64,000 nucleotides of DNA, taken from assembly GCF_000184705.1 (NCBI RefSeq), contig NC_014831.1, positions 744,001 through 808,000 on the forward strand, given 5' to 3'. Of the stretch, positions 1 through 64,000 are shown in pieces (the first letter of the stretch is position 1; each line of letters starts with the position of its first letter). The notes beneath the pieces were generated by a model. That model was given only the letters and a program-made list of their open reading frames with translations. It made no database searches and was not told where the DNA came from. The translations under genes were made by a program, and so were the position numbers. This stretch comes from Thermaerobacter marianensis DSM 12885. Lineage in GTDB: Bacteria; Bacillota; Sulfobacillia; Thermaerobacterales; Thermaerobacteraceae.

Positions 1-1587
1 CCCGCCGCCCGAGCCGAGGATGCGGGGGAGGCGCTGCGGGCCATCCCTGGGGTGCTTGTCAGTTCCAGCCGCGAGACGGCCCGCTGGTACCCCAATGGGG
101 CCCTGGCGGCCCACACCCTGGGATACACCGGCCCCATCACCGCGGAGGAGCTGACGGCGGAGCGCCGCCAGGCCGGCTACGGCGAAACGGATCGCATCGG
201 CAAGCAGGGGCTGGAGCGAGCCATGGAGGAGCAGCTACGGGGCCGCCACGGCGGCCGGATCTGGATCGAGCGGGCCGACGGCTCGGAAGGGCCCGAGATC
301 GCCCGCCGCGACCCCCAGCCGGGCCGCGACCTGCGCCTGACCCTGGATCTTGACGTGCAGCGGGCCCTGGAGCAGGTGCTGGACGAGACGGTGGGCGACG
401 GTCGCCAGGGCAGCGGCAGCGGCCGGCTGGACGGCCAGGCGGCCGCCGTCGTCCTCGATCCCGCCACCGGCGACGTCCTGGCCCTGGCCAGCCGCCCTGC
501 CTTCGACCCCAACCGGCTGGCGGACGGCATCACGGCCGAGGAGTGGCAGCAGCTGAGCGACGACTCCCGGGCCCCCCTGTACCACAAGGCCCTCTCGCCG
601 CTGCCGCCGGGGTCGACCTTCAAACCGTTCACCGCGGCGGTGGCCCTGGAGACCGGGGTCATCACGCCGGACACCGACTTCGGGCCGAGCCCTGAAGCCT
701 GGCAGAAGGACGCGTCGTGGGGCGACTACTACGTGCGCCGGGTGCCCCACCCGCCCGGCCGCGTGAACCTGATCCGGGCGCTGGCATGGTCGGACAACGT
801 CTACTTCGCCCGGGTGGGGCTGCAACTGGGGACGGAGCGGTTCACCCAGGGGCTGGCCCGGTTCGGCCTGGGGGCGGAGTTCCCCTTCGATCTGCCCGTC
901 CGGGCGGGCCAGGTAGCCGGTGAGGGCGGGATCCGGAGCGAGATCCAGCTGGCCGACAGCGCCTACGGGCAGGGGGAGGTGCAGCTGAGCCCGCTGCAGC
1001 TGGCGACCATGTACACCGCCTTCGTCCGGGACGGGGATGTGGTGCGGCCGCGGCTGGTCCTGGGTACGGCGGGGGAGGAACCGGCCCGGGAGGGAGCGGG
1101 CAGGGGTGCCCCGGCCGGGGAGGAACGGGCCGGACAGGGGGAGGATGCCGGGGAGGCGGCCGGGAAGGATCAGGGAGTGGGCGGCGGGGCGCCGCCGGCC
1201 GGTGGTGACCAGGGGGCGAGCGGGCCCGCCTCGGGTGCCCAAGCGGGTGGGCCGGACCTCCTGGCTCGCGGCGCGGTGAGCCCGGCGACGGCCCGGGTCA
1301 TCCGCGACGCCCTGCGCCAGGTGGTGACCGACCCCGCCGGCACGGCTCGCGCCCTGGCGGCGGTTCGGGGCTGGACGGTGGCGGGCAAGACCGGCACGGC
1401 CCAGGTGGCCAGCGGCGAGACGGGCGCCCGCTGGCGCTGGTTCGCCGGGTGGGCGGCCCCGGCCGGCGGGGAGCGCGCCCGCTACGTGATCGCCGTGGCC
1501 GTGCACCAGCTGGGCGCCGCCGACGAAGGTACGCCGAACCCGGCCGTCACGGTGGCCGGCCGGTTCTTCAGCCGGATCCGGCCCTAG
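1..1587 (+). CDS. class B penicillin-binding protein (PBP2-like transpeptidase), 5' truncated by window
   Basis: The frame is open from base 1, so the N-terminus lies outside the window; about 528 residues are visible. It is a peptidoglycan D,D-transpeptidase that crosslinks the wall, membrane-anchored in this family (the anchor is not visible). Three active-site motifs are seen in order: S-T-F-K (serine codon 613-615), S-D-N in the context WSDNVYFARVG, and K-T-G in VAGKTGTAQVA. The sequence before SxxK (YPNGALAAHTLGYTGPI and the following dimerisation-type segment) is typical of PBP2/MrdA and SpoVD/PBP2x relatives. An insertion of about 60 residues, almost only Gly, Ala, Glu and Pro, sits at roughly 1065-1255, just before KTG, and should loop out of the fold. 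The stop is TAG at 1585. A moeA-like gene follows 50 bases later in the same direction. Whether it serves elongation, division or sporulation cannot be told from this part. Confidence 0.93.
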   Translation, partial: PAARAEDAGEALRAIPGVLVSSSRETARWYPNGALAAHTLGYTGPITAEELTAERRQAGYGETDRIGKQGLERAMEEQLRGRHGGRIWIERADGSEGPEIARRDPQPGRDLRLTLDLDVQRALEQVLDETVGDGRQGSGSGRLDGQAAAVVLDPATGDVLALASRPAFDPNRLADGITAEEWQQLSDDSRAPLYHKALSPLPPGSTFKPFTAAVALETGVITPDTDFGPSPEAWQKDASWGDYYVRRVPHPPGRVNLIRALAWSDNVYFARVGLQLGTERFTQGLARFGLGAEFPFDLPVRAGQVAGEGGIRSEIQLADSAYGQGEVQLSPLQLATMYTAFVRDGDVVRPRLVLGTAGEEPAREGAGRGAPAGEERAGQGEDAGEAAGKDQGVGGGAPPAGGDQGASGPASGAQAGGPDLLARGAVSPATARVIRDALRQVVTDPAGTARALAAVRGWTVAGKTGTAQVASGETGARWRWFAGWAAPAGGERARYVIAVAVHQLGAADEGTPNPAVTVAGRFFSRIRP

Positions 1588-1637
1588 TTCCGGGCGGCCG
1601 GCCTTGCGCGCCGGTGGCGGGTTGCGGGGGACGGATC

Positions 1638-3605
1638 GTGATCGGGCTGTTGGAAGCGTTTCGCCGTTTGATGGACAACGTTCGGCCCCTGCCGGCGGAA
1701 GCCGTACCGGTGACGGCGGCCGCGGGACGGGTCGCCGCCGTCACCCTACGGGCCGGGTCGGACGTGCCCGGATTCGACCGGGTGATGATGGACGGCTTCG
1801 CCTGCCGGGCGGCGGACATCGCCACCGCCACGCCGACTCGGCCGGTGACCCTGCGGGTCACGGGCTCGCTGGCGCCGGGGCACGTGCCCCAGGGGGGACC
1901 GGGACCCGGGGAGGCCTGGGAGGTGGCGACGGGAGCGGCCCTGCCTCCGGGGGCCGACGTGGTGGTTCCCGTGGAAGAAACCCGACGCCACGGCACCGTG
2001 GTCCGGGTGTTGCGGGCCTTGCCGGCGGGCCGGCACGTCGCCCCCCGGGGCGAGGACGTGGCGGCGGGGGTCGTCCTGGTAGAGGAGGGCGAGGTCATCA
2101 CGCCGGCGGCGGTCCAGGCGCTGGTGGCGGCCGGCGTGATCGTCGTGCCCGTCCGGCGGCGGCCACGGGTGCTCTTGCTCTCCACCGGCGACGAGCTCCG
2201 GCCGGTGCCGGCCGTGCCCGTGGCGGGCCCGCGGCGGACCCCTTTCGCCCCGGACCAGGCCACCGCCATCGACCTGCCCCTGCCCGCCCCCTTCGTCTAC
2301 AACAGCAACGCGGTTGCCCTGGCGGCAGCGCTGGGGGAGATGGGGCTGGAGGTGGAGGAGGGCGGCGTCGTCCCCGATGATCCGGACGCGCTGCGCCTGG
2401 CTTTCGCCACGGCCCTGGAGGCCGACGCGGACGTGATCCTGACCACCGGCGGGGTCTCGGTGGGGACCCGGGACCGCGTGCCCCACACGTGGCGGGAACT
2501 GCGGGTGCGGCGGGTGCTGGGGCGCATTGACGTGAAGCCGGGCGGGCCGTTCTTCGCCGCGCGTGCCCGGGGCAAGTGGATCCTCGGCCTGTCCGGCAGT
2601 CCCGCGGCCTGCTGGGCGACCTTCCAGGTGCTGGTGCGGCCCTTCCTGCTGCGGCTGGCGGGCAGGAGCCTGACGGTGCGGCCGGTGGTGGACGTGGTGC
2701 TCGCCGAGCCGTTTCCCAAAGCCTCCGGCCACCCCCGCCTCCTCTGGGCGCGGCTGGGGGAAGACGGGCCGCCCTATCGGGCCCGGGTGGTGACGGGAGC
2801 GGGCGGCCGCCTGACCGGCATCGCGGACAGCAACGGACTACTGTGGATCCCGGCGGGGACGCCGCCGTTACCGGCCGGGGCGCGCTTGCGGGCGCTGCGG
2901 CTGGACTGGCCGGAGGACCGGGACGACCTCGACGACCTGCTGGCCGGGGCCGACGGGCCCGAGCCCTGCAAGCCCTGCCCGCCGGTGCCGCCGGCCCAAG
3001 ACCGCGCCTCCTTGCCGGACAGGTCCCTTCCGCGCGCCCCCTTCCCGGGGGACCTTCCCCCGGCGGTGGCGGTGGTGGGCTTGTCGGGAAGCGGGAAGAC
3101 CCACGTGATCGCCGGGCTCATCCGGCGCTTGCGGGCCCGGGGAGTACGGCCGGTGGCCATCAAACACGCCGCCCACGGCTTCGACCTCGACCGCCCGGGG
3201 ACCGATAGCCAGCGGCTGGCCGAAGCCGGAGCGGCGGCCGTCTGGCTGGTCGGACCGGGCGAAGGCGCCGCCCGCCTGCAGGTTCCGAAGGGCGGGGAAG
3301 ATGCCGCTGCGCCGGACGATCCCCGCCCGTGGCTGGAGGCCGCCGCGTTCACGGCGTGGCGGCTGGAGGGGCGTCCGCCCGACCTGCTGCTGGTCGAAGG
3401 GTTCACCCGCTCCCACCTGCCCAAGGTGCTCGTCGGCCGGGGCCGGGACGAACCGGTCCCCGGCGGGGTCATCGCCCGGGTACCCGAACGGCCCGGCGAG
3501 GAGGAGATCGACCGGCTGGCGGCGCGGCTCATCGACTTGTGGAGCCTCGGGAACGACGAGGCCCGACCGGGTCCCGCCGGCCACCGTCCCGTTGACACCG
3601 CTTGA
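1638..3605 (+). CDS. MoeA-MobB fusion protein (molybdenum cofactor biosynthesis)
   Basis: A 655-residue two-domain protein. Residues about 1-430 are MoeA-like (molybdopterin molybdotransferase, inserting molybdate into adenylylated molybdopterin): the MoeA signatures VMMDGFA, TTGGVSVG and GLSGSPAACW are visible. After a Pro-rich linker, residues about 470-655 are MobB-like: a P-loop GLSGSGKT at about 481-488, then an IKHAAHGFDLD segment typical of MobB, the GTPase that helps make the guanine-dinucleotide form of the cofactor. The GTG start at 1638 is preferred because the MoeA pattern (LLEAFRRLMDNVRPLP) begins immediately; the ribosome site is weak (GGGGGA). It lies 50 bases downstream of the PBP gene and may be cotranscribed. 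The stop at 3603-3605 lies between the -35 and -10 boxes of the next promoter. Domain assignments are confident; that both halves act on one pathway is inference from the fusion. Confidence 0.92.
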   Translation: MIGLLEAFRRLMDNVRPLPAEAVPVTAAAGRVAAVTLRAGSDVPGFDRVMMDGFACRAADIATATPTRPVTLRVTGSLAPGHVPQGGPGPGEAWEVATGAALPPGADVVVPVEETRRHGTVVRVLRALPAGRHVAPRGEDVAAGVVLVEEGEVITPAAVQALVAAGVIVVPVRRRPRVLLLSTGDELRPVPAVPVAGPRRTPFAPDQATAIDLPLPAPFVYNSNAVALAAALGEMGLEVEEGGVVPDDPDALRLAFATALEADADVILTTGGVSVGTRDRVPHTWRELRVRRVLGRIDVKPGGPFFAARARGKWILGLSGSPAACWATFQVLVRPFLLRLAGRSLTVRPVVDVVLAEPFPKASGHPRLLWARLGEDGPPYRARVVTGAGGRLTGIADSNGLLWIPAGTPPLPAGARLRALRLDWPEDRDDLDDLLAGADGPEPCKPCPPVPPAQDRASLPDRSLPRAPFPGDLPPAVAVVGLSGSGKTHVIAGLIRRLRARGVRPVAIKHAAHGFDLDRPGTDSQRLAEAGAAAVWLVGPGEGAARLQVPKGGEDAAAPDDPRPWLEAAAFTAWRLEGRPPDLLLVEGFTRSHLPKVLVGRGRDEPVPGGVIARVPERPGEEEIDRLAARLIDLWSLGNDEARPGPAGHRPVDTA

Positions 3606-3621
3606 GCCCGCCGCGTATACT
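3592..3621 (+). promoter_or_regulatory. sigma-A-type promoter for glnR-glnA
   Basis: A perfect -35 box TTGACA (3592-3597), an 18-base spacer and a TATACT -10 box (3616-3621). It overlaps the last codons of the moeA-mobB gene. The predicted transcript starts near 3628, giving an untranslated leader of about 105 bases with three possible hairpins. No clear GlnR operator (TGTNA-N7-TNACA) is seen over it. Confidence 0.8.
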
Positions 3622-3640
3622 TTCACCAGGTCTTGACGCA

Positions 3641-3684
3641 GCTGCCACAACGGCGTGGCGGCAACGAAACGGGCAACGGCGCCC
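3641..3684 (+). promoter_or_regulatory. ANTAR-type dual-hairpin RNA element in the glnR-glnA leader
   Basis: Hairpin P1 pairs GCTGCCAC (3641-3648) with GTGGCGGC (3655-3662), with one G-U pair, around the six-base loop AACGGC. After an 8-base linker, hairpin P2 pairs GGGC (3671-3674) with GCCC (3681-3684) around an identical AACGGC loop. Known ANTAR targets are two neighbouring stems with hexanucleotide loops having A at position 1 and G at position 4; both loops fit. The 3' side of P2 is also the first four bases of the terminator at 3681-3707, so P2 and the terminator cannot form together. Inference: binding of the ANTAR protein encoded at 6040-6663 stabilises P1/P2 and allows read-through. 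Confidence 0.82.
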
Positions 3685-3717
3685 CTGCAGGTTCGTCCTG
3701 CAGGGGCTTCGTCTTTT
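3681..3717 (+). terminator. intrinsic terminator (attenuator) upstream of glnR
   Basis: A perfect 11-bp stem, GCCCCTGCAGG (3681-3691) with CCTGCAGGGGC (3697-3707), loop TTCGT, followed by the T-rich tail TTCGTCTTTT. It lies after the promoter and before the start codon of the regulator gene, so it can act only as a leader attenuator. Its 5' arm shares GCCC with ANTAR hairpin P2. Confidence 0.8.
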
Positions 3718-3733
3718 GAGGAGGTGAGGGGAC

Positions 3734-4126
3734 GTGTATACCATGGCCGTAGCGGAGCGGCTGACGGGACTGACCCAGCGGCAGATCCGGTACTACGAGG
3801 CCCGGGGCCTGATCCGCCTTGCGCGCAGTCCCTCCGGGCAACGCCTGCTGACGGCCAGGGACATCCGGCAGCTGCGTCGCATCCGGTGGCTCTTGCAGCA
3901 GGGGCACAACGTCCACACCATGCGGGTCCTGCTGGCCGCCGAGGGCGCAGGGCCGTGGCCGCAGCAGGGCGCCCCGGAAGGCGCGGTGCAAGGCAAGCCG
4001 CAGGGGGCGGTGCAGGGTACGGCGGCGGGCGCGGCGCCGGGCACGGCCCACGATCCCGCGCCCCGCAGCCCCGCCGGCAAAAGGGGGCGCGGCGGGGCAG
4101 CGCCGCCGGCCGTCGCCGGGCGCTGA
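3734..4126 (+). CDS. glnR: GlnR-like MerR-family nitrogen regulator
   Basis: A 130-residue protein. Residues 1-75 form a MerR-type winged helix with the pattern LTGLTQRQIRYYEARGLI and then SPSGQRLLTARDIRQLRRI, closely like Firmicute GlnR/TnrA. In the known family GlnR represses glnRA when glutamine synthetase is feedback-inhibited and binds its C-terminal tail. Start: GTG at 3734, because AGGAGGTG (3719-3726) lies 7 bases upstream, whereas the ATG at 3743 would be 16 bases away. It is followed 51 bases later by glnA in the classical glnR-glnA order. Oddity: from about residue 78 the tail is a low-complexity Gly/Ala/Pro/Gln stretch with several GAVQG-like repeats, unlike the short autoinhibitory helix of Bacillus GlnR, so the way it senses glutamine synthetase may differ. 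Expression is likely also governed by the leader attenuator. Confidence 0.88.
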   Translation: MYTMAVAERLTGLTQRQIRYYEARGLIRLARSPSGQRLLTARDIRQLRRIRWLLQQGHNVHTMRVLLAAEGAGPWPQQGAPEGAVQGKPQGAVQGTAAGAAPGTAHDPAPRSPAGKRGRGGAAPPAVAGR

Positions 4127-4177
4127 CCCCGTGCACCGGCGCCAGGCCTGGACCCATCACCGAGAGGAGGAACCGGC

Positions 4178-5512
4178 GTGAAGAACATGTCCCCCGACGA
4201 CATCAAGGCCGCCATCCGTGAGATGAACATCGGCACCATCAGCCTGCAGTTCACCGACATCCTGGGTACCGTCAAGCACGTGGAGATCCCCGCCAGCCAG
4301 ATCGACAAGGCGCTGGCCGGCGAGCTGATGTTCGACGGCTCGTCCATCGAGGGGTTCGTCCGCATCGAGGAGTCCGACATGTACCTGCGGCCGGATCCGG
4401 CCACCTTCGTCATCCTGCCGTGGAAGACCCGCGAGGGTCGCCGCACCGCGCGCCTGATCTGCGACGTCTACAACCCCGACGGCACGCCCTTCGAGGGCGA
4501 CCCGCGCTACGTCCTCAAGCGCGTGGTGGCCGAGGCCGCGGAGATGGGGTACGTGATGAACGTCGGCCCCGAGCCGGAGTTCTTCCTGTTCGAGCGGCCG
4601 TCGGCGGAACAGGGCCGGCCGGTGACCCTGGATCACGCCGGCTACTTCGACCTGGCGCCCGTGGACAAGGGCGAGGAGGTCCGGGCGGAGATCGTCCTGA
4701 CCCTGCAGGAGATGGGCTTCGAGATCGAGGCTGCCCACCACGAGGTGGCGCCCTCCCAGCACGAGATCGACTTCAAGTACGCCGACGCCGTGACCACCGC
4801 CGACAACATCGCCACCTTCCGCAGCGTGGTGCGCACCATCGCGCTGCAGCACGGGCTGCACGCCACCTTCATGCCCAAGCCCCTCTTCGGCGAGAACGGC
4901 TCGGGCATGCACCTGCACCAGTCCCTCTTCCGCGGCGACCAGAACGCCTTCTACGACCCCAATACCCCGGACCGGCTGAGCGAAGTGTGCAAGCAGTACA
5001 TCGCCGGCATCATGGAGCACGCGCGGGCCATCACCGCGGTGACGAACCCGCTGGTCAACTCCTACAAGCGGCTGGTGCCGGGGTATGAGGCGCCGGTATA
5101 CGTGGCCTGGTCGTACCGCAACCGCAGCCCCATGATCCGCATCCCGGCCAAGCGCGGGCTGAGCACGCGGATCGAGCTGCGCTCGCCCGACCCGTCGTGC
5201 AACCCGTACCTGGCCCTGGCGGTGATCCTCAAGGCGGGCCTGGACGGCATCAAGCGGCGCCTGACCCCGCCCGATCCCGTGGAGGGCAACATCTACCACA
5301 TGCCCCAGGCCGAGCGGGACGAACTGGGCATCGCCAGCCTGCCCGGGTCGCTGGCCGAGGCCATCCAGGCCCTGGAGCAGGATCCGCTGATCCTGGAGGC
5401 GCTGGGCAGCCACGTGGCCTCCCGCTACCTGGAGGCGAAGAAGATCGAATGGGACGTCTACCGCACCCAGATCTCCCCGTGGGAGCTCCAGGAGTACCTG
5501 GCGAAGTATTGA
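4178..5512 (+). CDS. glnA: glutamine synthetase type I
   Basis: A 444-residue cytoplasmic enzyme making glutamine from glutamate, ammonia and ATP, normally a dodecamer. Seen: DGSSIEGF near residue 50, [11 protein letters not shown] (metal and ATP site), [10 protein letters not shown] and a [12 protein letters not shown] segment, and the C-terminal helix ending in EYLAKY. The length is that of the short GSI-alpha class without the adenylylation-loop insert, the class controlled by feedback and GlnR in Firmicutes. Start: GTG at 4178 with GAGGAGG about 7 bases upstream; an in-frame ATG at 4187 is too far from it. It is the second gene of the glnR-glnA unit and so depends on the attenuated promoter at 3592. 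A tandem repeat and a strong hairpin follow the stop. Confidence 0.97.
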
Positions 5513-5514
5513 CC

Positions 5515-5544
5515 GGTTGACGGGTTCTTGGTTGACGGGTTCTT
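5515..5544 (+). repeat. tandem 15-bp direct repeat after glnA
   Basis: Two exact adjacent copies of GGTTGACGGGTTCTT (5515-5529 and 5530-5544) begin three bases after the glnA stop. Each contains TTGACG, a possible -35 hexamer, but no convincing -10 lies 16-18 bases downstream of either. Confidence 0.85.
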
Positions 5545-5602
5545 GATACCAGCGGCTTCCTCCGCCGGCCACGCCGGGGAGGAGGGCCCTGTCGCCAGCG
5601 CC

Positions 5603-5637
5603 GGCCGGGACCGTGCCCCCGCAGCACGGTCCCGGCC
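5603..5637 (+). terminator. strong hairpin after glnA
   Basis: A perfect 14-bp stem GGCCGGGACCGTGC (5603-5616) with GCACGGTCCCGGCC (5624-5637) and a 7-base loop. No T-run follows, so it may be a processing or stability hairpin rather than a complete intrinsic terminator. Confidence 0.6.
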
Positions 5638-6039
5638 GCATTGGTTCCAGGCCCGCCCACGGGAGCGCCTGGGCGCCCGGCCGCGCCGGAGCGGACCGGC
5701 GCCGGGCGGTGGTCCCTTGGCTGGTGGACGGGGTCGTTGCTGGGGTTCCCCCGGCCCCCGGTTCCCTGGATGGGCGGAGGGCGACGGGCGGGGCCCGGCA
5801 GGCCGGGGGGCATCCTCAACGGCCGGCCGGCGCCGTATGATAGCGGGGAGGCGCGGCGTCCCGGCGCAGCGGGACCCCGCGCCGCCGGGACGGCGGCGAT
5901 GCGGGCGAGAGAGACGCGGGCCCCCGCTCTGGTCGCACCAGGGCGGGCATGGCGCTCCGGCAGGGCGGCCGCTCCCTTTGGCGGGCGAGGTCCCCGGCCG
6001 GGGCGCCGGTGGAGCCGGCAGAAGGCGGGGAGGCAAGGG
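5638..6039 (+). other. non-coding stretch before the ANTAR gene
   Basis: No recognisable protein is seen here. A TATGAT hexamer at 5836-5841 could be a -10 box for the ANTAR gene, but the matching -35 position is poor. The rest is GC-rich with several small self-complementary stretches; none has the A1/G4 hexaloop pair seen in the glnR and amt leaders. Confidence 0.45.
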
Positions 6040-6663
6040 ATGAACAAGCCGGAAGTGATCGTGTTCGGCTTCGACCCCGCAGGTCCCGGGGGCCGCTTGC
6101 CCGGGGCCCTTCTGGATACGGGGTGGTCCATCCTGGTGCAGGTGGGGTGGCCGTCGGAACAGTGGCTTGCCCGCCGGCAAGCTGACCTGTTCGTCATGCG
6201 TCCCGCGGGCATCGAGCGCCCCGCCGAGCGCACCCGGACCCTGGGCCGGGTGACGGGCAGGCCCGTGCTGTGGATGGTGGATCCTGGGGACCCGGAGCCC
6301 GAGGGATTGTGGCAGCATCTGGCCTCCGAGGATTGGCCGGTCTGGGCGTTGCTCCCCGCCGACGCCCCCAAGTGGCAGCTGGTGGCCGTCTGCCGGGCGC
6401 TGATGGGCAGCGCCGGGCGCCTGCAGCAAGCCCGGCAGATGGTGGACGAAGCGATGCGCAAGCTGGAGGACCGGAAGATCATCGAACGGGCCAAGGGCAT
6501 CCTCATGGACCGGTTCGACCTGGCCGAATCCGAGGCGTACAAGCGGCTGCGCGACACCGCCATGCGCCAGCGCAAGCCCTTGCGCGAGATCGCGCAGAGC
6601 ATCATCGAGTTCACCGCCCTGGACGAGACCGGCTACCGCCGCTCCGGACGCGGGCGGCGGTAG
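6040..6663 (+). CDS. ANTAR-domain RNA-binding antiterminator with receiver-like N-terminus
   Basis: A 207-residue protein. Residues about 1-125 resemble a receiver-type fold, but the position where a phospho-acceptor Asp is expected reads ADLFVMRPAG and no N-terminal acidic pair is seen, so it is probably a pseudo-receiver as in AmiR. Residues about 125-145 look like a short coiled coil. Residues about 141-200 are a clear ANTAR domain (RKIIERAKGILMDRF, then EAYKRLRDTAM and REIAQSII). ANTAR proteins bind paired hairpins in leader RNAs and prevent termination, usually as dimers. Start: ATG 6040 with GGGGAGG 6-7 bases upstream. It sits between the two transcription units (glnR-glnA and amt) whose leaders carry matching dual hairpins, so control of both is the natural inference. 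The signal it senses (partner protein, ligand or kinase) is unknown. It has its own spacing from glnA and may be transcribed separately. Confidence 0.9.
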   Translation: MNKPEVIVFGFDPAGPGGRLPGALLDTGWSILVQVGWPSEQWLARRQADLFVMRPAGIERPAERTRTLGRVTGRPVLWMVDPGDPEPEGLWQHLASEDWPVWALLPADAPKWQLVAVCRALMGSAGRLQQARQMVDEAMRKLEDRKIIERAKGILMDRFDLAESEAYKRLRDTAMRQRKPLREIAQSIIEFTALDETGYRRSGRGRR

Positions 6664-6671
6664 GGAGAAGG

Positions 6672-6708
6672 CACCGGCCCGCAAGGCCGGTGGCCTTGCG
6701 GGCCGGTG
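6672..6708. terminator. bidirectional hairpin between ANTAR gene and amt
   Basis: A perfect 15-bp inverted repeat, CACCGGCCCGCAAGG (6672-6686) with CCTTGCGGGCCGGTG (6694-6708), loop CCGGTGG, between two convergent genes. There is no clear T-tract on either side. Confidence 0.65.
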
Positions 6709-6735
6709 GGGGGCCGTGGGGATTGCCCGCTGGAT

Positions 6736-8067
6736 TCAGTCGCCGGCGCCACGGGCGGACGCCGGGGCCGGTGCCATCACGGGTGTGGCTGGCAGAGGCG
6801 CCACCCCTGGCACCGTCGTGGCGGCGGCGACAAACTCGGGATACGCCACGGTGTCGTGCTCGCCCAGGTCGAGGCCGTGCTCTTCTTCCTGGGGCGTCAC
6901 CCGCAGGCCCATGGTGGCCTTGATCAGGGCAAAGGTGACGTAGGAGGCGGCGAAGGTCCACACGGCCACCGCGACCACCCCGATGAACTGGGCGACCAGC
7001 AGCTGGCTGCCGCCACCGAAGAGCAGGCCCTGTTCCTCATGGAAGAGGCCGACCGCCAGGGTGCCCCAGACGCCGGCGGCACCATGGACGGGGATGGCGC
7101 CGACCGCATCGTCCACGTGCCACCGCTCCAGGAGGGCCGTTCCTGCGAGGACGGCGAGGCCGCCCACGCCGCCGATGACGATCGAGCTGGCAGGGCTCAC
7201 CCAGGCCGTTCCGGCGGTGATGGCCACCAACCCGCCCAGGGTGCCATTGAGGGCGGCCTCCACGTCGGGCTTGCCCTGCTTGAGCCACGCCGCCAGCAAG
7301 GCCGCCAGGGCACCGGCCGCCGCCCCCAGGTTGGTGGTCACGGCGATGCGGGCGATATTGGCATCGGTGGCAGCCAGGGTGCTGCCGGGGTTGAAGCCGA
7401 ACCAGCCGAACCAGAGGATGAAGACGCCCAGGGCCGCGAGGGTGACGCTGTGACCGCGAATCTTGTGGGGCCGCCCGTCAGGGCCGAAGCGCCCCAACCG
7501 GGGACCCAGCAGGATCAAGCCGGCCAGCGCTGCCCACGCACCGACGGAATGCACCACCGTCGAGCCCGCGAAGTCCAGCATGCCGAGTTGGGCGAGCCAT
7601 CCCCCGCCCCAGATCCAGTGCCCGACCACCGGGTAGATCAGCACGGACATGACCGCGCTGAAGACCAGGTAGGAGGCGAACTTCGTCCGTTCGGCCATGG
7701 CGCCCGAGACGATGGTGGCCGAAGTACCGGCAAAGACCGTCTGGAACATGAGGAACGCCAGGAACGGCAGCGACAGGCCGAGGTGGCCGAAGCCGGCCTC
7801 CTGGCTGAACCAGCCCGTCGTCCCGACCAGCCCGGCGGCGTCGGCGCCGAACATCAGGGCGAAACCGACGGCCCAGTAAGCCAGCGAGGCGACGGCGAAG
7901 TCCATCAGGTTCTTCAGGACGATGTTGGCCGCGTTCTTGGCGCGCGTGAAGCCCGCTTCGACCAGTGCAAAACCCGCCTGCATGAAAAAGACCAGAAAGG
8001 CGGCCAACAACGTCCACGCCGTGTTGAGGGCAACCGCCACCGCGTCGGCACTGACGGCCTCCGGCAT
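6736..8067 (-). CDS. amt: ammonium transporter (Amt family)
   Basis: A 443-residue integral membrane protein with about 11 predicted hydrophobic helices, which moves ammonium or ammonia across the cytoplasmic membrane as a trimer. Seen: the early helix FLVFFMQAGFALVEAGF, then TRAKNAANIVLKNLMDF, and the two pore histidines in STVVHSVGAWAAL (about residue 170) and AIPVHGAAGVWG (about residue 324). The length is normal for the family. Start: ATG at 8067, preceded on the minus strand by GGGAGGGAGTGAGG; upstream residues in the same frame are low-complexity. No GlnK/PII gene follows, unlike the usual amtB-glnK pairing. Its leader of about 190 bases carries an ANTAR-type dual hairpin and an overlapping terminator, so it should be switched together with glnR-glnA. 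Confidence 0.96.
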   Translation of the reverse strand: MPEAVSADAVAVALNTAWTLLAAFLVFFMQAGFALVEAGFTRAKNAANIVLKNLMDFAVASLAYWAVGFALMFGADAAGLVGTTGWFSQEAGFGHLGLSLPFLAFLMFQTVFAGTSATIVSGAMAERTKFASYLVFSAVMSVLIYPVVGHWIWGGGWLAQLGMLDFAGSTVVHSVGAWAALAGLILLGPRLGRFGPDGRPHKIRGHSVTLAALGVFILWFGWFGFNPGSTLAATDANIARIAVTTNLGAAAGALAALLAAWLKQGKPDVEAALNGTLGGLVAITAGTAWVSPASSIVIGGVGGLAVLAGTALLERWHVDDAVGAIPVHGAAGVWGTLAVGLFHEEQGLLFGGGSQLLVAQFIGVVAVAVWTFAASYVTFALIKATMGLRVTPQEEEHGLDLGEHDTVAYPEFVAAATTVPGVAPLPATPVMAPAPASARGAGD

Positions 8068-8121
8068 GACCCTCACTCCCTCCCACGAGCTGTAAGCCGA
8101 GCACAGCAGCAGGGACCGCCA

Positions 8122-8164
8122 CAACAAGCAAAGCCCACCCGCAGCGCTGCGGCTGCAGGTGGGC
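8122..8164 (-). terminator. intrinsic terminator (attenuator) upstream of amt
   Basis: On the minus strand GCCCACC (8164-8158) pairs with GGTGGGC (8139-8133), with an inner stem around GCGC, followed by the T-rich tail TTTGCTTGTTGT (8132-8121). It lies about 65 bases upstream of the amt start codon. Its first four bases, GCCC, are also the 3' side of ANTAR hairpin P2. Confidence 0.78.
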
Positions 8165-8193
8165 TCCGTTGCCCGTAGCGGACGCCGCTGTCC
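8161..8193 (-). promoter_or_regulatory. ANTAR-type dual-hairpin RNA element in the amt leader
   Basis: On the minus strand P1 is GGAC, loop AGCGGC, GTCC (8193-8180). After a 5-base linker (GCTAC), P2 is GGGC, loop AACGGA, GCCC (8174-8161). Both loops have A at position 1 and G at position 4. P2 differs from P2 of the glnR leader by a single loop base. The GCCC of P2 also starts the terminator arm, the same mutually exclusive layout as in the glnR leader. Confidence 0.82.
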
Positions 8194-8265
8194 TGCCCCG
8201 GCCCTGCCTGCGCGCACCCCCGCCTGCGGGGCTGCGGGGCACGCTGCAGGTCGACCTCACTTCCG

Positions 8266-8294
8266 ACGGTAGGGACCTCCTGCCGGGCCGTCAA
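8266..8294 (-). promoter_or_regulatory. probable promoter for amt
   Basis: On the minus strand TTGACG (8294-8289), a 17-base spacer and TACCGT (8271-8266). The -35 box is good and the -10 box moderate. It would give a leader of about 190 bases that includes the ANTAR element and the attenuator. Confidence 0.55.
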
Positions 8295-8586
8295 CGATCC
8301 CGCGTTGACCGCCCCCTGACCATCCCCTGACCAGAAGATGACGGTTGGAGGAGCCTGCAGGAGAGCCGCCGGCCGCCACCCCTGCGGGCCCGCCGCTGCC
8401 GTCCCTCGCCTGGAGCGCTGACGCCTCGGGCGGGCCCGGCCGGAGGGACAGGCACGGCCCAGGGGAGCCCGCGTACCATGGCCCAGGCAGGATGGGCACC
8501 TGCCCGGCCTCGCCCAGGAAGGGCCCTGCCGGCCAGGCTGCAGTTTCCGGCCGGGCCTGCCGCCTGCCAGAGGAGGTCGAAAACCC
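8295..8586 (+). other. upstream region of asnB
   Basis: No gene is seen. A TTGACC at 8305-8310 could be a -35 box for asnB but lacks a clear -10. A 6-bp stem GGCAGG with CCTGCC around a 7-base loop lies near 8487-8505, and GC-rich inverted repeats lie near 8525-8560. These do not match the ANTAR pattern closely enough to call. Confidence 0.4.
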
Positions 8587-10431
8587 ATGTGCGGTATCGC
8601 GGGCTGGATCGACTGGGAGCGGGATCTCACCCGGGAGGGGGCCGTGCTGAAAGCCATGACCGGCACCCTGGCGTGCCGTGGCCCCGACGACCACGGGTAC
8701 TGGATCTCCCGCCACGCCGCCATCGGTCACCGGCGCCTGATCGTCATCGACCCGGCCGGCGGCGCGCAGCCCATGGTGCGGGAGCGGGGCGGGACCCCGT
8801 TCGTGCTGAGTTACAACGGCGAGCTCTACAACACCGCCGAACTGCGCCGGGAACTGGAGTCCCTGGGCTACACCTTCCGCACCCGCTCGGACACCGAAGT
8901 GGTGCTGTTGGCCTACCTGGCCTGGGGGGTGCGGGCGCCCGAGCGGCTCAACGGCATCTTTGCCTTCGCCGTGTGGGACGAAGCCGGCCAGCGGCTCTTC
9001 CTGGCCCGGGACCGGCTGGGCGTCAAGCCCCTGTTCTACGTCGCCCGCGGCCCCACCTTCCTGTTCGGCTCGGAGCCCAAGGCCCTGCTGGCCCACCCGG
9101 AGGTGGAACCCGTGGTGGACGCCGAGGGGCTGGTGGAGATCTTCGCCGTGGGACCCGCCCGGACGCCGGGGCACGGAGTGTTCCGCGACGTCCGCGAGCT
9201 CCTGCCCGGGCACTATCTGGTCTGGGACCGCCAGGGCCTCCACCACGGCTGCTACTGGCGGCTGGAGAGCCGGCCCCACGCGGATCCGCCGGCGGAGACG
9301 GTGGCCACGGTGCGGGAGCTGCTGGCCGACGCCGCCCGGCGCCAGCTGGTCTCCGACGTCCCCATCTGCACGCTGCTGTCGGGCGGGCTCGACTCCAGCG
9401 CCATCACCGCCTTCGCCGCCCGCGCCGTGGCGGAAAGGGGGCAGGGCCCGCTGCGCACCTACTCGGTGGACTACGCCGGCAACGAGCGGTTCTTCCGGCC
9501 GGACGACTTCCAGCCCGAGGCCGACGCGCCCTACGTGGCGCTGATGGTCCGCACCCTGGGCACCGACCACCGGGTGGTGCGCATCACCACCGAAGAACTG
9601 GTGGAGGCCCTGCCGCGGGCGGTGACGGCCCGGGACCTGCCGGGCATGGCCGACATCGACGCGTCCCTGCTGCTCTTCTGCCGGGAGATCAAGCAGGGGG
9701 CCACCGTGGCCCTGTCGGGGGAGTGCGCCGACGAGGTCTTCTGCGGGTATCCCTGGTTCTACCGCCCGGACGCTCTGGAAGCCCGGACCTTTCCCTGGTC
9801 CCTGAAGGTGGACGCCCGGCTGCAGGTGCTGGACCCCGGGCTGCGGGCGGCCCTCCGGCCCGAGGAGTACCTGGCCGACCGGTACCAGCAGGCCCTGGCG
9901 GAGGTGCCGCGCCTGGACGGGGAAGAACCGGCTGCCGCCCGCCGGCGGGAGATCGCCTACCTGACCCTGACCCGCTGGATGCCCGTGCTGCTGGACCGCA
10001 AGGACCGCATGAGCATGGCCGTGGGGCTGGAGGTGCGCGTCCCCTTCTGCGACCACCGGCTGGTGGAGTACGTGTGGAACGTGCCCTGGGAGCTGAAGAC
10101 CATGGGCGGGCGGGAGAAAGGGCTGCTGCGCCACGCGCTGGCGGGCGTCCTGCCGGAGCAGGTCCTGTGGCGGAAGAAGAGCCCGTACCCCAAGACCTTC
10201 AACCCCGCCTACCTGGCCGCCATGCGGGCCTGGGTGCAGTCCATCCTGGACGACCCGGCCTCCCCGCTGCGGCCCCTGGTCGACCCGGCGGCGGTGCGGG
10301 CGCTGGTGCGGGCGGAGGGGGAGTTCGACATCCCCTGGTTCGGCCAGCTCATGCGCCGGCCGCAGCTTTTGGCCTACCTGGCCCAGGTGGACCTGTGGCT
10401 GCGCAAGTACAAGGTGCGGGTGGCGGTGTGA
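8587..10431 (+). CDS. asnB: asparagine synthetase (glutamine-hydrolysing)
   Basis: A 614-residue enzyme that makes asparagine from aspartate, ATP and glutamine-derived ammonia. The N-terminal class II glutaminase domain starts MCGIAGWIDWERD with Cys2 as nucleophile after Met removal. The synthetase half has the PPi-loop SGGLDSSAITA at about residue 264. Later hallmarks include SGECADEVFCGYPWFY and MAVGLEVRVPFCDHRLVEY. Start: ATG 8587 with AGAGGAGG about 10 bases upstream. It is divergent from amt across a shared 520-base region and belongs to the nitrogen block. The sequence near residues 285-310 (QGPLRTYSVDYAGN) is typical of the AsnB group found in high-GC Firmicutes and actinobacteria. A convergent terminator separates it from yceI. 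Confidence 0.96.
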   Translation: MCGIAGWIDWERDLTREGAVLKAMTGTLACRGPDDHGYWISRHAAIGHRRLIVIDPAGGAQPMVRERGGTPFVLSYNGELYNTAELRRELESLGYTFRTRSDTEVVLLAYLAWGVRAPERLNGIFAFAVWDEAGQRLFLARDRLGVKPLFYVARGPTFLFGSEPKALLAHPEVEPVVDAEGLVEIFAVGPARTPGHGVFRDVRELLPGHYLVWDRQGLHHGCYWRLESRPHADPPAETVATVRELLADAARRQLVSDVPICTLLSGGLDSSAITAFAARAVAERGQGPLRTYSVDYAGNERFFRPDDFQPEADAPYVALMVRTLGTDHRVVRITTEELVEALPRAVTARDLPGMADIDASLLLFCREIKQGATVALSGECADEVFCGYPWFYRPDALEARTFPWSLKVDARLQVLDPGLRAALRPEEYLADRYQQALAEVPRLDGEEPAAARRREIAYLTLTRWMPVLLDRKDRMSMAVGLEVRVPFCDHRLVEYVWNVPWELKTMGGREKGLLRHALAGVLPEQVLWRKKSPYPKTFNPAYLAAMRAWVQSILDDPASPLRPLVDPAAVRALVRAEGEFDIPWFGQLMRRPQLLAYLAQVDLWLRKYKVRVAV

Positions 10432-10527
10432 TCCCTGCTGCCGGTGGCGTGGCTTCCGGGGAGCAGGGCGCGCCGGGCAGAGCGGGGCCGAACGGAGCGG
10501 AACGGGCGGGGGCTCGCCCGGAACGGG

Positions 10528-10560
10528 GCGGGGCGGCCCGGATCTGCCGGGCCGCCCCGC
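10528..10560. terminator. terminator hairpin between asnB and yceI
   Basis: A perfect 14-bp stem GCGGGGCGGCCCGG (10528-10541) with CCGGGCCGCCCCGC (10547-10560), loop ATCTG, between convergent genes. Confidence 0.65.
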
Positions 10561-10654
10561 GCTCCATCGCCCGCCGCTCCATCGGCCCACAGGCCCCTGG
10601 CCATCCGGCCACCCGGCCCCGGCCGGGCGGCGCTGCCGGATGATGCCCCCGGCC

Positions 10655-11218
10655 TCAGCCCTGGTTCTGGGCCTGCTTGATCAGCTGGACGTCCACGCTC
10701 ACGCGGACCTCGTCGCCCACCAGGACGCCGCCGGACTCCAGCAGCATGTTCCACTGCAGGCCGAAGTCCTTGCGGTTCACCTTGGTCTCGGCGTGAAAGG
10801 CGGCCCGCTCCTGGCCCCACGGGTCCTTGCCGCCGCCCTCGTAGGTCAGGTCCCAGGTGACCTCCTTGGTGACCCCGCGGATGGTCAGGTCGCCGGTGAC
10901 CTTGTAGCGGTTGTCGCCGGTCTTTTCGATGCGGCGGCTGCGGAACTCGATGGTGGGGTGGTTGGCCACGTCGAAGAACTCCGCCGAGCGCAGGTGCTCG
11001 TCGCGCTGGGGCTCCCGGGTGTCCACGGTGGAGGCGTCGATGCGGGCCTCCAGGGTGGCACCCTGGCTCAGGTCCTGGATGTCCGGCGCCTCCAGGAAGC
11101 CCTCGATCTTGCCGAAGTGCCCCTTGACCGTGGAGATCATCATGTGCCGGACGGCAAACTCCACGGTGCTGTGGGACGCGTCGATGGTCCACCGCGTTGC
11201 CGTGGTGGTGTCGGCCAC
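10655..11218 (-). CDS. YceI-family lipid/isoprenoid-binding protein
   Basis: A 187-residue protein with the YceI pattern throughout: WTIDASHSTVEFAVRHMM, VKGHFGKIEGF, the segment THP-like FDVANHPTIEFRS, and VTGDLTIRGVTKEVTWDL. The family forms a lipocalin-like barrel that binds polyprenoids or fatty amides and is often stress-induced. No signal peptide is seen, so it should be cytoplasmic, as in several Gram-positive members. Start: ATG 11218 on the minus strand with GGGAGGTCGGGATC upstream. Its promoter faces that of an HxlR regulator and is covered by inverted repeats, so HxlR control is likely. Confidence 0.93.
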   Translation of the reverse strand: MADTTTATRWTIDASHSTVEFAVRHMMISTVKGHFGKIEGFLEAPDIQDLSQGATLEARIDASTVDTREPQRDEHLRSAEFFDVANHPTIEFRSRRIEKTGDNRYKVTGDLTIRGVTKEVTWDLTYEGGGKDPWGQERAAFHAETKVNRKDFGLQWNMLLESGGVLVGDEVRVSVDVQLIKQAQNQG

Positions 11219-11281
11219 GATCCCGACCTCCCTGTGTGGGCCGGTCCGGTGCCGGGCGGCGGCACCCGTCCCGGACTGCGA

Positions 11282-11358
11282 TAGTAACGCACGCTCCGGC
11301 CCGTTACTAACTTTAAATTAGCAACTCTATCGTATAGTGCGACTTTCCGGACTGTCAA
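11282..11358 (-). promoter_or_regulatory. yceI promoter with inverted-repeat operators
   Basis: On the minus strand TTGACA (11358-11353), a 16-base spacer and TATACG (11336-11331). The presumed transcription start lies within an imperfect palindrome with arms GTTACTAAC (11303-11311) and ATTAGCAAC (11317-11325). A second, perfect inverted repeat has arms TAGTAACG (11282-11289) and CGTTACTA (11302-11309). The patch is markedly AT-rich for this genome and is the natural operator for the divergent HxlR-type regulator. Confidence 0.72.
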
Positions 11359-11553
11359 CGGGAATGCTACCATCGAATCAGGACCACCAAATCAGGACCC
11401 CCTTCGGGCCGCAGGCCGGGTGACGAGCCGGTGCCTGGGGCCCGGCGGCGCCGGGTCGCGCGATGCGGCCGCCGCGGCCGTCCGACCACGGGCTGCGGTG
11501 GCCCAGTGGCTGCGCTCGTCCGACACGTTCGGGAAAGGAGGTGGCCACCGCCC

Positions 11554-12003
11554 TTGGATCCGGTGAAAGTGTGCCCGCGGTACGAGCAGGCCGTGCAGAT
11601 CCTGGGGAAAAAGTGGACGGGCCTGATCCTCCGGGTGCTCATGACGGGCAAGAAGCGGTTCTGCGACTTCAAGGCCAGCCTTCCCGAGATGAGCGACCGC
11701 ATGCTCTCCGAGCGCCTCAAGGAGCTGGAAGAAGCCGGCATTCTCGTCCGCCACGTGCGCGACACCCGTCCGGTGCTGATCGAGTATGAGCTGACCGAAA
11801 AGGGACGCGCCCTGGAGCCGGTGGTGGCCGCCATCCAGGCCTGGGCCGACCGGTGGTGCGACGGGGTCGCGAGCCATGCGCCGGACGGGGACGCCGGCGG
11901 CCGCCCTGCGGGCCCCGGCGGCCCTTCCGACGACGACGCCGGCCATCCCTGGGCCGGTACGGGAAGGCCCTCGGACGAAGCCCCGGCGGAAACGGCACGG
12001 TGA
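11554..12003 (+). CDS. HxlR-family transcriptional regulator
   Basis: A 149-residue winged-helix protein. Core pattern: CPRYEQAVQILGKKWTGLIL, then ETMSDRMLSERLKELEE-like (seen as PEMSDRMLSERLKELEEAGI), then VLIEYELTEKGRALEPV, all typical of HxlR. A Cys in the second-to-third turn (VCPRYEQ) matches the conserved redox Cys of several members. Start: TTG 11554, because AGGAGGTG (11536-11543) lies 10 bases upstream; the next in-frame GTG at 11563 is too far. The last 40 residues are Gly/Pro/Asp-rich and disordered. It is divergent from yceI, whose promoter holds palindromes of the TTACTA/TAGTAA type, so it probably controls yceI and itself. Confidence 0.9.
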   Translation: MDPVKVCPRYEQAVQILGKKWTGLILRVLMTGKKRFCDFKASLPEMSDRMLSERLKELEEAGILVRHVRDTRPVLIEYELTEKGRALEPVVAAIQAWADRWCDGVASHAPDGDAGGRPAGPGGPSDDDAGHPWAGTGRPSDEAPAETAR

Positions 12004-12327
12004 CGCACGCCGGCCGGTACCTTGTCCCTCTCCGTCCCCTCCGCGTCCGCCCGCTGGTTTCGGCGCCCCGCGCACCGGCTGCACGCCCCTGCAGGTACCG
12101 GCGCCCCGGCGATCCTTTGCAGGCGCCCGGGCCCCTGGCGGCGAATGGGACTCCGGTGCGCGTGCCAACCTCTGCCGGTCGCGCCGCCGCTGCGGCGGCC
12201 GGTACGCCACCGGGGCGATGCCGGCCACCGCGGCGGTCACGGGGCCCAGGCCCGGCCGGGCCACCGGTGCCCTTGGCGCTGCCGGCGGCGCGCAGGCGCC
12301 GAGGGAGACGCAAAGGGGGAGATCCCG
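12004..12327 (+). other. gene-free stretch between hxlR and the esterase
   Basis: The reading frame of the esterase is open here, but the encoded sequence is Arg/Pro/Ala-rich with no family resemblance, and a good ribosome site occurs only just before 12328. No promoter or terminator is recognised with confidence. Confidence 0.4.
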
Positions 12328-13842
12328 GTGGCCACCGCCCGCGAGCTGCACGACGTGATCGTGGAAACCCGGTACGGCGCCGTCCGCGGCCGCAGCGACG
12401 GCACCGTCTGCGTGTGGAAGGGGGTGCCCTTCGCCCGCCCGCCGGTGGGCCCGCTGCGCTTCCGCCCGCCCGAACCGCCCGAGCCCTGGAGCGGCGTCCG
12501 CGACGCCACCCGCTTCGGTCCCGCCTCCGTCCAGCCCGAGGACCGGCTGATCAGCAACCTCACCGGCGGCGCCACCCTGCCCCAGGACGAAGACTGTCTC
12601 TACCTAAACATCTGGTCGCCGTCGCCCGACGGCCGCCGGCCCGTCATGGTGTGGATCCACGGCGGCGCCTACCTGACGGGGGCCGGGTCCATCCCCTGGT
12701 ACGACGGCACCGCCTTGGCCCGGGAAGGGGACGTGGTGGTCGTCACCCTTAACTACCGCCTGGGGGCCCTGGGCTTTTTGTACCTCGAAGACGCCTTCGG
12801 TCCCGAGTTCACCGGGTCGGGCAACCTGGGCATCCTCGACCAGATCGCCGCCCTGCGCTGGGTGCGGGAGAACATCGCCGCCTTCGGCGGGGACCCGGAC
12901 CGGGTCACCATCTTCGGCGAGTCTGCCGGCGCCGGCAGCGTGGGGGTGCTGCTGGCCGCGCCCGCCGCCCGCGGCCTGTTCCACCGGGCCATCCTGCAAA
13001 GCGGGTCGGGCGCCCTGGGGGTCCGCACCGCCGCCTCCGCCGCCCGGGTGGCGGCCCGGGTCCTGCAACACGCGGGGGTCGAACCCGGCGACCGGGAGGC
13101 CCTGCGGTCGCTGCCGGCCCGGGCCTGGGCGAACGCCGTGGCGGCCCTGGGGCCGGGCCTGCCCCTGGGCCCGGTGGTGGACGGCACCGTGCTGCCCGAG
13201 CACCCCATGGCCGCCCTGGCCCGCGGCGCCGCCCGGGACGTGGCCGTCCTCGTCGGGGTCAACAAGGACGAGTACAATTTGTTCGCCCTGCAGGATCCGG
13301 CCTGGCTGGGCGACGACGAGGCGGCGCTGCGCCAGCGGGTGGAGGCGGTGGTGGGGCCGGCGGCCGGGCGCCTGATCGAGTTCTACCGGAGCCGGGGCGA
13401 GGGGTCCCTGGGAAGGCGCCTCCTGCCCCTCATGAGCTACGCCGTGTTCGTCCGCGGGATGCTGGCCACCGCCGACGCCCAGGCGCGGGTGGGCGCGCCG
13501 GTGTGGGCGTACCGGTTTGACTTCGAAACGCCGGTGCTGGGCGGCGTCCTGGGGGCCTGCCACGCCCTGGAGATCCCCTTCGTGTTCAACACCCTGGACC
13601 GGGCCGGCGCCGACCGGTTCACCGGCACGGCGCCCGAGCGGTACGCCGTCGCCCAGGCGATGCACCGGGCCTGGATCGCCTTCGCCCGGGAGGGCAACCC
13701 GCAGCACGACGGGCTGCCGGAATGGCCGCGATACGACCTGGAGGAACGGGCCGTGATGGTCTTCGCCGTGGAACCGCGGGTGGAACGGGACCCCTGGCGG
13801 GCCGAGCGGGAGGTCTGGGCCGCGGCGGGGGTGGGGGCCTGA
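12328..13842 (+). CDS. type B carboxylesterase (alpha/beta hydrolase)
   Basis: A 504-residue enzyme of the carboxylesterase/para-nitrobenzyl-esterase family. Seen: GVPFARPPVGPLRFRPP at the N-terminus, EDCLYLNIW, the oxyanion-hole motif HGGAY, the nucleophile elbow GESAGAGSVG with Ser near residue 199, and the catalytic His in GACHALEIPFVFN. These are the family landmarks in their normal order. The protein has no signal peptide and should be cytoplasmic. Start: GTG 12328 with AAAGGGGGA about 8 bases upstream. The substrate cannot be read from sequence; the family hydrolyses carboxylic esters and carbamates. It converges on gltB with a strong terminator between. Confidence 0.95.
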   Translation: MATARELHDVIVETRYGAVRGRSDGTVCVWKGVPFARPPVGPLRFRPPEPPEPWSGVRDATRFGPASVQPEDRLISNLTGGATLPQDEDCLYLNIWSPSPDGRRPVMVWIHGGAYLTGAGSIPWYDGTALAREGDVVVVTLNYRLGALGFLYLEDAFGPEFTGSGNLGILDQIAALRWVRENIAAFGGDPDRVTIFGESAGAGSVGVLLAAPAARGLFHRAILQSGSGALGVRTAASAARVAARVLQHAGVEPGDREALRSLPARAWANAVAALGPGLPLGPVVDGTVLPEHPMAALARGAARDVAVLVGVNKDEYNLFALQDPAWLGDDEAALRQRVEAVVGPAAGRLIEFYRSRGEGSLGRRLLPLMSYAVFVRGMLATADAQARVGAPVWAYRFDFETPVLGGVLGACHALEIPFVFNTLDRAGADRFTGTAPERYAVAQAMHRAWIAFAREGNPQHDGLPEWPRYDLEERAVMVFAVEPRVERDPWRAEREVWAAAGVGA

Positions 13843-13971
13843 GCCGCCGGCCGGGCGCGCGGTGCACCAGGGGCACGGGCCGCTGGACGCGGGCGGCGCC
13901 CGCTTGCCGCTCGGCGGATCCGGATGAACGCCCGATGAGCGCCCGGCGGCACGGGGCGCATCAGGGGGGTA

Positions 13972-14005
13972 CGGCGGGGCCGGCCCGGGCGGGCCGGCCC
14001 CGCCG
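13972..14005. terminator. terminator hairpin between esterase gene and gltB
   Basis: A perfect 15-bp stem CGGCGGGGCCGGCCC (13972-13986) with GGGCCGGCCCCGCCG (13991-14005), 4-base loop, between convergent genes; no T-run. Confidence 0.65.
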
Positions 14006-14017
14006 CGTGGCGCAATG

Positions 14018-17000
14018 TCAATCGAGGCCGGAGGCCACGGCCGGGAGCGTCGCCGCGGTCTCCGCCAGGATCCGCTCCCGGGAGGCCCGGGGCACCACCC
14101 ACCAGAAGTGGGGCAGCACGTCCTCCCACCGCGCCAGCAGGTCCCGCGCCCGGGCGCTGCCCGTGCGGCGGGCGTGCAGCACCAGCAGCCCGTGCAGGGT
14201 CTCCCGGGCTGCCTCCAGGGCCGCCGGGCTCGGGACCTCCGGCAGCCGGAAGAGCTCCACCGACGGCCCGTGATGGCGCACCGCCAGGGCACCGTGGGGG
14301 TCGTAGACGAAGGCCGTGCCGCCCGTCATGCCGGCTCCCAGATTGCGCCCGGTGGGCCCCAGGATCACCACCGTGCCGCCCGTCATGTACTCGCAGGCGT
14401 GGTCGCCGGCGCCCTCGACCACGGCCACGGCGCCGCTGTTGCGCACCGCCAGCCGCTCGCCCGCCGCGCCGGCGCAGAACAGGGCGCCGCCGGTGGCCCC
14501 GTACAGCACGGTGTTGCCCACCAGCACGTTGCGGGCGGGGTCCGTGGGGGTCCCGGGCTCCGGCCGGATCACGATCTCCCCGCCGGCCATGCCCTTGCCC
14601 ACGTAGTCGTTGGCCAGGCCCGTCAGCTCGAGGTGCATCCCGCGGATGCAGAAGGCGCCGAAGGACTGCCCGGCCACGCCCCGGAAGGCCAGCTGCAGCG
14701 TGCCCGGCGGCAAGCCCTGATCGCCGTAGCGGCGCGCGATCTCCCAGGCCACCGTGGCCCCCACCGTCCGGTCGGTGTTGCGGATGGTGTAGCTGCGCCG
14801 GACCGGGCGCCGCCGCTGGATGAAGGGCGCCAGATCCGCGGCGATGCGGCGGCCCAGGCTGTCGTCCTCGGGCAGGGGGTTGCGCAACTGGACGCGCCGC
14901 AACGGGGTGGCCGGTTCGTCCCGCCGGGAGCTCTCGCCGGCCGCGCCCTGTACGGCGGGGGGTACGGCGGGGGGCGTCCCTGCCGCCACCGCCGCCGCGG
15001 GAGCCTGCCCCGCCGGGCGCAGCAGCCGGCCCAGGTCGATCCGCTCCGCCCGCGGCAGGGGGGAGGGCCGCTGCACCAGCAGATCCGCCCGGCCGATCAC
15101 CTCGTCCAGGGACCGGTACCCGAGCCGGGCCAAAAGTTCCCGCACCTCCTGGGCCATGTAGAGGAAGTAGTTCATCACGTGCTCCGGCGTGCCGGGGAAG
15201 CGCTGGCGCAGGCGCTCGGCCTGGGTGGCGATGCCCACCGGGCAGGTGTTGGTGTGGCAGGCCCGGGCCATGACGCAGCCCTCGGCCACCAGGGCCGACG
15301 TGCCGAAGGAGTACTCGTCGGCCCCCAGCAGCGCCGCCACCAGCACGTCCCGGCCCGTCTTCAGGCCTCCGTCGACCCGCACCGTCACGCGGCCCCGCAG
15401 GCCGGTGGCCACCAGCATCGCCTGGGTCTCCACTAGGCCGAGCTCCCACGGCAGGCCCGCGTGCTTGATCGAGCTCAAGGGCGAGGACCCTGTGCCCCCG
15501 GCGTGCCCGCTGATCACCACGATGTCCGCGTACCCCTTGGCCACGCCCGCGGCGATGATCCCCACGCCCGTCTCCGCCACCAGCTTGACGGAGATCAGCG
15601 CCTCGGGGTTGGCCTGCTTGAGGTCGTAGATCAGCTGGGCCAGGTCTTCGATGGAGTAGATGTCATGGTGCGGCGGCGGGGAGATCAGCGGCACCCCCGG
15701 CACCGTGTGGCGCAGCCGGGCGATGAGCTCCGTCACCTTGTGGCCGGGGATCTGGCCGCCCTCGCCGGGCTTGGAGCCTTGGGCCATCTTGATCTGGATC
15801 TCCACCGCCGAGGCCAGGTAGGCCGGGGTGACGCCGAAGCGCCCCGACGCCACCTGCTTCACCGCGCTGTTGCGCTCGGTGCCGTAGCGGGCCGGGTCCT
15901 CGCCGCCCTCGCCGGAGTTGGACCGCGCCCCCAGCCGGTTCATGGCCACGGCCAGGTTCTCGTGGGCCTCGGGGGAGAGGGAGCCCACCGACATGGCCCC
16001 GGTGGAGAACCGCCGCACGATGGCTTCCACCGGCTCCACTTCCTCCAGCGGAACCGGCGCCCGGTCGGAGCGGAAGTCCAAGAGGTCCCGCAGCTGGCTG
16101 GGCGGCCGCTGGTGGACCAGGCGGCTGAAGCGGCGGTAGTGCTCGTAGGTGGCGAGGAAGTCGCCGTCCAGCACGCCCGGGCGCGCCCGCACGGCCTCGT
16201 GCAGGGCCCGCACCACCTCCGGGCTGAATTCGTGGAGCTCGCCGTCCTTCTTGAACTTGAAGAACCCGTACCCGTCGGCGGCGGTCTCCGCCAGCGCCGG
16301 GGCGGCGGCCGGCCCGTGGGCGGCGCCACCGGGTGCCGGGGCGGCGTTCCCGGCGGCCTGCCGCCCCGTGTCACCCGACAGCCCGGCTTCCGCGGCCTGG
16401 GGACCCGCGGCCGCGGCTTCCGGCTCGCCGGCGCCCGCTGCACCGGCACCGGCTGCCCCGGCCTCCGCCGGGAACGCCTGCCGGTGCCAGTACAGCACGT
16501 CCTCCGCCAGCTCCCGCAACCGGTTGCCGCCCACCTGGCACGGCGTCCCGGTGAAGCAGCGTTCCACCACCGCCGGATCCAGCCCGATGGCCTCGAAGAT
16601 CTGTGCCCCCTGGTAGGCGTCCAGGGTGGAGATGCCCATCTTCGACATGACCTTCTTGAGGCCGCTCTCGACGGCGCGGACGAAGTTCGCCTCGCCCTCG
16701 GCGCCGCCCGTCTCCCGGGCCACGGCCAGGGCCAGGTACGGGTGCACCGCGGACGCCCCATACCCGATCAGGGTGGCGAAGTGGTGGACGTCCCGGGGCT
16801 CGCCGCTCTCGACCACGATGGACGCCAGGGCCCGCTTGCCCGCCCGCAGCAGGTGGTGGTGCACCGCGCCCACCGCCAGCAGGGCGGGGATCGGGGCGTG
16901 CTCCGCATCCACGCCGCGGTCCGTCAGGACCAGGATGGACGAACCGGCATCCACCGCCGCCTCCGCCCGCCGGCAGAGGTCGTCCAGCGCCGGCTCCAGG

Positions 17001-18946
17001 GCGTCGGGCCCGGTGGCGGGGAAGAGGGTGGGCAGCTCGGCGAGACGGAACCCCGCCGTCCGCCCCAGGCCCCGCAGCCAGGCCATCTGCTGCGCCGTCA
17101 GCACGGGCCCCGGCAGCTCGATCACCCGGGCCTGGGCCGGTTCTTCCACCAGGAGGTTGGGATGGCGCCCCAGCCGCACCGTCAGGGAGAAGACCAGCTC
17201 CTCCCGCAAATGGTCGATGGGCGGGTTCGTCACCTGGGCGAAGCGCTGCTTGAAGTAGTGGTGCAGCGGGCGGTGCACCAGGGAGAGGACGGCGTGGGGC
17301 GTGTCGTCGCCCATGGACCCGTCGGGCTCCTTGCCCGTCTCCACCATGGGCCGGACGATGACCGTCAGCTCTTCCCGGGTCCACCCGAAGGCGGCCAGGG
17401 GAACCAAGGGCCTGGCGGCCGGTGCGGGCGCGGGCCCGGCCGCGGCGCCGTGGCCGGCCTTGGCGGTGCCGTTCGGGACCGGGCCGGCGCCGGCGGCGTC
17501 GACCCCGCCGGGTTCCTCCCCATAACGCACGATCTTTTGCACCCACCGCCCGTAGGGCCGGCGGCTGGCCACCTCCGCCTTGACCTCTTCGTCCCGGAGG
17601 AACCGGCCCGTGGCCAGGTCGACGGCGATCATCTGGCCGGGCCCCAGCTTGCCGTGTTCCTCCACCTGGGCGGGGTCGGCGTCCACCACGCCGGCTTCGG
17701 ACGCTGCCACCACCAGCCCGTTCTTCAGCACGGTGTAGCGGATGGGCCGCAGCCCGTTGCGGTCCAGCCGGGCCCCCACCCAGCGGCCGTCGCTGAAGAT
17801 CAGGGCCGCCGGCCCGTCCCACGGCTCCGTCAGGCAGGCGTGGAACCGGTAGAAGTCCCGCAGCGCCGGCGGCAGGTCGGCCACCTTCTCCCACGCCTCG
17901 GGGACCAGCATCATCAGGGCGTGAAGGGGGTCGCGGCCGGCCAGGACCAGAAGCTCCAGGACGTTGTCCAGCATGGCCGAGTCGGACCCCTCGGGGTCGA
18001 TGACCGGCGCCACCGCCTGCGGCTCGAACTCGGGCCAGCCGGGCACCCGCAGCCACGGCTCGCAGGCGGCGATGCGGTTGACGTTGCCCTGCAGGGTGTT
18101 GATCTCCCCGTTGTGCCCCAGCAGCCGGAAGGGCTGGGCCCGCTCCCACGTGGGCGTCGTGTTGGTGCTGTAGCGCTGGTGAAAGATCACGAACCGCGTG
18201 GCGAAGTCGGGGTGCCGCAGGTCCAGGTAGAACCGGTCCAGGTCGCCGGCCATCAGCAGCCCCTTGTACACCACGGTCCGGGACGACATGGAGGCGATGT
18301 ACGGCTTGCGCAGGCCCGCCGGGGCCGGCCCGGCCGCCGGCCCGGTCGCCGGCGACCCGTCCCGCTCTTCCTGTTGGACGAACGCGGCGGCCCGGCGCTC
18401 GAAGGCGCGCCGCGCCAGGTAGAGGGCGCGGTCGAAGGCCAGCCCCGGCGCCACCCGCGGGCCCCGCACGATGACCGCGTGCCAGAGGGCGGGCCGGCTG
18501 GCGGCCGCGATGGGCCCCAGGACGGCCGGGTCGACCGGCACGGGCCGCCAGGCCAGCACCTCGAGGCCGTGCTGGCGGCAGACCTCTTCGAGGAGCCGCT
18601 GGGCGCGGTCTTCCGCCTCGGGCGCGGTGGGGAAGAAGCAGGCGGCCAGGGCGAAGTCGTCCCCCGCGGGCAGGCGCACGCCGCGGGTGGCCAGCTCCCG
18701 GGTCAGCAGGCGGCGGGGGATCTCGGTCATCACGCCGGCGCCGTCGCCGGTGATCCCGTCGGCGGCCACGCCGCCCCGGTGGCGCAACCGGCGGAGGGCC
18801 TCAAGGCCGAGACCCACCAGGTCGGGGTCCGGGCGGCCGGAGAGGGTGGCCACGAAGCCCACGCCGCAGGCGTCGTGCTCGGGCAGGCGTCCCGGCGCAT
18901 TGCTCCCGTCGTAGGTCGGTCGGTGGTCGCGGGGATTCGGGTGCAT
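14018..18946 (-). CDS. gltB: glutamate synthase large subunit
   Basis: A 1642-residue enzyme that transfers the amide nitrogen of glutamine to 2-oxoglutarate. Seen in order: a short propeptide ending before Cys in DACGVGFVATLSG (N-terminal nucleophile), the class II glutaminase domain, the central domain, the FMN/2-oxoglutarate domain with NSGEGGEDPARYGT, KPGEGGQIPGHKV and CHTNTCPVGIATQ (3Fe-4S cysteines near residue 1225), and the C-terminal GXGXG domain. It is longer than many members because of two Ala/Gly/Pro-rich insertions (near residues 475-510 and 820-890). Start: ATG 18946 with AAGGAGG upstream. The small subunit gene gltD is not next to it and is not in the window. It is driven from a good promoter 350 bases upstream, so it has a long leader that may be regulatory. 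Confidence 0.97.
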   Translation of the reverse strand: MHPNPRDHRPTYDGSNAPGRLPEHDACGVGFVATLSGRPDPDLVGLGLEALRRLRHRGGVAADGITGDGAGVMTEIPRRLLTRELATRGVRLPAGDDFALAACFFPTAPEAEDRAQRLLEEVCRQHGLEVLAWRPVPVDPAVLGPIAAASRPALWHAVIVRGPRVAPGLAFDRALYLARRAFERRAAAFVQQEERDGSPATGPAAGPAPAGLRKPYIASMSSRTVVYKGLLMAGDLDRFYLDLRHPDFATRFVIFHQRYSTNTTPTWERAQPFRLLGHNGEINTLQGNVNRIAACEPWLRVPGWPEFEPQAVAPVIDPEGSDSAMLDNVLELLVLAGRDPLHALMMLVPEAWEKVADLPPALRDFYRFHACLTEPWDGPAALIFSDGRWVGARLDRNGLRPIRYTVLKNGLVVAASEAGVVDADPAQVEEHGKLGPGQMIAVDLATGRFLRDEEVKAEVASRRPYGRWVQKIVRYGEEPGGVDAAGAGPVPNGTAKAGHGAAAGPAPAPAARPLVPLAAFGWTREELTVIVRPMVETGKEPDGSMGDDTPHAVLSLVHRPLHHYFKQRFAQVTNPPIDHLREELVFSLTVRLGRHPNLLVEEPAQARVIELPGPVLTAQQMAWLRGLGRTAGFRLAELPTLFPATGPDALEPALDDLCRRAEAAVDAGSSILVLTDRGVDAEHAPIPALLAVGAVHHHLLRAGKRALASIVVESGEPRDVHHFATLIGYGASAVHPYLALAVARETGGAEGEANFVRAVESGLKKVMSKMGISTLDAYQGAQIFEAIGLDPAVVERCFTGTPCQVGGNRLRELAEDVLYWHRQAFPAEAGAAGAGAAGAGEPEAAAAGPQAAEAGLSGDTGRQAAGNAAPAPGGAAHGPAAAPALAETAADGYGFFKFKKDGELHEFSPEVVRALHEAVRARPGVLDGDFLATYEHYRRFSRLVHQRPPSQLRDLLDFRSDRAPVPLEEVEPVEAIVRRFSTGAMSVGSLSPEAHENLAVAMNRLGARSNSGEGGEDPARYGTERNSAVKQVASGRFGVTPAYLASAVEIQIKMAQGSKPGEGGQIPGHKVTELIARLRHTVPGVPLISPPPHHDIYSIEDLAQLIYDLKQANPEALISVKLVAETGVGIIAAGVAKGYADIVVISGHAGGTGSSPLSSIKHAGLPWELGLVETQAMLVATGLRGRVTVRVDGGLKTGRDVLVAALLGADEYSFGTSALVAEGCVMARACHTNTCPVGIATQAERLRQRFPGTPEHVMNYFLYMAQEVRELLARLGYRSLDEVIGRADLLVQRPSPLPRAERIDLGRLLRPAGQAPAAAVAAGTPPAVPPAVQGAAGESSRRDEPATPLRRVQLRNPLPEDDSLGRRIAADLAPFIQRRRPVRRSYTIRNTDRTVGATVAWEIARRYGDQGLPPGTLQLAFRGVAGQSFGAFCIRGMHLELTGLANDYVGKGMAGGEIVIRPEPGTPTDPARNVLVGNTVLYGATGGALFCAGAAGERLAVRNSGAVAVVEGAGDHACEYMTGGTVVILGPTGRNLGAGMTGGTAFVYDPHGALAVRHHGPSVELFRLPEVPSPAALEAARETLHGLLVLHARRTGSARARDLLARWEDVLPHFWWVVPRASRERILAETAATLPAVASGLD

Positions 18947-19303
18947 CGGGATCCCTCCTTAGGTTCGCCCGCCGGGTCCGCCGGCCGCGGTGGTGTGATG
19001 CGAGCGTCCGCATGGCCTGGTGTCGATTGCGCGGCCCGGGTGCAGGTCGGCGCCCGACATGCAAGTTAGGCTGCAACCATCCTGCACAACGAGCCAGAAA
19101 ATGCCATGACGCGGTCCCGGCCCGGTTGCCGGGATATTCAGCGTATTGTATGAACCGGCTTGGCCACAGGATCGAATCGTTCGGGACAGTGCGCCCACGT
19201 TTTCCGATACTTTGGGGCAATGGGATGGGAATTGTTCGGGCGCGAACCCATGGCGCCCGGGACGGTTCGTCCGGACACCGTTGGAAACGAATGTTTAGGC
19301 ATG
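18947..19303 (-). other. long gltB leader region with hairpins and repeats
   Basis: About 350 bases of untranslated leader, noticeably less GC-rich than the surroundings. It holds a 6-bp stem CCCGGC with GCCGGG around AACCGG, a stem ATGCG with CGCAT around GACGCT, and on the plus strand two copies of GAATYGTTCGGG (19174-19185 and 19229-19240). No known riboswitch is recognised. Confidence 0.55.
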
Positions 19304-19331
19304 ATTATACGGTCCGGGGGGTCTCCGTCAA
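19304..19331 (-). promoter_or_regulatory. promoter for gltB
   Basis: On the minus strand TTGACG (19331-19326), a 16-base spacer and a perfect TATAAT (19309-19304). This is one of the best sigma-A-type promoters in the window. Confidence 0.8.
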
Positions 19332-19599
19332 GCAATCGTTAAGAAAGTTTATGATGGTCAACTTGCAAGACGTGCCCCCGGGTGGTGGAAGAGTTGCCGC
19401 CGTCCCGCCAGCGGTCGCCAGGAAGGAGTGAACGGCACCGGCCGGCCGGTCAGCGGCACCCGGGACGGGCTGGGGGTCTGAGGGTGTCGCTGATGTTCCG
19501 TGTCCCATGCGACCTCCGGTTGGTCCTCCAAGGCCTGTTCCAGGTTGATCCGTGCCTGCACCCGCCAGGGCAGCCGTGGAGCCTGGAGACTTCGGCCGG

Positions 19600-19628
19600 T
19601 TGACTCCCCGTGCGACGGAGCGCATAAT
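19600..19628 (+). promoter_or_regulatory. promoter for the vapBC-like operon
   Basis: TTGACT (19600-19605), a 17-base spacer and CATAAT (19623-19628). Just downstream, direct repeats of ATCATCG and the inverted repeat GTCAT/ATGAC lie between the presumed start and the antitoxin gene, where autorepression by an AbrB-type antitoxin would be expected. Confidence 0.7.
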
Positions 19629-19692
19629 GTGCGAAACAGGGTGGATCATCGTATGTCATGGGGAAGATGACGAATCATCGGAGGGATCTGCC

Positions 19693-20076
19693 ATGGAGCT
19701 GCTGCGCCTGCGTGAGCGCGGCCAGATTACGATCTCCAGGGCGCTGCGAGAGCAGCTGGGCATTGGGGACCATTCCATGCTTCTCGCCTACGTGGAGAAG
19801 GGACGGCTCATTCTTGAACCGATTCCGGAGCCAAGGGGCGACTTGCTGAGCATCATCGGCTTGCTTCCCAGCCGAGGTGTAGTGAATCCCAAGGATGCGC
19901 GCCGGGAAGCCCAGCGTCAGCGGGCGGAGCGATGGAGTGAACGCCACGGCGAAGCCTCCTGGTTGACCGGTGCCCAAGCAAGTTCGCTCCGAGGCGGCAT
20001 CGGACCGATCAAGTCCTGGTTTGGGCGGGAGACGGAGACGGCGATTGCGGCCGAGCCCGCGGGGGTCGGCGAATGA
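19693..20076 (+). CDS. AbrB/SpoVT-type antitoxin (VapB-like)
   Basis: A 127-residue protein. Residues 1-48 match the swapped-hairpin AbrB DNA-binding fold: MELLRLRERGQITISRALRE followed by LGIGDHSMLLAYVEKGRLILEP. Start: ATG 19693 with GGAGGG about 8 bases upstream. Its last codons overlap the following PIN-domain gene (ATGA), the usual coupling of antitoxin and toxin. It is longer than most such antitoxins (about 80 residues): the extra C-terminal 50 residues are polar with a WFGRETET-like segment and have no recognised fold; part of this tail presumably plugs the toxin active site. It probably represses its own promoter at 19600. Confidence 0.87.
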   Translation: MELLRLRERGQITISRALREQLGIGDHSMLLAYVEKGRLILEPIPEPRGDLLSIIGLLPSRGVVNPKDARREAQRQRAERWSERHGEASWLTGAQASSLRGGIGPIKSWFGRETETAIAAEPAGVGE

Positions 20077-20477
20077 AGCGTTGGATCGTGGACGCCAACG
20101 TTCTGATCTACATTCTGGGGGGTGACGTGCGGTTTGCCTCCCGCGCCCGGGCTGCCTTGGAAGAGGCCAAGGCGGCCGGGATCACGCTATACATACCCGT
20201 CGCGGTGCTTGCCGAGATCCTCTATGTTTTGCGCAAGAGTCCCGAATTTCTGTATTCACGGGAGGACGTTGCCGGGGCACTCCTCCGGTTGGTTCGGACG
20301 CCCGGAGTCGAATGCCAGGATCAGGAGGCTGTGATCTGGGCGTTGCAGCGGTACCGCGAAAAGGAAATCGATTTCGTCGACCTGTACGCTGCGGGACTTG
20401 CCGTCGGCAGTGGCGACCCGGTCCTGACGAACGACGACGACATCGTGAAAACCGGGGCGCCGGTCCGCCCCCTGTGA
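20073..20477 (+). CDS. PIN-domain ribonuclease toxin (VapC-like)
   Basis: A 134-residue PIN-fold protein. The acidic metal-binding residues are in place: Asp in IVDANVLIYIL near residue 7, Glu in VLAEILYVL near residue 48, Asp in IDFVDLYAAG near residue 100, and an acidic patch in VLTNDDDIV. The family cleaves RNA (tRNA or rRNA in studied cases) and is held inactive by its cognate antitoxin. It overlaps the antitoxin gene by four bases. Start: ATG 20073. A terminator-like hairpin follows the stop. The RNA target cannot be read from the sequence. Confidence 0.9.
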   Translation: MKRWIVDANVLIYILGGDVRFASRARAALEEAKAAGITLYIPVAVLAEILYVLRKSPEFLYSREDVAGALLRLVRTPGVECQDQEAVIWALQRYREKEIDFVDLYAAGLAVGSGDPVLTNDDDIVKTGAPVRPL

Positions 20478-20500
20478 GAGTCCGTGCCGTCCATGGCCAA

Positions 20501-20528
20501 GACGGGCCGGGACGTACCCCGGCCCGTC
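20501..20528. terminator. hairpin after the vapC-like gene
   Basis: An 11-bp stem GACGGGCCGGG (20501-20511) with CCCGGCCCGTC (20518-20528), loop ACGTAC, between the convergent toxin and coat-protein genes. Confidence 0.6.
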
Positions 20529-20607
20529 GTCGGCTGTCATCCGGATGCGGCTTGTTCGGCCCACGCGGTGGCTCGGTTCGCCGGTCCGGCGCCACCGGCT
20601 CCCGGCC

Positions 20608-22302
20608 CTAATTGCGGATCTGCTGGCCGCCGAAGGCCCCCTTGAGCCCACCCGCCGGGTAGCCGGCCAGACTGGTGTGGACCGCGCCGCCCGAGGTGCC
20701 GGCGGCGACGGCAGGCGAGACCTGGACGGCCTCTTCCATGCGCCGGATGTCATCTTCCAGGTGACGGACCAGGTCGGGGGTGGCCGGTGGCACGGTGTAG
20801 AGGCCGCGCCGGCGAAGCCACTCGGAATGCTGCTCCGCCATCTCCAGGTGGTGGCCCGCCATCTGGTACAGGGTCCGGCGCAGGTGCCGGTCCGACGCCT
20901 CGGTCGCGGCCACCATCATGCGCAGCGCCATGTGCTTGCAGTCCTGCAGGCAGTCGGCGACGGCCAGCGCGTCGGGGTCGGCCAGCCGGACGCCGGCCGC
21001 CTGGGCGGGTTCGGCCTGCCAGGTCTGGGCCGGCGCCGTGGGGCCCGCGGCCGGCGCCGTGGACGGGCCGGAACCGAAACCTCGGTCCGCGTGAGCGCCC
21101 GGGACCGCGCCGGGGGCGCCGTCCCGGATCGGGCTTCCGTACGTGCCGGTGAAGACGGGACCACCGCCTGCGGCGGTGCCGGTGAAGGGGGCAGGACCCG
21201 GCCCCGGCCGCGGCCCCGGACCCGACCCGAAAGCGTGTCCCTGCCCCTGGCCGTGGGCGGGACCCTGCTGGAAGGCCGGCCGCGGGCCGTCCGGCGTGGG
21301 GCCCGCCGCGGGGCCGGTCCCCGGCGCCGGCGACAGTTCGGGGCGCAAGCCGACGCGCGGCGAGTCGAAGCGGACCCCTTCGGTACCAGGGCCGCCTTCG
21401 GGCCCGCCCTGCGCCGCCCAGTGGCCGCGGAACGCCGGTTCGTTCCGGGCCGCGATTCCGCCGCCCACCGTCCGGGTGGCCGAACCGGGGCCGTAACCCA
21501 CGGGCCGAACCGCGGTGAAGGCTTCGGCCGCAGGGGCTCCGGTACGGGTTCCGGCCGGGCGGTCCGCGTCCCCCAGGGCGGGACGCCTGGCTTCCGTCCG
21601 GGCCGCCGGCCCGCCACCGGGGTGGTCGAAGTTGGTGACGCTGCCCGGCGCGACGGGGGCGGCCGCCGCCGCCCAGCCCGCCCGGGGTGGGGTGACCGCG
21701 CTCTGGCGCAATCCGGCATCGTCACGGAGCCCGCCGGATTCCCGGCCTCCGGCGCCCGGGCCCAGCCCCACACCCGCAGCGAGTCCGGCCGGCTCCCGCC
21801 GCGCGCCGGCCTGCCAGCCCTCGTTGTTGCCGGCGCCGGGCTCCCATCCCACCAGCTCGGGCCGATCGGCCCGCAGCGCATGGCGCGTGGCGTCGTACCC
21901 CTCGCCGTGGGGCCCGACCTCCGGGCTCCCGCCGCGCATGGGCCGCCAGCCGTTGCCCGCGGGATCGCCCGGCCGGCCCGCCGGCCCGGGCCCGGCCGGC
22001 CCCGCCGGTCCGCCCGGGCCCCAGGCCATCCCCGTCGGGCCGAAGGTGCCCGGCCCGGTGGCCCCCGCGGCGCCGGTTCCACCGCCGGGATGGGCACCCA
22101 GCCCGTAGAGGCCGCCCTCGCCCTTCAGCGCCAGCCGGAGCTGGTGGCCCTGCTGCTGAAAGGTGCGCTGGTGGGCGCCCAGCATCTGGACCACGTCGGC
22201 GTCGCGGGCCGTGCTGGCGGCGTGGAGCAGCTTGTTGGCCACCGCGTCACAGGCGACGATCAGGTCCCGCAGTTCCAGGACCTCGTGGACGGTGCGCTGC
22301 AC
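20608..22302 (-). CDS. CotF-like spore coat protein with long low-complexity centre
   Basis: A 564-residue protein. The C-terminal region (about residues 430-505) matches the coat F domain pattern: alternating helices with ASDRHLRRTLYQMAGHHLEM followed by AEQHSEWLRRRGLYTV. The N-terminal 60 residues (VHEVLELRDLIVACDAVANK and the next helix) look like a second, weaker copy of the same helical hairpin. Between them lie about 350 residues rich in Gly, Pro and Ala with no fold. Start: GTG 22302 on the minus strand, with AAGGAGGGGG about 6 bases upstream; the frame stays open much further upstream, but that part is antisense to the MFS gene and is not coding. CotF proteins are deposited on the spore coat. 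The function of the long centre is unknown; it may be a flexible or glycosylated spacer. Confidence 0.75.
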   Translation of the reverse strand: MQRTVHEVLELRDLIVACDAVANKLLHAASTARDADVVQMLGAHQRTFQQQGHQLRLALKGEGGLYGLGAHPGGGTGAAGATGPGTFGPTGMAWGPGGPAGPAGPGPAGRPGDPAGNGWRPMRGGSPEVGPHGEGYDATRHALRADRPELVGWEPGAGNNEGWQAGARREPAGLAAGVGLGPGAGGRESGGLRDDAGLRQSAVTPPRAGWAAAAAPVAPGSVTNFDHPGGGPAARTEARRPALGDADRPAGTRTGAPAAEAFTAVRPVGYGPGSATRTVGGGIAARNEPAFRGHWAAQGGPEGGPGTEGVRFDSPRVGLRPELSPAPGTGPAAGPTPDGPRPAFQQGPAHGQGQGHAFGSGPGPRPGPGPAPFTGTAAGGGPVFTGTYGSPIRDGAPGAVPGAHADRGFGSGPSTAPAAGPTAPAQTWQAEPAQAAGVRLADPDALAVADCLQDCKHMALRMMVAATEASDRHLRRTLYQMAGHHLEMAEQHSEWLRRRGLYTVPPATPDLVRHLEDDIRRMEEAVQVSPAVAAGTSGGAVHTSLAGYPAGGLKGAFGGQQIRN

Positions 22303-22656
22303 CCTTCCCCCTCCTTGCCGCCGCCCCTGGCGGCGTGGCGGCGTCATTCCATTCAAGAGCAAGCGTGTTCGCGGCCGCGAACGGCTAGGATAGCAGTTTC
22401 TGGAACGCGAAGGGGAAGGGCGCGGTGGCCGGGGAAATAACTCCCATCCAAAACGGGCACAGCAGGCCGGGCACTGCAAAGCAAGGCTTCGGCACCCGGT
22501 TCGGCAATCGGGTGAAGGCAGCCGGAGGGCCGGGCCGGTGCCGGATGCCGGTGGAGCGGCCATCATCCGGCGACGGTCCCGACCGACAAGACGGCCCCCT
22601 ACGGCCACGACGCCGCACCGCCCGGCCGCGTTGCCAGGAAGGGGAGAGGGGGACCC
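22303..22656. promoter_or_regulatory. divergent intergenic region with a 16-bp palindrome
   Basis: Between the coat-protein gene (minus) and the MFS gene (plus). It contains the perfect palindrome GTTCGCGGCCGCGAAC (22367-22382) followed by TAGGAT (22386-22391), a possible plus-strand -10. No clear sporulation-type promoter could be assigned for the coat gene. Confidence 0.5.
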
Positions 22657-23967
22657 GTGCGTCGCACCCTCAACGACCGCCACGACCCCAACGGGGCAGA
22701 GCCCTGGGCGGGATGGTGGCGGGTGGCCGTCCTGGGGACGGGCTACCTGGCGATCCAGGTCGTCTGGACCCTGTACAACGCCTACCTGCCCAACTTCTAC
22801 GGCCGGTACCTGGCCAGCAACTTCCTGATCGGCCTCATCATGATCCTGGACAACATCGCCGCCCTGACGGTCCAGCCCTACTTCGGCGCCCTCAGCGACC
22901 GCGTGGCGACCCGCCTGGGCCGGCGCATGCCCTTTCTGTATCTGGGGGTGCCCATCACGGCGCTGGGGCTGGCCCTGATCCCGCGCGCCCAGGGCCTGCT
23001 GCCGCTGCTGCTGGCCACCTTGCTGATGAACGTGGGCATCAGCATCTACTCCAGCCCCGCCGTGGCCCTGATGCCCGACGTGACGCCCCCCGGCCTGCGC
23101 GCCCGGGCCAACGGGATCATCATGCTGATGGGCGGGCTGGGGGCGCTGCTGGCCATCTTCGTGCTCTCGCCGGCCTTTGACCGGTCGCCCGTGCGGCCCT
23201 TCGACCAGGCCGCCGGGGTGGTGCTGGCGTCCCTGGTGCTGGTGGCGCTGGCGGTGCCCGAGCGGCGCCTGGCCCGATACGCCGGGGTCGAGCCGGAGGA
23301 AGGCGGCCCCCGCGGGGGCACCGGGCCGGGCACGGCGGACGAACCGGCCCAGCGCGGCCGCCTGCTGGTGGCCTTGCGGGCCGTGGTGCGCTCCCCGGAC
23401 CGCCGCGCCTTCTGGCTCCTCTTGGCGGCCCTGGCCTGGGTGGCCGCCGTCAACGGCGCCCAGAACATGTTCACCCGCTACGGCACCGAGGCCTTGGGCC
23501 TCAGCCAGGTCGAGGCCACCTTCATGCTGGGGTACTTTGCCGGCCCCTTCATCCTGCTGTCCATCCCCGCCGGGATCCTCGGCGACCGCATCGGCCGCCT
23601 GCGGGCCGCCCGGGCGGGCAGTGTGGGCATCGTGCTGGCCTTCGCCATCCTCGCCCTCCAGCCGCCCGTGTCGCTGGCCCCGTTCCTCTTTGCCGTGGCC
23701 GGCCTGTGCTGGGCGCTCTTGATGACCAACTCCTACCCGATCCTGGTCAACCTGGCCCCCGCCGGCGCCGTGGGAACGTACACAGGCCTGTGGAACCTGG
23801 CCATCGCCCTGGCCGGCCTGGGCTCGCCGCCCCTCTACGGCGCCGCCGTGGACCTGCTGGGGTGGGCCGCGTTCTTCCCCGTGGGACTGGCGTTCCTGGT
23901 GCTGGGGACGTGGTGCGTCTACCGGGTCGGGCGGGGAGCAGGGGTGGCGGAAGCGGCCGCGGGGTGA
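22657..23967 (+). CDS. MFS transporter (12 transmembrane segments)
   Basis: A 436-residue integral membrane protein with about 12 hydrophobic segments in two halves separated by a cytoplasmic loop rich in Pro/Gly/Glu (about residues 205-235). The inter-helix motif GALSDRVATRLGRRMPFLYL is close to that of the sugar/glycoside (SLC45-like and GPH) transporters, and the second half has GILGDRIGRLRAARAG at the equivalent place. Start: GTG 22657 after AAGGGGAGAGGGGG. It stands alone, divergent from the coat gene. The substrate is unknown; a sugar or glycoside is a guess from the motif. Confidence 0.88.
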   Translation: MRRTLNDRHDPNGAEPWAGWWRVAVLGTGYLAIQVVWTLYNAYLPNFYGRYLASNFLIGLIMILDNIAALTVQPYFGALSDRVATRLGRRMPFLYLGVPITALGLALIPRAQGLLPLLLATLLMNVGISIYSSPAVALMPDVTPPGLRARANGIIMLMGGLGALLAIFVLSPAFDRSPVRPFDQAAGVVLASLVLVALAVPERRLARYAGVEPEEGGPRGGTGPGTADEPAQRGRLLVALRAVVRSPDRRAFWLLLAALAWVAAVNGAQNMFTRYGTEALGLSQVEATFMLGYFAGPFILLSIPAGILGDRIGRLRAARAGSVGIVLAFAILALQPPVSLAPFLFAVAGLCWALLMTNSYPILVNLAPAGAVGTYTGLWNLAIALAGLGSPPLYGAAVDLLGWAAFFPVGLAFLVLGTWCVYRVGRGAGVAEAAAG

Positions 23968-24001
23968 CGGCCGGCATCCCGGCCAGGGGGAAGCTGCCGC
24001 C

Positions 24002-24365
24002 GGCCTGCGTTGTCGGCCGTGCCCGCTCGGTGTGCCGTGGGCCCGCGCCGCCGGCCTTCGCCGCCGGCCGTGCCCGCTCGCTGGGCCGCGGGCCTGCGCT
24101 GATGGCCTGTGCCACCGGCCTGCGCCACGGGCCCTGCCGGCTGGACTGGGCTGCGGGCATGCGCTTGGTGGCCTGTGCCACCGGCCTGCGCCACGGGCCC
24201 TGCCGGCTGGCCTGGGCTGCGGGCATGCGCTGGTGGCCTTTGCCACCGGTCGTCGCCGCCGGCCGTGCCCGCTGGCCTGGGCCGCCGGCCTGCGCTGGTG
24301 GCCTTTGTCGCCGGCCGTCTCTGCCGGTCTTCCCTTCCGGCTTGCGCCGCTGGCATGGGCTGCCC
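24002..24365. repeat. degenerate GC-rich tandem-repeat array
   Basis: Six imperfect head-to-tail units begin near 24002, 24053, 24104, 24170, 24235 and 24300. The first two are about 51 bases apart; the later ones are 65-66 bases because of an extra 14-15 bases. Units share the theme GGCCTKYGCC, then GCCGGCCGTGCCCGCTSG, then GGGCCTGCGCTGGTGG. Both strands are open in several frames, but the products are low-complexity and no ribosome site precedes them, so this is read as non-coding. It fills most of the 516-base gap between the MFS and dehydrogenase genes. Confidence 0.75.
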
Positions 24366-24483
24366 TGGAGCCGGCCGCTCTTGCCGGCGTCGCCCGCGTG
24401 TGCAAGGAATTAATAAGGTTTGGGCCGCACGGCCGTTTCCGAAACCGTCACTCCGTAACTCTTTGACCAGGGAGGACGATTCC

Positions 24484-25851
24484 ATGCCCGAGCGGATTGC
24501 CGTCATCGGCCTGGGGTATGTGGGCCTGCCCACGGCGCTGCTCTTTGCCGGCGCCGGCGTGGACGTGCTGGGCGTCGACATCAACCCCGAGCTGGTGGCG
24601 GCCCTGGAAGCCGGCCAGTGCCCCGTGGAAGAACCCGGCCTGCCCGAACTGCTCAAGGAGGTCCTGGCCTCCGGCCGCTTCCGCGTGACCCAGCGGCTGG
24701 AGAGCCGCGACGTGTACATCATCACCGTGCCCACGCCCCTGGACCGGGAGACGGGCGGCGCCGACCTGTCGGCGGTGCGGAAGGCGGCCGAGGCGGTGGC
24801 CGAGGTGGCCCGGCCCGGGCAGATGGTGATCCTGGAGTCCACGGTGCCGCCGGGGACGCTGAACCGGCTGGTTCGTCCCATCATCGAGAGCCGGGTGCCG
24901 GGGCTCGACTACGTCTTCTCGCCCGAGCGGGTGCTGCCCGGGCGGATCCTCATCGAGCTGCCGGGCAACCCGCGGCTCATCGGGGCCGACTCGCCCCGCG
25001 CCGCCGAGCGCGCCCGCGCCCTGTACGCCACCTTCGTCCGGGGCGAGATCCGCATCACCGACCCCACCACCGCCGAGCTCGTCAAGCTGATGGAGAACAC
25101 GTACCGCGACGTGAACATCGCCCTGGCCAACGAGTTCGCCATGGTTGCCGAGCGGGTGGGCGTGAACGTCTGGGAGGCCATCGAGCTGGCCAACCTGCAC
25201 CCGCGGGTGAACATCCACCGGCCGGGGCCCGGGGTGGGCGGCCACTGCATCGCCGTGGACCCCTGGTTCGTCGTCGAGCGGGCGCCCATGGTCACCGCCC
25301 TGATCCGCCAGGCCCGGACCACCAACGACCGCATGCCCGTGGTGGTGGCGGAGCGGGTCGAGGAACTGACCCTGGGCCGGGGCCTCGGGACCGGGGCCGG
25401 TGCCGGCGCCGGCGCGCTCAAGGTCGGCCTGCTGGGCCTCGCCTACAAGGGCAACTCCGACGACAGCCGGGAATCGCCGGCCTACGTCCTGGCCCGCATC
25501 CTGCGCAGCCGCGGTTTTGACGTGGCGGCCTACGACCCCCTGGTGCGCCGGGGCGCCCTGCCCAACGCCACCCTGGAGGAGACCGCCCGCGGCGCCCACG
25601 TCCTGGTGCTGGTCACCGACCACGACCGGTTCCGGGAGATCGACCCCGTGGCCCTGCGCCAGCTGGTGGCCCGGCCCGTGCTGCTGGACACCCGCAACCA
25701 CCTGGATCACGCCCGCTGGCGGGCGGCGGGATTCGAGGTCCACGTCCTGGGCGACGGCAAAGGCCGGCGGGCCGGGATCTTCGGCGAGGGCGCGGGCCCG
25801 GCGGGCGAGCTGGCCGGGGCGGCGCCCGGGGCGGACCGTACGCGCGGGTGA
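24484..25851 (+). CDS. UDP-N-acetyl-D-mannosamine dehydrogenase-like (nucleotide-sugar dehydrogenase)
   Basis: A 455-residue enzyme of the UDP-glucose/GDP-mannose dehydrogenase family. Seen: the N-terminal NAD site IAVIGLGYVGLPTALLF, the middle-domain segment AELVKLMENTYRDVNIALAN, the catalytic Cys in GVGGHCIAVDPWF near residue 255, and the C-terminal UDP-binding domain with LAYKGNSDDSRESPAY. The VGGHCIAVDPWF context is that of WecC-type enzymes, which oxidise UDP-ManNAc to the uronic acid used in surface polymers. A Gly/Ala insert (GTGAGAGAGALKVG) lies at the domain border and a disordered tail follows residue 425. Start: ATG 24484 with GGGAGGAC upstream. It heads a run of surface-polymer genes and ends 6 bases before a glycosyltransferase. 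Confidence 0.9.
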   Translation: MPERIAVIGLGYVGLPTALLFAGAGVDVLGVDINPELVAALEAGQCPVEEPGLPELLKEVLASGRFRVTQRLESRDVYIITVPTPLDRETGGADLSAVRKAAEAVAEVARPGQMVILESTVPPGTLNRLVRPIIESRVPGLDYVFSPERVLPGRILIELPGNPRLIGADSPRAAERARALYATFVRGEIRITDPTTAELVKLMENTYRDVNIALANEFAMVAERVGVNVWEAIELANLHPRVNIHRPGPGVGGHCIAVDPWFVVERAPMVTALIRQARTTNDRMPVVVAERVEELTLGRGLGTGAGAGAGALKVGLLGLAYKGNSDDSRESPAYVLARILRSRGFDVAAYDPLVRRGALPNATLEETARGAHVLVLVTDHDRFREIDPVALRQLVARPVLLDTRNHLDHARWRAAGFEVHVLGDGKGRRAGIFGEGAGPAGELAGAAPGADRTRG

Positions 25852-25857
25852 CGGTCC

Positions 25858-26970
25858 ATGGCAGCGTCGGACCGCCCGGCGTTGCGGGTGCTGGTTATAA
25901 CAAATATGTATCCCAACCCGGACGAACCGGCCTTCGGCCTCTTTGTCCGCGGCCAGGTGGAGGCCCTGCGGGCCGCGGGGGCGGAGGTGGACGTCCTGGC
26001 CATGCCCCGCCGCGGCCGGGGCTGGCGCGGGCGGCTGGCCTACGCCGGCTGGGCGCTGCGGGGGCTGGTCCGGCTGCCGCGCCGGTACGACGCCGTCCAT
26101 GCCCACTACGCCGTGCCCAGCGGGGTGGTGGGCCTGTGGTTCCGCCGCTGGGCCCGGCGGCCCCTGGTGGTGACGGTCCACGGTTCCGACGTGCTGGTTC
26201 TTCCCGACCGGTTCCCCCGCCTGGAGCCCGTGGTGCGGCGGGTCCTGCAGGGGGCGGACCATGTCATCGCCGTCTCCCGGTTCCTCAGGGACCGGGTGGT
26301 GGAGCGGTTCGGCGTGCCGCCCGGGCGGGTGATGGTGCAGAGCGCCGGCATCGACACCCGGGTCTTTCATCCCCAGGCGCCCGGGGCGGAGGCGGTCCGG
26401 GCCCGGTACGGCGACCAGCCCCTGGTGGTGTACGCCGGCAACCTGATCCCCCGCAAGGGCGTCGATACCCTGGTCCAGGCCTTCGCCCGGGTGCGGGAGC
26501 GGCGCGGCGCCGGGCACCTGCTGCTGGTGGGCCCGGCGGTCGACCCGCCCTACCGCGAGCTCCTGGAGGCCCGGGTCGCCGCCCTGGGGATCCAGGACCA
26601 CGTCACCTTCGCCGGCGCCCAGCCGCCCGAGGCGGTGGCCGCCGCCATGACCGCCGCCGACGTCTTCGTCCTGCCGTCCCTGGAGGAAGGGCTGGGGCTG
26701 GTGGTGCTGGAGGCCCTGGCCTGCGGGACGCCCGTGGTGGCCAGCCGCGCCGGCGGGATCCCCGAGGTGGTGCAGGACGGCGACTACGGCCTGCTGGTGC
26801 CGCCCGGCGACGTCACGGCCCTGGCCGCCGCCATCCGCCGCGTGCTGGACGAACCCCGCTTCCGCCAGCGGGCCCGCCGCTACGGTCCCCAGTTGGCGGC
26901 GCGGCACGACCGGTGGCGCCAGGCGGCGGAACTGGTGGTGCTGTACCGGTCCCTGGGCCAGGGCCGGTAG
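25858..26970 (+). CDS. glycosyltransferase family 4
   Basis: A 370-residue GT-B retaining glycosyltransferase, cytoplasmic or membrane-associated, adding sugars to a lipid-linked or polymer acceptor. Seen: the N-terminal VLVITNMYPNPDEPAFGLFV, the central VVYAGNLIPRKGVDTLVQAF and the donor-site motif EEGLGLVVLEALACGTPVVA with GGIPEVV after it. Start: ATG 25858, six bases after the dehydrogenase stop, so translation is probably coupled; the ribosome site is weak. It carries one copy of the repeated word GGACGAACCGG (25920-25930) in the PDEPAF codons. The sugar and acceptor are not deducible. Confidence 0.92.
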   Translation: MAASDRPALRVLVITNMYPNPDEPAFGLFVRGQVEALRAAGAEVDVLAMPRRGRGWRGRLAYAGWALRGLVRLPRRYDAVHAHYAVPSGVVGLWFRRWARRPLVVTVHGSDVLVLPDRFPRLEPVVRRVLQGADHVIAVSRFLRDRVVERFGVPPGRVMVQSAGIDTRVFHPQAPGAEAVRARYGDQPLVVYAGNLIPRKGVDTLVQAFARVRERRGAGHLLLVGPAVDPPYRELLEARVAALGIQDHVTFAGAQPPEAVAAAMTAADVFVLPSLEEGLGLVVLEALACGTPVVASRAGGIPEVVQDGDYGLLVPPGDVTALAAAIRRVLDEPRFRQRARRYGPQLAARHDRWRQAAELVVLYRSLGQGR

Positions 26971-27001
26971 GGCGCCGCCGGGCGGGAGGGGGACAGCGCC
27001 G

Positions 27002-27841
27002 GTGCGGCCGGCCGGGCAGACGGAGAAAGACCCGAGGGTCTGGGAGGGACGCCCCCTGCGCATCGAGCTTCTGGGCTTGCCCCTGGATGCCCTGACCCTG
27101 GACGAGACGGTGCGGGTCATCGTGGACCGGGTGGAGCGGGGCGAGCCCACCCTGCAGGTGTCCATGAACGCCGCCAAGTACGTCCGGGCGGTGGAAGACC
27201 CCCTGCTGCGCCGGTTCATCCGCCGTGCCACCATCGTCAGCCCCGACGGCGCCGGCCCGTTGTGGGCCGCCCGGCGGTTCGGGCTGCGGGTCCCCGAGCG
27301 GGTGCCCGGGGTCGACCTCATGATGGCCCTGCTGCCCGAGGCCGCCCGCCACGGCTGGCCGGTGTTCCTCCTGGGCGCCCGTCCCGAGGTGGTGGAACGG
27401 GCCGCCGCAGCGGCCATGGACCGGTGGCCGGGCCTGCAGGTGGCCGGCACCCACCATGGCTATTTCGGCCCCGACCAGGAGGCGGCGGTGGTGGAGCGGG
27501 TGCGGGCCAGCGGGGCGCGGCTGCTGTTCGTCGCTATGGGCAGTCCCCGCCAGGAACGGTTCCTGGACCGCTGGTTCGACAAGACGGGCGTGGTCTACGC
27601 CCAGGGTGTGGGCGGCGGCTTCGACGTGCTGGCGGGCACGGCCCGCCGGGCCCCCCGGTGGATCCAGCAGGCCGGCCTGGAGGGCGTGTACCGCATGATG
27701 CTGGAGCCCCGCAAGCGGTGGCGCCGGGTGGTCGTGGACAACGCCCGCTTTGTGGCCCTGGTCCTGCGGGCCGCCCGGACCGCCCGGGCCGCCGGGTCGC
27801 AGGGGCGGCGGCCTGCCGGTGCGCCCCCCGGCCGCGGGTAG
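27002..27841 (+). CDS. WecG/TagA/CpsF-family glycosyltransferase
   Basis: A 279-residue GT26 enzyme. Seen: LDETVRVIVDRVERGEPTLQ, VSMNAAKYVRAVEDP, IVSPDGAGPLWAARRFGL, the substrate motif ERVPGVDLM, VFLLGARPEVVE, and AMGSPRQERFL. In studied members it transfers ManNAc (TagA) or ManNAcA (WecG) to undecaprenyl-PP-GlcNAc, the second step of wall teichoic acid, enterobacterial common antigen and several secondary wall polymers. With the adjacent UDP-ManNAc dehydrogenase, a ManNAc(A)-containing linkage unit is likely. Start: GTG 27002 with GGAGGGGG 8 bases upstream. The last 30 residues are basic, as often seen in the membrane-associating tail. Confidence 0.93.
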   Translation: MRPAGQTEKDPRVWEGRPLRIELLGLPLDALTLDETVRVIVDRVERGEPTLQVSMNAAKYVRAVEDPLLRRFIRRATIVSPDGAGPLWAARRFGLRVPERVPGVDLMMALLPEAARHGWPVFLLGARPEVVERAAAAAMDRWPGLQVAGTHHGYFGPDQEAAVVERVRASGARLLFVAMGSPRQERFLDRWFDKTGVVYAQGVGGGFDVLAGTARRAPRWIQQAGLEGVYRMMLEPRKRWRRVVVDNARFVALVLRAARTARAAGSQGRRPAGAPPGRG

Positions 27842-28277
27842 CGACAGGCGCCCCGGCCCCGGCCGGACGGGACGAGCCGGCCCGGCCGCGAGGTGCCTGC
27901 CCCGGCCGCGGGTAGCGACATCCGCCCCTGCCGTCCCCCGCCCCGTACCGGGATCCCGTGGCCGTCCCGGCCATCCCAATCTACAGCCCCCTTGCGACGG
28001 CTTCCGTGGTCGTTCGCCTCCACGCGCATCCACTCCATGGATTGTCAGGTTCGCCCTGCCCAATTCGCCTCCGCCGCAGGCAGGACATGCCGTCCCGGGG
28101 ACGAACCAACCTGGGCGTGTGACAAATTTGTCAAATTTATGACACCCCTTGTTGACACCCCTGGCCAAGGCGGCCGCACCGCTCGACAACCAGGGGTGAG
28201 GCCGGCTGCCCCGGACCCCAAGGTGCCGGGGCAGCTGCCCGTGGTCCAGGGCGGCATCGCGGAGGTGAGGGGAGAGG
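27842..28277 (+). other. intergenic region upstream of the SLH amidase, with repeats and palindrome
   Basis: Two 21-base direct repeats containing GCCGCGGGTAGCGACA lie at 27826-27846 and 27900-27920; the first includes the stop codon of the preceding gene. An AT-rich island follows with the perfect palindrome TGACAAATTTGTCA at 28120-28133 and then two further TGACAC words. The nearby TTGACA (28152-28157) lacks a good -10. The island stands out in this GC-rich sequence and is probably the control region of the amidase gene. Confidence 0.6.
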
Positions 28278-30233
28278 ATGGGACCGGAGCCAAAGCCACG
28301 GAGACAGGACGAACCGGCGGAAGGGCGCCCGTCCGCCGGGCTGGCCGGAGGGATCTGGCGGCGACCGGCGGGCGGGGAGCCGGCGGGTCCGCAGCGGGCG
28401 CAGGGGACGCCGGCACGACGGCAGCAGTGGCAAGGGCCAGCGGTGTGGTGGTTGCTCCTCGGGCGGTGCTTGCGGCCGGTGCGGCGGTTCCCCCGACGGC
28501 GCCTTCTGGCCGTTCTCACCGTGGTCGCCGCGCTGGTGGCGGGGGCCGGCGCCGGGTTCCAGGCCGCCGAGGCGGCCGGGGTGGTACCGGTGCGGGCCAT
28601 CGTCACCGGCAGCTTGCTCAACGTGCGGTCGGGCCCCGGCACGGGGTTCGCCGTGGTCGACCGCGTGCCTGAGGGCACCGTGGTCGACCTCCGTGCCAAG
28701 CAAGGCGGCTGGTTCCAGGTCAAGACGCCCCGCGGCATCACCGGCTGGGTGGCCGGCGAGTACCTGACCGCCGTGCTGGACGGCGTCCGCATCGTGGTCG
28801 ACCCCGGCCACGGCGGCATCGACGGCGGCGCCTACGCCAACACCCTGGTGGAGCGGGAGGTCAATCTGGCCATCGCCTTGCCCCTGCGGGACATCCTGGT
28901 GGCCCGGGGCGCCCAGGTGCGGATGACCCGCGAGGCGCGGGAGCCCAACCTTCCCCTCTGGAACCGGGACAATCCGTACGATCCCGGGACCCGCACCGGC
29001 ATGGCCAACAGCTGGCCGGCGGACATGCTGATCAGCGTCCACAACAACTCCAGTCGGAACACCAGCACCCGCGGCCTGATGGCCATCTGGGGCAACGCGC
29101 CCCAGTCGCAGGCGCTGGCCCAGGCCATCCACGACCGGGTGCTCTACTGGACGGCCACCCGCCAGGGGTTCGACCACGTCAGCGCGGGCCAGGGCGTCTA
29201 CCGGGACACGGCGATCCGCGGGACCACCCTGGCCATCACCAACCGCTCCCTGGTGCCCGCCACCATCGTGGAGGTGGCCTTCGTCTCCAACCCCCAGGAC
29301 GCGGCCTTGCTGAAGAACCCGGCCTTCCTGCAGGCCGTCGCCAAGGGCATCGCCGATGGGGCGGGGGCTTTCTTGTTGAATCGCCTGCCCGACGGGCCCA
29401 TCCAGCCGGCGCCGGAGGCCCCGCCGGCCGGTGGCGGCGACAACGGCAGCGGCACGACGCCTCCGCCAGGCGACGGGGGGAGCACCCCGCCGGATGGTGG
29501 GACCACGCCCGGTTCGGGTGACGGCAGCAGCCCGCCGCCCGGCGACGGCACGCCGGCTCCCGAAAACGGTGGCGGAACCCCCGGCAACGGCAATCCGGGC
29601 GGCCAGACGCCGGAGGCGCCCGGACCCGGCCAATCGCCGCCGGCCGCACCGGATGAGCCCCAGCAACCGGGTCCGCCCGGGCCCCCCGCGCCGGTGCCGC
29701 CGTTCCCCGACGTCACCGGTACGCTGGCACCCGAGGTCCACCGGGCGCGGCAGCTGGGACTGGTCGACGGCTCCGCCGACGGCCGGTTCTACCCGCAGAG
29801 GGCGGTGACCCGGGCGGAGTTCGCCAAGATGGTGGTGCGAGCGGTGGAGGTGGCCCGCGGCAGCAGCCTGCCGCAACCGGCGCCTGCCTCCTTCCGCGAC
29901 GTCAAGGCGGACATGGCCTTGTACGAGTTCATCGCCAAGGCGGCGGCCCAGGGGTACGTCCTGGGCTACCCGGACCAGACCTTCCGCCCGGACGAACCCA
30001 TCACCCGGGAACAGGCGGCGGCGATCCTGCAGCGGGTGGCGGGACTCCGCAGCGGCAGGGCGACGTTCCCCGACGTGCCGGACGACAACCAGTTCGCTCC
30101 GGCGGTGGCCGCCGTGGCCGAGGCCAAGCTGATGCGGGGCCATACCAACGGGTACTTCGGGTTCGGGGAACCTTTGCAGCGGGCGGAAGCCGCCTCCGTG
30201 GCCGTGCGGCTGCACGACTTCCTGAAGAAGTAG
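28278..30233 (+). CDS. N-acetylmuramoyl-L-alanine amidase with SH3 and three SLH domains
   Basis: A 651-residue exported wall hydrolase. Residues about 1-72 are a Pro/Arg-rich cytoplasmic part, then a hydrophobic segment (about 73-97, LAVLTVVAALVAGAGAG). A bacterial SH3 domain (about 105-165, LNVRSGPGTGFAVVDRVPEG) comes next, then a zinc Amidase_3 domain (about 172-370) with ligands in VDPGHGGIDGG, VEREVNLA and SVHNNSS and the catalytic Glu in IVEVAFVSN. A Pro/Gly linker (about 375-470) leads to three SLH repeats (ADGRFYPQRAVTRAEFAKM; PDQTFRPDEPITREQAAAI; NGYFGFGEPLQRAEAASVA). SLH repeats bind pyruvylated secondary wall polymer; csaB, which makes that pyruvylation, is the next gene 18 bases on. 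Start: ATG 28278 with GGAGGTGAGGGGA upstream. Confidence 0.93.
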   Translation: MGPEPKPRRQDEPAEGRPSAGLAGGIWRRPAGGEPAGPQRAQGTPARRQQWQGPAVWWLLLGRCLRPVRRFPRRRLLAVLTVVAALVAGAGAGFQAAEAAGVVPVRAIVTGSLLNVRSGPGTGFAVVDRVPEGTVVDLRAKQGGWFQVKTPRGITGWVAGEYLTAVLDGVRIVVDPGHGGIDGGAYANTLVEREVNLAIALPLRDILVARGAQVRMTREAREPNLPLWNRDNPYDPGTRTGMANSWPADMLISVHNNSSRNTSTRGLMAIWGNAPQSQALAQAIHDRVLYWTATRQGFDHVSAGQGVYRDTAIRGTTLAITNRSLVPATIVEVAFVSNPQDAALLKNPAFLQAVAKGIADGAGAFLLNRLPDGPIQPAPEAPPAGGGDNGSGTTPPPGDGGSTPPDGGTTPGSGDGSSPPPGDGTPAPENGGGTPGNGNPGGQTPEAPGPGQSPPAAPDEPQQPGPPGPPAPVPPFPDVTGTLAPEVHRARQLGLVDGSADGRFYPQRAVTRAEFAKMVVRAVEVARGSSLPQPAPASFRDVKADMALYEFIAKAAAQGYVLGYPDQTFRPDEPITREQAAAILQRVAGLRSGRATFPDVPDDNQFAPAVAAVAEAKLMRGHTNGYFGFGEPLQRAEAASVAVRLHDFLKK

Positions 30234-30251
30234 GGCGGCGGGGGGAGGACC

Positions 30252-32381
30252 ATGGCGACCTCCGTGCGGTGGCGCCGGGAACCGGTCAACCTGGTCGAGG
30301 CGGCGGCGTTGCTGGCCGCCGCCGCTTCGTTGGGGGTCCGGCTCGGGACCATGCTGCTGGGCGGGGCGGGCGGGACGGGGGACGTTCCCGGCGCGGCGGC
30401 CGCCGGGTCCGGGCTTCCCCCAGCGGATCGCCTCCTGCCATGGCTGGGGCTAGCGGTATACGCCCTCGCCCGGCGGTGGGTTCCGGTCACCCCCGGTGGC
30501 CGGTTCCATGGCCAGGCCGCCGGCTCGCGGCCTGGCGCCAACCAGGGGCAGGGCCCGGCCAGGGGGCGGGAACAACCCCACCACCGGGGTGCGGCCAACC
30601 CCTACCCGCGCCCAAGGACCGGCCCTGCGTTCCTCTACACCCGCGGGGGAGCCGTCGCCGTCATCGTCGTCGTGATCCTCGGGATTGTGGTCGTGGCGGG
30701 CGGGCTTCTGGGCTGGGCGGTGCCGCAGTTCCTGGGCCGCGGGGCCGTGGTGCCCCGCGGGCCGGAAGGCGCGGCGGCGATCCTCGCCCGGGGCCTGAAG
30801 GCCCTCGGGCTGCTGGCCGTACCGGCCGCCCTGCCCTGGCCCGTGGCCGGAGCGGCCACGTTGATCCTCTTTCAGGCCTACCGGCGGGACGGGCGGCTGC
30901 GACCCTGGGCGGCGGTGCTGCTGGCCGCGACGGTGCTCTGCTTCGGGGTCGCCTGGACGGGCATCCGGCCGTCCATGGCGGCGGCCGGTGCGGCAACCGC
31001 CTACGGCTTGGCGCTGGGCTTGTTCAATGCCCGGTATACGGGCCGCTCGGATCTGGGGGACCCGGTGCCGCCCGCGCCGGCTGCGCCGGCCCGGGATCCC
31101 GGGCGGCATGGTCGAACAACGATTGGGGCAGGGGAGGCCAGGTCCTTGGAGGCCGAAACCCCCGCCCTCCCCCGGCCGGTCCCCGTCGTGATCTCGGGCT
31201 TCTACGGCGCGGGCAACACCGGCGACGAGGCCATCCTGGCCGCCCTGCTGAACCTCCTGCGCCAGCGCGGCTACCGGGACATCACCGTCTTCTCGACCCG
31301 GCCGGAGGCCACGGCCCGCCGCCACGGCGTCGCCAGCGTCTACCGGGGCTGGCGCCGGCACTGGCTGGCCAAGGCCCGGGCCCTGCTCCGGGCGGGCATC
31401 TTCATCTCCGGCGGCGGGGGCCTGCTTCAGGACACCACGCCCACCTTCTTCCTCAGAGGTCCCGTGCCGTATTACCTGCTCATCGCCACCTGGGCGCGGC
31501 TGACCGGGTGCTGGGTCCTGTTCCTCGGTCAGGGCGTCGGACCCCTGCGGGGCCGCTGGACCCGCTGGCTGACCCGGCACCTGGCCGACCACGCCGACGT
31601 GATCACGGTCCGCGACGCCGAGTCCCTGGCCGTGCTGGACGGCGTGGGCGTCACCCGCCCGCCCCGCCGCCTGCTGGCCGACTTCGTCTTCGCCGCCCCG
31701 CCGCCCGAGCCGGGGCGGGCGGAACGGGTCGCGAAGGCGGAAGGGCTGATGCCCGGTGCCCGGCGGGTGGTGGTCTCGGTTCGCAGCTGGGCGGGAGAAG
31801 ACCGGTTCTACCCCGAGCTGGCCGCCTTCCTGGCGGAGGTCCTCGCCCACCGTCCGGACGTGGAGGTGGTGATGGTCCCCATGGAGGGCGAGCTGGACCG
31901 GGCGGCCTCCGAGAAGCTGGCCTCTCTGGTGGCGGCCTGCCTTCCGGGGTTGCAGGCGGCGCCTGCCGGGGATTCGTCCTTCGGCCCCCACCCCGGCACG
32001 GCCCCCCTGCGGCGCCTGCACGTGATGGGGGCGGCCTACGAGCCGGCCGATACCGAGGCCCTGGTCGCCTCCGCCCACGTGGCCGTCGGCATGCGTCTCC
32101 ACTTCCTGCTTTTCGCCGCCCGGGCCGGCGTCCCCGTCCTGGCCCTGAACTACGACCCGAAGGTGGGTGCGGCCATGCGGCGCCTGGGGATGGACCGCTA
32201 CGTGTTCGAACTCGACCGCGTCCGGGCGGCGGACCTGCGGGTGGCCCTGGCGGAGGTGGAGCGGGACTACGACCGGATCGCCCGGGAACTGCGCCAGGCG
32301 GCGGCCGGCCTCGCCCCGCTGGCGGCGGCCAGCGTGGGTTACGTCGATGCCGCAGCCCGGCGGATCACAGGCGCCGGCTGA
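30252..32381 (+). CDS. csaB: CsaB polysaccharide pyruvyl transferase fused to an N-terminal membrane domain
   Basis: A 709-residue protein. Residues from about 309 are a full CsaB: VVISGFYGAGNTGDEAILAA, GIFISGGGGLLQD, the C-terminal GMRLHFLLFAARAGVPVLAL. CsaB adds pyruvate ketal to the secondary wall polymer that SLH domains grip. The first 300 residues are unusual: several strongly hydrophobic segments (about 15-40, 130-158, 183-215, 222-262) broken by a Gly/Pro/Arg/Gln-rich loop. Known CsaB proteins are about 360 residues and soluble, and are often encoded beside a membrane protein, so this may be a fusion of two such genes. Start: ATG 30252 with GGGGGGAGGACC upstream, 18 bases after the SLH amidase. 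The N-terminal family could not be identified. Confidence 0.88.
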   Translation: MATSVRWRREPVNLVEAAALLAAAASLGVRLGTMLLGGAGGTGDVPGAAAAGSGLPPADRLLPWLGLAVYALARRWVPVTPGGRFHGQAAGSRPGANQGQGPARGREQPHHRGAANPYPRPRTGPAFLYTRGGAVAVIVVVILGIVVVAGGLLGWAVPQFLGRGAVVPRGPEGAAAILARGLKALGLLAVPAALPWPVAGAATLILFQAYRRDGRLRPWAAVLLAATVLCFGVAWTGIRPSMAAAGAATAYGLALGLFNARYTGRSDLGDPVPPAPAAPARDPGRHGRTTIGAGEARSLEAETPALPRPVPVVISGFYGAGNTGDEAILAALLNLLRQRGYRDITVFSTRPEATARRHGVASVYRGWRRHWLAKARALLRAGIFISGGGGLLQDTTPTFFLRGPVPYYLLIATWARLTGCWVLFLGQGVGPLRGRWTRWLTRHLADHADVITVRDAESLAVLDGVGVTRPPRRLLADFVFAAPPPEPGRAERVAKAEGLMPGARRVVVSVRSWAGEDRFYPELAAFLAEVLAHRPDVEVVMVPMEGELDRAASEKLASLVAACLPGLQAAPAGDSSFGPHPGTAPLRRLHVMGAAYEPADTEALVASAHVAVGMRLHFLLFAARAGVPVLALNYDPKVGAAMRRLGMDRYVFELDRVRAADLRVALAEVERDYDRIARELRQAAAGLAPLAAASVGYVDAAARRITGAG

Positions 32382-32710
32382 GGCCGGTTCCGGGCGCAAG
32401 CAGCCGGTTCTCGGCGCAGGCACCCGCCGTTGCGATCCATGTCGCCGGGCGCCGTCGGGGAGGCCGAAGGGGCAGGACGCCCGAAAGAAAGGGGGAAGTG
32501 GTGAAAGGTGACGCCGCTCCCTCGTTCGCGATGACGGTGCGTCCGGGGGCCGGCCCCGATCGGTACCATCGCACCGCACCGGGAGGCCATCGCACACGGA
32601 CCGGCACCATCCCGCCCGAACCGGCGCCGGATGCACCGTCAAGCCGGACGGAACGCCTGCATGGAAGCACCGTGGAGCCCTGCGTGGGACGGGAGATGGA
32701 GGGTGAGAGC
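32382..32710 (+). other. region before the SpoIID-like gene
   Basis: The reading frame of the next gene is open through here, with a possible GTG start at 32498/32501 after AAGGGGGAA. The encoded residues are Arg/Pro/Thr-rich with no family resemblance, so a start at 32711 is preferred. No promoter is recognised. Confidence 0.4.
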
Positions 32711-35452
32711 ATGACCCGGGTACCCGGGCACAGAGGAACCGGGGAGGACCGGGCCGCTCAGCGGCCCCATGCCCAGCGGTCCGATGGACAAGCAGGTTGC
32801 CGGCCTGGGCAGGGAGTTCGACAGCCTTTTGCACTGAGGCATGGTTTGAGACGGAGTCGCATGGCCCATCGCGGCGGTTGGCGCCGTGCCCTCGCGGCCG
32901 TCACCGCATCGGTGTTGATCGCGGCAGGCGTCGCCCCGGCAGCCCGTGCTGCGGGGGACGCCCAGCCCATTCCTTCCGGGAGGTCCGCGGCGAGTGACCC
33001 GACACCGGCCCCGCCCGCCGCGGCCCGCGGCGGGACCGCGTTGCCGGCGGTGAAGGGGGCCGAGCCGGCCCGGGTCCGGCACGCCGAGGGCTTCACCCAG
33101 CTGCCCGGCGGGGGGTGGGGACTGCAGGAACGGGCCGGTCGGCTGCAGGTTCACCTTCCCCAGGGGGCTTCAGCCGTCACCTTCGTGCTGCCGGAAGACG
33201 GGCCGGTGCTCCTGGCGCCCCCCGGCTACCAGGTCCGGATCATCGCGGCCGTGGCGGGCGGGCTCGTCCATGAGGTGATCCCTCCTGAGGGCACCGAGAC
33301 GGTGGACCTGCAGTTTGCGGCCGTTCCCGGCCAGACGTCCCGCCTGCAGGTGGGCCCCATCGGCGTCAAGCCGCTTCCCAGAGGAGGGGTGGACGGGCTT
33401 GGAGTCTCCGCAGCCCAGCTGGCCGGCCGCTTCCGTCTCCAGGCCGCAGGGGACCCCAATGGGTCGAGCGGCGAGACGAGCGGCGGGGCCACCCCACCCG
33501 GTGATGCCGGTGCTTCCGCGGATCAACCGGCTGCCGACCCGGCCCTGGCCTGGGTGCGCTTCTTCGGCGGCGGTAACGGGCACCGGACGGGCCTCTCCCA
33601 GTTCGGCGCCCAGGGCTTGGCCTTGCTCGGTGTGGGTTACCGGGACATCCTGGTCCACTACTTCCCGGGGACCCGCTTGGAGAAGCGGGTGAGCGACACC
33701 GCCCAGAGGGTTCGCGTCGGCCTGTCCCTGGACGAACAAGGGATCGGCAATTCGGCACCCGTACCCCGGCTCCTCTGGAAAGTCGAGGTGCCCGAGGGGA
33801 CCACCGTGGCCGGGGCGTCGACCCGTCCCGTTCCCCCCGGCGTGTATGCCATCACCTACAACACGGGCAGCACCGCGTCCGGCAGCGCCGGCGGAACCGG
33901 GACCGGCGGCACCGGTTCCGGCAGCACGGCCAACCTGCCCCCTGGGTTCGTTTTCGATCCCCAGGGGAACACGCCGGGCGAGCCGTTCGTCGTGGCAGGC
34001 ACCAAGCCGTCGCCCAGCGCCACCACGGAGAAGATCGAGCTGATCCCCCCGCCGGGACAGGTCCTGGTGCTCCACTACCCGTACACGGGCTGTGATCCCA
34101 AGAAGAACCACGCTTATCAGGGCTGCCGGCGGTACGAGGGGCGGCTTGAGTTCGAGACCGCTCCGGTGACGGGGGGTACCGGGATCGTCGTCCGGAACAT
34201 CCTCAACTTGCAGCAGTACCTCAACGGCGTGGTGCCCCACGAGATGCCCGCCTCTTGGGGCAAGGAGGCCCTGAAGGCGCAGACGGTGGCCGCCCGGACC
34301 TTTGCCGCGCGGCAGAACTTCGGACTGGACCAGAACCTGGTGGACTCGACGTACGACCAAGTCTTCTACGGCCGGTACGAAGACGGCACCCCGACCGGGG
34401 TTTATGAAAAGAAGATTGCCGGCGTCGTTCAGGCCACCGACGGCCAGGTGCTCACCTACAACGGGAATCTGGCGGCTGTCTTCTACAGCTCCGCCAACGG
34501 CGGGTGGATCGCCTCCAACACCGAGGCCTTCGGCGACGGCACGGGGACCCCGTTGGCCTACCTCACGGGGCGGGAAGACCGCTTCCAGCTCGCCGACGGC
34601 ACGATGGTGACCCCGGAGTCGTACTGGTACGGCAACAAGAAGTACGAGGCGACCTACTTCCGCTGGCAGCGGGACATCGCCGTTTCGGTGGTGGAGCAGA
34701 AGTGGCCGGAGATCGGCCGCTTGCAGTCCATCGAGGTGGTGAAGCGGAGCCCCACCTGGACGGTGCTCGAGGTCCAGATCACCGGTTCGGCGGGGAGCAA
34801 GGTCGTCACGGGCCGGCAGCTGCGCAGCGCCCTGGGACTGCCGTCGACTATGCTCCTGCCGGACAAGCTGTACCCGCGTGTGTTCTACGACGTCCCGATG
34901 GACTCTCCCCTGGGTCCGGAGATCAACCGCGCTTTTCAGCTGAACCTGATCTCGGGTGACGTCTACGCCAACTTCAAGCCGGCTGAGAACCTCACCCGGG
35001 CGGCCTTCGTCAAGATGCTGGTGAACGCCGTGGAAACCAGCCGCGGCGTGCCGCTGGCCGGACCCGACGAGGACCCGGCCACGGAGGACGAGCCCTTCAG
35101 CGACGTGCACCCCGAGCAGGCGCTCTACGTCTACGTGGTCAAGGCGTTCAAGGCCGGGTGGATTCAGGGCTACGACGCCCAGACCTTCGGGTACGACCTG
35201 CCCATCAAGCGCCAGGAGGCGGCCGCGGTGATCGCCCGGGCGCTGAAACTCCAGTCGGCGCCCGCGCCCTTCGACGACGTCCCGTCGACGAGCGCCTTTG
35301 CCGGCGCCATCGGCGCCGTCTACCAGGCGGAGATCATGCGGGGATACCCCGGGGGGACCAAGTTCGGCCCCGGCCAGACCATGAACCGCGGAGAGGCCGC
35401 CGCCGCGGCGGCCTTGCGCTCGTACGGGTTCTGCGTCGCCAACGGCTGCTGA
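32711..35452 (+). CDS. SpoIID/LytB-domain protein with three SLH domains
   Basis: A 913-residue exported protein. After a basic N-terminus a signal-like helix (WRRALAAVTASVLIAAGVAP) is seen. Residues about 280-305 hold HRTGLSQFGAQGLALLGVGY, which in classical SpoIID closes the domain, but here it precedes the rest. The core with YLNGVVPHEMPASWGKEALK (Glu of HEMPASW is the catalytic position of SpoIID lytic transglycosylase) lies at about 500-525 and LPSTM-type end near 715. Three SLH repeats follow (about 726-913, e.g. ANFKPAENLTRAAFVKM). The arrangement is circularly permuted relative to SpoIID of Bacillus. Start: ATG 32711 with GGAGGGTGA 6 bases upstream; ATG 32861 (directly before the signal) and GTG 32501 are alternatives. 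It should cleave or remodel glycan strands at the wall surface. Confidence 0.87.
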   Translation: MTRVPGHRGTGEDRAAQRPHAQRSDGQAGCRPGQGVRQPFALRHGLRRSRMAHRGGWRRALAAVTASVLIAAGVAPAARAAGDAQPIPSGRSAASDPTPAPPAAARGGTALPAVKGAEPARVRHAEGFTQLPGGGWGLQERAGRLQVHLPQGASAVTFVLPEDGPVLLAPPGYQVRIIAAVAGGLVHEVIPPEGTETVDLQFAAVPGQTSRLQVGPIGVKPLPRGGVDGLGVSAAQLAGRFRLQAAGDPNGSSGETSGGATPPGDAGASADQPAADPALAWVRFFGGGNGHRTGLSQFGAQGLALLGVGYRDILVHYFPGTRLEKRVSDTAQRVRVGLSLDEQGIGNSAPVPRLLWKVEVPEGTTVAGASTRPVPPGVYAITYNTGSTASGSAGGTGTGGTGSGSTANLPPGFVFDPQGNTPGEPFVVAGTKPSPSATTEKIELIPPPGQVLVLHYPYTGCDPKKNHAYQGCRRYEGRLEFETAPVTGGTGIVVRNILNLQQYLNGVVPHEMPASWGKEALKAQTVAARTFAARQNFGLDQNLVDSTYDQVFYGRYEDGTPTGVYEKKIAGVVQATDGQVLTYNGNLAAVFYSSANGGWIASNTEAFGDGTGTPLAYLTGREDRFQLADGTMVTPESYWYGNKKYEATYFRWQRDIAVSVVEQKWPEIGRLQSIEVVKRSPTWTVLEVQITGSAGSKVVTGRQLRSALGLPSTMLLPDKLYPRVFYDVPMDSPLGPEINRAFQLNLISGDVYANFKPAENLTRAAFVKMLVNAVETSRGVPLAGPDEDPATEDEPFSDVHPEQALYVYVVKAFKAGWIQGYDAQTFGYDLPIKRQEAAAVIARALKLQSAPAPFDDVPSTSAFAGAIGAVYQAEIMRGYPGGTKFGPGQTMNRGEAAAAAALRSYGFCVANGC

Positions 35453-35593
35453 CGGCCGATCCCCTCCATCCGGCGGACAGTCCCTAGCTGCGGTACGTGG
35501 GGCACCGTCTCCCGCCCCAGTACCTCGGCCTGCGGTTCGTAAGCGGTGGGCGCTGGGGGCGCTCCGGGGCACCCGCCGGAAGCTGGGATGCAT

Positions 35594-35634
35594 GCGGGCG
35601 GGGTACCGTGTCACCTCCACGGTATCCCGCCCGC
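35594..35634 (+). terminator. probable intrinsic terminator after the SpoIID-like gene
   Basis: A 17-bp stem (one G-T pair) joins 35594-35610 with 35618-35634 around the loop TCACCTC, followed by TGCCTTGTTTGTTCG. It lies about 140 bases after the gene. Confidence 0.65.
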
Positions 35635-35878
35635 TGCCTTGTTTGTTCGAACTCCTGCCGGCAGCTTTCTCCTTGCCAACCGCCGCCCGGCCGTTTTACC
35701 AGCCAGCGTATTCCCATGGAAAACGGATGAGTGTGACCGGGTGAGATAGCCAGAGGGTGAGCAGGAAACATAAGAGCCTGTTTCACGAGCCCAGGTATGA
35801 CCACAGGATTGCACCCATGCGGGTTGAAGTAGGGGCCATCGGTTGACATTCGCCGTCGCCTGAGCCGTTCCGCAGGTC
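35635..35878. other. intergenic stretch before the transposase remnant
   Basis: Moderately GC-rich sequence with no recognisable gene. It may contain the decayed left end of the insertion sequence, but no terminal inverted repeat or target duplication could be paired with the right side. Confidence 0.35.
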
Positions 35879-36284
35879 TACAACTTCCGCCCCGTCAACC
35901 ACGATCAAGGGTACCTGCTGCCCCCCGAGCCTCCGCGACTGGCTACCCGAGGACCATCGGGCCCGGTTCCTGATCGGTCACGTCGAGCAGATGGACGTGC
36001 GTGCGGGCCTTTTACGAGACGTCCCGTGCCGACGGCTGGGGCGGGGAGGGTACGACCCCGCCATGATGGTGACGCTCCTGCTGTACGCCCACTGCGTCGG
36101 TGAGCGGTCGAGCTGGCGGATCGAGCGGTTGTTCCTTGAGGACGTGGCCTTCCGGGTGATCACCGCCAACCAGACAAGGGGTCACGTGACCATCGCCCGC
36201 ATCAGCCGGCGCCACGAGCGGGAACTGGCCGACTTGTTCCTGCAGGTGCTGCCGTCATGCCGCGCGGTGGGGCTGGGGAAATAG
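35879..36284 (+). pseudogene. IS1182-type transposase fragment with frameshift
   Basis: The translation starts YNFRPVNHDQGYLLPP, then shifts by one base in the C-run near 35920-35926 and continues as SLRDWLPEDHRARFLIGHVE, GRGGYDPAMMVTLLLYAHCV, GERSSWRIERLFLEDVAFRV. This is the N-terminal region of the IS1182-like transposase group. The match stops near residue 135 at a TAG (36282), whereas full proteins are about 450 residues and carry the catalytic DDE residues later. It is therefore truncated, frameshifted and inactive. It sits inside the surface-polymer cluster and may mark a past insertion or recombination. A strong hairpin follows directly. Confidence 0.85.
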
Positions 36285-36307
36285 GCCGGCCACGACGGTG
36301 GCCGGCC
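36284..36307. terminator. hairpin after the transposase remnant
   Basis: A perfect 10-bp stem GGCCGGCCAC (36284-36293) with GTGGCCGGCC (36298-36307), loop GACG. It could be a terminator or part of an element end. Confidence 0.5.
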
Positions 36308-36715
36308 CACCCATATTGGAAGATTGGAAGCGTAGTTGAACGAGCCCCCTGCCACCGTATGGCAAGGTTCAGCCAACACCAACCCACCCGTGCCAGCCGA
36401 GGGAATCAGCCCGTACGGAATCTGCCAGCGGCTGGCGCGCATGGGTCGTTGACGGGGCCGCCCATGCGGCCGCGCTTCCGGACCGACGGATGGCGTCCGG
36501 GAGCGGGTTCTTTATAATGGGGAAGGATTGCCCGGCCGGAGCGAAATGCCCGCTACCGAACCGGCCCGAGTCCGGGCCCGGGATGCGACCCGAGGCCGAC
36601 GAAGCCAACGACGTCGATTCGGTCGCAGCCGTCCAGGGGCGTTGGCCCGGAGCACCCAAGGGGAGAGCGCCGGTCCTGCCCGATCCCAGGGGCCGGCGGG
36701 TAGGAGGAACGTGGC
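36308..36715 (+). promoter_or_regulatory. upstream region of glycosyltransferase with TATAAT box
   Basis: About 400 bases without a gene. A perfect TATAAT (36513-36518) is the likely -10 of the glycosyltransferase that starts at 36716; the -35 position is poor. It would restart transcription downstream of the transposase remnant. Confidence 0.5.
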
Positions 36716-38023
36716 TTGCGCATCTTGCTGGTCACGGGGAACCTGTTCCCCCACGCCGGCGGACTCTCGACGCACATGGACCTGCTACGCAAGGGGCTGG
36801 AAGCGCTGGGCCACGAGGTGCGCATCCGCTCCTTCGCCGACTTCACCCCCGGGGCGAAGCTCCTGACGCGGGGCCCTTCCTGGGCCCTCAATCGGGTCCG
36901 GCGGGGTTGGGGGGCGGTGTGGACCGCGGCGCTGCGGGTCCATTTCCTCAGCCGGATCCTGCGGGTCGAGGCCGGATGGGTTGACGGGCTCAACGTGGAG
37001 GACCCGATGGCGGCTGCCGCGGCACGCCGCGCGGGCCTGCCCTACGTGTACACGGCCCACGGCTACCCGACCGACGAGCACGTTGCCGCCGGCCGCATCC
37101 GACCCGGGACCGGGGCGCACCGCTGGTTGCTCGAACTGGAGCGTGCGGGGCTACGGCATGCCCGTCACGTGGTGGCCGTCGATTCCCGCATCGCGGGGCA
37201 CGTGCGCCGGCTGGCCGGCCACGACCGGGTGACCGTGATCCCGAACTTTATCGATGCGGAATGGCCACAACGCGCCCCCTCGCCCACGGAGGCGCGGGCG
37301 GCCCTCGGGATCCCGCCGGACGCCTTCGTCATCCTCTGCCCGCGCCGGCTGACGGCGAAGAACGGGGTGCTCTACGCGGTCCAGGCCCTGGAGCGGCTGG
37401 TCGCCGAAGGGTTCGGAGGAGGGGATACGGCTCACCACCAAGATGCGGACCCCGCAGCGGAGAGACCGGGCCCAGGTTTCGCGGCGGGGCCAGCGGCCGG
37501 GGGCCCGGCAGCCACCGGGGAAACCGTCCGGCCGCTGCTGGTCATCGTCGGCAGCGGTGAGCAGGAGGCACTGGTGCGCCGGTTCGTCCGGGAGCGGGGC
37601 CTTGAGGCCCATTGCCGGCTCGAGGGCGAGCGGCCCCATGCCGACATGGGGTACTACCTGAGGGCGGCGGACGCGGTGGTCGTCCCGTCGGTGCACGAAG
37701 CCGGGGTCGAGGAGGCCACGTCGATCAGCGCGCTGGAGGCCATGGCCTTCCGCGTGCCGCTGGTGGCGTCGGCGGTCGGGGGGCTACGCGAGATCGTCCG
37801 GGCCGGCGAGACCGGGATCCTGGTTCCGCAGCGGGATCCGGAGGCGCTGGCGCGGGCCCTGTGGACGGTGGCGCGCGATCGGCAGCGGGCGGCGCGGATG
37901 GTCGAGGCGGCCTACCGCTACGTGCTCCAGCACCACTCCCACCTGGCGGCGGCGCGCCGGTTCCTCCAGATCTACCGGCATCACTTCGGCGCGGGACCGG
38001 GCAAGGTCGCCGGTACGCCGTGA
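36716..38023 (+). CDS. glycosyltransferase family 4
   Basis: A 435-residue GT-B enzyme for surface-polymer assembly. Seen: MRILLVTGNLFPHAGGLSTH (the glycine-rich first loop), YVYTAHGYPTDEHVAAGR, a domain-linker VTVIPNFID, and the donor-site EAGVEEATSISALEAMAFRV with GGLREIVRAGETGILV after it. An Ala/Gly/Pro-rich insertion near residues 238-275 interrupts the C-terminal domain. Start: TTG 36716 with TAGGAGGAA about 8 bases upstream. It contains one copy of CCGGTTCGTCC (37579-37589). It probably has its own promoter (TATAAT at 36513). Donor and acceptor are unknown. Confidence 0.9.
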   Translation: MRILLVTGNLFPHAGGLSTHMDLLRKGLEALGHEVRIRSFADFTPGAKLLTRGPSWALNRVRRGWGAVWTAALRVHFLSRILRVEAGWVDGLNVEDPMAAAAARRAGLPYVYTAHGYPTDEHVAAGRIRPGTGAHRWLLELERAGLRHARHVVAVDSRIAGHVRRLAGHDRVTVIPNFIDAEWPQRAPSPTEARAALGIPPDAFVILCPRRLTAKNGVLYAVQALERLVAEGFGGGDTAHHQDADPAAERPGPGFAAGPAAGGPAATGETVRPLLVIVGSGEQEALVRRFVRERGLEAHCRLEGERPHADMGYYLRAADAVVVPSVHEAGVEEATSISALEAMAFRVPLVASAVGGLREIVRAGETGILVPQRDPEALARALWTVARDRQRAARMVEAAYRYVLQHHSHLAAARRFLQIYRHHFGAGPGKVAGTP

Positions 38024-38183
38024 CGCCGGCGTGGCCTTCCGGACCGCCTGGTTCGCCGGAACGGGCGACGGGCGCCGCGCGGCGGGCGTGACCGGTGGAT
38101 GCGCGGGCCGGTGTCCAGGGGCGGCCGGTCGGGGGCTCCGGGTGCCGCGCGCCAGGTGAGGTGCAGAGGGGAGAGCCGGACGG

Positions 38184-38642
38184 ATGAAGAGGCGGTTTCG
38201 CTTCAACGTGCTGGATGTGGTCGTGATCGCGGCCCTGTTGGCCGTGGGTTTCGTGGTCTTCACCCGCCTGGGGCCCGCCAGTGCGCGGCCCGAGGAGACG
38301 CGCGAGGTCACCTTCACCGTGCTGGTCACCCGGGTTCCCGAAGTGCAGGCGCGCAACATGTTCGCAGTCGGCGACACGCTCTACAGCCCCAGTGCCCAAC
38401 CGGCCGCGGAGATCGTCGACGTCACCCGCAGGCCGAGCCCCATCGTGCTGGAAGAAGGCGGCTTCTTCCGCGAGGGCGAGTCGCAGTACTTTCAAGACGT
38501 GTTGGTGACGGCCCGCGGCGAGGCCGTCAAGGTGCAGAATCATTACGAACTGCGCGGCCAGTCGCTTCAGATCGGGCGCGAATTCTCCCTGGCGACGCCG
38601 CGGACGGTCGTGAAGGGCGTCGTCGTCGACGTGCAGTGGTGA
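38184..38642 (+). CDS. DUF4330-family membrane-anchored protein
   Basis: A 152-residue protein with one N-terminal membrane segment (FNVLDVVVIAALLAVGFVVF, residues 7-26) and a beta-rich extracytoplasmic domain (VLVTRVPEVQARNMFAVGDT onward). This is the pattern of DUF4330, a family often encoded within exopolysaccharide clusters; its role is unknown. Start: ATG 38184 with GGGGAGAGC upstream. It lies between a glycosyltransferase and the O-antigen-ligase-like gene in the same direction, suggesting a structural part in polymer export. Confidence 0.8.
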   Translation: MKRRFRFNVLDVVVIAALLAVGFVVFTRLGPASARPEETREVTFTVLVTRVPEVQARNMFAVGDTLYSPSAQPAAEIVDVTRRPSPIVLEEGGFFREGESQYFQDVLVTARGEAVKVQNHYELRGQSLQIGREFSLATPRTVVKGVVVDVQW

Positions 38643-38753
38643 CCGGACCGAACCCGGAGCCCCCCGAAGCCGCGGGCCGTGCGGGCTGCTGCGGGCCCTT
38701 CGAACGGGTGTGCACGACGTCCAACGGGTGTCGGGGCGAAGGAGGCGTTCCTC

Positions 38754-40451
38754 TTGCTGCAGGCTCTCCGCCAAGCGTATGCCCAAAGCCTGGTGGCGAT
38801 GCTCGCCGCCCGGGCCGCCCGGATCGGGCGGGCGATGCTCGAAGGGAGCCTGCTTTGGCGCTGGCTGACCGCGCCGCTGCCCGCTCCCGCCGATCCATGG
38901 GGTGCCTCCGCCCTGGGCCGGCGGATCGGGGCCGCCCGCGACCGGCTGGCCGCCGGATGGGCGCGGCTGGATCGGCACGGGCGCGTACCCGACCTGGCGG
39001 GCCGGGCCGCGACCTGGGGCATCGCGGTCATCGCCTTCCTGGTTGCGCTGGTCCCCTTCCGGCGCCAGGTCGGGCCCGTTCCGGTGACCATCGAGGTGCT
39101 GCTGATTCCGCTGGTGGCGGCGGCGTGGCTCGTCCACTGGGCGCTGCGTCCCTCCCCGCCTCCCATCGGGGGTGAGGAGGGGGCGGAGACCCGCTCCCGA
39201 ACGGGCCTCCCGGTCACGGCCTTCGACCTGCCCTTCGCCCTGTACCTGGCGATCCTGGCCCTGTCGCTGATCAACGCTCGATCGCTGCTGGAGGGCCTGC
39301 AGACCCTGGCGCGGCAGGCGTCCTTCTTCGTCCTGTTCTACATGGCGGTCGACCTGTTGCGCGGCCGGCGGCGGGCGGCCGCCTGGGTGGTCGACGCCAT
39401 GCTCGCCGGCGGCCTGCTGGTGGCGCTGATCGGGGTGGTCCAGTACGCCCTCGGCATCGGCCTGACGGTGTCGGGCCTCACGGGCGCGGGAGCCGGTGCC
39501 ATCCGCGGCCGCATCGGCTCGACCCAGGAGAACCCCAACTTCCTCTCCGAGTACCTGATCCTGCTGATCCCGGTGGCGATGGCCCGGCTGCTGGCCACGT
39601 GGCGCCCGGAACCGGCCGACCGCCAGGATCCGGCGGACGAACCGGTTGCGAACACGGCCCGCAACCGGACCCGGCGCCGGTCCCGCGCCGTGTGGCGGCG
39701 CGCCTTCTATGTGGCGACGCTGCTGGCGATGCTGGCCGCGGAGTTCCTCACCTACACCCGCGGCGGGTGGCTGGGGCTGGCGGTGGCGGTGGCCGTGTTC
39801 GTCCTGCTGGTCGACGCCCGCTACCTGGCGGCGGTGGCGGCGGTGGGGGTGACGGCGGTGTTCCTGGTCCCGGGGATGCTGGAGCGCCTGACGGGGCTGC
39901 TCGACTTCTCCGAGGGGTCGGGAGCCTTCCGCCTCAACCTGTACCGGGTCGCCCTGGTGATGTGGAGCCGCTCGCCGTGGCTCGGCGTCGGGGCGGGCAA
40001 CTACCTCGCCTACTACCCCGACGTGATCCGTGACTACCCGTTGCTCGACCAGCGCTTCGTCACCTATTCGTCCCATAACGCCTTCCTGACCGTGGCCGCC
40101 GAGACCGGCGTGCTGGGGCTGGCGGTGTTCCTGGTGATCGTGGTGCTGGCCCTGCGGGTGGCCTTCTCCGGCTGGCGGCACGGGCTGCGGGCGGGGGACC
40201 GCCTGCTCTTCCTGGGCGGCGGCTGTGGTATGATTGCGTTCCTGGTGCAGAGCCTATCCAACATCACCTTCTTCCACCCGCGGGTCGTCCTCTACTACTG
40301 GCTCCTCCTGGCGGTGCTGGTCGCCTTGCTGCCTGCGGTGCAGCCGTCTGCGCCGGCGCCGTCTGCCCGCGTCGCCCGTGCCGGCGTCGTCGGGGCCGGA
40401 GAGAGCCGCTGGGACGGTCCGCGCCCGGGGGGCCGGATCGGCGACCGATGA
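38754..40451 (+). CDS. O-antigen ligase / polymerase-like membrane protein (Wzy/WaaL family)
   Basis: A 565-residue integral membrane protein with about 11-12 hydrophobic segments and the family landmark region GSTQENPNFLSEYLILLIPV, then AEFLTYTRGGWLGLAVAVAV, and the large periplasmic-type loop with WSRSPWLGVGAGNYLAYY and SSHNAFLTVAAETGVLG. The family polymerises or ligates lipid-linked glycans on the outer face of the membrane. A charged insert lies at about residues 283-315. Start: TTG 38754 with AAGGAGG 7-8 bases upstream. Its stop overlaps the next ATG (ATGA at 40448), so the next glycosyltransferase is coupled. Confidence 0.88.
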   Translation: MLQALRQAYAQSLVAMLAARAARIGRAMLEGSLLWRWLTAPLPAPADPWGASALGRRIGAARDRLAAGWARLDRHGRVPDLAGRAATWGIAVIAFLVALVPFRRQVGPVPVTIEVLLIPLVAAAWLVHWALRPSPPPIGGEEGAETRSRTGLPVTAFDLPFALYLAILALSLINARSLLEGLQTLARQASFFVLFYMAVDLLRGRRRAAAWVVDAMLAGGLLVALIGVVQYALGIGLTVSGLTGAGAGAIRGRIGSTQENPNFLSEYLILLIPVAMARLLATWRPEPADRQDPADEPVANTARNRTRRRSRAVWRRAFYVATLLAMLAAEFLTYTRGGWLGLAVAVAVFVLLVDARYLAAVAAVGVTAVFLVPGMLERLTGLLDFSEGSGAFRLNLYRVALVMWSRSPWLGVGAGNYLAYYPDVIRDYPLLDQRFVTYSSHNAFLTVAAETGVLGLAVFLVIVVLALRVAFSGWRHGLRAGDRLLFLGGGCGMIAFLVQSLSNITFFHPRVVLYYWLLLAVLVALLPAVQPSAPAPSARVARAGVVGAGESRWDGPRPGGRIGDR

Positions 40452-41914
40452 ACCAGGCAACGCGACCCCGGCCGGCTGACGGCATGGCTGACGGTTTGAA
40501 GAACTTGCTGATGGTCGCCTGCTACTTCCCGCCCATCGGTGGCGGCGGCGTGCAGCGGGCCCTGAAGATGGCCAAGTATCTGCCCCAGTTCGGCTGGCGG
40601 CCGCTGGTGCTGGCCCTCGATCCCGTCTGGCACGTCTCCCTGGACCCGACCCTGCTGGAGGAACTCCCGCCCGAGGTGGTGGTCCACCGGGTGCGGGAGT
40701 GGCGGCCCCGGGTTCTGGCCGGCCCGGTAGGGCCGGCGCGGGCGGCGGTGACGGCGACGGGGACGGGACCCGAGGGCACGCCGTCCCAGGAGCACGGGGC
40801 GGCGCTGGCAGGATGGCCGTCCGGCCGGTGGAGCGCGGCCGGCTGGCGGCGCCGGTTCGTCCAGTGGATGAAGCGGGCGCGGATGTACGTGCTGATCCCC
40901 GACGACCGCATCCTCTGGTACGTGCCGGCGGTGCGGGAGGGCCGGCGGATGCTGGCCCGGTACGGCGCCCGGGCGCTGCTCTCGACCTCGGGCCCGTACA
41001 CCGACCACCTGGTCGGCCTGGCCCTGCGGCGGCACAGTGGGCTTCCCTGGGTGGCCGACTTCCGGGATCCGTGGACGCAGAACCTGCACCGCAGCGGCAT
41101 CGCCTGGCGGGAGGCGCTGGAGGAGCGCATGGAGCGGGCGGTGATGCGCGAGGCCGACGTGGTCCTGACCGTCACCCGGTCCTTCGCCGATGGGTTCCGG
41201 TCCAAGTACGGGGACGTGATCCGGCGGCTGGAGGTGATCCATAACGGGTTCGATGCGGCCGACTTCGCCGGCATCGTGCCGGAGCGGGTGGAGGGGCGCT
41301 GCACGTTCGTGTACACCGGGATCTTCTATCGGGAGCGCAACCCGCGCCCCCTGCTGCGCGCCGTGCGGCGCCTGATCGACCGCGGCGCCGTCGACCGCAG
41401 GCGGCTGCGCCTGCGCTTCGCGGGGGTCTTCGACTACCCCGGCTACACCGAGAACGCCGACGCCGTGCGGGAGCTGGAGTTGGGCGACGTCGTCGAGGTG
41501 TTGGGTCACGTCCCCCATCGCCGGGCGGTGGCGCTTCTCAAGGGGGCCGACGTGCTGCTTTTGATCAACGACGTCGACCCGGCCTTCGGCGGGGCCTTCA
41601 TCCCCGGCAAGCTCTTCGAGTACATGGCCGCCCAGCGCCCCATCCTCGCCCTGAGCGTGCCGGGCGAGGCGGCGTCCGTGGTCGAGCGCTTCGGGCTAGG
41701 GGAGGTGGTTCCCCCCGAGGACGATGCCGCCATCGAGGCGGCGGTACTCCGGTTCTACCGGCGGTGGGAGCGCGGCGAGCTGGCCGGGCCGCAGCCGTTG
41801 CCTCCCGAGGCGCACCGGCGCTACGAGCGGCGGGAGCAGGCGCGGGCGCTGGCGGAGCTGCTGGACGAGCTGGTGGAAGCCCGGGGGAGGGCTGCGGCGG
41901 GGGCGGGCCGCTGA
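40448..41914 (+). CDS. glycosyltransferase (GT4-like, GT-B fold)
   Basis: A 488-residue enzyme. Seen: the glycine-rich N-terminal loop YFPPIGGGGVQRALKMAKYL, then PWVADFRDPWTQN, the domain border RRLEVIHNGFDAADF, CTFVYTGIFYRERNPRPLL and the C-terminal PGKLFEYMAAQRPILALSVP. This is the pattern of GT4-like enzymes that start from a long N-terminal domain. An Ala/Gly/Thr-rich loop (about residues 98-125) interrupts the N-terminal domain. It overlaps the ligase gene by four bases. It carries one CCGGTTCGTCC word (40852-40862). Confidence 0.88.
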   Translation: MNQATRPRPADGMADGLKNLLMVACYFPPIGGGGVQRALKMAKYLPQFGWRPLVLALDPVWHVSLDPTLLEELPPEVVVHRVREWRPRVLAGPVGPARAAVTATGTGPEGTPSQEHGAALAGWPSGRWSAAGWRRRFVQWMKRARMYVLIPDDRILWYVPAVREGRRMLARYGARALLSTSGPYTDHLVGLALRRHSGLPWVADFRDPWTQNLHRSGIAWREALEERMERAVMREADVVLTVTRSFADGFRSKYGDVIRRLEVIHNGFDAADFAGIVPERVEGRCTFVYTGIFYRERNPRPLLRAVRRLIDRGAVDRRRLRLRFAGVFDYPGYTENADAVRELELGDVVEVLGHVPHRRAVALLKGADVLLLINDVDPAFGGAFIPGKLFEYMAAQRPILALSVPGEAASVVERFGLGEVVPPEDDAAIEAAVLRFYRRWERGELAGPQPLPPEAHRRYERREQARALAELLDELVEARGRAAAGAGR

Positions 41915-42010
41915 GGACGGCCCGGCATGGGGGCGCCGTGGGCCAGGAGCCCATCCGGAGAGGGACGGTGCGGGGGTGTCGCCGGCAGCGTCGCAGGGGG
42001 GGCAGGGGTC

Positions 42011-43612
42011 GTGGGCGCGCGCCTTGCCCGATCGGCGGTGATCGTCTTCCTGCTGGCGGTTGCCAGCCGGGTGCTGGGGTTCGTCCGGGAAATGGTGCTG
42101 GCCGCCGTGTTCGGCGCCGGCCGCGTGACCGACGCCTACACCATCACCTTCGCCATCCCGGCGGTGCTGTTCCAGGCGGTGGGTGGGGCGATCACCACCA
42201 TCGTCATTCCGATGCTCACCCGCTACCGGGCCACGGGCCGCGACGACGACTTCCGCGAGGTCGCCTGGACCCTCTTCCACGGCCTGCTGCTGGTGCTGGT
42301 GGCGATGCTCGCCGTGGCCATGGCGCTGGTGGAGCCGCTGGTGCGGCTGTTCGCTCCGGGGTTCACCGGCGAGCAGTTCGAGCTCACCCGCCGGCTGGCC
42401 CTGATCATGCTGCCCGGCATCGTCTTCATGGGGATCAACGGCTGGATGCAGGGCGTGCTCAACAGCTGCGGCAACGTGGTGACGCCCGCGGCCGTGGGCA
42501 TCCCCCAGAACCTGGTGCTGATCGCGGGCACATACTTCCTCGGTCGCGCCTACGGCATCGAGGCGGTGGCCTGGGCCTCCCTGGTGGCCCTGGCGGCCCA
42601 GGTGATCTTGCAGTGGAGCGCCCTGCGGCGCGTCGGCCTGCCATATCGCCCCGTCTTCCGGTGGAACCACCCCGACCTGCGTGCGGCCCTGGGACGAACC
42701 GGCCCGGTGTTGGCCGCCACGGGCACGGGGCAGATCAGCCAGACCGTCGAGCGAGCCCTGGCCTCGGGCCTGCCGGAGGGCAGCGCAGCATCGCTGTCCT
42801 TCGCCCAGCGGATCACGGGGCTGCCCCAGGGGCTTCTGATGTACCCGGTTTCGACGGTGCTCTACCCCGAGCTGACGCGGCGCATCAGCCGGGGCGACCG
42901 CGCCGGGTTCCTCGCGCTGTTGCGGCGGGGCCTGCGGCTGCACCTGTTCCTCATGTTCCCCATCACCGCCGGGATGCTGCTTTTGCGGTCGGACCTGGTG
43001 CGGCTGGTGTTCCAGCGCGGGCGCTTCGATGCCCACGACACCCAGATGACGGCCTTCGCCCTGGCCTTTCTCTGCCTCGGCCTGACCGGGTTCGCCTGGC
43101 GGGACCTGATGAGCCGGGCGATGTACAGCACCGGCGACACCTGGACGCCGGCCAGCACGGGCGTGGTGGCGGTGACGATGCACATCGTCATGAGCCTGCT
43201 ACTGGTGCGGTACCTGGCCCACGGCGGGATTGCCCTCTCCTGGTCGATCTCCCTGTGGTGGAGCGCCCTGATCCTGCTGGTCCGGCTGCGGCGGCGCCTG
43301 GGACCGGTGGGCGGCCGGTCGCTGCTTGTCGGGGCGGTGCAGGCGGCGGCGGCCTCGGCGGTCATGGTGGCGGTGGTGGCGGCGCTACGCCGAGGGCCCC
43401 TGGCAGCCATGGTGGCGCCGGAGGCCAGCACGGCGACCCAGGCGGCGGGGCTGGCCCTCCTGGTCGGGGCCGGCGCGGCCGTCTACGCTGCGGTCCTGGC
43501 TCTTTTTAGGGTCGAGGAACTGGCCCTGCTGGGCGGCCTCGCCCGGCAGGCCTGGTCCCGCTGGCGGGCGAGGGCGATGGACCGGCGGACCCGGCGGGCC
43601 GTGGGGGAGTGA
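42011..43612 (+). CDS. MurJ/MVF-family lipid-linked glycan flippase
   Basis: A 533-residue protein with about 14 membrane segments, of the MOP superfamily. Seen: AVASRVLGFVREMVLAAVFG, TDAYTITFAIPAVLFQAVGG, a middle segment LSFAQRITGLPQGLLMYPVS and FQRGRFDAHDTQMTAFAL. MurJ flips lipid II; in a polymer cluster the same family can act as Wzx for other lipid-linked glycans, and which applies here is not settled by sequence. Start: GTG 42011 is preferred because homology begins at once (ARLARSAVIVFLL); ATG 41927 would add 28 low-complexity residues. The word GGACGAACCGG occurs at 42692-42702, read here as GRTG. Its stop overlaps a possible GTG of the next gene. Confidence 0.88.
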   Translation: MGARLARSAVIVFLLAVASRVLGFVREMVLAAVFGAGRVTDAYTITFAIPAVLFQAVGGAITTIVIPMLTRYRATGRDDDFREVAWTLFHGLLLVLVAMLAVAMALVEPLVRLFAPGFTGEQFELTRRLALIMLPGIVFMGINGWMQGVLNSCGNVVTPAAVGIPQNLVLIAGTYFLGRAYGIEAVAWASLVALAAQVILQWSALRRVGLPYRPVFRWNHPDLRAALGRTGPVLAATGTGQISQTVERALASGLPEGSAASLSFAQRITGLPQGLLMYPVSTVLYPELTRRISRGDRAGFLALLRRGLRLHLFLMFPITAGMLLLRSDLVRLVFQRGRFDAHDTQMTAFALAFLCLGLTGFAWRDLMSRAMYSTGDTWTPASTGVVAVTMHIVMSLLLVRYLAHGGIALSWSISLWWSALILLVRLRRRLGPVGGRSLLVGAVQAAAASAVMVAVVAALRRGPLAAMVAPEASTATQAAGLALLVGAGAAVYAAVLALFRVEELALLGGLARQAWSRWRARAMDRRTRRAVGE

Positions 43613-43743
43613 ACCCCAGGAGGACGAGCGCCAGCGGGCGGGCGCGGCGACGGGAAGCCGTGGTGGCGGCCGGCGAGACGGCGCCAGGGGAGGTCGAGGG
43701 AGCCATGGGAAGCCGTGGGCGAGGCGGCGAGGGAGGCTGTGGA

Positions 43744-44892
43744 ATGAGGGGCCCTGCACCATCGGGCCGTCCCGAACGGCTGCAGGTCTGGATGCTGCCG
43801 GACTACAGCGAGGGCAATCCGTACCAGCGCCTCCTGGCGGACGCCCTCGCAGACCTCGGGGTGCGGGTGTCCCTGGCCAAGCGTCTGGCCGACGTGCCGC
43901 CTCCGGCCGGGCCCGGGCGGCCTGGCGACGGCCCGGATGTCATCCATCTGCACTGGACCCACGGGTACATGCTGGACCGGTGGGCGTGGATGACGGCCGT
44001 CAAGGGAACGCGGCTGGTGGGCTGGCTGGCGGCCATGCGGCGCCGGGGCGCCGCCATCGTCTGGACGGTCCACAACCTCCACGACCATGACCGCCGCCAG
44101 CCGCGGCTGGAGCGGTTCTTCCACCGGCGGCTGGTCCGCCTGTGCGACGCCTTGATCGTGCACTGCCGGTACGCCCGCGACGCCGTGGCCGGGGCCTTCG
44201 CGGTGCCGGAGCCCCTGCGCCGGCGCACCTTCGTCATGCCCCACGGCCACTACGTGGGGGTGTACGGCGACGTGCCGAGCCGGGACGAAGCCCGGTACCG
44301 GCTTGGGCTCGAGCGCGACGCCGTGGTGTTCCTGTATCTCGGGGCGATTCGCCCGTACAAGGGCGTGCCGCACCTGGTGCGGACGTTCCGGCGGCTGGAC
44401 CAGGCCGCGGTGCGGCTGGTTGTGGCCGGCCGGCCCGCGACGGAAGCGCTGCGGGCGGAGATCGAAGCGGCGGCCCAGAGCGATCCCCGCATCCGGCTCT
44501 TCCTGCAGCATGTCCCGGATGACGACGTCCCGATCTTCATGGGCGCGGCCGACGCCGTGGTGATGCCCTATGAGGACATCTTCACATCGGGGACGGTGAT
44601 CCTGGCCATGTCCCACGGCCGTCCGGTGATCGCCCCCCGGCGCGGGTGCCTGGCCGAGGTGGTGGATGCCGAGGGCGGGTTCCTCTACCCGCCGGCCGAT
44701 CCGGCCGGCCTGGAGCAGGCACTGCGCCACGCCCTGGCGTGCCGGGATCAGCTGCCGGCCATGGGCCGGCATAACCGCGAGCGTGTGGCCGCGTGGACCT
44801 GGCAGGCGGTCGCGCTGGAGACCAAGCGAGCGTACCAGGCTGCCGTGGCCGCCCGGCATGCCCGGGCAGGTGGGGAGGGGCCTGTGGGGTAA
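43744..44892 (+). CDS. glycosyltransferase (GT4-like)
   Basis: A 382-residue GT-B enzyme. Seen: VWMLPDYSEGNPYQRLLADA, the domain end VIHLHWTHGY and IVWTVHNLHDHDRRQPRLE, then VVFLYLGAIRPYKGVPHLVR and the donor-site region VVMPYEDIFTSGTVILAMSH with GRPVIAPRRGCLAEVV. Start: ATG 43744 with GGAGGCTGTGG upstream; an upstream GTG at 43609 overlaps the flippase stop, but the intervening residues are Arg/Gly-rich without homology. It is the last gene of the polymer cluster; downstream is a remnant-containing gap. Confidence 0.87.
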   Translation: MRGPAPSGRPERLQVWMLPDYSEGNPYQRLLADALADLGVRVSLAKRLADVPPPAGPGRPGDGPDVIHLHWTHGYMLDRWAWMTAVKGTRLVGWLAAMRRRGAAIVWTVHNLHDHDRRQPRLERFFHRRLVRLCDALIVHCRYARDAVAGAFAVPEPLRRRTFVMPHGHYVGVYGDVPSRDEARYRLGLERDAVVFLYLGAIRPYKGVPHLVRTFRRLDQAAVRLVVAGRPATEALRAEIEAAAQSDPRIRLFLQHVPDDDVPIFMGAADAVVMPYEDIFTSGTVILAMSHGRPVIAPRRGCLAEVVDAEGGFLYPPADPAGLEQALRHALACRDQLPAMGRHNRERVAAWTWQAVALETKRAYQAAVAARHARAGGEGPVG

Positions 44893-45046
44893 GGGAACCT
44901 GTTCTTTTCACTTTTGTCCCCATTGCATCGGGCCCATCGTTGTAACACTTTGGCTTGTTTCACCGCGGTGACCGCCAACAAACTAGCGGTGGGGGAGCAT
45001 CCCTCGTCCCATCGCCAAGCGATGGGAAACGAGGCCAAAGCTGGGG
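44893..45046 (+). promoter_or_regulatory. structured leader-like sequence ahead of the mtlA remnant
   Basis: A stem ACCGC with GCGGT (near 44971-44990) is followed by a long hairpin: CCTCGT (45002-45007) with ACGAGG (45029-45034) and CCCATCGC (45008-45015) with GCGATGGG (45019-45026), 3-base loop. The low GC content and pairing suggest the former control region of the decayed mannitol gene. No known riboswitch matches. Confidence 0.5.
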
Positions 45047-45199
45047 GTGTTCATCTTGGCGTCATCCACCGTGGTCGCGCCGGCGGTCGCCCGGAGCAGC
45101 GCACGCACGCGGATCCAGGCGTTCGGCCGGTTCCTCAGCGGCATGGTCATGCCGAACATTGGCGCGTTCATCGCCTGGGGTTTCATCACCACGCTGCCG
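45047..45199 (+). pseudogene. mtlA remnant (mannitol PTS EIICB, N-terminal fragment)
   Basis: From 45101 to about 45196 the plus strand encodes [20 protein letters not shown] preceded by RIQA and followed by FITTL. This is nearly identical to the first membrane helix of mannitol-specific PTS permease MtlA. Resemblance ends abruptly after about 32 residues, and the rest of the permease (over 400 residues) is missing. A GTG at 45047 could have been the old start. The fragment cannot function. It points to a deletion whose other end may be the liv operon boundary. Confidence 0.8.
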
Positions 45200-45482
45200 C
45201 CAGCGTCCCCGGCGACGGCCAGGCCGGCTTTCGCCATCCCGGCGGCCAGCCGCCGGCGCCCCGCCGGGCAGGTTGCGGCGAACCACCAGCGGGTGGAGGG
45301 CCGGTCGGGGACGGCGCAGGTGGCCCGGGCCTCCAGGTCCGCCCCGAGGCGGTCCCGGTGAACCACCGGGCGCCCCGGGCGCGCGCCCGTCGACGGTGCC
45401 GCCTCCCGCGCCTCCCGCGCTCGTCGGCGGTGCCTCCTCCTTGGCATGTCACCCCGCCCGGCCGCCCACGTGCGCCGGATCC
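45200..45482. other. gene-free stretch beside livF
   Basis: GC-rich sequence without recognised gene between the mtlA remnant and the end of livF. Some frames are open on both strands but encode Arg/Ala-rich low-complexity peptides. Confidence 0.4.
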
Positions 45483-46195
<713 letters not shown>

Positions 46196-46199
<4 letters not shown>

Positions 46200-46965
46200 G
46201 ACGCTTCCTCCCCCAGGTACGCCTCGATGACCCGCGGGTTGCGGCGGATCTCTTCGGGCGTCCCTTCGGCGATCAGCACCCCGTGGTCCAGCACGTAGAT
46301 GCGCTCGCAGATCCCCATGACCACCGTCATGTCGTGCTCGATCAGAAGAACCGTCAGGCCGAAGTCGCGGCGGACGCCGGCGATGAGCTCCATGAGCTCC
46401 CGGGATTCCTGGGGGTTCATGCCGGCGGCCGGTTCGTCCAGGAGGAGGAGCCGGGGCTTGAGGGCCAGGGCCCGGGCGATCTCCAGGCGCCGCTGCAGGC
46501 CGTAGGGCAGGTTGCGGGCCAGTTCGTCCTGGTGGGCCGCCAGGCCCAACCGCTCAAGCAGGGCCAGGGACTCCTCCGCCATGCGGCCCTCCTCGGCGAA
46601 GTAGCGGGGCAGGCGCAGAATGGAGTCGAGCACGGTGTGGCGGGTGTTGACCTGGTACGCCACCCGCACGTTGTCCAGCACCGTCAAGTGGCCGAACAGG
46701 CGGATGTTCTGGAAGGTGCGGGCGATGCCGCGGCGGGCCAGGACGTGGGGCTTGAGCCCGTCGATGCGCTCCCCGGCGAAGGTGATGGTGCCCTCCGTCG
46801 GGGTGTACACGCCCGTGAGCAGGTTGAAGACGGTGGTCTTGCCCGCGCCGTTGGGGCCGATCAGGCCCACCAGCTCGCCGCGGTCGACGGATAGGGTGAG
46901 GCCGTCCACCGCCTTGAGCCCGCCGAAGCGGATCCCGACGCGGTCCAGTTGCAGCAGCGGTGGCA

Positions 46966-46966
<1 letters not shown>
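46196..46966 (-). CDS. livG: branched-chain amino acid ABC transporter ATPase LivG
   Basis: A 256-residue ABC ATPase that pairs with LivF under the LivHM membrane channel. Seen: Walker A GPNGAGKTTVFNLLTG, the signature as LPYGLQRRLEIARALA, Walker B RLLLLDEPAAGMNPQES and LTVLLIEHDMTVVMGICERI. Ending RNPRVIEAYLGEE is typical of LivG. It overlaps livM and livF by four bases each (ATGA). The Walker B codons for LDEPA contain one copy of the repeated word GGACGAACCGG on the minus strand (46439-46429). Confidence 0.95.
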
Positions 46967-48111
<1,145 letters not shown>

Positions 48112-48242
48112 CGTCTGCCACTCCTTAACGCCTCGATCGAGCGGTCATGCCGTCCCGTTGCGGCTGCACCCCGGTGGAGGGGGGCCGGGACGGTGCCGGG
48201 CGCGGTGCCAGGGCGGGCCTGATCCCTGCCCGCGCCGCAGCC

Positions 48243-49121
48243 TCACACCTTCTCCGGCATATGCCGCCCGAACAGGCCTTCCGGCCGGAAGAGCAGGATC
48301 AGGATGAGGATGAGGAAGGCCGCGGCGTCACGGAAGAGGGACAGCCCCGCGGCGCTCACCAGGGTTTCCACCATGCCGATGACCAGGCCGCCCACCATGG
48401 CGCCGGGGATCGACCCGATCCCGCCGAGGACCGCGGCCACGAAGGCCTTCAGGCCCGGCAGGATGCCCATCAGGGGATCGATCCGGGTGTAGTACAGCCC
48501 GTAGATCACCCCGGCGGCACCGCCCAGGGCCGAGCCGATGGCGAAGGTGGCGGAGATGGTCCGGTTCACCGAGATGCCCATGAGCCGGGCGGCCTCCATG
48601 TCGAAGCTGACCGCACGCATCGCCTTGCCCACCTTGGTGCGGTGCACGATGAACTGCAGCAGCACCATCAGGGCGACGGCCACCGCCAGCAGGACCACGG
48701 TGTCCATCCGGAGGCTCGCGCCCATCAGCTCCAGACGCCGGTTGGGCAGGAGGGCCGGATAGGCCTCCGACTGGGCGCCCCGCAGGTAGATGGTGACGTA
48801 CTGCAGGAAGAGGGAGACGCCGATGGCCGTGGTCAGCGCCGCCAGGCGCGGCGAGTTGCGCAGCCGCCGGTAGGCGACCCGCTCGATGGTGACGCCCAGG
48901 ACGGAGGAGACCGCCATGGCGAAGAGCAGGGCCGGGAAGAAACCCAGGCCCCACGCGGTGAGGGCGTAGTAGCCGGCAAAGGCCCCGATCATGAAGACCT
49001 CGCCATGGGCGAAGTTGATCAGCTTGATGACGCCGTAGACCATGGTGTAGCCCAGGGCGATCAGGGCGTAGATGGTCCCCACGGAGAGGCCGATGAGCAG
49101 CTGTTGAAGCCAGATTTCCAT
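48243..49121 (-). CDS. livH: branched-chain amino acid ABC transporter permease LivH
   Basis: A 292-residue membrane protein with about 8 hydrophobic segments, the partner of LivM. Seen: QQLLIGLSVGTIYALIALGY at the N-terminus, GVIKLINFAHGEVFMIGAFA, and the late segment VLGGIGSIPGAMVGGLVIGM. Normal length. Start: ATG 49121 on the minus strand with AGGGGGAC upstream. It is separated from livM by about 130 bases and from livK by about 200 bases with a hairpin and tandem repeat. Confidence 0.95.
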   Translation of the reverse strand: MEIWLQQLLIGLSVGTIYALIALGYTMVYGVIKLINFAHGEVFMIGAFAGYYALTAWGLGFFPALLFAMAVSSVLGVTIERVAYRRLRNSPRLAALTTAIGVSLFLQYVTIYLRGAQSEAYPALLPNRRLELMGASLRMDTVVLLAVAVALMVLLQFIVHRTKVGKAMRAVSFDMEAARLMGISVNRTISATFAIGSALGGAAGVIYGLYYTRIDPLMGILPGLKAFVAAVLGGIGSIPGAMVGGLVIGMVETLVSAAGLSLFRDAAAFLILILILLFRPEGLFGRHMPEKV

Positions 49122-49165
49122 GGACGTGGCGTCCCCCTGTGTCAGTGGATCCCACCGATGGCAAG

Positions 49166-49308
49166 GGAGGGGGCCGGACTGCTTCCCGCGCCCCCTCCAA
49201 CTCCACCCGTTCGGCCACGTGCCACCCGCCTGCGCCTGCTCGGCGTGCGCTCGGACCGCTGGTTCATCAGCCTGCAGAAGCCGCCGAGCGGATCCCGCCG
49301 AGCGGATC
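49166..49308 (-). promoter_or_regulatory. livK-livH gap: tandem repeat and possible attenuating hairpin
   Basis: A 14-base direct tandem repeat (49281-49294 and 49295-49308, plus-strand unit CCGCCGAGCGGATC) is followed, in the transcribed direction, by a 9-bp stem GGAGGGGGC with GCCCCCTCC (49198-49190 with 49174-49166). Partial termination here would explain the usual excess of binding protein over permease. Confidence 0.5.
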
Positions 49309-49329
49309 GCCGGCCCGTGGCGCGTCCCG

Positions 49330-50538
49330 TCACGGACTGACCTTGGTCCGGAAGGTCTGCTTGCCGTCCTTGTACTCGATGACCACGGCTGCTTTGACCG
49401 GGTTGTGCTGCTCGTCGATGGAGATGGTGCCCGTGACCAGCTGCACGTCCTTGGTCTGCTCCAGCGCGTCCTTGATGGCCACCGGGTCGGCCGACCCGGC
49501 CCGCTTGATGGCGTCGGCCAGCAGCATCATGGCGTCATAGCCCAGGGCGTTGAAGCCGTTGGGGACCTCGTTGTACTTCGCCTGGAAGGACTGGATGAAC
49601 TCCTGGATCCGCGGGTCCGGATCCTGCGACGAGTAGTGGTTGGTGAAGAAGGTGTTGTTCAGGTTCTCGGCCCCGGCCAGTTCCACCAGGGTGGGGGAAT
49701 CCCAGCCGTCGCCACCCATCATGGGGACGGTCAGGCCGACATCTTCCCGGGCCTGCTTGACGATCAGGCCGACTTCCTCGTAGTAACCGGGGACGAACAC
49801 GAAGTCCGGGTTCGCCGCTTTGATGCGGGTGAGCTGCGACTGGAAGTCGGTATCGTCCTGGACGTACGACTCCTCGGCCACGATCTGGCCGCCGCCCGCG
49901 ACGAAGGCTTCCTTGAAGGCGGCCGCCAGGCCCTTGGCGTAGTCGCTTGAGGAGTCGCTGAAGATCGCGGCGCGGCGGGCGCCCAGTTCCTCCAGCGCGA
50001 ACCGTGCCGCCACCCGGCCCTGCACCGGGTCGATGAAGCACACGCGGAAGATGTACTCGTGGGTTTCGCCGGTGTCGGGGTCCACGGTCACCACGGGGCT
50101 CGTGGCCGAGGGCGAGATCACGGGAATCTGGTTCTCATTGGCCAGGTCGACCATGGCCAGGGTGTTGCCCGACGTGGCCGCGCCGATGATGGCGACCACC
50201 TGGTCCTGCGTCATCAGGCGCAGGGCTGCGTTGGTCGACTCGGCGGCGTCGGACTTGTTGTCGACCTTGACCAGCTCCACCTTCTTGCCGTCCAGCAGGC
50301 CGCCCTCGGCGTTGATCTTGGCGACCGCCAGCTCGACGCCCTGGACGAAGGACTGGCCGTAGGAGGCCACGTTGCCGGAAAGCTCCGCGTTGATCCCGAC
50401 TTTGATGACCCCGCCGTCACCGCCTCCGGCGGCGGACCCGGAGCCGGCGCCCGAACCGGTCCCGGCGGACCCACACGCGGACAGGGAAAGGACGAGAATC
50501 AAAAGAAAGGAGAGAAAAACTGTTTTGGAACGTAACAC
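49330..50538 (-). CDS. livK: branched-chain amino acid ABC transporter substrate-binding lipoprotein LivK
   Basis: A 402-residue lipoprotein. The N-terminus has a hydrophobic signal (SKTVFLSFLLILVLSLSACG) with lipobox LSAC, then a Gly/Ser linker, then a periplasmic-binding-type fold: VIKVGINAELSGNVASYGQS, VVAIIGAATSGNTLAMVDLA and FVFVPGYYEEVGLIVKQARE. The family captures leucine, isoleucine, valine or related amides outside the membrane; the exact ligand is not read from sequence. Start: GTG 50538, because AGGGGAGG lies 7 bases upstream; the ATG at 50544 is directly against that site. First gene of the minus-strand liv operon. Confidence 0.92.
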   Translation of the reverse strand: MLRSKTVFLSFLLILVLSLSACGSAGTGSGAGSGSAAGGGDGGVIKVGINAELSGNVASYGQSFVQGVELAVAKINAEGGLLDGKKVELVKVDNKSDAAESTNAALRLMTQDQVVAIIGAATSGNTLAMVDLANENQIPVISPSATSPVVTVDPDTGETHEYIFRVCFIDPVQGRVAARFALEELGARRAAIFSDSSSDYAKGLAAAFKEAFVAGGGQIVAEESYVQDDTDFQSQLTRIKAANPDFVFVPGYYEEVGLIVKQAREDVGLTVPMMGGDGWDSPTLVELAGAENLNNTFFTNHYSSQDPDPRIQEFIQSFQAKYNEVPNGFNALGYDAMMLLADAIKRAGSADPVAIKDALEQTKDVQLVTGTISIDEQHNPVKAAVVIEYKDGKQTFRTKVSP

Positions 50539-50586
50539 GACCATACCTCCCCTGACGTTCTTGGCCGAACGCGCCAAGTATCTTAT

Positions 50587-50614
50587 ATTCTAGCGCCTAT
50601 TTTTAACATGTCCA
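50587..50614 (-). promoter_or_regulatory. promoter for livKHMGF
   Basis: On the minus strand TGGACA (50614-50609), a 16-base spacer and TAGAAT (50592-50587), in an AT-rich patch. The leader is short. Confidence 0.65.
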
Positions 50615-50735
50615 GCACTGCGGCTTCCCTTGGTTAGAAAAATTCGTACGTCTGTGGAAGGTCGCCAGGACCTGGGCGCCGCCGGTGCGCTGGTTCGGCC
50701 CGTAACGGGCGTGAGGCCTTTTGCCGCCAGCAAGG

Positions 50736-50858
50736 AGCAACCTGGACCCCGAGGTGGCCGAGAACCTTGACCGGCTGATCGTCTAAGGTAGAACCAGTAA
50801 GACGGCCCGCAACTGGGAAGCCTGCCAGCGGATCGTCGCGACCCTCAAGAGCGTGCGG
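50736..50858 (+). pseudogene. hutU remnant (urocanate hydratase N-terminal fragment)
   Basis: The plus strand encodes SNLDPEVAENLDRLIV, a stop (TAA 50784), then GRTSKTARNWEACQRIVATL. This matches the N-terminal urocanase block (LDPEVAE, then LIVYGG, then KAARNWE). It has an internal stop and no further similarity on either side; the full enzyme is about 550 residues. It is a dead fragment next to the liv promoter. The next gene starts inside the same downstream sequence. Confidence 0.8.
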
Positions 50859-50876
50859 TCAGGAGGTTGTGCACCC

Positions 50877-51470
50877 GTGTCCGAATCGCGCCAGAACCCC
50901 CAGGTCGACGCCTTGCTCGAACGCGAGATACGGTGGCGGGACGAGTTCCGGAAGCTCCGGGAGATCCTCCTCGACCTTCCTCTCGAAGAGACCGTCAAGT
51001 GGGGCCAGCCCTGCTACACCCACGGCGGCAAGAACGTGGTGCTGATCCACGGGTTCAAGGAGTACTGCGCACTGCTGTTCTTCAAGGGGGCGCTGCTGGA
51101 CGACCCCCACGGGGTGCTGGTTCGTCAGACGGAGACGGTGCGGGCGGCCCGGCAGATGCGGTTCACCAGCCTGGAGGAGATCGAGGCCAGGCAGCCGATC
51201 ATCCGGGATTACGTCCACCGCGCCATCGCGATCGAGGAGGCCGGCCTGAAGGTGGACTTCTCCAAGGGGCGGGACCTGCCCGTCCCGGACGAGCTCGAGC
51301 AGAAGTTCGCCGAGATGCCGGCATTGCGGGCGGCCTTCGAGGCCCTGACGCCGGGGCGGCGGCGTGCTTACCTCTTGTATTTCTCCCGGGCCAAGCGGCC
51401 GGCGACCCGCCTGGCACGGATCCAGCGGTCGATCCCGCGGATCATGGAGGGGAAGGGGCCCAATGAGTGA
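50877..51470 (+). CDS. YdeI/DUF1801-type protein
   Basis: A 197-residue soluble protein. The N-terminal half has the DUF1801 (YdhG-like) pattern EEIVKWGQP-type, seen as EETVKWGQPCYTHGGKNVVL and YCALLFFKGALL. The C-terminal half has the YdeI signature FEALTPGRRRAYLLYFSRAK followed by PATRLARIQRSIPRIMEGKG. Members are common in soil bacteria; the function is unclear. Start: GTG 50877 with AGGAGGT 9 bases upstream. Its end overlaps the Sir2 gene by eight bases, so the two are coupled. Confidence 0.87.
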   Translation: MSESRQNPQVDALLEREIRWRDEFRKLREILLDLPLEETVKWGQPCYTHGGKNVVLIHGFKEYCALLFFKGALLDDPHGVLVRQTETVRAARQMRFTSLEEIEARQPIIRDYVHRAIAIEEAGLKVDFSKGRDLPVPDELEQKFAEMPALRAAFEALTPGRRRAYLLYFSRAKRPATRLARIQRSIPRIMEGKGPNE

Positions 51471-52236
51471 GCGTGCGGCTGAGCCGATCCACCGGTTGGC
51501 CGACCTCATCCGCCGGTCGCGGTACCTGGTGGCGTTTACCGGCGCCGGCGCCAGCACGGAATCGGGCCTGCCCGACTTCCGTTCCTCTCAGGGGCTCTGG
51601 CGCCGCGTCCCGCAGCGGATGGCCAGCATCGAGTTCATGGAGCGCCACTTTGACGAGTTCGTCGCGTTCTACCGCCAGCGGATCACCGCTCTGGACGGCG
51701 TGCAACCCAGCCGCGTCCACCGCATCCTGGCCAAGTGGGAAGAAGCGGGGCTGTTGAAGGCCGTCATCACCCAGAACGTCGACGGTCTGCACCAGCTGCC
51801 CGGGTCCCGCCAGGTGATTCCCCTGCATGGCGACCTGCGCACCTGCCGCTGTCAGCGATGCGGCCGGATCTACCCGTCCGAGGCGTTCCTCGCAGACCCC
51901 TACTGCGCCTGCGGCGGCCGGCTGCGACCCAACGTGGTGCTCTTTGGCGAGCCGCTGCCCGCCGATGCCTGGGCGCGGGCCCGCAGCGAGGCCGCCCGCT
52001 GCGACCTGATGCTGGCCGTGGGGTCGTCCCTGGAGGTCTATCCCGCCGCGTCCTTGCCGGAGATGGTGGCCCGCCGCTCCGCAACCGGGGAGGCTGCGCT
52101 GGTGATCATCAACCGCGATCCGACGCCGCTGGACGCGTGGGCGCGCATGGTGACGCGCGAGGCGGCCGGGGATGTCCTGGAGCGGGTCGACCGCCAGCTG
52201 TCTCCCGCCGGGTCGCGTAGGGCCCAACGGGGGTGA
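51463..52236 (+). CDS. Sir2-family NAD-dependent protein deacylase (sirtuin)
   Basis: A 257-residue enzyme that removes acyl groups from lysines using NAD. Seen: the NAD motif FTGAGASTESGLPDFRS, TQNVDGLHQLPGS, the catalytic His in VIPLHGDLRTCRC, zinc cysteines (CQRC then CAC) and the NAD-site VGSSLEVYPAASL and VIINRDPTPLD. Start: ATG 51463, eight bases before the stop of the YdeI-like gene. Normal class length. It may act on acetyl-CoA synthetase or other enzymes; the targets are not visible from context. Confidence 0.95.
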   Translation: MSERAAEPIHRLADLIRRSRYLVAFTGAGASTESGLPDFRSSQGLWRRVPQRMASIEFMERHFDEFVAFYRQRITALDGVQPSRVHRILAKWEEAGLLKAVITQNVDGLHQLPGSRQVIPLHGDLRTCRCQRCGRIYPSEAFLADPYCACGGRLRPNVVLFGEPLPADAWARARSEAARCDLMLAVGSSLEVYPAASLPEMVARRSATGEAALVIINRDPTPLDAWARMVTREAAGDVLERVDRQLSPAGSRRAQRG

Positions 52237-52355
52237 CCGGCGAGCCGTGACCGGGGGCCCAGGGCAATAGGACCCGGGTCTCTTCACGGAGGCGCCTCCC
52301 TTGCGTCACTCCTGATCTCAGGAGATCCTTTCCCAACTCTGGAGGTGAGGGGCGC

Positions 52356-52982
52356 ATGACCCGCCGTCGTCTTCTCTCCATCGTCGTGATGGTCGCGCTG
52401 CTGGTCACCGCGCTGGGCGGGCTGGCCTTGGCGGCCGGCAAGCAGACCCCGTCCAGCCCCAAGGCCGGCAAGTCGCAGCTGGTCGGCACCCAGGAAGCGG
52501 GCGCGAAGGTCAAGGCCCAGCAGGAGGGGCAGCGGTCGAGCGGCAAGGGGAAGGAGGAGCGCGGCGAGAGCAAGGACAAGGGCCAGAAGGATGCCAAGGC
52601 GGGGACCCGGAGCGCCGAGGGCGTCCTGGTCCCGGACGGTGACGGCTTCGTCATCGTCCATGAGGACAAGGCCTATCGGGTCGTCGCCGGTGAGGGCGTC
52701 GACCTCAGCGGGTACGTGTGGAAGAAGGTCAACGTGACCATCCGGGCCGTCGACGGGCAGTGGGTGGTCGTGAAGGTGAAGAAGGCCAAGTCGCTGCGCT
52801 TCGTCGACGCGCCCAAGCCCAAGTCGCGCAAGCAGGAGGGCCAGCCGGCACCGGAGCCGCAACCGGCTCCGTCCCCTGAGCCCACGCCAGAGCCGCAGCC
52901 GCAGCCCGAGCCGGCTCCCCAGCCTCAGCCGGAGACCGGGAGCGGCACCGGCGGCGGGGCTGCGACTCCTCCGCAGGCGTGA
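52356..52982 (+). CDS. secreted protein with Lys-rich and Pro-rich segments (unknown function)
   Basis: A 208-residue protein, not recognised as a named family. A clear signal peptide (MTRRRLLSIVVMVALLVTAL then GGLALAAG) is followed by a Lys/Gly/Glu-rich stretch (to about residue 85), then a compact beta-type domain (about 88-150; GDGFVIVHEDKAYRVVAGEG and VDGQWVVVKVKKAKS), and a C-terminal PEPQP-type repeat tail (about 160-208). The Pro-Glu repeats suggest a wall-spanning spacer. Start: ATG 52356 with GGAGGTGAGGGG upstream. A textbook terminator follows, so it may be expressed alone. Confidence 0.75.
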   Translation: MTRRRLLSIVVMVALLVTALGGLALAAGKQTPSSPKAGKSQLVGTQEAGAKVKAQQEGQRSSGKGKEERGESKDKGQKDAKAGTRSAEGVLVPDGDGFVIVHEDKAYRVVAGEGVDLSGYVWKKVNVTIRAVDGQWVVVKVKKAKSLRFVDAPKPKSRKQEGQPAPEPQPAPSPEPTPEPQPQPEPAPQPQPETGSGTGGGAATPPQA

Positions 52983-53028
52983 TGCGCCGGCTCGATTCCC
53001 TGACGGTCCATGACGGTACGACGACACG

Positions 53029-53060
53029 CGGGGCCCGAACCTCGGGCCCCGTCTTTGTTT
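53029..53060 (+). terminator. intrinsic terminator after the secreted-protein gene
   Basis: A 10-bp stem CGGGGCCCGA (53029-53038) with TCGGGCCCCG (53042-53051), loop ACC, followed by TCTTTGTTT. The only hairpin here with both perfect stem and clear T-tract apart from the leader attenuators. Confidence 0.85.
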
Positions 53061-53248
53061 GGAGTCTTGAGGCAGTTTGCCCAGCTCGAGGCAGCGGGAC
53101 TCGTGCGGTCTCGCCGCGAAGGTAACCAAGCCCATGAACGGGCGCCCTGGCCGGTGTTCCGGAGGAAACCGGCCTGCGCGAGGCAACGCGCCGGCCCGGC
53201 ACCGTGCGAGGGAAACCGGGCGAGGCGCGACGGAAAAGGAGGAGGAAC

Positions 53249-53737
53249 ATGACGGTCGGAGCCAGCCGGCCCCTGTTGGACCTGCAGGGGCTCCTGGAGA
53301 TCCTGGAGGGGAACCGCCGCCTGACGCTGCGGGTGATCGAGGCGTTCCCGGAGGAGGCGCTCTTCCAGTACAAGCCCGTGGACGTCCTGCGGCCTTTCGC
53401 GGAGATGGTGAAGGAGATCCTGGACATCGAGTTCGACTACATGAAGGGCATTGCGCTGGGCGAGTGGTCGTTCGGCGAGGTGGCCAAGGAGGCCAACACC
53501 AAGGCCGACCTGCTGGCTGCCTGCCACCGGGTGCGGGAGCGGACCCGCGAGCTCTGGCCGCGGTTGACGGTGGACCGGCTGCTGCAGGTGGAACCGGACC
53601 CCTTCTTCGGCGGGCCCCCCCAGAGCCACTTGGAGCGGCTGGTGTATGCGCTGGAGAACGAGATCCATCACCGGGGGCAGGGGTACATCTATCTTCGGCT
53701 CCTGGGGATCGAGCCGCCGGCGTTCTATGAGCGATAA
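53249..53737 (+). CDS. DinB-family protein
   Basis: A 162-residue four-helix protein with the metal-binding histidine region ALENEIHHRGQGYIYLRLLG near the C-terminus and FAEMVKEILDIEFDYMKGI earlier, both typical of DinB/YfiT. The family binds a metal through three His; many members are thiol-S-transferases or of unknown role. Start: ATG 53249 with AGGAGG upstream. It is flanked by hairpins and looks monocistronic. Confidence 0.88.
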   Translation: MTVGASRPLLDLQGLLEILEGNRRLTLRVIEAFPEEALFQYKPVDVLRPFAEMVKEILDIEFDYMKGIALGEWSFGEVAKEANTKADLLAACHRVRERTRELWPRLTVDRLLQVEPDPFFGGPPQSHLERLVYALENEIHHRGQGYIYLRLLGIEPPAFYER

Positions 53738-53777
53738 CGGAGGTCGAATCCCACCGCGTCGATGAAGGGACAAGGGG

Positions 53778-53800
53778 GCCCGGGGCGAATCGCCCCGGGC
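53778..53800 (+). terminator. hairpin after the DinB gene
   Basis: A 10-bp stem GCCCGGGGCG (53778-53787) with CGCCCCGGGC (53791-53800), loop AAT; no T-run follows. Confidence 0.6.
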
Positions 53801-54084
53801 GACGTCATGGGCTCTGGTTGCAACGTGCCGTTCTTGTGCCACCTGGGGTTGGGGTCTCACCGCCCGTTGCGGCTTTGTCCTACCCGGGATCGGCGTCGGG
53901 CACGCGGCGTCGTGATGGGCGCACGGCGCGACCTGTGGCGCCCTGCGTTCTCGGCTGCAAAGGACCGGCTGTGCCTGCAGCGAAATTATTAAGCGCTAAG
54001 CGCAAGCGCACTCCGCCAGCGCCGGTTGATGACGGCACGCCTCCGCGTGGATCAGCAGTAGGTCTCCGCGGAAGGAGGGATGCC
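53801..54084 (+). other. upstream region of the MoaD-like gene
   Basis: No gene recognised. There is an AT-rich spot (GAAATTATTAAGCG) followed by a small stem GCGCT with AGCGC around a 7-base loop near 53995-54012. No known molybdenum-cofactor riboswitch could be matched by eye. Confidence 0.4.
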
Positions 54085-54348
54085 ATGCAGGTGCGGGTAC
54101 GCCTTGGGCCGGACCTGGCGAAGGCAGCCGGCCTTCCCGTCGCACTTGTCGAGGCGTCGGCAGGGACCACCGTGGAACAGTTGCTGCGCCGGCTGGAAGA
54201 AACGTACCCCGCTCTGCGGGGGGCCGTTCCCACGGCGTTGCTGGTTGCGGGTGGACGGGTGCTGGGCCGCCAGGACGAGGTGCCGGAAGGTGCAGAACTC
54301 GCCCTCGTGCAGCCCATGGCGGGCGGGGAGGGCCGCCTGGCGGATTAG
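54085..54348 (+). CDS. MoaD/ThiS-like ubiquitin-fold protein
   Basis: An 87-residue beta-grasp protein: MQVRVRLGPDLAKAAGLPVA, then TVEQLLRRLEETYPALRG, VAGGRVLGRQDEVPEGAELA and a C-terminal MAGG. In this family the terminal Gly-Gly carries sulfur for molybdopterin, thiamine or tungsten cofactor. Oddity: six residues (EGRLAD) follow the Gly-Gly, so it would need trimming before thiocarboxylation, or it is a non-canonical member. Start: ATG 54085 with AAGGAGGG upstream. It lies 53 bases before an acetamidase gene in the same direction. Confidence 0.82.
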   Translation: MQVRVRLGPDLAKAAGLPVALVEASAGTTVEQLLRRLEETYPALRGAVPTALLVAGGRVLGRQDEVPEGAELALVQPMAGGEGRLAD

Positions 54349-54401
54349 AGGCAATCCGCTTGCCGGTTCGTCTGGTCTCACACCATAGGGGGGCGATATC
54401 C

Positions 54402-55719
<1,318 letters not shown>

Positions 55720-55933
55720 GTCGTCCCGTTGCCCGTGGTCGGTACAGCAGGACCGGCATCACGCGAGTCCGGTTCGACAGAACATTGTGCTGCTCGGTGC
55801 AGATTGCTCTGCTCGGTGCGACGCCGCCCCAGGAACCCGCCATGCCCGGGTCTCTGTGGGGCGGCGCCTCTTTGAGGCGGCCCAGCACCCTGCGCCACCG
55901 GTGGCGGAGGGCGGCACCGGCGAGGGACGGATC
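55720..55933 (+). other. intergenic stretch after the acetamidase
   Basis: No gene seen. A near-duplicate TGCTCGGTGCRA occurs twice close together around 55792-55820. The rest has no recognised signal. Confidence 0.35.
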
Positions 55934-56206
55934 ATGACGGAACGGTGGCGGCTGGACGCGAACCTCATCCTCTAATGGCTTGCGCCGGATCGGGCGCCTG
56001 ACCATGCGGTCCGCGACCGGGTGCGGAATCTTTCAGGCTTCGACTTACCTCCCGGCGAGGCGGCCGGCCTGGTCGAACGGGTGCTCGCCTTCAGCCTTAC
56101 CGGGCCGCATCCAACGACCGCGATCGCAGGCGACTGGCAGCGCGGCTGGCGGAAGGGTGAAAAGGCGTTCTTTCGACAGGAATCCCCCTTGACACCCACG
56201 AACTAA
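55934..56206 (+). pseudogene. possible PIN-domain toxin remnant with in-frame stop
   Basis: An ATG at 55934 begins MTERWRLDANLIL, the start of a PIN/VapC domain (first Asp in LDANLIL), then TAA at 55973. The same frame then stays open to 56206 (WLAPDRAPDHAVRDRVRNLS and on). The second part keeps the spacing of a PIN protein only loosely and lacks the later acidic signatures. It is read as a decayed vapC; an antitoxin is not recognised upstream. Confidence 0.5.
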
Positions 56207-56219
56207 ATCCTGTTAGATT
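56189..56219 (+). promoter_or_regulatory. possible promoter for the type IV pilus operon
   Basis: TTGACA (56189-56194) followed by an extended -10 TGTTAGATT (TAGATT 56214-56219). The spacer is 19 bases, slightly long, but the -35 is perfect and the patch is AT-rich. It lies about 50 bases upstream of the first pilus gene. Confidence 0.55.
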
Positions 56220-56267
56220 TCGTGGCCTGGAACGGTGTGGATGGACCTCCACCCGGGGGGAAGGGAC

Positions 56268-57302
56268 GTGAAAGGGCCCGAACTGGCCGAATGGTTGCGT
56301 CAGGCCGCCGAGCACGGCGCCTCCGACCTGCACCTGACGGTGGAATCGCCCCCGGTGGTGCGGGTGAACGGGGAGCTGGCCGACCTGCCGGGACCTCGCC
56401 TGCGCCCGGAGGACGTCCAGGAGCTGGTTCGTCCGGTGCTGGACGCTCGCCTCCAGGAGCGCCTGGACCGGGAGGGGCAGGTGGACTTCGCCTACAGCCT
56501 GCCCGGGGTCGGCCGCTTCCGGGCTAACATCTACCGGCAGCGGGGCAGCCTGGCGGCCGCCTTCCGGCTGATCCCCACCACCGTTCCCGACCTGGACGAG
56601 CTCGGCCTGCCGCCCGCCGTGGCCGGTCTCTGCGAGCTGTCCCAGGGGCTGGTGCTGGTCACCGGACCCACGGGCAGCGGGAAGTCGACCACCCTGGCGG
56701 CCATGATCGACCGGATCAACCGCACCCGCCGGGTTCACATCGTGACGCTGGAAGACCCCATCGAGTACCTGCATCGCCACCGCCTGAGCCTGGTCCACCA
56801 GCGGGAGGTGGGCCTCGACGTGCCCACCTTCGCCGCCGGGCTGCGCGCGGCCCTGCGGGAAGACCCCGACGTGATCATGGTCGGGGAGATGCGGGACCTG
56901 GAGACCATCGCCATCGCCCTGACGGCGGCGGAGACGGGGCACCTGGTGCTGGCGACCCTGCACACGCCCAGCGCCCCCCAGGCGGTGGACCGGATCATCG
57001 ACGTCTTCCCCGCGGAGCAGCAGAACCAGGTGCGGGTGCAGCTGGCGGGGGTGCTGGAAGGCGTGGTGGCCCAGCGGCTGGTGCCGGCGGCCGACGGGCG
57101 GGGCCGGCACGTCCTGGCCGAGGTGCTACTCGGGACGGCGGCGGTGCGGAACCTGATCCGCGAGGGGAAGACGGCCCAGCTGGCGGCGGTGATGGAGACC
57201 TCCCGCCAGTACGGCATGGTGACCCTGCGGGAGAGCGCCGGCCAGCTGCTGGCCCGGGGCCTGGTGACGCGGGAGGCGCTGCTGCGGGTGGGGGTGCGGT
57301 AG
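56268..57302 (+). CDS. pilT: type IV pilus retraction ATPase PilT
   Basis: A 344-residue hexameric ATPase that disassembles the pilus at the inner side of the membrane. Seen: GASDLHLTVESPPVVRVNGE at the N-terminus, Walker A GPTGSGKSTTLAAMIDRINR near 133-150, the Asp box VTLEDPIEYLHRH, AALREDPDVIMVGEMRDLET (Walker B), the His box ATLHTPSAPQAVDRIIDVFP, and the C-terminal AGVLEGVVAQRLV (in PilT normally Q-I-L-S/Q-Q-L). Start: GTG 56268 with GGGAAGGGA close upstream; a GTG at 56235 lacks a site. First gene of the pilus operon; the GPTGSGKS/AIREDPD set separates PilT from the PilB gene below. Confidence 0.93.
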   Translation: MKGPELAEWLRQAAEHGASDLHLTVESPPVVRVNGELADLPGPRLRPEDVQELVRPVLDARLQERLDREGQVDFAYSLPGVGRFRANIYRQRGSLAAAFRLIPTTVPDLDELGLPPAVAGLCELSQGLVLVTGPTGSGKSTTLAAMIDRINRTRRVHIVTLEDPIEYLHRHRLSLVHQREVGLDVPTFAAGLRAALREDPDVIMVGEMRDLETIAIALTAAETGHLVLATLHTPSAPQAVDRIIDVFPAEQQNQVRVQLAGVLEGVVAQRLVPAADGRGRHVLAEVLLGTAAVRNLIREGKTAQLAAVMETSRQYGMVTLRESAGQLLARGLVTREALLRVGVR

Positions 57303-57415
57303 GCCTCCCCATCCAGCCGCCGGGCCGCGGCGGCGCGGGCCAGGCCGCGGGACGTACGACGGGTGCCAGGGGCGCCAATGCGGGACGCAGGTGGGCCGGA
57401 GGGGGAGAGCAAGCG

Positions 57416-58339
57416 GTGGGGCCGGCCGTCACGGTCCTGGCCGGGGTCGCCGGCCTGGCGGTGGGCAGTTTCCTCAATACCTTCATCGACCGGTGGCCGC
57501 GGGAAGAACCGGTGACCTTCCCGCCGTCCCGCTGCGAGCACTGCGGGCGGCGCCTCCGCCCCCTGGAGATGGTGCCCGTGGCCAGCTGGATCGTGCTGCG
57601 GGGCCGGTGCCGCACCTGCGGCGGCGCCATCGGCTGGCAGGCGCCCCTGGTGGAGTCGGTCACGGGATTGCTCTTCGCTGCCGTCGCCGCAGCCGCCGGG
57701 ACCCCGGCGCAACTGTTGCTGGGCCTTGGGTTCGTCGCCGTGCTGGTCGCCATCACCGGGGTCGACTTGCGCTGCCAGCTGATCCCCAACGTGGCCTTGC
57801 TGGCGGGGCTGGGCTGGGCGGCCCTGGTGGTCCTGGCCCTGGTGGTGCCCGGGCCGTGGGCGGGGTGGCTGGCCGCGCCGGTGGCGCCGGCATCCTTTGA
57901 GGGCGCTGGTGCTGGAGCCTTCGCCGTCCCGGGTCCGGACGAACCGGCTCCCTCCTCCGCGGCCACGCCCTCGGCGCCTTTGATCCGCCCGCCGGCCGTG
58001 GCACCGGGGTGGGCGTCCTGGGCCCGTGCCCTCGGAGCGGCGGCCGTCGGCGGACTGATCTTCCAAATTTTGCGGTGGGGTTCCCGCGGCGGCCTGGGCT
58101 TCGGCGACGTCAAGCTGGCCGCCTGGCTCGGGTTCTACCTGGGGCCGCGGGCCCTGCCGGTGGCCCTGTTCACCGCGGCCGTCCTCGGCGGGCTGGTGGC
58201 GGGCGTTCTCCTGCTCACCGGGCGCCGGGGCCGCCGGGACGTGATCCCCTTCGGCCCCTTCCTGGCGGCCGGGGGGCTGGTGGGCTGGTTCTTCGGCGAG
58301 GGGCTGTGGCAGGCGTACCTGGGGCTTGGGACCGGGTAG
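57416..58339 (+). CDS. pilD: prepilin peptidase / N-methyltransferase PilD
   Basis: A 307-residue membrane protein with about 7-8 hydrophobic segments that cleaves the leader of type IV prepilins and methylates the new N-terminal Phe. Seen: VGSFLNTFIDRWPREEPVTF, zinc cysteines CEHC (near 43) and CRTC (near 65), and the two catalytic Asp in GVDLRCQLIPN and GLGFGDVKLAA. The spacing between the Asp motifs is unusually long because of a Pro/Ala-rich insert (about residues 155-195, with one GGACGAACCGG word read as PDEPAP). Start: GTG 57416 after GGAGGGGGAGAG. Confidence 0.92.
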   Translation: MGPAVTVLAGVAGLAVGSFLNTFIDRWPREEPVTFPPSRCEHCGRRLRPLEMVPVASWIVLRGRCRTCGGAIGWQAPLVESVTGLLFAAVAAAAGTPAQLLLGLGFVAVLVAITGVDLRCQLIPNVALLAGLGWAALVVLALVVPGPWAGWLAAPVAPASFEGAGAGAFAVPGPDEPAPSSAATPSAPLIRPPAVAPGWASWARALGAAAVGGLIFQILRWGSRGGLGFGDVKLAAWLGFYLGPRALPVALFTAAVLGGLVAGVLLLTGRRGRRDVIPFGPFLAAGGLVGWFFGEGLWQAYLGLGTG

Positions 58340-58537
58340 GTGCCGCCATGGTCGCGGGTTGAAGACTCGCCCCGCAGGCAGCAGTATCAACCGATGATGG
58401 CAGGCACCCCGGGCTGCGAAGGGGGGCGCGGCCCGGGCCCGGACGGGACGACCGGCTCGAGGCAAGCAGGGGCCGGCGGGCCCGCAGCGGCCCCGGCACA
58501 GGGCCGGCCTTTGACGGTGGGGAGTGGGGGGAGGACC

Positions 58538-60847
<2,310 letters not shown>

Positions 60848-60933
60848 CGGTGCCGTGAATCGGCTGCCGCCGGTGGGGTAAGGGGGGACCGCCCTTACGG
60901 GGATGCCGCCCTGGATCTCCGGCCCATCGGCAG

Positions 60934-60959
60934 GCGCAGCCCCCGTGGACGGGCTGCGC
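60934..60959 (+). promoter_or_regulatory. hairpin in the pilB-pilC gap
   Basis: A 9-bp stem GCGCAGCCC (60934-60942) with GGGCTGCGC (60951-60959), 8-base loop, in the 230-base gap between pilB and pilC. It may cause partial termination or processing; no T-run follows. Confidence 0.45.
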
Positions 60960-61078
60960 GGGGCCGCCCGTGGGGCGGCTGCTCCGGGGCCTCCTCCAGG
61001 ATGGCTGTATTGGGGCTGACCGCCCCGCCCGCCAGCGGGGGGCGAACCGCCTGGGATCGAAAGGAGGACTGTTCGGCC

Positions 61079-62305
61079 GTGGCCTTTTACTACGTGGCCC
61101 GCCATGGTGCCAGCGGCCGCAAGGTTCAGGGCCGCATCGAGGCCGACTCGGTGTCCCAGGTGCTTGGGCTGCTCCATGCCTCGGGCTACATCCCGCTGGT
61201 CATCCGCCGCGAGAGCCGCTGGCGGGATGCCGATGTACGGGATCTGCTGGGGCTGAACCGCACGGGCCTGTCCACCCGTGACCGGGCCGTGTTCTTCCGC
61301 CAGCTGGCGACCATGATCCGGGCTGGTCTTCCTCTGAGCGCGTGCATGGAGTCGCTGGTCGAACAGGGCCGGGGCCGGTTGCGGCAAGTGGCGGCCGGGA
61401 TCCTGCGGGACGTTCAGTCCGGGCGGTTGCTCCACGAGGCCATGGCCCATGCCCGCGGGGCCTTCAACGACGTCCACGTTGCCATGGTACGGGCGGCGGA
61501 GCTGTCCGGCCGCCTGGACGAGGTCCTAGCCCGGCTGGCGGCCGACGAGGATCGTCGCCTGAAGGTGGAGGGCAAGATCCGCTCGGCCCTGGCCTACCCG
61601 GCGTTCGTGCTGCTGGTGGCTGCGGCGGTAGTGGCCGTGATGGTGACGTTCATTGTGCCCACGTTCGTGGGCATCTTCCAGCAGTTCAACGTGCCCTTGC
61701 CGTGGCCCACCCGCTTTTGGGTCACGCTGATGAACCGGCCCGCCGCGGCATATCTCGCCGTACTGGTTCTGGGGACTCTGGTCGCCGCGGCCTGGCTGTG
61801 GGCCCGCAGTCCCGCCGGCCGGGCGCGGGTCGACGGCTGGATCCTGCGGGCGCCCGTGGTCGGCCCGGTGGCCAAGGCCCTGGTGGTGGCCCGCGTGACC
61901 CGCGGGCTGGCCTCCATGGTACGGAGCGGCTTTCCGTTGCTCGAGGCCCTTGACGCGGCGGGCCGGCTGGCCGGGAACCAGGTTTTTCGCGTCGCCCTGG
62001 AGGAAACGCGAAAGGGGGTGGAACAGGGTGCCAGCCTGTCGGCCGCCCTCCGGGTGTCCGGGGTCTTCCCGGCCCTGGTGGTCGACTTGGTAGCCATCGG
62101 CGAGCGGAGCGGCGCTTTGGACGAGTTGCTGGACCGGGCCGCCGCACTGGTCGAGGAGGAGACCGACAACCGGCTGGCCGCCCTTTCGTCGCTGCTGGAA
62201 CCGGTGCTGGTGGTCCTCATGGGGGGCGTGGTGGGGTTCATTGCCCTGTCCGTCTTCCTGCCAATGTTCACCCTTATGTCGAGCGTTACGCAAGTGGGCT
62301 GGTAA
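61079..62305 (+). CDS. pilC: type IV pilus inner-membrane platform protein PilC (GspF family)
   Basis: A 408-residue membrane protein with the duplicated GspF domain. Seen: VFFRQLATMIRAGLPLSACM (first repeat), LAYPAFVLLVAAAVVAVMVT membrane segments, and the second repeat VARVTRGLASMVRSGFPLLE with LVAIGERSGALDELLDRAAA; it ends in the typical SVFLPMFTLMSSVTQVGW. PilC is the membrane platform turned by PilB and PilT. Start: GTG 61079 with AAGGAGGA about 11 bases upstream. The fragment from 61001 in the same frame is not similar to the family. Confidence 0.93.
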   Translation: MAFYYVARHGASGRKVQGRIEADSVSQVLGLLHASGYIPLVIRRESRWRDADVRDLLGLNRTGLSTRDRAVFFRQLATMIRAGLPLSACMESLVEQGRGRLRQVAAGILRDVQSGRLLHEAMAHARGAFNDVHVAMVRAAELSGRLDEVLARLAADEDRRLKVEGKIRSALAYPAFVLLVAAAVVAVMVTFIVPTFVGIFQQFNVPLPWPTRFWVTLMNRPAAAYLAVLVLGTLVAAAWLWARSPAGRARVDGWILRAPVVGPVAKALVVARVTRGLASMVRSGFPLLEALDAAGRLAGNQVFRVALEETRKGVEQGASLSAALRVSGVFPALVVDLVAIGERSGALDELLDRAAALVEEETDNRLAALSSLLEPVLVVLMGGVVGFIALSVFLPMFTLMSSVTQVGW

Positions 62306-62482
62306 AAAGTTTTCGTTATGGGGTCCCACCGCCTTCAGGACGGAAGGAACCCGATTCGTCGCGGCGAATCCCCGTTCCGCACATCGGCCCGTTCTGCCGG
62401 GCGGCGGATCCAGTGGGTGCAGATACCCGCCCGTACGGCCGGGGCGACGGGCCCGGGGGAGACCGTTGGGGGAGGGAGGAGC

Positions 62483-62956
62483 ATGAAGGGGATGAGCCGG
62501 CCGGGTGCAGGCCGGGATGCCGGTAGCCGGCAGGAGTGCCGGACTGGGCGACAGCGGGGCTTCACGTTGATCGAGCTGGGTGTGGTGTTGGCGGTTCTGG
62601 CCATCCTCGTGGCCATAGCGGTGCCCACCTACCTGCGGATGGTCGCGCGAGCCCGGGAAGCCGAGGCTCAACAGGCGTGGAGCATGGTCAAGGCGGAGTT
62701 ATGGAGTTACTTCCTACAAAATGGCCAGTTCCCTCAGCCATCCGGGACGTGGCCGAGCGGCATTGACCAGCCCACACCGCCCAACTGGGATTTTACGGCC
62801 CGAGGGGGCGGAACGCAGATCACCGTTGTCGCACAGCCTACAACTCAGAACAGGGGTGGCGAGACGCTCTGCTGGACGCTGGATCAGAACGGGCAAGTGT
62901 CGACGAATCGCGGTGACGCCTGTAATTCCGCCCAGTCTGGTGGATCTGGTTCATGA
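62483..62956 (+). CDS. type IV pilin (major-type prepilin)
   Basis: A 157-residue prepilin. The leader ends RQRG and mature protein starts FTLIELGVVLAVLAILVAIA with the conserved Glu5 (E in FTLIE), followed by an amphipathic helix and a small globular head. Two Cys (in ETLCWTLDQ and GDACNSAQ) could form the C-terminal disulfide of pilins. The leader is long (about 25 residues). Start: ATG 62483 with GGAGGGAGGAGC upstream. First of three successive pilin-like genes downstream of pilC; by position and simplicity it is the best candidate for the main subunit, but this is inference. Confidence 0.9.
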   Translation: MKGMSRPGAGRDAGSRQECRTGRQRGFTLIELGVVLAVLAILVAIAVPTYLRMVARAREAEAQQAWSMVKAELWSYFLQNGQFPQPSGTWPSGIDQPTPPNWDFTARGGGTQITVVAQPTTQNRGGETLCWTLDQNGQVSTNRGDACNSAQSGGSGS

Positions 62957-63012
62957 TTCACCAGCACCCATCGCAGCACGGTGATCGGTAGGGCAGAAAG
63001 GGGGCGGTACCC

Positions 63013-63468
63013 GTGTTTCGTCGATGGCGCGGCTGGCACACGAGTCCGCCCCCCGGATTGCGGGCTTCCCAGCGGGGCATGGCCTTGATCGAGGTCCTGG
63101 TCGCCCTGCTTCTCCTCACGGTTGTCGCCACGGCCTTTTTAGCGGCGATGGCGGGATTTCGCCAGGGATCGGTCCGGTCCGACCTGCTCCAAGGAGCGGT
63201 AACCTGCGCGTCCTACGTGGTGGAGCGGGTACGCGGCGGGCTCACCCCGATTCCAGACCAGCCGGTGGACGGGAATTGTGACGCCGTAGGATGGCCCAAC
63301 CTCAGTTACCGCCTCGTGGCAATGCCGGGCGATGGCGGTGAAGGGGCGGCCACCCCCAACAGCACGTGGCGGGCCATCTCGGTTACCGTTTTCCCGTCGA
63401 GCGAGCACGGCATTGCAAGTGCGGCGATCTACGAACTGACCACCGCGGCCTCCGTCACTCTGCATTAG
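63013..63468 (+). CDS. minor prepilin (PilV/GspI-like)
   Basis: A 151-residue protein with a prepilin site: leader ending ASQRG, then MALIEVLVALLLLTVVATAF with Glu5. The MxLIEVLVALxLL sequence is typical of PilV/FimT/GspI minor pilins. The head has two cysteines (TCASYV, NCDAVG). Start: GTG 63013 with AAGGGGG about 7 bases upstream. It lies 56 bases after the pilin gene and before a third pilin-like gene; minor pilins prime fibre assembly at the tip. Confidence 0.88.
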   Translation: MFRRWRGWHTSPPPGLRASQRGMALIEVLVALLLLTVVATAFLAAMAGFRQGSVRSDLLQGAVTCASYVVERVRGGLTPIPDQPVDGNCDAVGWPNLSYRLVAMPGDGGEGAATPNSTWRAISVTVFPSSEHGIASAAIYELTTAASVTLH

Positions 63469-63548
63469 GTCCGAGCTCCAAGCCGGTCCCGGGGTCTGGA
63501 CCACGGAACCGCCACCAACCGTGGCGTGGGTGGTAGGGGCGATGAGCC

Positions 63549-64000
63549 GTGGGCGAACCGAGACGGCGCCTCGAGCGCGGTTTTCTCATGGTCGAAGTGG
63601 CCATCGCCATCGCCATCGCCGGTGTGATCGCCACCGGTGTCGTCGCCTTGCTCATCTGGGCGGCTACGGTGGAAACCCGTACCAGCGCCGCTACCGATTA
63701 CGCCGTGGCTTCCCATCTGGGAGCGGACACCTTGGCCCGCCTGATACGCCAGGCCGGTGGGGCGGGACAGGCTGCCATTGGCGGAGGCAACGGAAGTTCG
63801 CTGATCCTGTGCGGGGTTCGGGAAACCACCCGCACGTGGCGGGGCCGGGTTCAGGTGGACGGCACCGGGAAACTGGTCGTCGTCCCGCTCACGGCACCGG
63901 TGCCGCCAGATTGCCAGGGATCGGATCTCTCCGGTGCCCGGGTGCTGGTTGCCCAGGTGCGGATTGCCAGCGTGCAATTTCGGTATCACACTGCCCAGGC
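63549..64000 (+). CDS. minor prepilin (PilW-like), cut by window end
   Basis: The reading frame is open from 63549 to the last base, so the 3' end is outside the window; 150 residues are visible. Leader MGEPRRRLERG is followed by FLMVEVAIAIAIAGVIATGV with Glu at mature position 5, a prepilin type III signal like those of PilW minor pilins. Two Cys are in LILCGVRE and PDCQGS. Start: GTG 63549 after a modest AGGGG; an overlapping ATG at 63542 is in another frame and gives no signal. The gene lies 80 bases downstream of the PilV-like gene. Confidence 0.82.
   Translation, partial: MGEPRRRLERGFLMVEVAIAIAIAGVIATGVVALLIWAATVETRTSAATDYAVASHLGADTLARLIRQAGGAGQAAIGGGNGSSLILCGVRETTRTWRGRVQVDGTGKLVVVPLTAPVPPDCQGSDLSGARVLVAQVRIASVQFRYHTAQ

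Follow-up and report, generated by a model that had tools for sequence, protein, structure and literature searches.

A predicted ANTAR-target antitermination switch in the amt leader of Thermaerobacter marianensis

The leader of the ammonium transporter gene amt of Thermaerobacter marianensis DSM 12885 is, with high confidence, a cis-acting dual-hexaloop ANTAR-target antitermination switch, with the ANTAR protein encoded at 6040-6663 as its predicted reader. The leader lies in a 64-kb stretch of the genome (the window, to which coordinates refer unless stated otherwise). We observed the RNA anatomy of such a switch, an intrinsic terminator exclusive with the second hairpin, conservation with compensatory changes, a single ANTAR protein with intact contact residues, and three sites in the genome. 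ANTAR binding and in vivo antitermination at the amt leader are inferred by analogy with EutV and NitR, and the direction of the nitrogen response, i.e., induction at limitation, by analogy with NitR.

Anatomy and folding of the amt leader

The amt gene (6736-8067, minus strand; Pfam PF00909, 7.5e-128; TIGR00836, 440.8 bits, cut-off 343) codes for an ammonium transporter and has its start codon at 8067. The original prediction placed a hairpin P1, a 5-base linker and a hairpin P2 on the minus strand of its leader, and all of these bases are present at 8193-8161. Read directly, P1 is GGAC-AGCGGC-GTCC (8193-8180), a 4-bp stem with a C:G closing pair under a hexaloop with A1 and G4. The linker is GCTAC (5 nt, 8179-8175), and P2 is GGGC-AACGGA-GCCC (8174-8161), also a 4-bp stem with an A1/G4 hexaloop. 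The bases GCCC at 8164-8161 are shared: they form the 3′ arm of P2 and, as had been claimed, open the stem of an intrinsic terminator. This terminator, GCCCACCTGCAGC-CGCAGC-GCTGCGGGTGGGC (8164-8133, minus strand), has a 13-bp stem and is followed by the T-rich tail TTTGCTTGTT (8132-8123), and P2, the predicted antiterminator, is exclusive with it. The terminator ends ∼55 nt before amt. Since the next gene upstream, coding for asparagine synthetase (8587, plus strand), is divergent, the terminator does not end an upstream gene. A scan of the 64-kb window with Rfam at gathering thresholds gave no match.

A sigma-70-type amt promoter is likely at TTGACG (8294-8289), a 17-nt spacer and TACCGT (8271-8266) on the minus strand; position 8294, the upper limit of the region originally singled out, is the first base of the -35-like hexamer. 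This reading of the sequence is weak evidence: the -10 hexamer is poor, and a promoter consensus scan at amt did not reach threshold. Three genus-mates have the same -35 and a similar -10 region (TATCTT, TACCTT and TACGTT). Just upstream of the -35, three GGTCA repeats with 11-12-bp spacing (8303-8333, minus strand), partly kept in the related genome G003, are a possible DNA-level operator.

The folding energy of the terminator was -27.8 kcal/mol at 37°C, against -12.1 kcal/mol for P1 plus P2, and at 75°C the values were -12.6 and -0.4 kcal/mol, respectively. In the minimum-energy fold of the amt leader P1 is formed, and the P2 sequence is contained in the terminator; the same off state was drawn for eutP (PMC8934654). 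Because the terminator outcompetes P1 and P2 energetically, termination would be the default, and an ANTAR protein would have to hold P2 for amt to be transcribed.

With a terminator so much more stable that P2 would need help to form, and in a GC-rich genome, it could also be argued that the terminator is real and the hairpins incidental. The leader would then be a constitutive or otherwise regulated attenuator, with readthrough set by a leader peptide, Rho, NusA or temperature. We consider this very unlikely: a low intrinsic stability of P2 is a requirement of a protein-dependent antiterminator, loop-matched hairpins and linkers are found repeatedly before amt and glnA in different families, with varying linker and terminator sequences, and their occurrence goes along with that of an ANTAR gene (see below).

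In the proposed switch, RNA polymerase starting at the promoter near 8294 would first transcribe P1, followed by the region of P2 and the terminator. As long as no active ANTAR protein is present, the strong terminator would take in the 3′ arm of P2, and transcription would stop ∼55 nt before amt. Active ANTAR protein would bind P1 and then P2, keep P2 folded and block the terminator, so that amt would be transcribed. The G that replaces A at position 1 of the P1 loop in two other leaders, the liv leader described below and the amt leader of G003, counts against this explanation.

Only ∼55 nt separate the terminator from the amt start, and actinobacterial ANTAR RNAs frequently overlap ribosome-binding sites (PMC8164766). 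Both points would suit an ANTAR protein that acts otherwise, by repression or on translation or RNA stability, as for mycobacterial ANTAR RNAs. However, the amt ribosome-binding site lies outside the element, and an overlap of P2 with the 5′ arm of an intrinsic terminator is seen at the amt, glnR and liv leaders as well as at nearly every related site. Such a route appears slightly less probable again than incidental hairpins, and antitermination is the reading that we follow below.

Three leaders in one genome

A matching element is found on the plus strand before a MerR-family gene and glnA. It is preceded by a promoter, TTGACA-18-TATACT (3592-3621), with 11/12 matches. Direct reading gave P1 as GCTGCCAC-AACGGC-GTGGCGGC (3641-3662), a P1-P2 linker of 8 nt, and P2 as GGGC-AACGGC-GCCC (3671-3684). 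P2 overlaps an intrinsic terminator (3681-3707), whose T-rich tail TTCGTCTTTT extends to 3717. The first gene of the operon (3734-4126, plus strand) had been called glnR; its product is indeed a MerR-family regulator (Pfam MerR_1, 6.9e-14), probably of the GlnR/TnrA type, but the best NCBIfam match is of the TnrA type and, at 37.6 bits, lies far below the cut-off of 140. The second gene, glnA (4178-5512, plus strand), codes for a type I glutamine synthetase (TIGR00653, 582 bits, cut-off 429).

The P2 hairpins of the amt and glnR leaders had been described as one loop base apart with different terminator stems, and this is the case: at loop position 6 amt has A where glnR has C. The two leaders further differ in P1 stem, linker and terminator, leaving only the loops and the P2 stem in common.

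A motif scanner (minimum stem length 4 bp, loops of the form A..G.., a linker of 1-14 nt, and a terminator that begins within the 3′ arm of P2) returned exactly two sites in the window, the amt and glnR-glnA leaders, with scores of 33.5 and 37.9; both are those named in the original prediction. Among 1,000 dinucleotide shuffles 73 had any match, and the top score, 32.8, was below both real sites, a comparison that is descriptive since the scoring was set after the sites had been read.

A covariance model of P1 and P2 (36 positions, built from 9 leader sequences with the linkers masked with N in the seed) was used on the 2.84-Mb genome. Three sites were above noise, the glnR leader (33.4 bits), the amt leader (32.4 bits) and a third leader (30.6 bits), and the next match scored 22.3 bits. 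The large GOGAT (glutamate synthase) gene at 14018-18946 had no covariance-model match above noise. A fourth exact P2-like sequence, at genome position 2272631, was rejected: it lies inside a transposase-like ORF, has neither P1 nor terminator, and scores 16.1 bits.

The third site, at genome position 685,655, is followed at a distance of some 480 nt by a Liv-type ABC-transporter operon. This liv leader is a ∼135-bp copy of the glnR promoter, hairpins and terminator that stops before the genes start, and it spans genome positions 685,604-685,734 (L065:5605-5735). Its -10 is TACACT, and its P1 loop, GACGGC, starts with G. The copy looks recent, since it was not found in the three genus-mates. 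Hence the claim that the leaders match beyond simple duplication stands for amt versus glnR, but not for the liv leader, which is a simple duplicate of the glnR leader. Likewise, the regulon as first drawn correctly included glnR-glnA and amt, but was incomplete, the Liv-type operon being a likely third member on the basis of its leader.

Conservation in related genomes

Amt leaders of this type were found in eight related genomes: G001, G002, G003, G004, G006, G027, G046 and, weakly, G040. Lack of the two hairpins before amt in closely related genomes had been named in advance as evidence against the prediction; the hairpins are present there. The amt leaders of the genus-mates G001 and G002 hardly differ from that of the window. 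The leader of G003 is diverged yet intact, with GGAC-GACGGC-GTCC, GGGC-AACGGG-GCCC and a re-paired terminator. It precedes (L059 / L025) a shortened amt, from which roughly 230 residues are missing by an in-frame internal deletion; this amt is another paralogue than that of the window and is 76% identical to the G004 Amt. Leaders of this type front two Amt paralogues with a mutual identity of only 47%. G004, from another genus of the same family, has elements before both glnR and amt. G006, from another family of the same order, has them before glnA and amt, the P2 loop of the latter being GAGGAT. The more distant class members G027, G046 and, weakly, G040 carry elements before amt, and in G016 the element precedes MerR-glnA-ANTAR genes. 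An ANTAR gene beside that of glutamine synthetase, the order seen in the window, also occurs in G006 and G016.

Since this genome does copy promoter-leader units, as the liv leader reveals, the similarity of the amt leader might be a duplication relic, or due to chance, with glnR-glnA alone under true ANTAR control. The little that the amt and glnR leaders have in common argues against this, and so does the retention of such an amt leader, before one or the other of these two distant paralogues, in G001, G002, G003, G004, G006, G027 and G046. We regard it as the least probable reading of all, and ANTAR control of the amt leader itself remains the preferred one.

Covarying P1 and P2 stems in the amt and glnA leaders of relatives had been expected, and compensatory changes were found. 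In 18 distinct sites 98.6% of the pair cells are paired (slid controls, 32-56%), and 19 cells show double-sided stem changes against 4.8 expected in shuffles, but these counts are partly circular, since hairpins were the reason for picking most seeds, and genomes of the Thermaerobacter type are no independent samples. The C:G closing pair under the loops is invariant in all 18 distinct sequences. Better evidence than the covariation counts is provided by the independent model matches and the eut control. Outside the seed, the model found the amt leaders of G003, G004, G046 and, weakly, G040, the glnR leader of G004, and a site between ANTAR genes of G046. It also picked the eutA-eutB leader of G028, a classical EutV-type target and hence a positive control. 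The amt leaders of G028 and G059 (Amt 70% identical) have no element; in G028 the element sits at eut instead.

The element is found before amt in 8 of the 11 amt-bearing genomes with an ANTAR gene, versus 1/11 without one (Fisher p = 0.0075). The sole ANTAR-less genome with an amt element is G004, whose assembly consists of 580 contigs.

Three side observations were made in these genomes. Loop position 1 is G in P1 of the G003 and G046 amt leaders, P2 of the G006 amt leader, P1 and P2 of the G004 amt leader, and P1 of the liv leader (L025, L014, L011, L022 and L181), and G4 is invariant. In G046 (L213:4963-6303) two consecutive ANTAR genes are separated by an ANTAR element with a terminator, which suggests that an ANTAR gene is itself under ANTAR control. 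G027 (L178) is a metagenome bin titled Thermaerobacter marianensis TT109_55_7; it belongs to another family, its ANTAR protein shares only 33-35% identity with the one in the window, and the species name is probably wrong. Its gene order is glutamine synthetase, ANTAR, element, amt, glnK.

The ANTAR protein and the proposed nitrogen regulon

The presumed reader of the leaders (6040-6663, plus strand) is a 207-amino acid protein with a pseudo-receiver, a coiled coil and an ANTAR domain. Its gene, between glnA and amt, is the only ANTAR gene in the whole genome. Residues Y167, R171, M175, R178 and K147 align with Y164, R168, M172, R175 and K143 of EutV, whose RNA-contact roles, including the stacking of Tyr164 on G4, were described previously (PMC8934654). 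The position of EutV Arg177 is occupied by Pro, as in AmiR, and that of the phospho-Asp54 by Arg54. The predicted structure had a mean pLDDT of 86.6. Its top structural matches were EutV 6wsh/6ww6 (apo and RNA-bound), with Z scores of 13.5/13.3 over 183-185 residues, and the next nearly full-length match was AmiR 1qo0_D (Z 12.6). The phospho-Asp of the EutV type is missing, and the features of the AmiR type, i.e., a receiver fold without phospho-Asp, a coiled coil and a three-helix ANTAR domain, are all found; judged from the model and the alignment, the protein is an AmiR-like pseudo-receiver. The signal must therefore arrive otherwise than by ordinary phosphotransfer to the Asp54 site, which suggests a protein partner or a ligand, as for AmiR.

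No name was returned for the protein by an NCBIfam search, and a contig profile search with the ANTAR alignment gave mostly proteobacterial AmiR/NasT-type loci among the matches listed and told little about amt leaders. Weak second ANTAR matches in G001 and G002 were rejected because they correspond to the C-terminus of MurQ. Neither a promoter nor a terminator was recognised in the 527-nt gap 3′ of glnA, and the ANTAR genes of G006 and G016 are located closely 3′ of glnA. The ANTAR gene may therefore be co-transcribed with glnA, and hence be under its own control.

The proposal that glnR-glnA and amt form an RNA-controlled nitrogen regulon is supported, at the level of sequence and predicted structure, by the single ANTAR gene with the contact residues of EutV, by the EutV-like fold, and by the presence of genomic sites only before nitrogen-related operons. 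Each prediction that was checked in the sequence turned out as anticipated. The same ANTAR protein would act alike at the glnR-glnA leader and probably at the Liv-type leader. Ammonium import, assimilation and perhaps organic-nitrogen uptake would then be co-induced, most likely at nitrogen limitation, as for NitR.

PII (GlnB/GlnK) is the usual nitrogen sensor. It was not detectable in the whole genome (control genomes, 13/14 positive) nor in the genus-mates, and is also missing from many class members. ANTAR as a replacement for PII was rejected, since many ANTAR-less relatives also have no PII; the absence of PII is a hint of ANTAR nitrogen sensing rather than a link. A bolder idea, which we hold to be rather unlikely, is that central nitrogen sensing in this PII-less lineage is done by the non-phosphorylatable ANTAR protein. 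Its pseudo-receiver would read nitrogen status directly or via the feedback-inhibited, adjacent glutamine synthetase, and would set ammonium uptake, assimilation and organic-nitrogen uptake jointly at the RNA level.

The system resembles several described ones. With the EutV-eut leaders of Enterococcus faecalis it shares two A1/G4 hexaloops, a P2 exclusive with the terminator, and a matching protein fold and RNA-contact residues; unlike EutV, which is activated by phosphorylation at D54, the protein of the window has R54. AmiR of the Pseudomonas aeruginosa AmiR-amiE system is also a pseudo-receiver ANTAR protein with a long coiled coil, but it is held by the amide sensor AmiC, whereas the neighbours here are glnA and amt. 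The consensus obtained for NasR by SELEX, with A1, G4 and a C:G closing pair (PMC7496416), also describes the loops. In Clostridium saccharobutylicum the ANTAR protein NitR acts as antiterminator at the glutamine synthetase/GOGAT genes and is credited with their induction at nitrogen limitation (Stutz et al. 2007, as cited in PMC6316151). As in the NitR system, the ANTAR gene adjoins that of glutamine synthetase, with an ANTAR element before the latter; unlike there, amt and the Liv-type operon have sites and the GOGAT gene has none.

Ramesh et al. 2012 (PMC3369931) defined the motif and showed its function in the eut system. For many bacteria they also predicted, in general terms, sites in front of genes for ammonium transporters, PII and glutamine synthetase; among the cases are a regulon of 13 sites in Desulfotomaculum acetoxidans and nitrogen regulons in D. 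reducens and Pelobacter, which share with the present case the dual-hexaloop motif overlapping a terminator. The main text of that paper does not mention the Thermaerobacter lineage by name, and the present sites may be listed in its supplementary hit tables. ANTAR control of nitrogen genes is thus already known, in principle from that 2012 study (PMC3369931) and for glutamine synthetase from the 2007 work on NitR (via PMC6316151). New here are: i) an added lineage, ii) a clear three-leader set for one ANTAR protein, iii) a duplicated promoter-leader unit, and iv) natural G1 loops. The natural G1-loop leaders bear on the suggestion that A1 serves RNA folding and not protein contact (PMC8934654). 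With one ANTAR protein and three leaders, this compact predicted regulon offers a few-part system for asking which signal AmiR-like nitrogen ANTAR proteins read.
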